Shown here: one piece after another, positions 1 to 34,169 of the stretch
Numbering within the stretch: the first letter of the stretch is position 1
Layout of the letters: every line of letters starts with the position of its first letter
Source: Clostridiales bacterium
GTDB taxonomy: Bacteria; Bacillota; Clostridia; Christensenellales; DTU072
Assembly: GCA_012520515.1 (NCBI GenBank)
Contig: JAAYOD010000009.1
Coordinates: 1 to 34,169 of the forward strand
Length of the DNA: 34,169 nt
Reading direction: 5' to 3'
The notes under the pieces: model-generated
Told to the model about the DNA's origin: nothing
What the model saw: only the letters and a program-made list of their open reading frames with translations
Database searches by the model: none
Position numbers and translations under genes: made by a program

Positions 1-2
1 CC

Positions 3-1031
3 GCAATAAAATTTAATAAAGCTTTATGCCCTAATTTGAGCAAATTAGATGCATTTTTGTTTGATAAGTGTAAGTGCCAAAAAAACTGGAATGTAGTAAA
101 TTACATTGAACACCAAGTAAACCTATTGCGTAAGCAAATAGGCGATAAAAAGGTTTTGCTTGCTTTAAGCGGCGGTGTAGACAGCTCTGTTGTGGCGGCG
201 CTCCTTATAAAAGCTATTGGCTCAAATCTTGTTTGTGTCCATGTAAATAACGGACTTATGAGAAAGGGAGAGTCGGAAAATGTTGTGGAAATTTTTTCCA
301 AGATGGGCGCAAAATTTATTTATGTGGACGCTGAAGATAGATTCTTAGATAAGTTAAATGGCGTTTGTGACCCCGAAGAAAAAAGAAAAATAATAGGTAC
401 TGAGTTTATAAGAGTATTTGAAGAAGAAGCAAAAAAATTGCAAGGAATAGACTTTTTAGCGCAAGGCACTATTTATTCTGATATTGTAGAGAGCGGAACA
501 AAACTAGCTAAAGGCGTTAAAGCGCATCACAATGTAGGCGGACTGCCCGACGATATGGCTTTTGAACTGGTTGAGCCTATAAAATACCTTTTCAAAGACG
601 AAGTAAGAGCGTGCGGAAAGGCTTTAGGCTTGCCTGATAATATGGTGTACCGCCAGCCTTTCCCAGGTCCGGGACTTGGCGTAAGGTGTCTAGGCGCAAT
701 AACTAAAGATAGACTAGAAGCGTTAAGAGAATCTGACGCTATACTTAGAGAAGAGTTTGAAAAGGCCAATCTAACTGATAAAGTTTGGCAGTATTTTACC
801 GTTGTGCCAGACTTTAAGTCAGTAGGGGTTAGGGATAATAAAAGAACTTACCACTGGCCAGTTATTATAAGAGCCGTCAACACAGTAGACGCTATGACGG
901 CAAAGATTTATCACTTTGAATGGGAATTTTTAGATAAAGTAGCTGAGCGCATAATGAAAGAAGTAAAAAATATAAATCGCGTATGCTATGACTTGTCAAA
1001 AAAACCAAACGCAACAATTGAATGGGAATAA
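3..1031 (+). CDS. guaA: GMP synthase (glutamine-hydrolysing), ATP-pyrophosphatase and dimerisation domains, 5' end cut by window edge
   Basis: This enzyme amidates XMP to GMP in the last step of guanine nucleotide synthesis. Counting from a TTG at 36, the PP-loop SGGVDSS is residues 45-51. The C-terminal dimerisation domain contains RQPFPGPGLG and ends in the family's usual terminus, KPNATIEWE. The linker segment FLFDKCKC-x3-W, which normally joins the glutaminase and ATPase domains, precedes the PP-loop. The frame stays open to the left edge with no ribosome site before the TTG, so I read this as the 3' part of a longer gene. Oddly, the glutaminase HPE motif expected about 16 residues before FLFD is not there (that stretch reads IKFNKALC). 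The upstream domain may be divergent or absent. A standalone ATPase subunit starting at 36 is possible but less likely. A bidirectional terminator follows. Confidence 0.9.
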   Translation, partial: AIKFNKALCPNLSKLDAFLFDKCKCQKNWNVVNYIEHQVNLLRKQIGDKKVLLALSGGVDSSVVAALLIKAIGSNLVCVHVNNGLMRKGESENVVEIFSKMGAKFIYVDAEDRFLDKLNGVCDPEEKRKIIGTEFIRVFEEEAKKLQGIDFLAQGTIYSDIVESGTKLAKGVKAHHNVGGLPDDMAFELVEPIKYLFKDEVRACGKALGLPDNMVYRQPFPGPGLGVRCLGAITKDRLEALRESDAILREEFEKANLTDKVWQYFTVVPDFKSVGVRDNKRTYHWPVIIRAVNTVDAMTAKIYHFEWEFLDKVAERIMKEVKNINRVCYDLSKKPNATIEWE

Positions 1032-1034
1032 AAT

Positions 1035-1069
1035 AAAAAAAGCTATCTAAGGTATAGATAGCTTTTTTT
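1035..1069. terminator. Bidirectional intrinsic terminator between guaA and the F420-ligase-like gene
   Basis: The 9-bp stem AGCTATCTA / TAGATAGCT (1041-1049 and 1055-1063) has a 5-base loop. It is preceded by an A run and followed by a T run, so it can stop transcription from both convergent genes. Confidence 0.85.
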
Positions 1070-1075
1070 ATGTTT

Positions 1076-2263
1076 TTATTTAGTGTAATTATCAAAATAG
1101 CCTTGTATTAGCACTATAGGAGTGCCTTTGTCGCCCGAACCGCTTGTAAGGTCGCAAAGTGAGCCAATTAGGTCAGTTAGCCGTCTTGGTGTTGTGCCTT
1201 GTGACGCTCTTTGACCTACCAAATCATCGCCTTTGTGGCGGATATATTGGCGAATTGCTTCTTTTAGCTTGTCGCCTTTAAGGTCCTTAAAATCATTGTC
1301 GGCAAGGTATTTTAGCTTAACTTCGTTAGGTTGTCCGACTAGGCCTTTAGTAAAGGCAGGGGATACCACAGGGTCGGCAAGTTCCCATATTTTACCAACA
1401 GGGTCTTTAAATGCGCCGTCGCCATAGATTAGCACTTCTATATCGCAGTTGGTTTTTTCAAATAGTTTTTGTTGTATGGCGTCTACTACTTTTTGACAAT
1501 CTCTTGGGAAAAGTTTTATTTGGTCTTCGGTGGCTTTGTTTGCGCCAAGCAGTCCATAGGTTTCGTTATACCCAGAGCCATTAATTGATTTATTTAAAAT
1601 ATCGTCCAAAAGATATACAGTTGCGCCTTTTTCCTTTAGCAGTCTTTTTGTACGCATTCTGGAATGGATATCGCAAGCAAGCACATAATTTGTATAATTT
1701 AATATTGCGCGACAGTCATTTGCAAAGATAATTTCCACCTGGCAACCTTGACTTTCCACAATCTCTTTATAATACTTGACATAATCAATACCAGTAAAGG
1801 TGTGCTTAGGGTGTCCAAAAAGTTCTCTAAACTGCTCTTCGTCTAAGATATCCGACCAAGGATTTATGCCTTTAGCATCTAGCATATCGATATTGACAAG
1901 ATGATTGCCTACTTCGTCCGACGGATAGCTTAGCATAAGAATAATTTTCTTTGCGCCTTTTGCTATGCCTTTTAAGCAAGTGGCAAAGCGGTTACGGCTA
2001 AGGATAGGAAAAATAACTCCAATAGGGTTATCGCCGAATTTATCTTTGATGTCGTAAGCTATGTCTAGATAGCTTACATAGTTGCCTTGCGCTCTTGCTA
2101 CTACGGCTTCTGTAATGCCTACTACATCTCTATCGCCTAAACTAAAACCTTCTGACTTTGATGCGTTTATAACGCTAGAAGTTACTATGTCTACAATGTC
2201 ATCTCCTTTAGTTATGATAGGCGCGCGGATTCCCCTTGAAATTGTTCCTACTAATCTTTCCAT
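1076..2263 (-). CDS. Coenzyme F420-0:L-glutamate ligase (CofE)-family protein
   Basis: The 395-residue protein resembles the CofE/FbiB-type ligase family (PF01996), which in methanogens and actinobacteria adds glutamate to F420-0. The N-terminal pattern supports this: APIITKGDDIVDIV, then DRDVVGITEAVVARAQG. The protein is longer than archaeal CofE (about 250 residues) and matches the long form found in Clostridia, which generally lack F420, so the substrate is probably different. The start is the ATG at 2261-2263, preceded by GAGGT at good spacing; an ATG 60 bases further upstream has no ribosome site and would add a hydrophobic stretch. It has its own promoter and is transcribed divergently from the esterase operon. 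The family assignment is fairly good; the function is unknown. Confidence 0.7.
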   Translation of the reverse strand: MERLVGTISRGIRAPIITKGDDIVDIVTSSVINASKSEGFSLGDRDVVGITEAVVARAQGNYVSYLDIAYDIKDKFGDNPIGVIFPILSRNRFATCLKGIAKGAKKIILMLSYPSDEVGNHLVNIDMLDAKGINPWSDILDEEQFRELFGHPKHTFTGIDYVKYYKEIVESQGCQVEIIFANDCRAILNYTNYVLACDIHSRMRTKRLLKEKGATVYLLDDILNKSINGSGYNETYGLLGANKATEDQIKLFPRDCQKVVDAIQQKLFEKTNCDIEVLIYGDGAFKDPVGKIWELADPVVSPAFTKGLVGQPNEVKLKYLADNDFKDLKGDKLKEAIRQYIRHKGDDLVGQRASQGTTPRRLTDLIGSLCDLTSGSGDKGTPIVLIQGYFDNYTK

Positions 2264-2306
2264 TTGTAATACCTCAAAAAAAATTGTCAAACAAATGACA
2301 CTAGAT

Positions 2307-2335
2307 ATTATATAATACAGCAAGGCAATTGTAAA
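2307..2335 (-). promoter_or_regulatory. Promoter of the F420-ligase-like gene
   Basis: On the minus strand, TTTACA (2330-2335), a 17-bp spacer and a perfect TATAAT (2307-2312) lie 44 bases before the start codon. Confidence 0.7.
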
Positions 2336-2377
2336 GAATTACAGCCAAAAAAAGCAAAATAGCCACAGCATTAGATA

Positions 2378-2406
2378 TTGCAATAGATGGACAATTATGG
2401 TAAAAT
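2378..2406 (+). promoter_or_regulatory. Promoter of the esterase-glucosidase-rubredoxin operon
   Basis: TTGCAA (2378-2383), a 17-bp spacer and TAAAAT (2401-2406) give a predicted start about 20 bases before the ATG. Confidence 0.6.
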
Positions 2407-2432
2407 TATGACAAATAAGGAGCGTTGTTACT

Positions 2433-3341
2433 ATGAATATAGCCAGCATTTTTTTTAAGATAAGCGATTTGACTATGCACTATGCAAGGAATTTTGAAAA
2501 GTTCCCTGACATAACGGTGCTTAAAGATATTTCTTATGACGATAGGTATGGCAGATACACTAGAGCCGATGTCTATTATAAAGATGGCCAAGATAGCTAC
2601 CCTGTCATTATAAATGTGCATGGAGGCGGATTTGTAAAAGGAGACAAGAGGCATAGAGCGGCAGTTTGCGCAAAGTTTGCCCGTCAAGGTTATTTTGTGT
2701 ATAACATAAACTATCGCTTAGCACCTCAATATCAGTTTCCTGCGGCATGTGAAGATGTCATAAACGCCATTAATTTTTTACCAAAGTTACAAAAGCAGTT
2801 TAAGCTGAGTTTAGACAATATCATTTTAACGGGCGACTCTGCTGGTGCATACTATGCCATGACCGCCATTTTGGCAAGCACTAATGAAGAATTTAGGCAA
2901 GGACTTTCATTGCCAAACTGCAATGAAAAAATTACTGGCTTTATGGGTTTTTGCGGCGCTTACTCTTTGGAAGTAATTGTAGCTAGAAAAACGCCCCTTA
3001 ATGTTGCTAAGGAAGTAGGCAGCGCAGTTATTGGATTCAAGGTAAAGAAAGATTTTTCCAATTTGAAAGATTTTCCTTTGTTTAGCTACACTAATCTTCT
3101 TGATTTTATAAATGAAAAATTCCCGCCATCTTACATAATGGCGTCAAAGCACGATAAATTTGTAGGCGGTCAAGGAGAGCTACTGCAAGAAAAGCTAGAG
3201 TCGCTTGGCGTAAAGCATAGTGTGCATTTTGCCGATGAAGTTGGGGATTTTCATTGTTTTCAATTATTACCTAAACATAAAAATACAAAAAAAGTAATGG
3301 AGAGCGCGTACAAATGGCTGAAAGAACAACAAAAAGAGTAA
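2433..3341 (+). CDS. Alpha/beta hydrolase, HSL-type esterase
   Basis: This 302-residue hydrolase of the hormone-sensitive-lipase type carries the oxyanion-hole motif HGGG at residues 63-66, the nucleophile elbow GDSAG with Ser136, and likely triad partners Asp241 (KHDKF) and His274 (DFHCF). It has no signal peptide, so it should act on short-chain esters or acetylated sugars in the cytosol. AAGGAG lies 10 bases before the ATG. Its last 28 bases overlap the start of the downstream alpha-glucosidase, implying translational coupling. Pairing with a glycosidase suggests a deacetylase or feruloyl-type role on imported oligosaccharides, but that is inference from context only. Confidence 0.85.
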   Translation: MNIASIFFKISDLTMHYARNFEKFPDITVLKDISYDDRYGRYTRADVYYKDGQDSYPVIINVHGGGFVKGDKRHRAAVCAKFARQGYFVYNINYRLAPQYQFPAACEDVINAINFLPKLQKQFKLSLDNIILTGDSAGAYYAMTAILASTNEEFRQGLSLPNCNEKITGFMGFCGAYSLEVIVARKTPLNVAKEVGSAVIGFKVKKDFSNLKDFPLFSYTNLLDFINEKFPPSYIMASKHDKFVGGQGELLQEKLESLGVKHSVHFADEVGDFHCFQLLPKHKNTKKVMESAYKWLKEQQKE

Positions 3342-4999
3342 ATAAAGACTGGTGGAAAGAAGCGGTTTTTTATCAAGTGTGGCCACGAAGCTTTGCTGAC
3401 GGCAACGGAGACGGCATAGGCGACCTAAAAGGTATCTATGACAAGTTAGAGTATATAAAAGAGCTGGGCGCAGACGCTATATGGTTTAGTCCGCTTTATG
3501 TGTCACCGCAAAAAGATTATGGGTATGATATAGCCGATTATTATAACATTGCGCCAGAATACGGCACAATGGACGACTTTAAGAAAGTGCTTAATAAAGC
3601 GCATTTGCTTGGTATGAAAGTAATTATGGATTTAGTTATTAATCATACCTCAAATGAGCATAAGTGGTTTTTAAAGAGCAGAAAAGGGGGCGACGACAAC
3701 CCATATAAAGATTATTATATATGGCGAAAGGGCAAAGGCAAAGATGGCAAGCGTTTTCCAAACAACTGGAATAGCACTTTTCCAGGCGACGGCTGGCAAT
3801 ATGACGAAGTACGCAAAGAGTATTATTTGCACCTTTTTGCAATAGAACAGCCCGATCTTAATATGGATAATCCCAAAGTAAGAGAAGAAGTAAAAAACAT
3901 AATGAGATTTTATCTTGAAATGGGAATAGATGGCTTTAGGGAAGATGTAATTACATTTATAAGCAAAAGAAAAGGCTTGCCAAATGGTTTTCCGCTACCT
4001 ACCGCAAGGGGTATGGAGCATTATGTAAACGGGCCTAATATCCATAAGTATCTAGCTGAGTTTAGAGAAGTTTTGGACGAATATGGCGCTGTGACTGTGG
4101 GCGAAGCGCCTTTAATTAATGCCAAAACGGCGTTAAAATATATTGACGAAAAAAATAAAACGCTAGATATGATGTTCCACTTTCAGCATATGGAAGCAGA
4201 CTGTATGTTTATAAGCTGGTTCAAACTGCCGTTTAACCTAGTTAAACTAAAGAAAGTATATAATAGGTGGCAAGAAAAGCTGTATAACAGGGCTTGGAAT
4301 GCGCTATTTTTAGAAAACCATGACCAGCCTAGAATTATATCAAGGTATGGAAGTGAAAAGTTCCGTGAAGAAAGCGGTAAGGCGCTTGCTTGTATGTATT
4401 TGTGCCAGTCGGGCACGCCATTTATATATCAAGGGCAAGAAATAGGCATGACGAATTATCCTTTTAAGGAATTAGATGAATTTGTCGATGTCAATACTTT
4501 TGCTTTTTACAAATTACTTAGAAAGTTTGGTTTTAGCCACAAAAACATACTAAATAAAGCAAGGTATGCAGCTAGAGATAACGCAAGAACGCCTATGCAA
4601 TGGAACGATGGTAAAAAGGCAGGCTTTACCACAGCTGAAAAGCCTTGGTTTAGTGTCAATCCAAATTATACCGAAATAAATGTAGAAGAGTCAAAAAAAC
4701 GCCCTGATAGCTTGCTTAATTTTTATAAGAAGTTAATTGCTTTTAGAAAAGAGAGCAAAGCGCTTATTTTTGGCAGTTTTCACCTATACTATAAAAGAAA
4801 TAAAAGACTTTTTATCTATGAAAAAAGATATGAGAATGATAGAGTTTTTGTAGTTATTAATTTAAGTGAAAAACCTACTAAGCTAAAAGTGCCAAGTGAA
4901 GTTAATTTGCAGGATTTTGAGCTAAGCATTAGTAACTATGAGCAAAATACCAACATACTAAAGCCCTATGAATGCAGGATATATACTTTAAGGAGATAA
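3314..4999 (+). CDS. malL: GH13 oligo-1,6-glucosidase (alpha-glucosidase)
   Basis: This cytosolic 561-residue GH13 enzyme releases glucose from the non-reducing end of isomalto- or malto-oligosaccharides. It shows the calcium loop DGNGDGIGD (29-37), DLVINH (106-111), nucleophile Asp211 in GFREDV, acid/base Glu264 in TVGEAP, and the stabiliser Asp337 in NHDQPR. The residue after the nucleophile is Val212. In yeast isomaltase and bacillary oligo-1,6-glucosidase a Val here goes with alpha-1,6 preference, whereas Thr or Ala goes with alpha-1,4. The normal Met before the nucleophile is Glu210 here. The ATG at 3314 overlaps the esterase by 28 bases and follows GGAGAG; no later start codon fits, since the conserved WWKEAVFYQVWP begins at residue 13. 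All catalytic residues are present. Confidence 0.92.
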   Translation: MAERTTKRVNKDWWKEAVFYQVWPRSFADGNGDGIGDLKGIYDKLEYIKELGADAIWFSPLYVSPQKDYGYDIADYYNIAPEYGTMDDFKKVLNKAHLLGMKVIMDLVINHTSNEHKWFLKSRKGGDDNPYKDYYIWRKGKGKDGKRFPNNWNSTFPGDGWQYDEVRKEYYLHLFAIEQPDLNMDNPKVREEVKNIMRFYLEMGIDGFREDVITFISKRKGLPNGFPLPTARGMEHYVNGPNIHKYLAEFREVLDEYGAVTVGEAPLINAKTALKYIDEKNKTLDMMFHFQHMEADCMFISWFKLPFNLVKLKKVYNRWQEKLYNRAWNALFLENHDQPRIISRYGSEKFREESGKALACMYLCQSGTPFIYQGQEIGMTNYPFKELDEFVDVNTFAFYKLLRKFGFSHKNILNKARYAARDNARTPMQWNDGKKAGFTTAEKPWFSVNPNYTEINVEESKKRPDSLLNFYKKLIAFRKESKALIFGSFHLYYKRNKRLFIYEKRYENDRVFVVINLSEKPTKLKVPSEVNLQDFELSISNYEQNTNILKPYECRIYTLRR

Positions 5000-5006
5000 A
5001 CTATTT

Positions 5007-5609
5007 ATGGATAACAGAGCGCTTTATAAGATAAGTTACGGACTTTATATTTTGTCTGTAAAAGAAGGGGATAAAGATAACGGTTGTATTACCAATACCG
5101 TTGTGCAAGTTACCGATTCGCCCAAGCGTATATCGGTGTGTTTAAGCAAGCAAAATTACACAACAGAAATGCTTCTTAGGACTAAAGAATTTAATGTGAC
5201 TATGCTAACTGTGGATACGCCTTTTTCTGTCTTTAAGCAGTTTGGATATAAGTCGGGCAGAGATGTAGATAAATTTGACTGCCCAAATCCCTCCCGTTCT
5301 GAAAACGGCATAATTTATGCGTCTAAATATGGCAACAGCTATATATCAGCTAAGGTGTACCAAACAGTAGATGTAGGCGCACATATTATGTTTTTGGCAG
5401 ATGTGGTGGGCGCTAAAGTGTTAAGTGACGCGCCCTCTGTAACTTATGAGTATTATTTTCAGCACATTAAGCCAAAGCCTAAAGAAACTGACATAAAAAA
5501 AGGTTATAGGTGCAAGATTTGTGGTTATATCTATGAGGGAGAGCCCTTGCCTGATGACTTTATTTGTCCTATTTGTAAACACGGAGTGGACGCTTTTGAA
5601 AAGCTGTAA
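5007..5609 (+). CDS. High-molecular-weight rubredoxin (flavin reductase domain plus rubredoxin)
   Basis: This 200-residue fusion has residues 1-155 as an FMN-binding flavin-reductase-like domain and a C-terminal short rubredoxin whose iron ligands are C169, C172, C187 and C190 (CKICGYIYEG ... CPIC). The architecture is that of Hrb of Moorella, which passes electrons from NADH to flavodiiron proteins that reduce oxygen or nitric oxide. The rubredoxin loop between the two CxxC pairs is shorter than in free rubredoxins. The gene is the last of the esterase-glucosidase operon: its AAGGAGAT ribosome site overlaps the stop of the glucosidase, and a terminator follows. The flavodiiron partner is not in the window. 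Its link with sugar genes is unexplained. Confidence 0.88.
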   Translation: MDNRALYKISYGLYILSVKEGDKDNGCITNTVVQVTDSPKRISVCLSKQNYTTEMLLRTKEFNVTMLTVDTPFSVFKQFGYKSGRDVDKFDCPNPSRSENGIIYASKYGNSYISAKVYQTVDVGAHIMFLADVVGAKVLSDAPSVTYEYYFQHIKPKPKETDIKKGYRCKICGYIYEGEPLPDDFICPICKHGVDAFEKL

Positions 5610-5630
5610 GTAAGTAAAAGTATAAAATAA

Positions 5631-5660
5631 AACACCTAAAAAATTTTAGGTGTTTTTTTT
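5631..5660. terminator. Terminator after the rubredoxin operon, overlapping the convergent small gene
   Basis: ACACCTAAAA pairs with TTTTAGGTGT and is followed by eight T's. On the opposite strand the hairpin overlaps the last codons of the small gene at 5646 and is followed by a broken T run, so it may serve both. Confidence 0.8.
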
Positions 5661-5855
5661 CTTTGAAAGAGGGTGCGCACTTAATACCTTTTGATAGCGG
5701 TACATAGCGTTATAGCGTATAGGGCGGGTGTAGGGCGGTGTGTTAAAAACAAACAGCACGCACTTGCCTATTTTACTGTGGTGGTAACTGTCAATAATAT
5801 CAATTAGCTCATTGTTTTTTATGCGCTGAATAATTCTGTTATGGTATGGGTACAA
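5646..5855 (-). CDS. Small conserved-looking hypothetical protein
   Basis: This is a 69-residue ORF with no family I recognise. It is basic and Tyr-rich, with a patterned core (HNRIIQRIKNNELIDII, then IGKCVLFVFNTPPYTRPIRYN) that looks like a real folded domain rather than random translation. I chose the TTG at 5853-5855 because AAGGAG sits exactly 5 bases upstream. An ATG at 5880-5882 would add nine residues but has no ribosome site. It is convergent to the rubredoxin gene and ends inside the terminator hairpin. It has no signal peptide, membrane segment or cysteine pair. Confidence that it is expressed is moderate. Confidence 0.5.
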   Translation of the reverse strand: MYPYHNRIIQRIKNNELIDIIDSYHHSKIGKCVLFVFNTPPYTRPIRYNAMYRYQKVLSAHPLSKKKNT

Positions 5856-5881
5856 AATCACTCCTTTATTTATAATTAGCA

Positions 5882-5911
5882 TTGTAAAAATAAGAGTTTG
5901 TATGCTATAAT
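5882..5911 (+). promoter_or_regulatory. Promoter of the GH127 gene (extended -10)
   Basis: TTGTAA (5882-5887), an 18-bp spacer and TGCTATAAT (extended -10; hexamer 5906-5911). The predicted start near 5918 leaves a 59-base leader to the ATG at 5977 but only 14 bases to a TTG at 5932, which supports the ATG. Confidence 0.65.
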
Positions 5912-5976
5912 AATTACATATAGGGCGTACATTGGCTAAGTTTGGGTATCCTAATCAAAATATAATGGAGAAAGCT

Positions 5977-7875
5977 ATGGTTGGCAAATTGCAAAAGTTT
6001 CCGCTGGGCGATATTAAGCCAAAAGGCTGGTTGTTAGACCAGTTAAGAGCGCAGGCAAATGGACTTACGGGTAATGTTTCTACACTGTTTAATGACCTTA
6101 GCGATAATTCAGCTTGGCTAGGGGGTAAAGGGGAAAAATGGGAAAGAGGGCCTTATTATTTAGATGGCCTTATGCCCTTAGCCTATCTACTAAATGATGA
6201 AAAATTAAAGAAAAAAGTGCAAAAATGGATAGATAGTATTATTTCTTCTCAAGATAAAACAGGCTTTTTTGGCCCAAAAAATAATTTAGACTGGTGGCCA
6301 AGAATGGTGGTTACAAAAATGCTTCCATCGTATTATGAAGCTACCAAAGACCAAAGAGTAATACCGTTTTTGACAAATTATTATCTCTATATGAATAAAA
6401 ATATAGATAATCGCCCTTTGTACTCTTGGGCAAATGCGCGCGGATTAGAAGAGCTAATTGGCATAGAGTTTTTATATAAGACAATGGGGGAAAGCTTTTT
6501 GCAATCTTTAGCAAAGAAAATAATTGCGCAAAGTATTGATTGGAATGAAGTTTTTGATAATTTTCCTTACATAAAGCCATCTAAAGAATATATGTCAACA
6601 ACGGCATTTAACATCAAAAAAGTGCTGTTTTATGGACGGGATTTTTTAGCTAATTATTTTAATAATTCACGCATTTCAAAAAAGAGAATAATAAAGCGTA
6701 ACAACAATGAGTTTAATAAGTTTTATCACCTAACTCATGGCGTAAATATTGCCATGGCATTAAAGCACCCTGCGCTTTGCGGTTGCTTTTTAGATGATAG
6801 CAACATGGCAAGCCTTGCAAAAAAAGGCTATCAAACTATTATGGAACACCACGGCACAGCGACAGGGCTTTATACTTGTGATGAACATCTTAGCGGAGCA
6901 AGCGCAACGCAAGGGATAGAACTTTGCACAGTAGCTGAAGCTATGTACAGTATGGAAAAGCTGTATCAAATAACAGGCGATAATATGTGGGCAGACCTTA
7001 TTGAACTGTATAGCTTTTCTATCTTTCCTGCCACATTTACTAAAGATATGTGCGCGCATCAATATGTGCAACAAACCAATCAAGTTTCGGCAACGACTGC
7101 CAAACGCTTATGGTATGACAGCTATAATAAAGCTAACATTTATGGTCTAAAGCCAAACTACGCTTGCTGTCTTAGCAATATGCATCAAGGCTTTCCAAAG
7201 TTTGTTGAACACCTTGCCTTTTATAGCGATAATACACTTGCTTTTTTGTGCTTAGCGCCTATGGAGATAGATACCTGCGTTTTTGGAAAAAGAGTAAAGC
7301 TAAAGGTAATTAGCGACTATCCATTTAGAAACAGCGCAATAATAGATGTGGAAAAAGGGGAACTAAACTTGCGTATAAGGATACCCAAAAACGCAAAATG
7401 TGTATATGTGGACTTCAAAAAACATACTGGCGACTATGCTGAGATAACAGCTAAAAGCGGTCAAAAAATTACGGTAAGCTATGAGTTTGACATAGTAAAA
7501 AAAGAAAATGTTGATGGCTCTGTTTCTTATTATTATGGCAACTTACTTCTTGCTTTACCTATACACCCAAATATTACTTATAAAGAAAAAGACAACAAGT
7601 TTTGCGATAGGGAAATGTCCACAGGCTCAATGTGGAATTATGCGCCTTGCAGTAAAGGAGAGTTTACTATTGTGCAAAAAGAAATTGCAAAATTGCCCTT
7701 TGACAAACCACCTGTAAGCTTTAAGGTAAAAGGCTATGAAATACCGTCTTGGACACAGCAAAATAATCAAGCAGGCAATGTGCCAAAAGAGTTTGAAAAA
7801 GGGCAAGAAACTGTGCTTACCCTTGTGCCTTACGGCACTACCTTACTTAGAATAGCTCACTTTCCCAAAATATAG
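5977..7875 (+). CDS. GH127-family beta-L-arabinofuranosidase (DUF1680)
   Basis: This 632-residue (alpha/alpha)6-barrel glycosidase releases L-arabinofuranose (or related sugars) from oligosaccharides. The signatures of characterised HypBA1 are present: the zinc ligands Glu315 and Cys317 (GIELC), plus Cys397 and Cys398 (YACCLSN), one of which is the thiolate nucleophile. A likely acid/base is Glu303 in CDEHLSG. The C-terminal third is a beta-sandwich. There is no signal peptide, so it acts in the cytosol on imported substrate. The start is the ATG at 5977 with GGAG 6 bases upstream; an in-frame TTG at 5932 lacks a ribosome site. A Lys/Arg/Asn-rich insertion lies near residues 225-247. GH127 relatives also include other specificities (GH146-like), so the exact substrate is not certain. 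The transporter two genes on probably supplies it. Confidence 0.85.
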   Translation: MVGKLQKFPLGDIKPKGWLLDQLRAQANGLTGNVSTLFNDLSDNSAWLGGKGEKWERGPYYLDGLMPLAYLLNDEKLKKKVQKWIDSIISSQDKTGFFGPKNNLDWWPRMVVTKMLPSYYEATKDQRVIPFLTNYYLYMNKNIDNRPLYSWANARGLEELIGIEFLYKTMGESFLQSLAKKIIAQSIDWNEVFDNFPYIKPSKEYMSTTAFNIKKVLFYGRDFLANYFNNSRISKKRIIKRNNNEFNKFYHLTHGVNIAMALKHPALCGCFLDDSNMASLAKKGYQTIMEHHGTATGLYTCDEHLSGASATQGIELCTVAEAMYSMEKLYQITGDNMWADLIELYSFSIFPATFTKDMCAHQYVQQTNQVSATTAKRLWYDSYNKANIYGLKPNYACCLSNMHQGFPKFVEHLAFYSDNTLAFLCLAPMEIDTCVFGKRVKLKVISDYPFRNSAIIDVEKGELNLRIRIPKNAKCVYVDFKKHTGDYAEITAKSGQKITVSYEFDIVKKENVDGSVSYYYGNLLLALPIHPNITYKEKDNKFCDREMSTGSMWNYAPCSKGEFTIVQKEIAKLPFDKPPVSFKVKGYEIPSWTQQNNQAGNVPKEFEKGQETVLTLVPYGTTLLRIAHFPKI

Positions 7876-7877
7876 TG

Positions 7878-7906
7878 TTGACTAAAAAATTGCCAGCATT
7901 TATACT
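7878..7906 (+). promoter_or_regulatory. Promoter of the gtrA-like/MFS operon
   Basis: TTGACT (7878-7883), a 17-bp spacer and TATACT (7901-7906), directly after the GH127 stop codon. Confidence 0.7.
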
Positions 7907-7943
7907 TTACTTAAAATAATTACATATAAGGACATTTTTTGTT

Positions 7944-8480
7944 ATGTTTGCTAAAATTAAGAATTACCTAAATGAACATCAAAATATTTTACAATTAGTA
8001 AAGTTTGCTATTTTTAGCATGGTGGCTTTTGTCGTAGAATATCTATCATTTACCATACTAGTACTAAGCTTAAAGAGTATTAATCAACCTATAAGCTGGT
8101 GGATATTTGTCTATCCTAAAACAACGGGCGGACTTGGCGCGTTTATTGCCTTTTTGACAAGTACAGTTTTGGCGCAAACGGTAAGTTTTATTATATACCG
8201 CAAAAAAACTTTTAACGCCAATAATAATGTTGTATTTAGCGCAATAATGTACGCTATTATGGTTTTTGGCATAATAGTAGTAAATACTTATTTAGGCGCA
8301 GCGCTTACTAAGGCGTTTAATAAAGTTATTGACAATGTAGTTATTTGCCAATATATAGGTAAGCTAATAGGCTCTTTTGCTTCCTTTATAATAACCTTTA
8401 TTATGAATAAGTTTGTTATTATGAGAAGAAAGCCAGAGCCAGAAAAGGAAACTGTTATAGAGAAAGCTCAAGACAGCTAA
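7944..8480 (+). CDS. GtrA-like integral membrane protein
   Basis: This 178-residue protein has four predicted membrane helices (about 19-42, 64-84, 98-121, 137-155) and the GtrA-family landmarks: an aromatic/basic turn after helix 2 (YRKKTFNANNN) and an Asn-Lys-Phe after helix 4 (NKFVIMR). GtrA proteins are thought to move polyprenyl-linked sugars across the membrane for glycan or teichoic-acid glycosylation. The tail after residue 160 is charged and probably cytosolic. AAGGA precedes the ATG at a longish spacing. It is 33 bases upstream of the MFS gene and probably shares its transcript; no glycosyltransferase gene lies next to it, so the donor sugar is unknown. Confidence 0.8.
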   Translation: MFAKIKNYLNEHQNILQLVKFAIFSMVAFVVEYLSFTILVLSLKSINQPISWWIFVYPKTTGGLGAFIAFLTSTVLAQTVSFIIYRKKTFNANNNVVFSAIMYAIMVFGIIVVNTYLGAALTKAFNKVIDNVVICQYIGKLIGSFASFIITFIMNKFVIMRRKPEPEKETVIEKAQDS

Positions 8481-8513
8481 GATAACTAAAAAAGTAGCTC
8501 AAGGGGGAAAGCT

Positions 8514-9857
8514 ATGCAAACTAATACTAATAAAATCGGCGCAAAAAACTGGATTATCATTTGGATAGCAGGACTAGCTGGTCAACTTTGTTGGAATATA
8601 GAAAACCAATGGTTTAATACCTTTGTATATGCAAAAATTGCGCCAAACCCTAGCATTATTAGTTGGATGGTGGGAGTTAGCGCAGTAGTTAGCACGCTGT
8701 CTACCTTTATATCGGGCACAGCTAGCGACAGAATGGGCAAGCGCAAACCCTTTATTGTGGGCGGATATATCTTATGGGGACTGTTTACCATAGCATTTGG
8801 CGCAACGGAGTTTTTGCCTATTAGGAACATTGTAGCGCTTGCTACTGCCGTAGTTATGGCAGACGCTATTATGTCGTTCTTTGGCTCACTTGGCAACGAC
8901 GCTGGCTTTAATCCATGGACTACTGATATAAGCAATGAAAATAATAGAGGCGCATTAGGCTCTGCTATTGCTGTTCAGCCAGTGCTAGCTACCATTGCTG
9001 GCTCTCTTATAGGCGGAGTTATTATTGAAAAGCTTGGATATTTTCCCTTTTTCTTAATAATGGGCTTGTTTGTAATGGCAGTAGGCGTCTATTGCGCTTT
9101 TGTGTTAAAAGATTCTCTAGATTTAAAGCCGTCAGTTGACCCAAAAGGCGCATTTCATCAGTTTCTTAATGCTTTTAACTTCAAACTGTTTGCCAAAAAT
9201 AAGCTACTAATCATTGTGTTTTCCATCTTTAGTATGTTTTTTATTAGCTTTAATGTTTACTTTCCACACTTGCTTAACTACTTTATCTACACAAGGGGTT
9301 TTGATGAAGGATTATCAGGTATTTTGCTAGGCGTGGGACTTATTATTGCTATACCGTTTACCTTTATAGCAATCAAGTTTATTAATAGGAAAAAATATAT
9401 CTCTGTGCTATCGGTGGCGCTGTCGGCAAACATTTTAGGCTTGTTTATTTTGGTTTTGTCACACTTTGTAGGCGACAGCGTGTATGCAAATTATGCAGTT
9501 CTTGCGCTGGCTGTAATTTTTGTGGGCGGTGGGTATATGGTCATTTATCAAACGCTTATGATGTGGTGTAAAAACCTATATCCCAAATCACAAAGAGGAC
9601 AGCTAGAGGGCGTAAGGCTATTTTTCTATGTCTGTATCCCTATGGTGCTTGGACCTGCTATCGCTAACCCCGTAATAAAATCGTTAGGTCAAGAAATTAC
9701 TCTTTATTATGACGGCGTGGGCGTAAATGGCTTTACTGCAAGCATGGACTTGTTTTATGTGGCAGCCGCTGTTGCTGCGCTGACATTTATACCTATCTAT
9801 CTTGCATACAGGTATCAAAAAAAGCACCCAGAGCAAGCGCAAACTGAAAATAACTAG
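8514..9857 (+). CDS. MFS transporter, sugar type (SLC45/GPH-like)
   Basis: This 447-residue protein has about 12 hydrophobic segments and the MFS motif-A signature between helices 2 and 3 (SDRMGKRKPFIVGG). The long polar loop between helices 6 and 7 and the NPWTTDIS segment resemble cation:disaccharide symporters of the GPH/SLC45 group. GGGGGAAAG precedes the ATG. It follows the GtrA-like gene by 33 bases and ends at a strong terminator. Its position after GH127 suggests it imports arabinose-containing or other short oligosaccharides that GH127 then hydrolyses; this is inference from context. Sugar specificity cannot be read from the sequence. Confidence 0.82.
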   Translation: MQTNTNKIGAKNWIIIWIAGLAGQLCWNIENQWFNTFVYAKIAPNPSIISWMVGVSAVVSTLSTFISGTASDRMGKRKPFIVGGYILWGLFTIAFGATEFLPIRNIVALATAVVMADAIMSFFGSLGNDAGFNPWTTDISNENNRGALGSAIAVQPVLATIAGSLIGGVIIEKLGYFPFFLIMGLFVMAVGVYCAFVLKDSLDLKPSVDPKGAFHQFLNAFNFKLFAKNKLLIIVFSIFSMFFISFNVYFPHLLNYFIYTRGFDEGLSGILLGVGLIIAIPFTFIAIKFINRKKYISVLSVALSANILGLFILVLSHFVGDSVYANYAVLALAVIFVGGGYMVIYQTLMMWCKNLYPKSQRGQLEGVRLFFYVCIPMVLGPAIANPVIKSLGQEITLYYDGVGVNGFTASMDLFYVAAAVAALTFIPIYLAYRYQKKHPEQAQTENN

Positions 9858-9866
9858 ACAAATAAT

Positions 9867-9903
9867 AAAGGCTTTAACCGTTTTTTTAGTTAAAGCCTTT
9901 TTT
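9867..9903. terminator. Terminator between the MFS gene and the rubredoxin-like gene
   Basis: AAAGGCTTTAAC pairs with GTTAAAGCCTTT around a 10-base T-rich loop, followed by T's. The A run on the left lets it act for both convergent genes. Confidence 0.85.
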
Positions 9904-9905
9904 GT

Positions 9906-10217
9906 TTATTTTACTTTGTAAAACCTATCGTTATCGCATTTTAGGCAGTTTTTGGGAGAATCATTGCCTTCGTGAACAACTCCGCAAACGCTACAACGGT
10001 AAAGGCTTGGTCTAGGCGGCCGGGCGTTGTCGGACTTTGGCTGTGGAATGTCCGTTTGGTAGGGAGAGCCGTAATTGTCTATTGATTCTATGTTGCCTTT
10101 TTGAGTAATGTTTGGCGTTGCGGCAAGGTTTATTGAGTTGCCGTCCATTGGTTGAATAATATTATTTAAGTTGCTTTTTCCTGTGCTTTTGTTATTTTTA
10201 TAGCTTGTTTTAGGCAT
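9906..10217 (-). CDS. Small protein with C-terminal rubredoxin-like zinc/iron ribbon and disordered N-terminus
   Basis: In this 103-residue protein, residues 1-70 are polar, Asn/Ser/Pro-rich and probably disordered. Residues 73-103 form a rubrerythrin-type rubredoxin-like domain with C75, C78, C91 and C94 (YRCSVCGVVHEG ... CLKC ... RFYKV). In rubrerythrins this domain feeds electrons to a di-iron centre; here the four-helix part is missing. It could be an electron carrier or a zinc-ribbon scaffold. AAGGAG lies 12 bases before the ATG. It diverges from dnaX and may share its -35 hexamer. I do not recognise a named orthologue. Confidence 0.75.
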   Translation of the reverse strand: MPKTSYKNNKSTGKSNLNNIIQPMDGNSINLAATPNITQKGNIESIDNYGSPYQTDIPQPKSDNARPPRPSLYRCSVCGVVHEGNDSPKNCLKCDNDRFYKVK

Positions 10218-10294
10218 TTTTTCTAAGTCTCCTTTTTTAAGTTGGTGATTTAAGTATTGACTAATGTTGTTTATAATATTCCTTAAAGTTATTT

Positions 10295-10323
10295 AGCATA
10301 AGCTTAGCGAAAAAATATTGCAA
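10295..10323 (-). promoter_or_regulatory. Promoter of the small rubredoxin-like gene (shares -35 with dnaX)
   Basis: On the minus strand, TTGCAA (10318-10323), a 17-bp spacer and TATGCT (10295-10300). The -35 hexamer is its own reverse complement and is the same one used by the dnaX promoter. Confidence 0.45.
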
Positions 10324-10346
10324 AGATAGCTTATTTAGGTTATACT
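10318..10346 (+). promoter_or_regulatory. Promoter of dnaX, placing the start of transcription at the start codon
   Basis: TTGCAA (10318-10323), a 17-bp spacer and TATACT (10341-10346). The predicted transcription start, about 7 bases further on (10353), is next to the ATG at 10354. Confidence 0.6.
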
Positions 10347-10353
10347 AAATGAT

Positions 10354-12024
10354 ATGAGTTATGTTTCATTATATAGGCGGTTTCGCCCAAATACCTTTGA
10401 CATGGTGGTAGGTCAAGACCATATCATTAAGACTATCACCAATCAAATTATGTCTGGCAAAGTAAGCCATGCCTACCTTTTTACAGGCACAAGGGGCACA
10501 GGTAAGACAAGCTGTGCCAAGATTTTTGCGCGCGCTGTAAACTGTTTAGAGCCAGTAAATGGTTCTCCTTGCCATAAGTGTCGTGTTTGTAAAGAGCTTG
10601 ACAAAGGCGACTCTATCGACATTATGGAGATGGACGCAGCTAGCAACAACGGCGTAGACGAAATAAGAGATTTAAGAGAAAATGTGCAGTATAGGCCCAC
10701 CTATGGCAAGTACAAAGTTTATATAATAGACGAAGTGCATATGTTGACAAGTTCAGCGTTTAATGCTTTTTTGAAAACTTTGGAAGAGCCACCAGAGCAC
10801 GCTATTTTTATTTTGGCTACAACAGAAGTGCAAAAACTTCCCCAAACCATTTTGTCTAGGTGTATGCGCTTTGACTTTCGCTTAGTTAGTGTCGATACGC
10901 TTATAAATCACCTAAAATATATTTTTGATACGCTAAAAGTAAGTTATGATATAGATGCGTTAAGGCAAATTGCCATTCAGGGGGAGGGAAGCGTAAGAGA
11001 TGCCCTTAGCCTTGCTGATATGTGCCTTAGCTATTGTAAAGACCATATTGGATATAAGGAAGTTTTGGATATCCTTGGAGCAACTAATTTTGAGACATTA
11101 GATGTTTTGGGCCGCGCAATTTTGGACGGCGATGTAAAGACAGCGTTAGAGACGGCGCATTCATTGCTTAAGATGGGCAGAACAACGATAGCTAGAGATT
11201 TAGCCAACTATTTTATGGATGTTATTGAAGTAAAGAACACGCCAAACATTGCGCTAGACGGCATAAGCAATGAGCGTAAAGAAAAGCTAATTTTAGCTGG
11301 CAGTAACCACACCAATTACCGTATTGCAAGAGTTATGGACATAATGGCAAGCATGGAAAATGCACTGCGCTACTCTACACAGCCTAGAATTTTGCTAGAA
11401 GCCAACATTGTAAAGGCGTGCGAACTTCAGACAGAGCTTAATTTAGACGGACTAACAAATAGAGTAAAAGAGCTGGAAAAAAAGCTGGAAAAGATGCAAA
11501 ATGAGGGACTAAAGCCTATTTATGTGGAAGCTGTTCAGCCTGTGGATTTGCCAACTAATTCAGCTAAAGAAATTAAATTAGAGCAAGAAGAGGCTGTGGA
11601 AGAAGCTAAGGTAGATGCTCAAACTATGCTAGAAAAAATGAGCATAGCAAAGGAAGAAGTTACGGTATTTGATGACACTAAGCAAGAGGACGATAAAAGT
11701 TTTTTAGCTAACGAAGTTTGGAGTAAAGTGCTTGTGCGCCTAGACGATATGAATGAAAATATGCTATATGACGCATCACATAATATTGAGAGTGTCAATA
11801 TATCGGGCAAGCAGTTTGTCGCTAGCACCAAAGATAAAATAACCTTTGAGATATTTAGAAAACCTATGTATAACCAAATTATTCAAAAGCTTATTAAAGA
11901 AGAGCTTGACGCGGAATACTCCTTTGTTATAAATAAGATAGATGAAGAAGATAAACAAGCTATAAGCCAGCAAGACAAAGTACTTTTAGTAGACTTGTTT
12001 GGCGGAAAAATAATACTTGATTAA
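10354..12024 (+). CDS. dnaX: DNA polymerase III subunit gamma/tau (clamp-loader ATPase)
   Basis: This 556-residue AAA+ clamp-loader subunit loads the beta clamp at the fork. It has Walker A GTRGTGKT (45-52), zinc ligands C64, C73, C76 and C79, Walker B/DEVH (126-129) and the arginine finger in LSRC (R169). Residues after about 370 form a Lys/Glu-rich coiled coil and a tau-type C-terminal region. The N-terminus (MSYVSLYRRFRP) matches the family exactly, so the ATG is right, yet no Shine-Dalgarno sequence precedes it. At 11478-11484 there is a heptamer A AAA AAG in the slippage phase; a -1 shift there meets TGA at 11502-11504, giving a 383-residue gamma-length protein. The recR/ybaB genes that often follow dnaX are absent; a terminator follows instead. 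Confidence 0.95.
   Translation: MSYVSLYRRFRPNTFDMVVGQDHIIKTITNQIMSGKVSHAYLFTGTRGTGKTSCAKIFARAVNCLEPVNGSPCHKCRVCKELDKGDSIDIMEMDAASNNGVDEIRDLRENVQYRPTYGKYKVYIIDEVHMLTSSAFNAFLKTLEEPPEHAIFILATTEVQKLPQTILSRCMRFDFRLVSVDTLINHLKYIFDTLKVSYDIDALRQIAIQGEGSVRDALSLADMCLSYCKDHIGYKEVLDILGATNFETLDVLGRAILDGDVKTALETAHSLLKMGRTTIARDLANYFMDVIEVKNTPNIALDGISNERKEKLILAGSNHTNYRIARVMDIMASMENALRYSTQPRILLEANIVKACELQTELNLDGLTNRVKELEKKLEKMQNEGLKPIYVEAVQPVDLPTNSAKEIKLEQEEAVEEAKVDAQTMLEKMSIAKEEVTVFDDTKQEDDKSFLANEVWSKVLVRLDDMNENMLYDASHNIESVNISGKQFVASTKDKITFEIFRKPMYNQIIQKLIKEELDAEYSFVINKIDEEDKQAISQQDKVLLVDLFGGKIILD
11478..11504 (+). promoter_or_regulatory. Candidate programmed -1 ribosomal frameshift site in dnaX
   Basis: The slippery heptamer A AAA AAG (11478-11484) has the same sequence and phase as the E. 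coli dnaX site. After a -1 slip, seven codons lead to TGA at 11502-11504. Upstream only a weak AAGAG is seen, and no strong downstream stem was found, so efficiency is uncertain. Confidence 0.45.
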
Positions 12025-12037
12025 AAGGTAAATAAAT

Positions 12038-12063
12038 AGGGCGGCTTAAGTTAAGCCGCCCTT
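12038..12063. terminator. Strong GC-rich hairpin between dnaX and the metallopeptidase gene
   Basis: AGGGCGGCTTAA and TTAAGCCGCCCT form a 12-bp perfect inverted repeat. The T tract is weak on both strands, but it sits between two convergent stop codons. Confidence 0.75.
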
Positions 12064-12068
12064 TAAGT

Positions 12069-13502
12069 TTAGTTAGACATCATAGTAACTCTTGCGCCGT
12101 TTCCTAGCCAGCCTTTTACAAGTCCACCAATATCAGAACCGTAAGCTTTATTAAGTTCTGAAATTAGCGCGTTGGCATTTGCTATTTTGTATCGATTATT
12201 TTTTACATAATTACTTAACGCTTTATTGAATTTTGCTTCTCCCATAGTTTGCATAAGATGGGCAAACATCATTGTACTTTTTCTGTAAGCTAGCATTTCA
12301 TATTGGTATTGCGTAAGGTCATAGATACTTCTATTTATGGATAAGTCTTCCTCTGTTTTACGCATTTTTTGTATTCTTTCATAGAGAGTGTAACTGTCAG
12401 AAATTGCTTTTAGGCTGTCGTCAAATTTTTCTTGTCCGTAAATTTGTTTGTAGTAGTACAAGGTAGAAAAGCAGGCAAGCCCTTCATCTAAAAACGCGTG
12501 GTTAATACTGTCACTACCGACTATGCCATACCACCATTGGTGCGCAATTTCGTGTACTATTGTATCTTCTATGTTCATAGTGTCAAGAGCTACATACACT
12601 AAGCAACCATATTCCATGCCAGCGCTTTCAAAGTCAGTCATTACTATACTTAAAGTAGGATAAGGATATGCGCCATATTTATCGTTAAAGATACTCATAG
12701 CGTCTAGCGCATATTTTAGCGTAGCTTGTGGGTCTTGGTCTTCATAATAGTAATAAAGTACTTCAGTGTCGCCAATGTTGCCTTTTTCTACCAATAAATT
12801 TTTATCGATAACAATGACAAAATCACGGATATCTTTGGCAATATACTTATTTTCAATGCCGTCTGGCGTTTCTGTGCTTTTTTGCAAAACTCCGCTACTT
12901 GCAATTACGCTGTCTTGAGGCGCAGTTATGGTAACTTCATAATTGGCTGTGTTACTATAAAATGGGTCGCCAATTGTGGTATAGACATCGCATCTAAAGC
13001 TGTCGTTTTCATATACTGCTAACTGGGGATAAAAGTTTGCAAGCTTGGTACAGTCACCGCTTACACCCATTCTTATATTACACTCAGGCAAAGTAACTTG
13101 ATATGCCATAACAACGCAAATTGACTTATTAATGGCTAGGGCAGGAATGGCGACATTTAGAATAGAATTATCTTGTTCTAATTCATACTTGCAATTTTGG
13201 CCATCTACTGACACTGATTCTATGTCGATTTGTCCATAGCTAGTTAGTTTTGCTGTATACGCTTTGTTTTCGGCGTCTTCTCTATATGCGTTGGCGTATA
13301 GATTAAAGATAAGATGGTCTAAGTCATCTTTATAGACATTTTTAATAGTTGTGCTTTGCTCAACGGTATAGACATTGTTTTGTCCTGTTATGGTGATATT
13401 ATAATCGATATGGCTATTTTTTTGGTCCATTTTATCCTTGCAGGCAAACAAAGATATGATAAGTACCAAAATAAGCATTATAAAAACTAATTTCTTTTTC
13501 AT
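12069..13502 (-). CDS. Lipoprotein M1-family (gluzincin) metallopeptidase
   Basis: This 477-residue surface-anchored peptidase has a lipoprotein signal peptide, with lipobox ISLFAC and modified Cys21. The zinc motif is HEIAH (His317, Glu318, His321) with the third ligand Glu340 in FLDEGLA. A GMEY segment (295-298) stands where M1 enzymes have the GAMEN exopeptidase loop. The N-terminal part is a beta-sandwich as in M1 aminopeptidases; the protein is shorter than PepN because most of the C-terminal helical domain is missing. It is probably an aminopeptidase trimming extracellular peptides. AGAGGTG precedes the ATG. It is convergent with dnaX and is a single-gene unit. Confidence 0.88.
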   Translation of the reverse strand: MKKKLVFIMLILVLIISLFACKDKMDQKNSHIDYNITITGQNNVYTVEQSTTIKNVYKDDLDHLIFNLYANAYREDAENKAYTAKLTSYGQIDIESVSVDGQNCKYELEQDNSILNVAIPALAINKSICVVMAYQVTLPECNIRMGVSGDCTKLANFYPQLAVYENDSFRCDVYTTIGDPFYSNTANYEVTITAPQDSVIASSGVLQKSTETPDGIENKYIAKDIRDFVIVIDKNLLVEKGNIGDTEVLYYYYEDQDPQATLKYALDAMSIFNDKYGAYPYPTLSIVMTDFESAGMEYGCLVYVALDTMNIEDTIVHEIAHQWWYGIVGSDSINHAFLDEGLACFSTLYYYKQIYGQEKFDDSLKAISDSYTLYERIQKMRKTEEDLSINRSIYDLTQYQYEMLAYRKSTMMFAHLMQTMGEAKFNKALSNYVKNNRYKIANANALISELNKAYGSDIGGLVKGWLGNGARVTMMSN

Positions 13503-13597
13503 TAAACACCTCTTTCAAAATAGTAAATTTTATGATGCAAAAAGTCGAACTATGTATATTTTACCTTTTATTTACAGTTAGACAAAAGTTAATGTAT

Positions 13598-13626
13598 TTG
13601 ACAAAATGCAACATTTTAAGTATTAT
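13598..13626 (+). promoter_or_regulatory. Near-consensus promoter for an untranslated RNA upstream of secA
   Basis: TTGACA (13598-13603), a 17-bp spacer and TATTAT (13621-13626). This is the best -35 match in the window, with no gene-length ORF before the next terminator. Confidence 0.7.
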
Positions 13627-13632
13627 GTAGTT

Positions 13633-13756
13633 GCAAGGGGAACGAATTTGGTCACAAACAAAATTTTCCTTAGGTATAAAATAAGCTCATAATTTTCCCC
13701 CTTATCATAAGCAAAAAGGCTCTGAAATAAATTTCGGGCCTTTTTGCACTTTTTTG
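13633..13756 (+). ncRNA. Predicted small RNA or secA leader/attenuator, about 124 nt
   Basis: The RNA would begin near 13633 (promoter 13598-13626) and end at the hairpin 13711-13755. AAGGGGAA (13635-13642) can pair with TTCCCCCTT (13695-13703) with one bulged C, or alternatively with TTTTCCTT (13664-13671), so two folds are possible. AAGGGG also stands 7 bases before a TTG that opens a 14-codon frame (13648-13692), so a leader peptide is an alternative reading. No similarity to tmRNA, RNase P, SRP or 6S RNA is evident by eye. Because another promoter lies between its terminator and secA, I favour an independent small RNA. Confidence 0.5.
13711..13756 (+). terminator. Terminator of the predicted small RNA
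   Basis: GCAAAAAGG pairs with CCTTTTTGC, with an inner GAAA/TTTC extension, followed by a run of six T's interrupted only by AC. Confidence 0.8.
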
Positions 13757-13818
13757 TCGCCTTTTGTACACAAGGCAATTTAGACTAAAAACAGCTATGG
13801 TATTGAATGTTAAAACTC

Positions 13819-13848
13819 TTGTTTTGTAGGTATAATATATGTTATACT
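13819..13848 (+). promoter_or_regulatory. Probable secA promoter
   Basis: TTGTTT (13819-13824), an 18-bp spacer and TATACT (13843-13848). A TATAAT at 13831-13836 is an alternative -10 but lacks a good -35. Confidence 0.45.
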
Positions 13849-13876
13849 TAATAATATTATTTTTTATGAGGTGAAT

Positions 13877-16543
13877 ATGGGCTTATTTGATTTTTTATTT
13901 CGCAGAGAGAAAAGAAAACATATGCAAAAACTTAATGCGAGGGTTAATGAAATCAACGCTTTAGAAGAAAAGTATGCCGCGCTATCTGATGATGAACTTA
14001 GAGGCCAAACGGCAATATTAAAGCAAAGATTGGCAGACGGTGAAACACTGGACCAACTGCTTAGCGACGCTTTTGCCGTAGTTAGAGAAGCTGGCAAAAG
14101 AGTGCTCAATATGCGTCATTTTGATGTACAGCTTATAGGCGGTATAGTGCTGCACCAAGGCAGAATTGCCGAAATGAAAACTGGTGAAGGAAAGACGCTT
14201 GTAGCTACCTTGCCTGCCTATCTTAACGCACTAGAGGGAAAAGGCGTCCATATTGTTACGGTAAACGATTATCTTGCCAAGCGTGATGCCGAATGGATGG
14301 GCAAAATTTATACATTTTTGGGCCTTACGGTAGGCTGTATTTTACCCAATATGAGCTTTGCCGACAAAAAAGCCGCTTATAATTGCGACATAACATATTG
14401 TACCAACAATGAGCTTGGATTTGACTATCTTAGAGATAACATGGCGACACGGCTGGAAAATGTTATGCAACGGGGACATAGCTTTGCCATAATTGACGAA
14501 GTGGACAGCATTTTGATTGACGAAGCCAGAACGCCCCTTATAATAAGTGCGCCATCTAATAAAAGCAGTGAAATTTATGCCACTATTCAAAGATTTGTCA
14601 GGACTTTACGCCAAGACGATTATGAGCTTGACGAAAAGGATAAAAGAATTTATCTTACCGAAAGCGGTGTAGATAAGGCGGAAAGGTTTTTCCGTATGGA
14701 TAACTTAGGCGATGAAAAGGGTGCTGATTTAAATACAAAGATAAATAATGCCTTAAGAGCCAACTTTATAATGGCGCGTGACCAAGATTATATTGTGGAA
14801 AACAATGAGGTCATAATTGTAGATGAGTTTACGGGCAGAAAAATGGAGGGCAGAAGATATTCTGAAGGTTTGCACCAAGCCATAGAAGCTAAAGAAAATG
14901 TGCAAATAAAAAGAGAAAACCGCACCATTGCCACTATCACTTTCCAAAACTTATTCCGTCTTTATAACAAGCTTAGCGGTATGACAGGAACGGCTATGAC
15001 GGAAGAAGCGGAATTTAAGGGCATTTATAACCTTGATGTAGTGGAAATTCCTACCCATAGAGAAATGATTAGGGTAGATGAGCCTGATAAGATTTTTGCC
15101 ACCATTAATGCAAAATTTGAAGCTGTGGTGGAAGAGATAACAAAATTGCACCAAAAAGGACAGCCTGTTTTGGTGGGTACTATAAATGTAGATGTAAGTG
15201 AACTAATAAGTCGCATGCTTGCCAAAAAGAGAATACCTCACCAAGTGCTAAACGCCAAAAACCATACCCAAGAAGCTAGCATAATTGCGCAAGCAGGGCA
15301 AGTGGGGGCAGTTACTATTGCTACCAATATGGCAGGGCGCGGAACTGACATACTGCTTGGTGGAAATCCTGAGTATTTGGCAAAAACAGCTATGCTTAAT
15401 CAAGGCTTTTCAGAAGATATGATAAATATAGCAAGCGCTCATAACACATTAACTGATCCAGAGCAGATAAAAGCAAGACAGCATTATAATAATTTAGTTA
15501 CAGAGTACAAGCAAAAGACTGATAAAGAAAAACAGCAGGTTAAACAGCTAGGCGGTCTTAGAGTAATAGGTACAGAAAGGCATGAAAGCCGTCGTATAGA
15601 TAATCAGCTTCGCGGTCGTAGCGGGCGTCAAGGCGATGAGGGAAGTTCTGTATTTTACTTGTCCTTTGAGGACGACTTGTTAAGGCGGTTTGGCGGAGAT
15701 AGGTTAAAGCAAGTTATGATGATGTTTTCGCGTCAAGACGAAAGCGCAATGTTGCAAGTGCCTATTTTGTCTAAGCAAATAGAAAATGCGCAAAAACGCT
15801 GTGAAGACGCCAACTATGAGAGAAGAAAGTTTGTGCTTAACTATGACGATGTTATGAATCAGCAAAGAAAGCTTATCTATGAACAACGCAATCAAGTTTT
15901 GCAAGGCGAAGATGTGCATAGCCAGATATTAAAATACATTAGACCTATGGTGGCAAATATTGTTATGCAGTATGTGGACTTTGACCAAGGCGACGAAAAC
16001 ACCGTAGACTATGTAGCGTTTAATAGAGCGCTTGAGCAAAGAGTGCTAAAGAAAGGCACAAATATTGTTGACCGCAATTTAATTGGCAAGGCAAACTATG
16101 AAAAGATTTGCGATGTCATTTGTGAAGAGGCGGAAAAACAGTATGAAGAAAAGATGGAGTATGCTGAGAACAACAACATAAACTTTCGCGAAACAGAGCG
16201 CAATGTTATGCTAAATCAAGTGGATAAACACTGGATGGAGCATATTGACAGCATGGATATATTGAGAAAGGGCATTGGGCTTAGGGGACTTGGACAAAGA
16301 GACCCTGTGCTAGAGTATAGGCGTGAAGGCTATGAGATGTTTGATAATATGATAGAGAGCATTCAAGAAAACATAGTAATTACGCTATGCAAGCTAAATG
16401 TTGAGCAAGTAGTGGAAAGAAAGAACGCTTTTGAAGCTCAGGTTAGAGAAGTTAGGAAAAAACAAGCGGGCATTTATAGCAACACTCCTTGCCCATGCGG
16501 AAGCGGAAAAAAATATAAGCATTGTTGCGGAAAGAAAGCATAA
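13877..16543 (+). CDS. secA: Preprotein translocase ATPase SecA
   Basis: This 888-residue motor drives secretory proteins through SecYEG. It has Walker A MKTGEGKT (100-107), the DEVD box (207-210) and TNMAGRGTDI in the second helicase domain, plus the C-terminal zinc motif CPCGSGKKYKHCC (ligands among C872, C874, C883 and C884), which binds phospholipid or SecB in relatives. Starting at the ATG at 13877 gives the canonical MGLFDFLF start with GAGGTGA just upstream; the in-frame GTG at 13871 is part of that ribosome site. It is the first gene of secA-prfB-tsaD. Length is full. Confidence 0.97.
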   Translation: MGLFDFLFRREKRKHMQKLNARVNEINALEEKYAALSDDELRGQTAILKQRLADGETLDQLLSDAFAVVREAGKRVLNMRHFDVQLIGGIVLHQGRIAEMKTGEGKTLVATLPAYLNALEGKGVHIVTVNDYLAKRDAEWMGKIYTFLGLTVGCILPNMSFADKKAAYNCDITYCTNNELGFDYLRDNMATRLENVMQRGHSFAIIDEVDSILIDEARTPLIISAPSNKSSEIYATIQRFVRTLRQDDYELDEKDKRIYLTESGVDKAERFFRMDNLGDEKGADLNTKINNALRANFIMARDQDYIVENNEVIIVDEFTGRKMEGRRYSEGLHQAIEAKENVQIKRENRTIATITFQNLFRLYNKLSGMTGTAMTEEAEFKGIYNLDVVEIPTHREMIRVDEPDKIFATINAKFEAVVEEITKLHQKGQPVLVGTINVDVSELISRMLAKKRIPHQVLNAKNHTQEASIIAQAGQVGAVTIATNMAGRGTDILLGGNPEYLAKTAMLNQGFSEDMINIASAHNTLTDPEQIKARQHYNNLVTEYKQKTDKEKQQVKQLGGLRVIGTERHESRRIDNQLRGRSGRQGDEGSSVFYLSFEDDLLRRFGGDRLKQVMMMFSRQDESAMLQVPILSKQIENAQKRCEDANYERRKFVLNYDDVMNQQRKLIYEQRNQVLQGEDVHSQILKYIRPMVANIVMQYVDFDQGDENTVDYVAFNRALEQRVLKKGTNIVDRNLIGKANYEKICDVICEEAEKQYEEKMEYAENNNINFRETERNVMLNQVDKHWMEHIDSMDILRKGIGLRGLGQRDPVLEYRREGYEMFDNMIESIQENIVITLCKLNVEQVVERKNAFEAQVREVRKKQAGIYSNTPCPCGSGKKYKHCCGKKA

Positions 16544-16552
16544 TTTTTTTGT

Positions 16553-17650
16553 ATGATAGATTTTTACAAACAACGACAGGAGCTTGATAGACTTAATAAT
16601 GAGTATATAACTCTTTATGATGCGCTCAAAATTGAAGCGCTTAAAGCTGATGTTAAAAATCTTACAAAATTACAAGCGGAAAAAGACTTTTGGCAAGACG
16701 CTAAAAAAGCGCAAGAAATCACTAGGAAAATAACCACCAGTAATAAGACAATTAAGCAACTTAATGACTTAAAGGCGGGGCTAGAAAATGCAAGCGCCTA
16801 TCTTGACCTTGTGGAAGAGCTAAATGAAATTAGCGAAGTGGAAAACGCTAAAAAAGAAGTAGAAAAGCTTACTAAATTTGTGCAAGAGTTAAGCGTGCAA
16901 GCTTTGCTTAAAGGAAAGTATGACGCAAAGAGCGCAATTTTGACTTTGCACGCCGGTGCTGGCGGAACGGAAGCGCAAGATTGGGTGGAAATGCTTTATA
17001 GAATGTATACAAGGTATGCTGAAAGAAAGGGATACCTAGTAAAACTTGTAGATAAGCTAGACGGTGAAGAAGCAGGGATTAAAAATATTACTTTTATGGT
17101 GGAAGGAGAAAACGCCTATGGCTATCTTAAAGCTGAGATGGGAGTACATAGGCTAGTAAGGATAAGCCCTTTTGATGCAAGCAAGCGCAGGCATACATCT
17201 TTTGCAAGCTTGGAAGTTATGCCAGAGATAGACGATGACGATGATGTTGTTATAAAACAAGACGATTTGCGCATAGATACATTCCATAGCGGAGGCGCGG
17301 GCGGACAAAATGTAAATAAGACAGCTAGCGCAGTTAGGATTACTCACTTGCCAACAGGCATTGTAGTGCAGTGTCAAAATGAGCGCAGTCAGTTGCAAAA
17401 TAAAGAGCAGGCTATGAAAGTGCTTGCAAGTAAGCTAGTAGAAAAGCGTGAAAGAGAGAATTTAGAAAAAGCTATGTCGCTTAAGGGCGAAATGAAAAAA
17501 ATTGAGTGGGGAAGTCAAATAAGGAGCTATGTTTTTTGTCCTTATACTATGGTAAAAGACCATAGAACCAATTATGAAAGGAGCGACATAGACACTGTTA
17601 TGGACGGCGACATATCGGATTTTATTGTGGAATATCTAAAAAGGATATAG
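16553..17650 (+). CDS. prfB: Peptide chain release factor 2
   Basis: RF2 releases peptides at UGA and UAA codons. At 365 residues it is exactly the length of E. coli RF2, with the stop-codon anticodon tripeptide S205-P206-F207 and the catalytic G250-G251-Q252. Many bacteria need a +1 frameshift at an in-frame UGA near codon 26 for autoregulation; here the frame is continuous, so that control is absent. No Shine-Dalgarno sequence lies before the ATG (only T's), and the gene begins 9 bases after the secA stop in the same reading frame. Translation presumably depends on coupling to secA. tsaD follows after 2 bases. Confidence 0.95.
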   Translation: MIDFYKQRQELDRLNNEYITLYDALKIEALKADVKNLTKLQAEKDFWQDAKKAQEITRKITTSNKTIKQLNDLKAGLENASAYLDLVEELNEISEVENAKKEVEKLTKFVQELSVQALLKGKYDAKSAILTLHAGAGGTEAQDWVEMLYRMYTRYAERKGYLVKLVDKLDGEEAGIKNITFMVEGENAYGYLKAEMGVHRLVRISPFDASKRRHTSFASLEVMPEIDDDDDVVIKQDDLRIDTFHSGGAGGQNVNKTASAVRITHLPTGIVVQCQNERSQLQNKEQAMKVLASKLVEKRERENLEKAMSLKGEMKKIEWGSQIRSYVFCPYTMVKDHRTNYERSDIDTVMDGDISDFIVEYLKRI

Positions 17651-17652
17651 AG

Positions 17653-18702
17653 ATGGAATATTTAGAAATTGCAAAAAGCAAGCTACAAACTTTACGCGCA
17701 TTAGACAATTATTATATTTTAGCTATTGAGTCAAGTTGTGACGAAACGGCAGTTGCCATAACTAGAAATACAGAAATTGTAGCTAGCGTTATCTCTTCTC
17801 AAATTGACATTCATAAGCGTTTTGGCGGTGTTGTGCCTGAGATTGCGTCAAGAAATCATATTCTTGCTATCGATAACTTGGTAAAGGAGGCATTTAAAAA
17901 AGCCAACCTTACCTTTAACGATATATCAGTTATTGCCGTAACTTACGGGGCAGGCTTGCTTGGCGCATTGCTTGTTGGGGTGGCTTATGCTAAAGCTTTA
18001 GCTTATGCGCTACAATTACCGCTTATTGCAATAAACCATGTAAAAAGTCATGTCTTTGCCAATTTTATAGCGCACAAAGATTTGCAAATGCCTTTTATGT
18101 GTTTGTTAGTAAGCGGGGGGCATACAGAAATTTTGGAAGTTAAGAGTTATCACGATATAGAAATTTTAGGTAGCACTTTAGACGATGCCGTTGGCGAAGC
18201 GTTTGACAAGGTGGCAAGGGTGCTAGGATTTTCTTATCCTGGCGGACCTGAGATAGAGAAGCATGCAAAACTAGGTAAAAATTGCATTTCTTTACCTAGA
18301 GCGTTCAAAGGAGAGAAGCATTTTAATTTTTCATACTCTGGCTTAAAAACCGCAGTTTTAAATTATGTCAACACACTTAAACTAAAAGGGCAAGATATAC
18401 CATATAATGATATTGCTTGTTCTTTTCAAACTGAAGCTGTGGCAGTGCTAGTCGAAAAGGCAATAAGAGCGTGCAAAAAAAATAACTATAATAAGCTTTG
18501 TATAGCAGGTGGTGTGGCTGCAAACGGGTATTTGCGCAACGAACTAGATAAAGCTGGCAAAAAACATAACATTGAAATTATTGCTCCGCCAAAGTACCTT
18601 TGCACAGATAATGCCGCTATGGTAGGAGTGGCTGGATACTTTGCAATAAAAGAAGGAATTGGCGCATCTGACCTTTATCAAGACGCCGACGCAAGGGCGT
18701 AA
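17653..18702 (+). CDS. tsaD: tRNA N6-adenosine threonylcarbamoyltransferase TsaD
   Basis: TsaD transfers the threonylcarbamoyl group to A37 of ANN-decoding tRNAs, together with TsaB and TsaE (not in the window). It has the ASKHA-fold start AIESSCDETA (residues 24-33), the metal-binding pair H129 and H133 (NHVKSH) and D319 near the C-terminus (CTDNAAM). The 349-residue protein carries about 20 extra N-terminal residues before the first strand compared with most TsaD proteins. AAGG precedes the ATG, which is 2 bases after the prfB stop. A hairpin terminator begins at its stop codon. Confidence 0.96.
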   Translation: MEYLEIAKSKLQTLRALDNYYILAIESSCDETAVAITRNTEIVASVISSQIDIHKRFGGVVPEIASRNHILAIDNLVKEAFKKANLTFNDISVIAVTYGAGLLGALLVGVAYAKALAYALQLPLIAINHVKSHVFANFIAHKDLQMPFMCLLVSGGHTEILEVKSYHDIEILGSTLDDAVGEAFDKVARVLGFSYPGGPEIEKHAKLGKNCISLPRAFKGEKHFNFSYSGLKTAVLNYVNTLKLKGQDIPYNDIACSFQTEAVAVLVEKAIRACKKNNYNKLCIAGGVAANGYLRNELDKAGKKHNIEIIAPPKYLCTDNAAMVGVAGYFAIKEGIGASDLYQDADARA

Positions 18703-18725
18703 AAAAGTATTGTAAGATACTTTTT
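18702..18725 (+). terminator. Terminator of secA-prfB-tsaD, overlapping the next promoter
   Basis: AAAAAGTAT and ATACTTTTT form a 9-bp perfect stem around TGTAAG. The hairpin contains the -35 hexamer of the downstream promoter. Confidence 0.65.
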
Positions 18726-18738
18726 AATATGATATAAT
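18710..18738 (+). promoter_or_regulatory. Promoter of the LURP-one-related gene (extended -10)
   Basis: TTGTAA (18710-18715), a 17-bp spacer and TGATATAAT (hexamer 18733-18738). The -35 lies inside the preceding terminator hairpin. Confidence 0.7.
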
Positions 18739-18764
18739 CAAAAAAAATGGAGGTAAAATATATT

Positions 18765-19247
18765 ATGAGACTTATTATTAATCAAAAATATTTCGCTTTG
18801 CGCGATAGGTTTATGATTACGCACGAAAATGGTCAGCCAGCGTATGCAGTAGAAGGTAAGCTTTTTAGCATTGGTAAAAAGTTTTATATAGAAGAGCCAT
18901 GCGGAAGAGAAATTTTCTTTGTCAAGCAAAGACTGTTTAGATTTTTACCCAAATGGGATATTATACAAAACGGCGATACAGTAGCTGTTTATAAAGGCAA
19001 ACTATCTTTTCTTACAAAGAGAGCAAAAATTGTATCAAAAAGCTTTGGCGATATCACCATAAAAGGAAGTGTATTAGGCTGGACTTTTCGCTTTTTTGAC
19101 CAAAGTGGCAACCAAATAGCAGAAGTTAGCAAAAAAATTCTTAAAATAAGAGATACCTATGCGCTAGATATCTTTGACACACGCTATGCAGACATTATTA
19201 TGACAGCTGTAATTATTATAGACGCGCTTTATCACAGGGGACGCTAA
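18765..19247 (+). CDS. LURP-one-related (LOR) family protein
   Basis: This 160-residue protein of the tubby-like LOR fold (PF04525) begins with the typical strand-rich MRLIINQKYFALRDRFMI and has alternating strands ending in a hydrophobic C-terminal helix (about 140-155). Bacterial members are uncharacterised; the fold suggests lipid or membrane binding. The start is the ATG at 18765, because GGAGGT at 18749-18754 is its ribosome site; an ATG at 18747 lies at that site and would add six residues. It is a single-gene unit with its own promoter and terminator. Confidence 0.75.
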   Translation: MRLIINQKYFALRDRFMITHENGQPAYAVEGKLFSIGKKFYIEEPCGREIFFVKQRLFRFLPKWDIIQNGDTVAVYKGKLSFLTKRAKIVSKSFGDITIKGSVLGWTFRFFDQSGNQIAEVSKKILKIRDTYALDIFDTRYADIIMTAVIIIDALYHRGR

Positions 19248-19274
19248 AAGCGCTAAAGTTATAAGATAAAACTT

Positions 19275-19305
19275 AAGGGACGGGTTTTTACGCCGTCCCT
19301 TTTTT
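19275..19305. terminator. Terminator between the LOR gene and the ferritin-like gene
   Basis: AAGGGACGG pairs with CCGTCCCTT around a 9-base loop, followed by T's. It stands between two convergent genes. Confidence 0.85.
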
Positions 19306-19308
19306 ACT

Positions 19309-20577
19309 TTAGGCGTTTTGACTAACTTTTGTCTTTACTCTGCCTAGATTAATGTTGTCTTTGGAGCGGTTTTGCAATTCTTTACGCGGATTGGGACTTT
19401 CTTCAAACCTATAATCAATGCTGTATTCTTTGATATGCTTATCTATTACTTGGTGAGAGGGATTGTCTTTTGGCTCACGATTAATTATACCTTGATACTT
19501 AAAGAAAGTGGCATTTGGCTCTAAGTCATTAACATCAGAGTATGTTTCTTGCTTGCCAGTTAGCGTTACTGTTTCTTTTAGCACTTCTCTAATATAAGTT
19601 TTTTGCGGACCAAAGCTTATAAGCTGTGGAAATTCGCCAATGGGAATAACTTGTTGCCAGTCTTTGTGTTCATACTTTTTAAGAAGTTCAGCAGCTTTAT
19701 GCAAATGCGCAATCTCTTGCATAAGCATCTCTTCCCAAATGGCTTTTACTTTGGGGTGTGTTTCGTCCTTGTAGCAAGAGTAGTACAAATAGCATTCGGT
19801 GTATTCGTGGCAAAGCAAGTTTTCTAGCCAAGTTGCGTTTACATCCATTAGACTGCCGTACAAGGTGACATGCTCTTCTTCTATCATGCCTATCTCTTGA
19901 TAAATACGCCTGCCAAGCTCTGAAGTGTAAAAACCGTTTTGGTTCATATAATAGTTCATTGTTTGCTGTTCTGCCGCAGTAATTATAGATATGCCAAGTC
20001 TAGTAAGCGCGTCAGCTGTCTTGTTGTCTATTGGTCGCTTGACATCGTCAACAGGGTGTCTGTGTTCGCTTATGGTAGGACGGCCTGGGAAAATTTCTGT
20101 ATAAGAGCCAACTAAGCGTTCAGCGTATACGCTATAATCCATCTCTAGCAAGTTTGAAAAACGATATAGGTGGTCAAAATCTTCAAGAAGCGCAAAGTCA
20201 TAAGCCGCCTTTACATAAAGGTCTTTCTCTCTTTGTGCTAAAATAGCCGTTAGGTCAACGGCAAGCTGTTCATAAGCTATGGTGTTTTCTAGTATTGTTT
20301 CATTGATGGGCTTGATGCAAGATATACGCTTTTGCTGTTGTTGCTCTACCCGTCTTACGCTGGCAAGCTCACGCCTTATATCGTTGTTGTTGCAGTTGCG
20401 GTAAAATTGATGATTAAACCACACCGCTTCATACTCTGTGCCGTTCATAAGGATAGTTCGGACTTTGGTATAGGGGTCTACATCGTATTTATCGTAAGAC
20501 ACAGGGTAAAGTTTGGACCAATCCAAAAAAGTGTTATCCAAATTTACTGGTTTTTCATTAAATGGGTTAAAACTCAT
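19309..20577 (-). CDS. Uncharacterised ferritin-like di-iron protein
   Basis: This 422-residue soluble protein matches no family I can name. Residues 195-302 have the spacing of a ferritin-like four-helix di-iron site: Glu203, E233-x-x-H236, Glu258 (or Glu261) and E288-x-x-H291. A second, degenerate set lies N-terminal (Glu103, D133-x-x-H136), so two such bundles may exist. The first 90 residues and the C-terminal 110 residues are polar, with no motif I recognise. There is no signal peptide, membrane helix or rubredoxin domain. The start is the ATG at 20577, with AAAGGAG upstream; an ATG 75 bases further upstream has no ribosome site. It is divergent from mnmA. Manganese catalase, rubrerythrin-like peroxidase or iron-binding roles are all possible. 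Confidence 0.7.
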   Translation of the reverse strand: MSFNPFNEKPVNLDNTFLDWSKLYPVSYDKYDVDPYTKVRTILMNGTEYEAVWFNHQFYRNCNNNDIRRELASVRRVEQQQQKRISCIKPINETILENTIAYEQLAVDLTAILAQREKDLYVKAAYDFALLEDFDHLYRFSNLLEMDYSVYAERLVGSYTEIFPGRPTISEHRHPVDDVKRPIDNKTADALTRLGISIITAAEQQTMNYYMNQNGFYTSELGRRIYQEIGMIEEEHVTLYGSLMDVNATWLENLLCHEYTECYLYYSCYKDETHPKVKAIWEEMLMQEIAHLHKAAELLKKYEHKDWQQVIPIGEFPQLISFGPQKTYIREVLKETVTLTGKQETYSDVNDLEPNATFFKYQGIINREPKDNPSHQVIDKHIKEYSIDYRFEESPNPRKELQNRSKDNINLGRVKTKVSQNA

Positions 20578-20657
20578 AAATATCTCCTTTAATAATAATT
20601 TAAGATTATTATTTGCATTTGGCGGTAACAATATACATTTATTAGCACTCAATAAAT

Positions 20658-20686
20658 TTGCATAAAGGTATACTTTGTGCTAAAAT
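20658..20686 (+). promoter_or_regulatory. Promoter of mnmA
   Basis: TTGCAT (20658-20663), a 17-bp spacer and TAAAAT (20681-20686). A TTAGCAC/GTGCTAA inverted repeat (20642-20648 and 20678-20684) brackets it. Confidence 0.6.
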
Positions 20687-20705
20687 ATTGTAGCTTGGAG
20701 AACAT

Positions 20706-21782
20706 ATGTCAAAGACTAGAGTTGTGGTAGGAATGAGCGGGGGAGTAGACAGCGCAGTAGCTGCTATGCTCCTAAAAGAGCAAGGCTATGAAGTAGTCGG
20801 GCTTTTTATGAAAAATTGGGAAGAAGAAAGCGATGATGGCGCTTGCACTGCAGAAACTGATTATGCTGATGTAAGGCGTGTTTGCGCAACGCTAGATATC
20901 CCTTACTATACTGTAAATTTGTCTACTGAATATATGCAAAATGTCTTTAAGCATTTTGTTCAAGAGTACAAAAAAGGGCGCACGCCTAACCCTGATGTGC
21001 TTTGCAACCGTGAAATAAAGTTTGGCGCTTTTTGGAAATATGCGCAAAAATTAGATGCTAAATATATAGCAACAGGGCATTATTGCGGCACAAAGGTATT
21101 AGATGGCAAAACTTATTTAGTTAGGGCAAAAGATGAAAATAAAGACCAAACTTATTTTCTTAACCAAGTTACGCAAGAGCAAATAAAAAATGCTATCTTT
21201 CCCCTTAAAAACCTTACTAAGATAGAGGTAAGACGCCTTGCAAAAGAAAATAACTTAATAAATGCCCAAAAAAAAGACTCAACAGGGGTATGTTTTATAG
21301 GCGAAAGGGATTTTAGACGCTTTTTGTCCCAGTATATACCTATGAAAGAGGGGGATATAAAGACTTTAGACGGTCAAACAATAGGCAGGCATAATGGAGT
21401 TTATTATTACACCATAGGCCAGCATAAAGGTTTTGGTCTAGGCGGGGTAAAAGGCTATGCAAATAACGATAAGTGGTATATCATAAAAAAAGATGTAAAA
21501 AATAACATTTTGTATGTAAATCAAGGGGAATCACCGTTACTATACAGTAAAGAGCTCACCACTTCAGGCTTTAACTTTATAACAGAACCTATTGCTACAA
21601 ATTCTAGAGTAAAAGTTAGGATAAGACACCGCCAGCCCCTTCAAGATGCCACCTTTTATATAGACGATGCAGGCAACGCAAAAATTGTGTTTGATGTAGA
21701 GCAAAGAGCAATAGTAAGTGGCCAGTATGCTTGCGTTTATGTAGATGATGTTTGTATAGGCGGCGGAGTTATAGAAAAGTAA
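20706..21782 (+). CDS. mnmA: tRNA-specific 2-thiouridylase MnmA
   Basis: MnmA puts sulfur on C2 of U34 in Lys, Glu and Gln tRNAs. This 358-residue protein has the PP-loop SGGVDS (11-16), catalytic Cys100 (DVLCNREIKF) and persulfide-forming Cys196 (STGVCFIGER). Length is normal. TTGGAG precedes the ATG. The gene ends 12 bases before a tRNA gene, with which it seems to share a transcript and terminator. The sulfur donor would normally come from a cysteine desulfurase, not seen here. Confidence 0.97.
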   Translation: MSKTRVVVGMSGGVDSAVAAMLLKEQGYEVVGLFMKNWEEESDDGACTAETDYADVRRVCATLDIPYYTVNLSTEYMQNVFKHFVQEYKKGRTPNPDVLCNREIKFGAFWKYAQKLDAKYIATGHYCGTKVLDGKTYLVRAKDENKDQTYFLNQVTQEQIKNAIFPLKNLTKIEVRRLAKENNLINAQKKDSTGVCFIGERDFRRFLSQYIPMKEGDIKTLDGQTIGRHNGVYYYTIGQHKGFGLGGVKGYANNDKWYIIKKDVKNNILYVNQGESPLLYSKELTTSGFNFITEPIATNSRVKVRIRHRQPLQDATFYIDDAGNAKIVFDVEQRAIVSGQYACVYVDDVCIGGGVIEK

Positions 21783-21794
21783 TAATAAAATTTT

Positions 21795-21871
21795 GTACCG
21801 GTAGCTCAGTTGGATAGAGCACTAGCCTCCGACGCTAGAAGTCGTTGGTTCGACTCCAATCCGGTACACCA
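21795..21871 (+). tRNA. tRNA-Arg(CCG), CCA encoded
   Basis: A 77-base cloverleaf: acceptor GTACCGG / CCGGTAC, D arm with GCTCAGTTGG, anticodon stem CTAGC / GCTAG with loop CTCCGAC (anticodon CCG), T arm with GGTTCGACTCC, discriminator A and an encoded CCA. It reads the CGG arginine codon. It lies 12 bases after mnmA with no separate promoter visible. Confidence 0.95.
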
Positions 21872-21872
21872 T

Positions 21873-21904
21873 AATGGCAAAAAGAATATTCTTTTTGCCA
21901 TTTT
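21873..21904 (+). terminator. Terminator after tRNA-Arg
   Basis: A perfect inverted repeat, AATGGCAAAAAGAAT then ATTCTTTTTGCCATT, begins one base after the tRNA CCA and is followed by T's. Confidence 0.85.
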
Positions 21905-21955
21905 ATCTTTATTTTAGACTGCAAATGAAGTAGAATTAAATTAAACAATATAGTA

Positions 21956-21972
21956 CTGTGACTTTATCACAG
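21956..21972. promoter_or_regulatory. Crp-type operator CTGTGACTTTATCACAG upstream of the sulfur oxidoreductase gene
   Basis: This palindrome has TGTGA and TCACA half-sites with a 5-base spacer. Its centre (21964) is 42 bases before the start predicted from TACAAT (21994-21999), the position of class II Crp/Fnr activation. The -35 region is non-consensus, as expected for an activator-dependent promoter. A near copy lies upstream of trxA. Confidence 0.65.
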
Positions 21973-22033
21973 AATATTGGCATAGGTTTTAGTTACAATA
22001 ATAGTATATGATTATTATAGGAGAGTATTTGTT

Positions 22034-24496
22034 ATGAAGATTGTTATAGTGGGAGGAGTAGCTGGCGGAGCTACGGCAGCGTCAAGGCTAAGAAGAATTT
22101 CAGAAAAATATGAGATTGTGCTAATAGAAAGAGATAGCTATATCTCTTATGCCAATTGCGGTTTGCCATATTATATTGGCGGAACGATAAAGGAAAGAGA
22201 AAAGTTGTTTGTGCAAACGGTGGAGGGGCTAAAAAGCCGTTTTAATATCGATGTCAGGGTAAACAATGAAGTTGTGAGCATAGATAAAGATAATAAGCAA
22301 GTAACTGTTAAAAACACCATAACAGGTGACATCTATAAAGAAAGCTATGACAAACTAATACTTTCTTTAGGCGCAAAGCCCATTGTGCCAAAAATAAAGG
22401 GGCTAGATAGCGCAGACAATATTTTTTGGCTTAGAAATATCCCAGATACCTTTAAGATTAAAGATTTTGTTGATAAAAATAAACCAAAGACAGCCGTTGT
22501 TGTAGGGGGCGGATTTATTGGCGTTGAGATGGCGGAAAATTTAGCTGAACTTGGCATAGATGTTACGCTGGTGGAAAAATCCGACCAAACGCTTAGACAG
22601 TTTGATTTTGAAATGGCGCAGCTTGTCCATCAAGAACTAAATGATAACGGTGTTAGAGTTATACTATATGACGGCGTAAGTGAATTTTTAGATGGCGGGA
22701 AAAAGATAAAATTAGATAGCCAAACGGAAATTGAGTCTGATATAACTATTTTAAGTATAGGCATAGCGGCAGAAAGCGCTTTAGCTAAAAACGCTGGCTT
22801 AAAGCTTGGCGAAAAAGGTCATGTTATAGTGGACGAAAGGTATAATACGCTTTTAGCTGACGGTAAAGTAAGCAATGATATTTACGCTGTTGGCGATATG
22901 ATAGAGGTAATAAACGGACTTGATGATACCTTATATTCTGTGCCGCTTGCATGGGGCGCAAATAGGCAAGGAAGGCTTGTTGCTGACGCTATTGCAAACT
23001 TAACTACGCCTAAACAAAAGATTTTTGGCAGTAGCGTGCTTAAGGTATTTAGCCTTACCGCAGCTTCGGTAGGAGCAAATGAAAGGACGCTTAAAGATAA
23101 AGGCATAGCTTATACATCTATCCATGCCCACCGCGGCAACCATGCAAGCTACTATCCAAACTCTGTAAACATTGCGCTTAAACTTATCTTTGATAAGACA
23201 AGCGGCAAGATATACGGCGCGCAAGCAGTTGGCGGACAGGGCACAGAAAAAAGAATAGATGTCATTGGCACAGTTATTCAACTGGGCGGTACAATTAATG
23301 ACCTAGCAGGCCTAGAGCTTTGCTATGCCCCCCCTTATTCATCGGCAAAAGACCCTGTAAACATCTTGGGGTATATAGCGGAAAATGTGGCAAATGATGT
23401 CTATAAAGTAGTCTATCATTACCAAATTGATAAACTGGCGCAAACAGAGCTTGTCATTGATGTAAGGTCAAAGTTTGAATACCAGCAAGGGCATATTGAA
23501 AACGCAATAAATCTTGATATAGATGAAATTAGACAAAACCTAGATAAGTTGCCTAAAGATAAAGATACGCCCATTTATTTATATTGTAGGGTAGGCTTGC
23601 GCGGATATTTGGCTATAAATATTTTGCGTGACGCAGGGTACACCAATCTCTATAATTTGTCGGGCGGATACCTAACTTATAGAGCGTATAAGTATAAACC
23701 TAGCGTAAGAAAAGTAAAAAGCAAAAAAAGTTTTATGGAGGCAAATGATATGGAGCAAGGCAATAAAGAAGGCGATAAAATTAGAGAAATAGACGCAAGC
23801 GGTTTGCAATGCCCAGGTCCGCTTATGGCAGTTTATCAAGAAATTTGTAAAATGGAAGAGGGGGAAAAGCTAAAAGTTACAGCTAGTGATAGCGGATTTA
23901 GTAGCGATATAGAAAATTGGTGCAAAACAAATGGCCACACCTTAGATGAGCTTATAGTTGCAAAAGGAAAATTTATAGCCACCATAACAAAAGGCGAAAA
24001 AAAAGAAGTTAGTTTAGACTCAAGTCAAAAAAATGCCACTATCGTTGTGTTTAGCGGAGAGCTTGATAAAGTTATTGCCGCTATGATAATTGCGCAAGGT
24101 GCGGCGGCGCAAGGCAAAGATGTCACTATGTTCTTTACATTCTGGGGACTAAACGCTTTAAGAAAAGAGCAAAAAGTCAAGGTTAAAAAACCTATGATGG
24201 AAAAGATGTTTGGCAAGATGATGCCAAAAGGCGCGGAAAACTTACCGCTGTCTAATATGAATATGCTAGGACTTGGCCAAAAAATGATAAAGGGCATTAT
24301 GGCAAAGAAAAATGTAGATTCTGTAACCGAAATGATTAAGAAAGCGCAAGAGTCAGGCGTAAAGATGCTAGCTTGCTCTATGAGTATGGACCTTATGGGA
24401 CTTACTAAAGAAGAGCTTATAGACAACCTTGAGTATGTAGGGGTAGCAACCTATATTGCAAAGAATGAAAATGTAGGCACAACATTGTTTATATAA
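22034..24496 (+). CDS. Four-domain sulfur/thiol oxidoreductase: CoA-disulfide reductase-like, rhodanese, TusA and DsrE-like
   Basis: This 820-residue fusion contains four domains. Residues 1-450 are an FAD/NAD(P)H pyridine nucleotide-disulfide oxidoreductase of the CoA-disulfide-reductase/Npsr type, with GGVAGG (7-12), single active Cys42 (ANCGLPY) and YAPPYSSAKDPVN at 431-443. Residues 470-550 are a rhodanese with Cys518 (YCRVGLRGY). Residues 583-653 are a TusA domain with Cys593 (LQCPGPL). Residues 667-820 are a DsrE-like domain with Cys781 (LACSMSMDLMG). All four sulfur-relay cysteines are present. The likely role is reduction of CoA-persulfide or polysulfide, with sulfane sulfur passed down the chain. 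AGGAGAG precedes the ATG. It is preceded by a Crp-type operator and followed by a terminator and a Crp/Fnr gene. Confidence 0.92.
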   Translation: MKIVIVGGVAGGATAASRLRRISEKYEIVLIERDSYISYANCGLPYYIGGTIKEREKLFVQTVEGLKSRFNIDVRVNNEVVSIDKDNKQVTVKNTITGDIYKESYDKLILSLGAKPIVPKIKGLDSADNIFWLRNIPDTFKIKDFVDKNKPKTAVVVGGGFIGVEMAENLAELGIDVTLVEKSDQTLRQFDFEMAQLVHQELNDNGVRVILYDGVSEFLDGGKKIKLDSQTEIESDITILSIGIAAESALAKNAGLKLGEKGHVIVDERYNTLLADGKVSNDIYAVGDMIEVINGLDDTLYSVPLAWGANRQGRLVADAIANLTTPKQKIFGSSVLKVFSLTAASVGANERTLKDKGIAYTSIHAHRGNHASYYPNSVNIALKLIFDKTSGKIYGAQAVGGQGTEKRIDVIGTVIQLGGTINDLAGLELCYAPPYSSAKDPVNILGYIAENVANDVYKVVYHYQIDKLAQTELVIDVRSKFEYQQGHIENAINLDIDEIRQNLDKLPKDKDTPIYLYCRVGLRGYLAINILRDAGYTNLYNLSGGYLTYRAYKYKPSVRKVKSKKSFMEANDMEQGNKEGDKIREIDASGLQCPGPLMAVYQEICKMEEGEKLKVTASDSGFSSDIENWCKTNGHTLDELIVAKGKFIATITKGEKKEVSLDSSQKNATIVVFSGELDKVIAAMIIAQGAAAQGKDVTMFFTFWGLNALRKEQKVKVKKPMMEKMFGKMMPKGAENLPLSNMNMLGLGQKMIKGIMAKKNVDSVTEMIKKAQESGVKMLACSMSMDLMGLTKEELIDNLEYVGVATYIAKNENVGTTLFI

Positions 24497-24516
24497 AGCT
24501 TATTATAGTTTAGAAT

Positions 24517-24555
24517 AAAAAAGGATTGGAAAAAACTTTATCCAATCCTTTTTTT
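24517..24555 (+). terminator. Terminator after the sulfur oxidoreductase gene
   Basis: AAGGATTGGA pairs with TCCAATCCTT around a 10-base loop, with flanking A and T runs. Confidence 0.85.
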
Positions 24556-24599
24556 ATGGTAGTATATCTAAAAAGGGGATACCGTAAAGGAGAATAAGT

Positions 24600-25256
24600 A
24601 TGTTTGACGCTAAAGAAATACCGTTTTATAACCATTTGACACAAGGAGAAATTGAGCTATTAAAGTCTGGATTATACCAAAAAAAGTTTGTTAAAGGACA
24701 GCTTGCGCACAGCTCTACAGAGCCTTGTCTTGGCGTAATTATTGTAAGAAAAGGCAAGCTAAGAGCATACCTAATTTCTGACCAAGGCAAAGAGATTACT
24801 TTGTATTACTTATCTAGCGGCGACACTTGCGTGTTGTCGGCTTCTTGCATACTTGACAGTATCTCTTTTGAAGTATTGGTGGAAGCTGTGGAAGATACAG
24901 AAGTTATGCAAATTACGGCATCTTGTTTTAATCAAGTTATGAAAACTAATGTTATGGTGGAAAATTTTGCGCTAAAACTTGCAGCTGAAAAGTTTTCTGA
25001 TGTTATGTGGGTTATGCAGCAAATATTGTTTTTTAGTATGGATAAGCGCCTTGCTATGTACTTATATCAAGAGATGATAGATACAAAAAGCGCTACACTT
25101 TATATTACACACGAAAATATAGCAAAAAGTCTGGGCACAGCTAGAGAAGTTGTGACCAGACTTTTAAGGCAGTTTGCGCAGGATGAAGTAGTGGAAGTGA
25201 CTCGAGGAAAAGTAACTGTAATTGACCGCAACAAACTGCAAGCTATGTTCAATTAG
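24600..25256 (+). CDS. Crp/Fnr-family transcriptional regulator
   Basis: This 218-residue regulator has an N-terminal cyclic-nucleotide-type beta-roll (about 10-115), a dimer helix and a C-terminal winged helix. The recognition helix T180-A-R-E-V-V-T-R187 carries R182-E183-x3-R187, the same spacing as the Crp residues that contact TGTGA, and unlike the Fnr E-x2-S-R pattern. The sensor roll has Cys43, Cys77, Cys83 and Cys109; C77 and C83 lie in GDTCVLSASC. There is no N-terminal iron-sulfur cluster motif like that of Fnr and no conserved cAMP-phosphate Arg-Ser pair, so a thiol- or persulfide-based signal is plausible. AAAGGAG precedes the ATG; no TGTGA site or clear promoter is seen upstream. 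Its stop codon overlaps that of trxA on the other strand. Confidence 0.9.
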   Translation: MFDAKEIPFYNHLTQGEIELLKSGLYQKKFVKGQLAHSSTEPCLGVIIVRKGKLRAYLISDQGKEITLYYLSSGDTCVLSASCILDSISFEVLVEAVEDTEVMQITASCFNQVMKTNVMVENFALKLAAEKFSDVMWVMQQILFFSMDKRLAMYLYQEMIDTKSATLYITHENIAKSLGTAREVVTRLLRQFAQDEVVEVTRGKVTVIDRNKLQAMFN

Positions 25257-25561
25257 GCAAGCAGGTTTTTAAGCTGCTCTATGGTATGGTAGCCTACGGC
25301 TTTTTTATGCATTTGCCCGTTTTTAAATACAATTAAGGTAGGAATGCTGCTTACAGCGTAAGTATTTGCTAACCTTGCTTGCTCATCTACATTGACTTTG
25401 CCAACAGTAACCTCAGGCATTTGGCGGGCTAGGTCATCAAGGACAGGCGCTATCATTTTGCAAGGTCCGCACCAGTCGGCATAAAAGTCTACTAGTACTG
25501 TTTTATTGCTTAAGGTAACTTCCTTTTCAAAATTTTCACTTGTTAGCTTTATTGGTTTCAT
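25253..25561 (-). CDS. trxA: Thioredoxin
   Basis: This 102-residue thioredoxin has the WCGPC active site at about residues 30-34, the conserved buried Asp (LVDFYADW) and the cis-proline in SIPTLIVF. It reduces protein disulfides and, in relatives, persulfides. AAGGAG precedes the ATG. It is convergent with the Crp/Fnr gene; the two stop codons overlap by 3 of 4 bases with no terminator between them. Its promoter has the same type of palindrome as the sulfur oxidoreductase gene, which points to shared control. No thioredoxin reductase is in the window; the FAD protein at 22034 might connect to it, but that is speculation. Confidence 0.95.
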   Translation of the reverse strand: MKPIKLTSENFEKEVTLSNKTVLVDFYADWCGPCKMIAPVLDDLARQMPEVTVGKVNVDEQARLANTYAVSSIPTLIVFKNGQMHKKAVGYHTIEQLKNLLA

Positions 25562-25590
25562 TTTATATTCTCCTTTTATTTTGTGTTTCT

Positions 25591-25610
25591 AATTACAGTA
25601 TACGGTAATT
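25591..25610 (-). promoter_or_regulatory. trxA -10 region inside a 20-bp imperfect palindrome
   Basis: The minus-strand -10 TATACT (25597-25602) sits at the centre of AATTACAGTATACGGTAATT, palindromic except for one base pair. The predicted start is near 25590. No good -35 is seen; the Crp-type palindrome occupies its place. Confidence 0.55.
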
Positions 25611-25622
25611 TTATTATTATTT

Positions 25623-25639
25623 CTGTGACAAAGTCACAT
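25623..25639. promoter_or_regulatory. Crp-type operator CTGTGACAAAGTCACAT upstream of trxA
   Basis: It has TGTGA and TCACA half-sites with a 5-base spacer (CAAAG), and the core is a perfect 15-bp palindrome. Its centre (25631) is 41 bases before the predicted trxA start, matching the geometry at 21956-21972. Confidence 0.65.
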
Positions 25640-25675
25640 ACCCTTAGCATATACTATTTATTAAACTTTACCTAT

Positions 25676-25709
25676 AAAAAAGAGCGGAAAAAGCATTCCG
25701 CTCTTTTTT
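25676..25709 (-). terminator. Terminator of the ABC-FtsX gene
   Basis: AAAAAAGAGCGGAA pairs with TTCCGCTCTTTTTT around a 6-base loop; T runs occur on both strands. Confidence 0.88.
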
Positions 25710-25728
25710 TATCGTATTTAACTAAATA

Positions 25729-28700
25729 CTATTTCTTTATGGCGTCCACAGGGCGCTTTTTTGCTATCTTATACACGGGTATAAAGGAGGCAATGAGCGC
25801 AACTACTACGCTTATGCCTAGCATTAGCGCAATTTGTCTTACGCCAAAGTTTAGTATAGTTATAGTTAGGTTGTACTCTGTCCTTAGCATTCTGCCAAGG
25901 AAAGCTACAACAATGCCAGTAGCTATGGTAGCTAGCGCAAAGTTAATGACAGCTATTAGCAAGCTTTCGTTAAAGAATATGGTAAACACATCGCTACTTC
26001 TTGCGCCAACTGCGCGCAAGATACCTATCTCTCTGCGCTTATAAGATATGCTTGTGCCAATGTAGTTGGTAAGCATTAAGGCTGCAAATACCGCAAAACC
26101 TATACCTACATAAAGGAATATTTGAGAGAGCGTTTCAATTAGGCTGTTTACCATATTAAGCATGGACATAACGCCGTTTCTTAAGTTGTATTTAGCTCCA
26201 TCTTCCACTGAGTCATAGGTGTATTTAATTATGTCAGTAAGCGTTGAGCCTTGGGGCATTTTTGCAATGGCAAAAGCATAATTGCCTATTACTCCGCCAT
26301 CTAAGTTTTTATACAGAGTATCATCAACTACTACTGTGTTAGCGATATTCTCATCATCAATAAGGTATATGCCTACAAGCTTGCAAGACTGGTCGTATAC
26401 ATTATAACCAAGCAAGTTTTGGCTGGCGCTGAGCATAAAGTTTGTAGGCATTATTTGTTCTATGCCTTGCATAATTGTTCCTGATTTTATTGCTTTATCT
26501 AGCACTACTCTTTGATACTCTTCATAGTTATATTTTCCAATTGTTTCATTCCATTCTTCATGGAGTTCAGAAAGAGTCTTTTCAAAAAGTGGAGTATAAT
26601 CTTCTGATTCTTTATTCTGTTCCATCTGGTCCATATACAAATATATTGTATTGGCTTTTTCTTCAAGAGAAGAGTTGAGATATTTTTGAATCTCCTGCTG
26701 AAGCTCTTGGTTGTCTCCCCAATTAGCGTCTATTATGATGTCTATTATGATGTTGTCAATGGACTCATCATAATTGTCCATAATATAATTTATCTTGTAT
26801 TGCCGATCGTTTACAAAGCCAAAGCGGAAATCAATAAGCCATTGCGGCGCATACTTTCTAAATTCAGTTTCGTCGTCCTTAACTTTGTTGTATAGAGCGT
26901 TTTGCACATTCCACGCATATGAAATAGCGTCCGCCATAAACTCAAAGTTGCCTAGCTCTGTCTTGTTGCCCTGCACATAGTATGATGTTTTGTCTAGTTG
27001 CTTTAATTGTGACAACTTAAACAATTTGTCGGCATAGAAAGAAAGGTATGTATCGGAAAGTTGCAACCCTGCGCTAAAATGCCCATTGGATAGGTCTGCG
27101 CCTATGCTTTTACCAGCATTTTTTGTTTTCAATTCATTATTTATAAAGCCTTCTTTTACAAATGCAAGTCCATGATAGCCATACAGTACTGTTTCTCTAA
27201 GCTCTTCGCTAAGCATATAATTTACAAGCTGGTTGCCGTCTGGCGAACTTAAAGCTTCAAAGTGTTGATAGTCAAATTCCGTATCAATAATGCCTGTTAT
27301 TTCATAGTACCTGTCGTCAAGATAAATTTTTGGCTTTAGAGCAAGGAAAGTTTGCTCGTCAACAATTTGGTCTGATGTTCTTTGTACCTCTTCATGCCTA
27401 TAGCCAAACTTTTTAAAGTGGCTAAATACATATTCTGATACTGCCACTTGACCATAGTTAGATGGCAGTTTGCCTATTATATTAAAGCCTAAATTTGCTA
27501 AGTCTGACGACGAAGTTTCATAAAAGCCGCCAAGTATAGATTGATAGAGCATATCGGAGGGCATTTCGTTAAAGGTGTTTGTAAAATTCAGAACGCTATA
27601 ACTATTTTGTAGCGGGGTATAGACAGGCTTAAAGTCTATGCTGGTTTGTTTAGATAACTTTGCTAAGTCGTCATCTGAAGAATTTACAGGAGTTTCGTAT
27701 GTGTAGTTATACTCTTCATCTTCTCTTATTAATGTCTTAGAAATAGCAAGAGCGTTAATGTTGCTGTCAATAATGGAAGTTTCGGTAGCTTTATATTTAT
27801 TGTAAGAGCCCATGGTGTCAGTAAGACCAAACATAGCAAAAGCAATGACGGACAAAAATATAGTAAAAGCAAGTCTTATTGGCTTATTTTTTAAGCTGCT
27901 CGCGCCAATTTTGAAAGAGTTTTTAAAAGGCAAGCGGCTTTTTATCAGCCTAAAGTTTTTATCTTTAGGAATCTCTATTTTGCTTTCATCGGTGTCTTTG
28001 AACGCTTCACGATTGCCGTCTATGTCAATGCGCGCAAACTTTTTTAGGTCGCTGTTGGACTTTTCATCAATGGAAATAATAGCATCTTGGCTAGCTATGT
28101 AATTATTTATTAATTCCAAATCCTTAGCAGTTAGCTTATAACCTTTCTTTATCTGAATTATTTTGTTATCAATGACATTAACGGACTCATTTAGCCTTTG
28201 TCCTTGCGCCTTAAACTTTTCAATGTCGCTAATAATTTTGCCATCTTTAAGTTCTATGACGCGGTCGCCATAAAGTTCGGCAAACTCTCTATCGTGCGTA
28301 ACAACTACTACAAGTTTGTCTTTAGATAGCTTCTTTAGCGTATCAAAAACTTGCAAACCCGTTTTGCTGTCTAGCGCGCCCGTTGGTTCGTCCGCCAAGA
28401 TAATTTCGGGATTTTTAACAAGCGCTCTGGCGATAGCCACTCTTTGTTTTTGACCGCCAGAAAGCTCATTTGGCTTTCTTGAGCCGTATCCTGCCAAATC
28501 TACCTCTTCTAATATCCTGTTTATATCGCGGTCAGTAGCTTTTTTGCCCTGCAATTGCAAAGCAAGCCCGATGTTAGCGCCTACTGTAAATTCATTAAGG
28601 ATATTGTATTCTTGGAAAATGAAGCCAAGATAGGTATTGCGGTAGCTGTCAAATTCGCTTTGAGTAAAGTTTTTAGAGGATTTGCCCTTTATGATTATTT

Positions 28701-28884
28701 CGCCTGAATCATAGTTGTCAAGACCGCCCATAACATTTAGCAAAGTGGACTTACCGCTTCCTGATTTACCCAACAAAAATACCATGCCTTTTTCTGGGAA
28801 TTTTACGCTCAAATTGTCTAAAGCAACGACTGGAACGCCCTTTTTGGGAGTATATCGTTTGGTGACATTGATAATCTCTAACAT
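25729..28884 (-). CDS. ABC transporter, ATPase fused to FtsX/MacB-type permease with large extracellular domain
   Basis: In this 1051-residue single-chain transporter, residues 1-220 are the ATPase: Walker A GKSGSGKST (39-47), Q-loop near Q91, signature LSGGQ (141-145), Walker B IILADE (161-166) and H-loop His197. A charged linker with a helix (about 220-335) leads to one membrane helix (338-355), an extracellular domain of about 550 residues and three C-terminal helices with the FtsX segment containing KRREIGILRAVGA. That is the four-helix MacB/FtsX topology, which works by mechanotransmission rather than by a transport pore, so it may export peptides or antibiotics, or act on the envelope. 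GGAG precedes the ATG. No two-component system or partner protein is adjacent. Confidence 0.9.
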   Translation of the reverse strand: MLEIINVTKRYTPKKGVPVVALDNLSVKFPEKGMVFLLGKSGSGKSTLLNVMGGLDNYDSGEIIIKGKSSKNFTQSEFDSYRNTYLGFIFQEYNILNEFTVGANIGLALQLQGKKATDRDINRILEEVDLAGYGSRKPNELSGGQKQRVAIARALVKNPEIILADEPTGALDSKTGLQVFDTLKKLSKDKLVVVVTHDREFAELYGDRVIELKDGKIISDIEKFKAQGQRLNESVNVIDNKIIQIKKGYKLTAKDLELINNYIASQDAIISIDEKSNSDLKKFARIDIDGNREAFKDTDESKIEIPKDKNFRLIKSRLPFKNSFKIGASSLKNKPIRLAFTIFLSVIAFAMFGLTDTMGSYNKYKATETSIIDSNINALAISKTLIREDEEYNYTYETPVNSSDDDLAKLSKQTSIDFKPVYTPLQNSYSVLNFTNTFNEMPSDMLYQSILGGFYETSSSDLANLGFNIIGKLPSNYGQVAVSEYVFSHFKKFGYRHEEVQRTSDQIVDEQTFLALKPKIYLDDRYYEITGIIDTEFDYQHFEALSSPDGNQLVNYMLSEELRETVLYGYHGLAFVKEGFINNELKTKNAGKSIGADLSNGHFSAGLQLSDTYLSFYADKLFKLSQLKQLDKTSYYVQGNKTELGNFEFMADAISYAWNVQNALYNKVKDDETEFRKYAPQWLIDFRFGFVNDRQYKINYIMDNYDESIDNIIIDIIIDANWGDNQELQQEIQKYLNSSLEEKANTIYLYMDQMEQNKESEDYTPLFEKTLSELHEEWNETIGKYNYEEYQRVVLDKAIKSGTIMQGIEQIMPTNFMLSASQNLLGYNVYDQSCKLVGIYLIDDENIANTVVVDDTLYKNLDGGVIGNYAFAIAKMPQGSTLTDIIKYTYDSVEDGAKYNLRNGVMSMLNMVNSLIETLSQIFLYVGIGFAVFAALMLTNYIGTSISYKRREIGILRAVGARSSDVFTIFFNESLLIAVINFALATIATGIVVAFLGRMLRTEYNLTITILNFGVRQIALMLGISVVVALIASFIPVYKIAKKRPVDAIKK

Positions 28885-28922
28885 AAATTTCTCCTACATA
28901 AAATATCTTTTTTTATGTAAAC

Positions 28923-28951
28923 ATTGTAGCACACGCCTAAAATATACGCAA
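28923..28951 (-). promoter_or_regulatory. Promoter of the ABC-FtsX gene (extended -10)
   Basis: On the minus strand, TTGCGT (28946-28951), a 17-bp spacer and TGCTACAAT (hexamer 28923-28928). Confidence 0.6.
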
Positions 28952-28961
28952 TAAAAACAGG

Positions 28962-28970
28962 TGATATAAT
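28962..28970 (+). promoter_or_regulatory. Possible extended -10 promoter of the DUF975 gene
   Basis: TGATATAAT with no recognisable -35; it lies just beyond the divergent ABC promoter. The 87-base leader it implies contains the 14-bp palindrome ATAATAGCTATTAT (29023-29036). Confidence 0.4.
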
Positions 28971-29063
28971 AATAGTGAAATTATTGTAAATAAATAGCAA
29001 GCAGTAAGCATTGTGTGATAGAATAATAGCTATTATAGTAAATTAAGAAAAAGGAGTAATTTT

Positions 29064-29696
29064 ATGACAAGACAACAAGTAAAACTAAAAGCAAAAGAAG
29101 ATATCCGCGGAAGAGTGTTTGCCTGCTTTATACCTTTTCTAATACTTGGCGGAATACAGCTTTTGATAGGCTATCTGTTGGGAGAGAACACCTATGCGAT
29201 TGTTCCTATCTTAGTTAATATAGCTATGTTTCCCTTAAGCGTTGGCATAGCGGCAATTTTTTTACAGGTAGTGCGCCAAAAAAACAGCGACATAAAAATG
29301 GGGAAAGTTTTTGATTTTTATAAAAAGACAAACAGGTTAGGACAAATATTTTTAGCCTATATAGTGTCGTCGCTCTATGTAATAGGCGGACTTATTTTGT
29401 TTATAATACCAGGGATTATCTTAGCTATGCGGTATAGTATGCTTACTTTTGTATTAGCCGATTATGACGATATATCTTGGAGAGATGCCCTTTATAAATG
29501 CAAGCAAATAACAGATGGGCGCAAAGGTGAGATTTTTATTTATATGCTAAGTTTCTTTGGCTGGGGGATTTTGGTCGCAATAACCTTGGGCATACTGTCT
29601 ATATATGTTTTGCCATATTATCAAGCGACATTTGCAAACCTATACACTATCTACAATCCCACCATAAATGTAATAGATCAAGAATTTTTGCCATAA
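29064..29696 (+). CDS. DUF975 family integral membrane protein
   Basis: This 210-residue protein has hydrophobic segments at about 18-40, 44-70, 93-130 and 156-186. Landmarks of DUF975 (PF06161) are IPGIILAMRYSM (residues 115-126), LADYDDISWRDAL and DGRKGEIFIYMLSFFGW. Members occur widely in Firmicutes and their function is unknown. AAAAGGAG precedes the ATG. It is divergent from the ABC transporter and is probably a single-gene unit; only a weak AAAGC/GCTTT repeat follows it. Confidence 0.85.
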   Translation: MTRQQVKLKAKEDIRGRVFACFIPFLILGGIQLLIGYLLGENTYAIVPILVNIAMFPLSVGIAAIFLQVVRQKNSDIKMGKVFDFYKKTNRLGQIFLAYIVSSLYVIGGLILFIIPGIILAMRYSMLTFVLADYDDISWRDALYKCKQITDGRKGEIFIYMLSFFGWGILVAITLGILSIYVLPYYQATFANLYTIYNPTINVIDQEFLP

Positions 29697-29737
29697 AACA
29701 TAAACTGTTAAAGCTTTTTTATTAGCGCGGGCTTTTA

Positions 29738-29766
29738 TTGACTTTTGGAGTGTTTTGTTATAGTAT
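29738..29766 (+). promoter_or_regulatory. Promoter of the glucokinase operon
   Basis: TTGACT (29738-29743), a 17-bp spacer and TAGTAT (29761-29766), 40 bases before the ATG. Confidence 0.65.
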
Positions 29767-29805
29767 ATGTGTATTACTTTATGGATAAAGGAAGGGTTAT
29801 AACTT

Positions 29806-30762
29806 ATGTATTATGTCGGTATAGATATCGGTGGAATGACTATTAAAGCTGGCCTTGTAGATGAAAATGGGCGTATTTTGGCAAAAAAATCTTGTGCTAC
29901 AAAGCCTGAAAGGCATTATTCTTGTCTAGTTGCCGATATGTACAACCTTTTAGCTAGTCTAGCTCAAGAACAGGGCATAGATTTTGATAAGATTAAAGCA
30001 ATAGGAATAGGTTGTCCAGGCACAGTAAACACTAAAAAAGGCATCATAACTTATTCTGGCAATCTTAATTTTATTAATGTAGATATTATAAAAGAGTTCA
30101 AAAAGCATACAGATTTAGCGGTATGTGTAGGAAATGACGCAAATTGCGCCGCCCTTGGCGAAGTTATGTTTGGTGGTGGTAAAGGCACAAAAAATGCCAT
30201 ACTAATTACGCTAGGCACAGGCGTTGGCACAGGGTTTGTGGTGGACGGCAAGATACTAGAAGGCGTGGACGGCGCAGGTGCGGAAGGCGGACATATTTGT
30301 ATAAAGATGGACGGACAGCAATGTACTTGTGGCGAAAAGGGGTGCTGGGAAGCTTACGCTAGCGCAACGGCGCTTATGCGCATTACTAAAGAAGCTATGA
30401 AAAATAATCCACATTCTTTAATGCATAAAATAGTTTCAGAGCATGGCGAAGTTTCAGGCCGTACTGCATTTTTGGCGTATAAAACAGGCGACAAGGCAGG
30501 CCAAGAAGTAGTAAATGAATATGTTAAAAACATAGCTTGGGGCTTAGTTAATTTAGTAAATATTTTCCGACCTGAAATTATTATGATAGGTGGCGGAGTT
30601 AGTCACGAAGGGGAATATTTTATTAAGATGATAGAAAAAGTGGTTGTAAAGCACGCGTTTGGCGGAAAGTACAATAAAGTTTGCCCCATTGTAGCTGCTG
30701 CCTTAGGCAATGACGCTGGCATTGTGGGTGCGGCGGCTTTGGCTATGCAAGAATTTAATTAA
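29806..30762 (+). CDS. glk: ROK-family glucokinase
   Basis: This 318-residue sugar kinase phosphorylates glucose with ATP. It has the ATP-binding start DIGGMTIKAG (7-16), catalytic base Asp111 (GNDAN), the LGTGVGTG phosphate loop, EGGH (160-163) and the zinc ligands His163, Cys173, Cys175 and Cys180 (CTCGEKGCWE). There is no N-terminal helix-turn-helix, so it is an enzyme rather than a ROK repressor. It would take up the glucose released by the GH13 enzyme at 3314. AAGGAAGGG precedes the ATG. The next gene begins 11 bases after its stop, so it probably leads that operon. Confidence 0.92.
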   Translation: MYYVGIDIGGMTIKAGLVDENGRILAKKSCATKPERHYSCLVADMYNLLASLAQEQGIDFDKIKAIGIGCPGTVNTKKGIITYSGNLNFINVDIIKEFKKHTDLAVCVGNDANCAALGEVMFGGGKGTKNAILITLGTGVGTGFVVDGKILEGVDGAGAEGGHICIKMDGQQCTCGEKGCWEAYASATALMRITKEAMKNNPHSLMHKIVSEHGEVSGRTAFLAYKTGDKAGQEVVNEYVKNIAWGLVNLVNIFRPEIIMIGGGVSHEGEYFIKMIEKVVVKHAFGGKYNKVCPIVAAALGNDAGIVGAAALAMQEFN

Positions 30763-30773
30763 GGAAAAAATAG

Positions 30774-32549
30774 ATGAAAGATAAACTTGATAAAATTTTG
30801 ATGCAGGTAGAAAAGCCTGCCCGTTATACAGGGGGAGAATATAACACCCCCGATATGACAAAGGCGGCGAATTTACGCTACTGCCTATGTTTTACCGATA
30901 TTTATGAAGTGGCTATGAGCAATTTAGGCATAGCCATTTTATATGATATTATGAATGCGCACCCTGATATTATTTGCGAAAGGTGTTTTGCGCCATGGAC
31001 AGACCTTGGTCAAAAGCTAAAGCAAGAAGATATTCCGCTTTTTAGCTTAGAGACAAGAACGCCTATAAAAGACTTTGATGTAATTGGCTTTTCTGTGCCT
31101 TATGAGCTTAGCTACTCCAACATACTATATATGCTAGACTTAGCAAAGATACCCTTTAGAGCGGTAGATAGAGATGAAAATTATCCGCTTATTGTAGGCG
31201 GCGGACCGTCAGCTGCTAACCCAGAGCCTATTATTGATTTTTTTGATGTCTTTTTTATAGGGGAAGGGGAAGAGAGCAATATAAAGTTTTGTGAAATTGT
31301 TATAAAACATAAAGGCGATAAAAAAAGAATACTAGAAGAACTAAGCGGCTTAGACGGCGTATATGTTCCATCGCTTAGTACTATTAAAGATGGCGTATGC
31401 GTAAGCAAGGTAAAAAAGAGCGTTGTAAAAGACTTAGACAGCGCTTCTTTTCCTAAAAAACCGCTAGTTCCGAACATAGCTATTGTGCACGATAGAGCAG
31501 TAGTAGAGCTTTATAGGGGGTGTTACGCAGGTTGCAGGTTTTGCCAAGCGAGCTTTTATTATAGACCCGTTAGGTATAGAGAGCCCGAAAGAGTGGTAGA
31601 TATTGCAAAGACGCTTATAAAAAATACAGGTTTTGACGAAATTAGCTTGTCTAGCTTGTCTACTGGTGACTATGAGAATATAGAGAGCGTTATTTTACAG
31701 CTTAGAGAAATTGCAGAAAAAGAAAATGTGGTCTTGCAAATGCCTAGCTTGCGCCTTGATAGCTTTAATCGTGAGCTTATACAAAACTCCCGACTTAGTT
31801 CTCTTACTTTTGCGCCAGAAGCTGGCACTCAGCGGCTTAGAAATGTCATAAACAAAAATATAACCGATGACGATATAGAAAACTCTATGAAAACAGCTTT
31901 TGAGATAGGTTATCGCACAGTAAAACTTTATTTTATGCTGGGACTTCCTACCGAAACAGACCAAGATGTAATGGGTATTGTGGACATAGTAAAGCGCATA
32001 AGAAGTATTTATATTAATACCACAAAAAGACGGGATATATCTATAAATGTAAGCACTGCTATGTTTGTGCCAAAGCCTTGTACGCCTTTTCAGTGGGCAG
32101 AGCAAATAAGCATAGATGAGATGATACGCAAACAAAATATGCTAAAGAAAGAACTTTTTTATATAAAAGGCGTGCGCTATGCGTGGCACGGCGCTAATGA
32201 CGCTGTTTTGGAAGGAATGTTTGCGCGCGGTTCTAGACAACTTAGCTATGTTATAGAATCGGCATACAATAAAGGCTGTTACTTTGACAGCTGGTCAGAA
32301 CATTTTAAGCCTGAAAAATGGTTTGAAGCCATAAAAGAAAATGGCATAGACATTAACGACTTTACACGGGCAAGGGATTTAAATGAAGTTTTGCCTTGGG
32401 ATTTTATAGATTATGGCGTGAGCAAAGACTATTTAATAAAAGAGTACAAAAAAGCTGTTGAAGGCAAGGTAACTCAAGCTTGCAAATTTAAGTGCAACGC
32501 TTGCGGCGCGCTTAGTCTTGGTAAGTGTCGTATGGCGGTGGAAATATGA
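30774..32549 (+). CDS. B12-binding-like radical SAM protein, TIGR03960 family
   Basis: This 591-residue protein has an N-terminal B12-binding-like Rossmann region (about 95-225, with VGGGPSAANPEP and GEGEE) and a radical SAM core with CYAGCRFC (Cys250, Cys254, Cys257). A C-terminal cysteine cluster (C570, C574, C577, C585) may hold a second cluster or zinc. The His of the usual DxHxxG B12 ligand motif is not evident, so cobalamin binding is uncertain. The reaction is unknown. Its stop overlaps the next ATG by 4 bases; in Clostridia it is found with the DUF2344 and RNase G genes, suggesting a role near rRNA or ribosome maturation (inference). Confidence 0.85.
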   Translation: MKDKLDKILMQVEKPARYTGGEYNTPDMTKAANLRYCLCFTDIYEVAMSNLGIAILYDIMNAHPDIICERCFAPWTDLGQKLKQEDIPLFSLETRTPIKDFDVIGFSVPYELSYSNILYMLDLAKIPFRAVDRDENYPLIVGGGPSAANPEPIIDFFDVFFIGEGEESNIKFCEIVIKHKGDKKRILEELSGLDGVYVPSLSTIKDGVCVSKVKKSVVKDLDSASFPKKPLVPNIAIVHDRAVVELYRGCYAGCRFCQASFYYRPVRYREPERVVDIAKTLIKNTGFDEISLSSLSTGDYENIESVILQLREIAEKENVVLQMPSLRLDSFNRELIQNSRLSSLTFAPEAGTQRLRNVINKNITDDDIENSMKTAFEIGYRTVKLYFMLGLPTETDQDVMGIVDIVKRIRSIYINTTKRRDISINVSTAMFVPKPCTPFQWAEQISIDEMIRKQNMLKKELFYIKGVRYAWHGANDAVLEGMFARGSRQLSYVIESAYNKGCYFDSWSEHFKPEKWFEAIKENGIDINDFTRARDLNEVLPWDFIDYGVSKDYLIKEYKKAVEGKVTQACKFKCNACGALSLGKCRMAVEI

Positions 32550-33208
32550 TCACTATAGCTTTTGAAAAGAAAGATAATGCCATTTATGTTGCCCATACTG
32601 ATATCCTAAGGACACTAAACCGCATATTTAGGCGTGCAGGCATACAAGTTAATTATAGCAAAGGCTTTAACCGCCATATGAGTTTGAAGCTAAGTCAGCC
32701 TCTGCCTTTTGGCATAGCAAGCAAGGAAGAATGGGTGACGGCGGATATAGAAAAAGAATACTCCGAAAAAGAGATTTTGCAACTATTTAATGAAAATAGT
32801 CCGCCATTTTTGACAGCGTACAAAGCCTATAATGTAAAAACCAATCCAAACTTAGGCGGGCAGGTAGTTGCTAGTGATTATTTTATTGCAAGCAAAAAAG
32901 CCATTCAATATAAAGATGAAATTTTATCGGCGCTTAAGACCTTAGAGTATACCATCACCAACAAAAAAGGCATTGAAACAATAAAGCAAGCGGGCAAGCT
33001 TATTTATGAAGTAAAAGTAGATGATAAAGGAATCTATGTTTTATGCGGATTTGGCAACAATAATTTGCGCATTGATTTGCTTAGTGAAAAGCTAAACAGC
33101 CTTTTTGATTTGGATATAACAATTACCGATATTGTAAGGCTTAAGCAGTATGTGGAAAGGGCGGGCAAGCTGCTTTGGGCAAATGAATATGTAAAGAGTT
33201 TGGTATGA
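32546..33208 (+). CDS. DUF2344 / TIGR03936 radical-SAM-linked protein
   Basis: The 220-residue protein begins MITIAFEKKDNAIYVAHTDILRTLNRIFRRAGI, which matches the DUF2344 start including the (S/A)H-x-D motif; the basic NYSKGFNRH and the LPFGIAS segment are also typical. It occurs next to or fused with TIGR03960 radical SAM proteins, and its biochemical role is not known. The ATG at 32546 overlaps the preceding stop (ATGA); an in-frame GTG at 32525 is less likely because GGTGG, the ribosome site, lies after it. It overlaps the RNase G gene by another ATGA. Confidence 0.85.
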   Translation: MITIAFEKKDNAIYVAHTDILRTLNRIFRRAGIQVNYSKGFNRHMSLKLSQPLPFGIASKEEWVTADIEKEYSEKEILQLFNENSPPFLTAYKAYNVKTNPNLGGQVVASDYFIASKKAIQYKDEILSALKTLEYTITNKKGIETIKQAGKLIYEVKVDDKGIYVLCGFGNNNLRIDLLSEKLNSLFDLDITITDIVRLKQYVERAGKLLWANEYVKSLV

Positions 33209-34169
33209 CAAGAAAGGTTTATATAGAGCAAAAAGAAAACTATGTGGAAGTTGCTATATTAGATAAAGAGCTTGAGCATTTTTATAGGTTGCAAAATGAG
33301 CTTTTGACGGGCAGTATTGTGCTTGGCAAGGTCATTAAGTGCATAAAAGAGCTAGGTATTTTTATGGATATCGGCAGAAAAAAAAACGCCTTGCTAAAGT
33401 ATAGAGAAGGGTTAAAGGTTGGCGATATGCTACCTGTATTAATTGTCAGAGAAGAAGAGCAGGAAAAAGGGTGTGCCGTTACCGAAAGGCTTACGCTAGC
33501 TGGTCGCTATGTGGTGCTAAACGACACTAGGGACTATCGTTTTAGCCGAAAACTTAGCCCTGAAAGAGTGGAAGAGTTAAAACAAATAAAACTAGACGAT
33601 AAAAAAGTAGGGATCGTGTTTAGGTCTTCTTGCAAAGATGTGCCAAATGATGTAATTTTTTACCAAGCAAATCAGTTATACCAAAGGTATATAGATATAC
33701 TAAATAGGGCAAGAAACAATACAAAGGTAGAAATTTTGCATCAAGAAAAAGGTATGGATGTAGCTTTAAGATATGCCCACAGCGATGAAGAAATAGTCTA
33801 TGGTTTTGGCAAACTTCAAAAAGAAATAGAAAATATTTTTGAGAGAAAAGTAGAAGTTGAGGGCGTGGAGATTGTCTTTGACAAAACAGAAGCTATGACC
33901 GTCATTGACATAAACAGCCACAAGTTTAATAAAAGATATAAAGATGCAGATACCGCCCACTACTTTGCTAATTTAATTGCGCTAAAGGAAGTGGCTAGGC
34001 AAATTAGATTGCGCAACATAGGCGGTATAATTATGGTGGATATTATTTCTTTAGCTAGCGACAAGCTAAAGTACCAACTGCTAGATGAGTTTAGACAAGA
34101 ACTTCTTAAAGACAATGTCATGGTAAAAGCAAACCTAATAGATTTTTTATCCATGATAGCAATAGTTAG
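33205..34169 (+). CDS. rng: Ribonuclease E/G family endoribonuclease, 3' end cut by window edge
   Basis: The first 321 codons of an RNase G-type enzyme are present, open to the right edge. Residues 36-80 are a compact S1 domain (GSIVLGKVIKCIKELGIFMDIG). RYVVL-x6-YRFSRKLS follows at 102-117, and then the catalytic domain with TEAMTVIDINSHKF (Asp235) and IRLRNIGGIIMVDII (Asp279); the two Asp residues are 44 apart, as in RNase E (D303/D346). It should cleave single-stranded RNA and mature rRNA ends. The start overlaps the DUF2344 stop by ATGA. The CxxC zinc-link and the C-terminus lie beyond the window. In Clostridia rplU-rpmA usually follow. Confidence 0.9.
   Translation, partial: MTRKVYIEQKENYVEVAILDKELEHFYRLQNELLTGSIVLGKVIKCIKELGIFMDIGRKKNALLKYREGLKVGDMLPVLIVREEEQEKGCAVTERLTLAGRYVVLNDTRDYRFSRKLSPERVEELKQIKLDDKKVGIVFRSSCKDVPNDVIFYQANQLYQRYIDILNRARNNTKVEILHQEKGMDVALRYAHSDEEIVYGFGKLQKEIENIFERKVEVEGVEIVFDKTEAMTVIDINSHKFNKRYKDADTAHYFANLIALKEVARQIRLRNIGGIIMVDIISLASDKLKYQLLDEFRQELLKDNVMVKANLIDFLSMIAIV

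Follow-up and report, generated by a model that had tools for sequence, protein, structure and literature searches.

A Crp/Fnr-family regulator with conserved cysteines and odd-spaced palindromes upstream of thioredoxin genes in Clostridia: a possible thiol-responsive circuit

Proteins of the Crp/Fnr superfamily include cAMP-dependent CRP, whose ligand phosphate is held by the cassette GEL...RSA, FNR, which has N-terminal cysteines for a 4Fe-4S cluster, and CooA, whose heme ligands are Cys75, His77, and the N-terminal Pro. At class II CRP promoters, the CRP site is centered near −41. The sulfane-sulfur sensors CstR, BigR, and FisR belong to other protein families, and in anaerobes, thioredoxin is among the central reductants. 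For HcpR of Desulfovibrio, the available part of the report gives the site wTGTGAnnnnnnTCACAw (PMC1274295). The available parts of two reports on Porphyromonas gingivalis describe PgRsp, a redox-related Crp/Fnr protein outside the known families that was modeled on the structure 3DV8, binds heme, and whose loss changes the expression of oxidative-stress genes (PMC6955866), and CrpPg, a Crp homologue that does not bind cAMP and without which trxA mRNA is much reduced (PMC12040651).

The locus studied here lies in a stretch of 34,169 nucleotides from a Clostridiales bacterium, hereafter the window. A Crp/Fnr-superfamily regulator gene (positions 24600–25256, plus strand, 218 amino acids) is flanked on one side by a fusion gene (22034–24496, plus strand, 820 amino acids), in which Pfam domains above cut-off delineate a CoA-disulfide reductase-like flavoprotein, a rhodanese, a TusA, and a DsrE-like domain, while its best NCBIfam models, CoA-disulfide reductase (469.7 bits, cut-off 578.8) and DsrE2 (84.9 bits, cut-off 210), both score below cut-off. 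On the other side is trxA (25253–25561, minus strand, 102 amino acids; TIGR01068, 122.1 bits, cut-off 96.8), encoding thioredoxin and placed tail-to-tail with the regulator gene with an overlap of 4 bases. We consider it probable that the regulator is an activator, possibly thiol/persulfide-responsive, of the trxA and CoA-disulfide/persulfide reductase genes, acting through an operator of unusual spacing.

The regulator matched the cNMP_binding and HTH_Crp_2 domains above the Pfam cut-offs (PF00027, 40.8 bits against 27.5; PF13545, 56.1 bits against 27), but not the NCBIfam model of CRP (NF008732, 39.4 bits against 266) or that of FNR (35 bits against 228), and it has no Cys before residue 43. 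Pairwise alignment with CRP revealed no Arg-Ser in the stretch corresponding to the cAMP cassette, which reads CVLSASCILDSISFEV, and placed the motif C77-VLSAS-C83 (codons at 24828–24848) where CRP has its phosphate-binding cassette. Together with Cys43 (codon at 24726–24728, in a CxG context), these cysteines form a trio that is complete in 119 of 121 relatives, as might be expected of a thiol or persulfide sensor with a conserved cysteine pair or trio; C77 and C83 are each Cys in 120 of the 121, and so is Cys43, the remaining sequence being uncovered there, and Cys43 is also invariant in the 13 sequences of group A1. The recognition helix R182-E183-V-V-T-R187 (codons at 25143–25160) aligns with RETVGR of Escherichia coli CRP, which bears out the proposal, made from the sequence-only reading, that the regulator carries the residues with which Crp reads TGTGA. 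Conservation of this helix in the named set of relatives described below is built in, because the peptide patterns of that set contain R-E-V-x-x-R; the cysteines lie outside the patterns. In a phylogenetic tree, the subgroup stands apart from CRP, FNR, and six hcp-neighbor proteins, in agreement with the earlier view of a class different from Crp, Fnr, and HcpR, and it joins with CooA (98/94), the branches of CRP, FNR, and CooA all being long. Identity with HcpR was rejected on this separation and on the lack of hcp linkage, hcp being on contig 23 and the regulator on contig 43 of the same genome. Faecalibacterium and Roseburia records also carry the regulator, the locus is present in the culturable relative Anaerocolumna aminovalerica (L086), and no regulator was found on the viral contigs searched.

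Since a cysteine motif replaces the cAMP cassette and a third cysteine is conserved, the input is likely the cellular thiol state. That the signal is thiol or persulfide chemistry of any kind is nevertheless a guess from the targets and the cysteines, to which we would give about an even chance. The same regulator and operators might instead respond to heme, NO, CO, or an Fe-S cluster, with the cysteines serving to bind a heme or a metal in the manner of CooA-like proteins. CooA is the best solved relative of the family profile after 3DV8, the tree unites it with the subgroup, and the heme binding of PgRsp and its effect on oxidative-stress genes, as described in the available part of that report (PMC6955866), would fit such an input. 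The profile alignment, however, puts C77 on Phe74 and C83 on Cys80 of CooA, and the ligand positions Cys75 and His77 are not kept; hcp of the same genome is on another contig, and the named targets have thiol-reducing or electron-carrying roles, not the handling of NO or CO. We regard an input of this kind as unlikely.

The pattern TGTGA-N5-TCACA has exactly two matches in the whole assembly (1.56 Mb, 92.67% complete), one upstream of each gene flanking the regulator, against three for the reversed pattern. Both are intergenic, as had been noted from the letters of the window: operator 1, TGTGACTTTATCACA, occupies 21957–21971 (center 21964) upstream of the fusion gene, and operator 2, TGTGACAAAGTCACA, occupies 25624–25638 (center 25631) upstream of trxA, where relatives also have sites. 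Both have the 5-base spacer that had been set against the 6 of E. coli Crp, and 5 is the prevailing spacer among the sites of the named relatives as well. When up to two mismatches were allowed, the window gave 10 N5 matches against 9.6 expected, which is background, so only the two exact matches in the window are informative. Likewise, TGTGACNNNGTCACA at up to two mismatches occurred 35 times against 38 in the whole genome, and all 13 places inspected among the 33 other than the two operators were within reading frames. For these reasons no further target, and hence no wider regulon, is claimed in the organism's own genome. Autoregulation was also rejected for the window, in which no such site, even with up to two mismatches, immediately precedes the regulator gene. 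In two relatives (L045 and L046), CGTGATAAAATCACA is found just upstream of the regulator.

Conservation was assessed mainly in a named set, the best 80 of 589 confirmed regulator loci (more exist), which were picked by protein similarity alone. When all 5-base palindromes with spacers of 0 to 10 around the regulator were tallied, TGTGA-N5-TCACA ranked first, being present within 3.5 kb of the regulator in 30 of the 80 loci, whereas the next unrelated palindrome families, which are A/T runs, reached 14. At 4.5 to 8 kb, it occurred in only 2 of the 80, 66 of which have DNA there. One ranking omitted half-sites composed of A/T only, and their inclusion leaves the order in the named set standing. 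In intergenic DNA, for which eight loci without a labeled regulator frame were scanned whole, the counts were 24 of 80 for TGTGA-N5-TCACA and 7 for the next unrelated palindrome. The 6-base spacer appeared near the regulator in 3 of the 80 loci, and the CRP spacing was accordingly rejected as the general form for this set. At the level of genomes, the strict motif was found in 32 of 66 with the regulator (threshold E 1e-30) and in 35 of 231 without it (p = 7.6e-8), being absent from 34 of the former, and the reversed pattern occurred in 6 of 297. A second locus set is not independent, because 13 of its 20 order loci (L199–L211) were fetched for a strict site near the regulator; these picked loci supplied 13 of its 14 exact sites, the other 24 loci having only one, and the palindrome ranking was for that reason based on the 80 named loci. 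A sample of eight genomes was also chosen among loci with sites.

The expectation that related genomes would have the palindromes thus holds for the named relatives, but not for the exact form in the window's own family, in which 0 of 17 unpicked loci had it and only imperfect sites were found. One-mismatch N5 sites occur at 6 of 14 trxA genes in the unpicked loci of this family, and two members (L037 and L039) have the 6-base spacer near trxA. L053, which at 57% identity is the closest of the named relatives, lacks any N5 site with up to two mismatches on its contig, where the fusion-gene promoter is cut off, and two relatives from the same genus (L033 and L034, 50% identity) have none with up to one mismatch on stretches that contain no linked trxA or fusion gene.

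The arrangement of the promoters bears on the direction of regulation. The probable −10 boxes are TACAAT for the fusion gene (21994–21999, plus strand, +30 from the operator center) and TATACT for trxA (25597–25602, minus strand, +29), which put the operator centers at about −42 and −41, respectively, as the earlier estimate of 41–42 bases had it. Each box ties with others at five of six letters, the former with AATAAT at +33, TATGAT at +43, and TATTAT at +49, and the latter with TGTAAT at +34; the choice was made because the boxes of relatives peak at +28 to +30, a range that the alternatives once raised for the fusion gene, TAGTAT (+38) and TATGAT (+43), do not fit. Among 142 orientations of 71 intergenic sites, counted with no picked loci and no tie rule, hexamers with 5–6 letters of TATAAT numbered 13, 43, and 6 at +28, +29, and +30, with no other offset exceeding 8. 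An in-gene control of 27 sites also peaked there, though less strongly (3, 7, and 1), perhaps because mechanically called reading frames cover promoters. The best box fell at +28 to +30 for 50 of 58 sites when ties were broken towards +29 and picked loci were included; once the picked loci and the window were excluded, the figures were 43 of 49 under the same tie rule and 37 of 49 when ties were broken away from +29, the trxA boxes of the window and some relatives shifting away in the latter case. The hexamers 17 bases 5' of the window's boxes, AGAATA and CAGAAA, are poor −35 boxes by eye, as had been remarked before, and the sites of relatives show no −35 consensus and a fixed distance to the −10 box. 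A predicted center near −41, a −10 box, and a weak −35 region together are the pattern of a class II CRP-type promoter. The palindromes might also be operators of a repressor, the regulator or another protein, that blocks the promoters until released by stress: the polymerase could be obstructed by a site that overlaps the −35 region, and several sulfane-sulfur sensors among the matches listed are repressors, as far as the available parts of those sources tell. A fixed distance from site to −10 box without a −35 consensus, however, is required for activation but not for repression, and we consider repression improbable.

The linkage of the sites is clearest for trxA. Of the 50 linked trxA genes in the named loci, 39 are preceded by an N5 site with up to one mismatch, as against 4 of 296 control genes; within the order to which the window belongs, the figures are 11 of 13 for linked trxA genes and 2 of 16 for those in regulator-free genomes (Fisher p = 1.5e-4; best 30 loci of 225 genomes matched, one dropped for short upstream DNA). 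One of these two regulator-free genomes (G230) may have a more distant regulator. The scan of regulator-carrying genomes proposed with the sequence-only reading thus gave the anticipated result at trxA and a weaker one at the CoA-disulfide reductase (CDR) gene, which has its own N5 site in only 4 of 17 cases in the named loci and, in the order, in 5 of 22 where the genome has the regulator and 0 of 8 where it does not (best 30 loci of 39 genomes). No N5 site was present in the 350 bases searched for 11 of the 50 linked trxA genes and 13 of the 17 CDR genes of the named loci. Totals that include picked loci, and are therefore biased, are 58 of 81 for trxA and 9 of 30 for CDR; minus those loci and the window, they become 49 of 71 (40/51, 6/14, and 3/6) and 6 of 25 (4/17, 2/5, and 0/3), respectively. 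In the local thiol/sulfane-sulfur regulon that had been envisaged, trxA is a well-backed target, the support for the CDR gene is weaker, and the signal is deduced from the targets and cysteines only. Among the apparent targets, thioredoxin reductase-like, unlinked CDR, C_GCAxxG-like, and CcdA-thioredoxin genes have a box at +28 or +29, and further targets in other genomes likely comprise thioredoxin reductase, CcdA-thioredoxin, ferredoxin, and C_GCAxxG proteins.

It could be argued that a different Crp-family protein uses these sites and that the neighboring regulator is incidental, given that the genome has two other Crp-type HTH matches over cut-off and one weak match, and that regulator-free genomes contain the strict motif more often than the reversed-pattern control would suggest. 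This seems very improbable, because in the named loci the sites are concentrated around the regulator, up to 3.5 kb away but not farther, and trxA in regulator-free genomes is mostly without them. Chance occurrence of functionless palindromes, in keeping with the background level of the two-mismatch pattern in window and genome, is scarcely credible in the face of the exact pair, the regulator linkage, and the strongly contrary comparative counts.

Beyond the observed sites, their conservation and spacing, the promoter geometry, the regulator linkage, and the cysteines, there is good support for the view that the regulator probably binds at these sites and activates rather than represses. The circuit that we propose would work as follows: the regulator would be a Crp/Fnr-type activator from a distinct subgroup that occurs in many Clostridia; it would bear the motif C-x-L-S-A-x-C in place of the cAMP cassette, along with the third conserved cysteine, and would sense disulfide formation or persulfidation by sulfane sulfur. 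Its dimer would bind the 15-base TGTGAC-N3-GTCACA, in which GA and TC are five bases apart and the axis falls on a base, at around −41 of the promoters of the fusion gene and trxA, where it would make up for the missing −35 element as at class II CRP promoters, and the thioredoxin and persulfide/CoA-disulfide reductase system would be turned on. A bolder form of the idea, that a Clostridia-wide subgroup directly senses sulfane sulfur or disulfide stress via C-x5-C in the former cAMP pocket plus the third cysteine, reads the odd-centered 15-base operator, and forms a local circuit for thiol repair in anaerobes by switching on both thioredoxin and persulfide reductase, is put forward tentatively, and we hold it to be somewhat less than evenly balanced. 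As a circuit, the locus is small and open to testing, with one regulator, one operator, few targets, and a cysteine motif at the cAMP site of CRP. If the proposal is true, a thiol- or sulfur-sensing class would be added to the Crp/Fnr superfamily, and the Crp/Fnr fold would be able to read a 15-base palindrome with half-sites one base closer than those of CRP.

A limited literature search, whose query missed the slash form "Crp/Fnr," found no description of this regulator/operator system and no account of Clostridia controlling thioredoxin together with persulfide reduction. The closest solved structure is 3DV8, a Crp/Fnr-family protein of Eubacterium rectale from the same subgroup (1.7e-91 to the family profile) that shares the cysteines of DCTG and CLLSASC and the helix REVITR; among the papers found, only that on PgRsp names it, as a modeling template. 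CooA of Rhodospirillum rubrum comes next by profile score and is the nearest characterized group by score and tree, with a cysteine aligned at Cys80, but the regulator does not keep Cys75 and His77 and has no CO genes among its named targets. E. coli CRP resembles the regulator in fold, TGTGA half-site, R-E-x3-R helix, and site center near −41, and differs in its spacer of 6 rather than 5, its cAMP cassette, which the alignment does not find in the regulator, and the apparently few targets of the latter. HcpR and hcp-linked regulators, judging from the available part of the source, share the TGTGA half-site, the anaerobic hosts, and the control of stress genes; HcpR is nevertheless hcp-linked with a spacer of 6, and the regulator, with a spacer of 5, is on a tree branch separate from hcp neighbors. 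PgRsp, set beside the regulator by its partly available description, is possibly related, but is a heme-binding protein from another phylum, and the words consensus and palindrome are absent from the available text of that paper (PMC6955866). CrpPg, also compared by description, differs in that the available part of its report presents it as a global regulator and likens it to SdrP/DdrI-type proteins (PMC12040651). No Crp/Fnr protein was among the matches listed for sulfane-sulfur sensors, in sources available in part; SqrR, OxyR, PerR, MarR, and AdpA, which those matches name, are of other protein families, and their control of sulfur genes through cysteine chemistry is the same kind of control as that proposed here for a member of the Crp/Fnr superfamily.

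The window span 21956–25639 holds a fusion gene (22034–24496, plus strand), whose Pfam domains are a CoA-disulfide reductase (CDR)-like flavoprotein, rhodanese, TusA, and a DsrE-like domain, a Crp/Fnr-type regulator gene (24600–25256, plus strand), which passed both Pfam models of the superfamily, and trxA (25253–25561, minus strand). The fusion protein matched the NCBIfam models of CoA-disulfide reductase and DsrE2, both under the cut-off. As the sequence-only reading had claimed, TGTGA-N5-TCACA palindromes (N5 sites) lie upstream of both genes flanking the regulator gene, as exact matches at 21957–21971 (fusion gene) and 25624–25638 (trxA). No further exact copy occurs in the 1.56-Mb assembly, which is 92.67% complete and in which the reversed pattern used as a control had three exact matches. 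Under uniform placement, two sites would fall no more than 3.7 kb apart with a probability of about 0.005, with the position in the flanking promoters not yet counted. When two mismatches were allowed, the pattern was not above background in the window or the genome, and the signal is therefore the exact pair. A tRNA-Arg (CCG) gene at 21795–21871, about 85 bases upstream of the fusion-gene site, bounds that operator-promoter region. A 447-aa frame (19309–20652, minus strand) had no Pfam match at 0.001 (422 aa tested).

Palindromes near the regulator were ranked in 80 relatives' loci from named genome records, chosen by protein similarity alone and mostly clostridial (Faecalibacterium, Roseburia, Anaerocolumna, Sedimentibacter, and others), by counting all 5-base half-sites with spacers of 0–10 and presupposing no motif. 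The N5 site ranked first, occurring within 3.5 kb of the regulator in 30 of the 80 loci, followed by the same motif read as GTGAC-N3-GTCAC (21), whereas the best unrelated palindromes, A/T runs, reached 14. At 4.5–8 kb from the regulator the N5 site dropped to 2/80, and the version with the 6-base spacer of Crp was found in only 3/80, in agreement with the 5-base spacer proposed earlier. A second set of 37 loci contained 14 with an exact site, 13 of them fetched because a strict site had already been seen near the regulator; these picked loci inflated this secondary count and left the main counts unaffected. The regulator is present in 22 of the 40 genomes searched of the window's family and in 66 of 297 genomes of its order (E 1e-30). 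None of 17 unpicked loci of the family has the exact site; one-mismatch sites precede 6 of 14 linked trxA genes there, and in two of these loci (L035 and L041) the fusion gene has one as well as trxA. On its contig L053, the most similar named relative, is without the site at up to two mismatches, as are two loci of the same genus (L033 and L034) at up to one. Two genomes of a single genus carry TGTGA-N6-TCACA sites in pairs at trxA rather than N5 ones (L037, 7311 and 7335; L039, 5050 and 5082), where regulator and spacer may have changed jointly. Within the order, 34 of the 66 regulator-bearing genomes are without the strict motif, which occurs in 35 of 231 genomes lacking the regulator, versus 6 of 297 genomes for the reversed pattern; another Crp-type protein may use it there. 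One such regulator-free genome, G142, has five strict sites. These gaps and exceptions count against the proposed regulation, as do the linked trxA genes without a site described next.

In the named loci, 39 of the 50 linked trxA genes having enough upstream DNA carry the site, with up to one mismatch, in the 350 bases ahead of them (11 are without it), versus 4 of 296 long frames at distances above 5 kb (p = 7e-37), and in the order it is found at 11 of 13 linked trxA genes versus 2 of 16 in regulator-free genomes. The expectation that the site would recur at both targets in genomes with regulator orthologues thus holds for trxA, but for CDR genes in only 4 of 17 named cases and, within the order, 5 of 22 versus 0 of 8 in regulator-free genomes. 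Some CDR genes follow trxA directly, in the same orientation (e.g., in G192), and may share its promoter. The design is plain in genome G304 (L199), where two exact palindromes lie between the divergent fusion gene and trxA; this locus was a picked one of the second set and entered the order-wide trxA comparison through its trxA rank. The site is also found upstream of a 4Fe-4S ferredoxin with a Fer4_5 membrane protein and of CcdA-thioredoxin, and with one mismatch upstream of ferritin and a C_GCAxxG/sulfite-reductase-like protein. On contigs without the regulator, thioredoxin reductase-like, CDR, and C_GCAxxG-like genes, named by eye from sequence, have a strict site apiece, and each site is paired with a −10 box at +29 from its centre. 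The regulon looks small because 2–4 strict sites (0–2 for the reversed pattern) were counted in each of eight whole genomes that had been selected because they contain sites. The 4.3-Mb genome of Konateibacter massiliensis has all three of its strict sites near the regulator, at distances of up to about 8 kb: ahead of CcdA-thioredoxin (15214), at no assigned gene (15800), and upstream of rhodanese (18349).

Around 71 intergenic N5 sites, read in 142 orientations with none presupposed, TATAAT-like hexamers (5 or 6 positions matching) peak at +28 (13), +29 (43), and +30 (6) from the centre, with at most 8 at every other offset. The 27 sites within mechanical frames gave a smaller peak at the same offsets (3, 7, and 1 of 54), which may reflect promoters lying under these frames. 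Among the unpicked relatives, the best box at trxA was placed between +28 and +30 in 43 of the 49 cases (37 with ties counted against), and the boxes of the window are TATACT at +29 and TACAAT at +30. Since a −10 box starting at −12 puts the site centre at about −41, and the trxA promoters have CAGAaa in place of TTGACA as their consensus at −35, the earlier placement near −41.5 with poor −35 boxes is reproduced in the relatives. Such geometry speaks for a class II activator.

The regulator scores far below the NCBIfam cut-offs for CRP, FNR, NtcA, and FtrB, and its nearest solved relative is 3DV8. In a 28-row tree, in which CRP, FNR, and CooA are on long branches, its subgroup and CooA stand apart from CRP, FNR, six hcp-neighbour proteins, and two other Crp/Fnr-like proteins of the window's genome (98/94), consistent with the suggested class distinct from Crp, Fnr, and HcpR. 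The recognition helix, R182-E183-x3-R187, agrees with CRP in the alignment, as expected of residues that read TGTGA. A hybrid cluster protein gene on contig 23 of this genome (47968–49581) has a weak Crp-type HTH match about 0.5 kb away, and a separate hcp regulator may exist.

Because regulator, operator, and promoter are concordant, the regulator probably activates trxA and, in the window's genome, the fusion gene. CoA-disulfide reductase-rhodanese enzymes are NADH-dependent persulfide or polysulfide reductases, and the targets would act by reducing disulfides and, from this known chemistry, sulfane sulfur. Cys43, Cys77, and Cys83 are all kept in 119 of 121 matched relatives (123 loci given), C77 and C83 aligning with the position of CRP's cAMP cassette. 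Given these cysteines and the target chemistry, a thiol or persulfide is our best guess for the signal, at about an even chance; heme or metal may instead be the sensed input, in view of the likeness to CooA and of PgRsp (PMC6955866). No title describing this regulator class or motif was found in the open-access literature, a search that covered long result lists in part and whose scope excluded the slash spelling Crp/Fnr, subscription papers, and RegPrecise. In P. gingivalis, trxA mRNA is reported to fall sharply when CrpPg, a further Crp homologue, is lost (PMC12040651), and new Crp/Fnr subgroups, such as RedB (PMC9603854) and PgRsp, are still being named.
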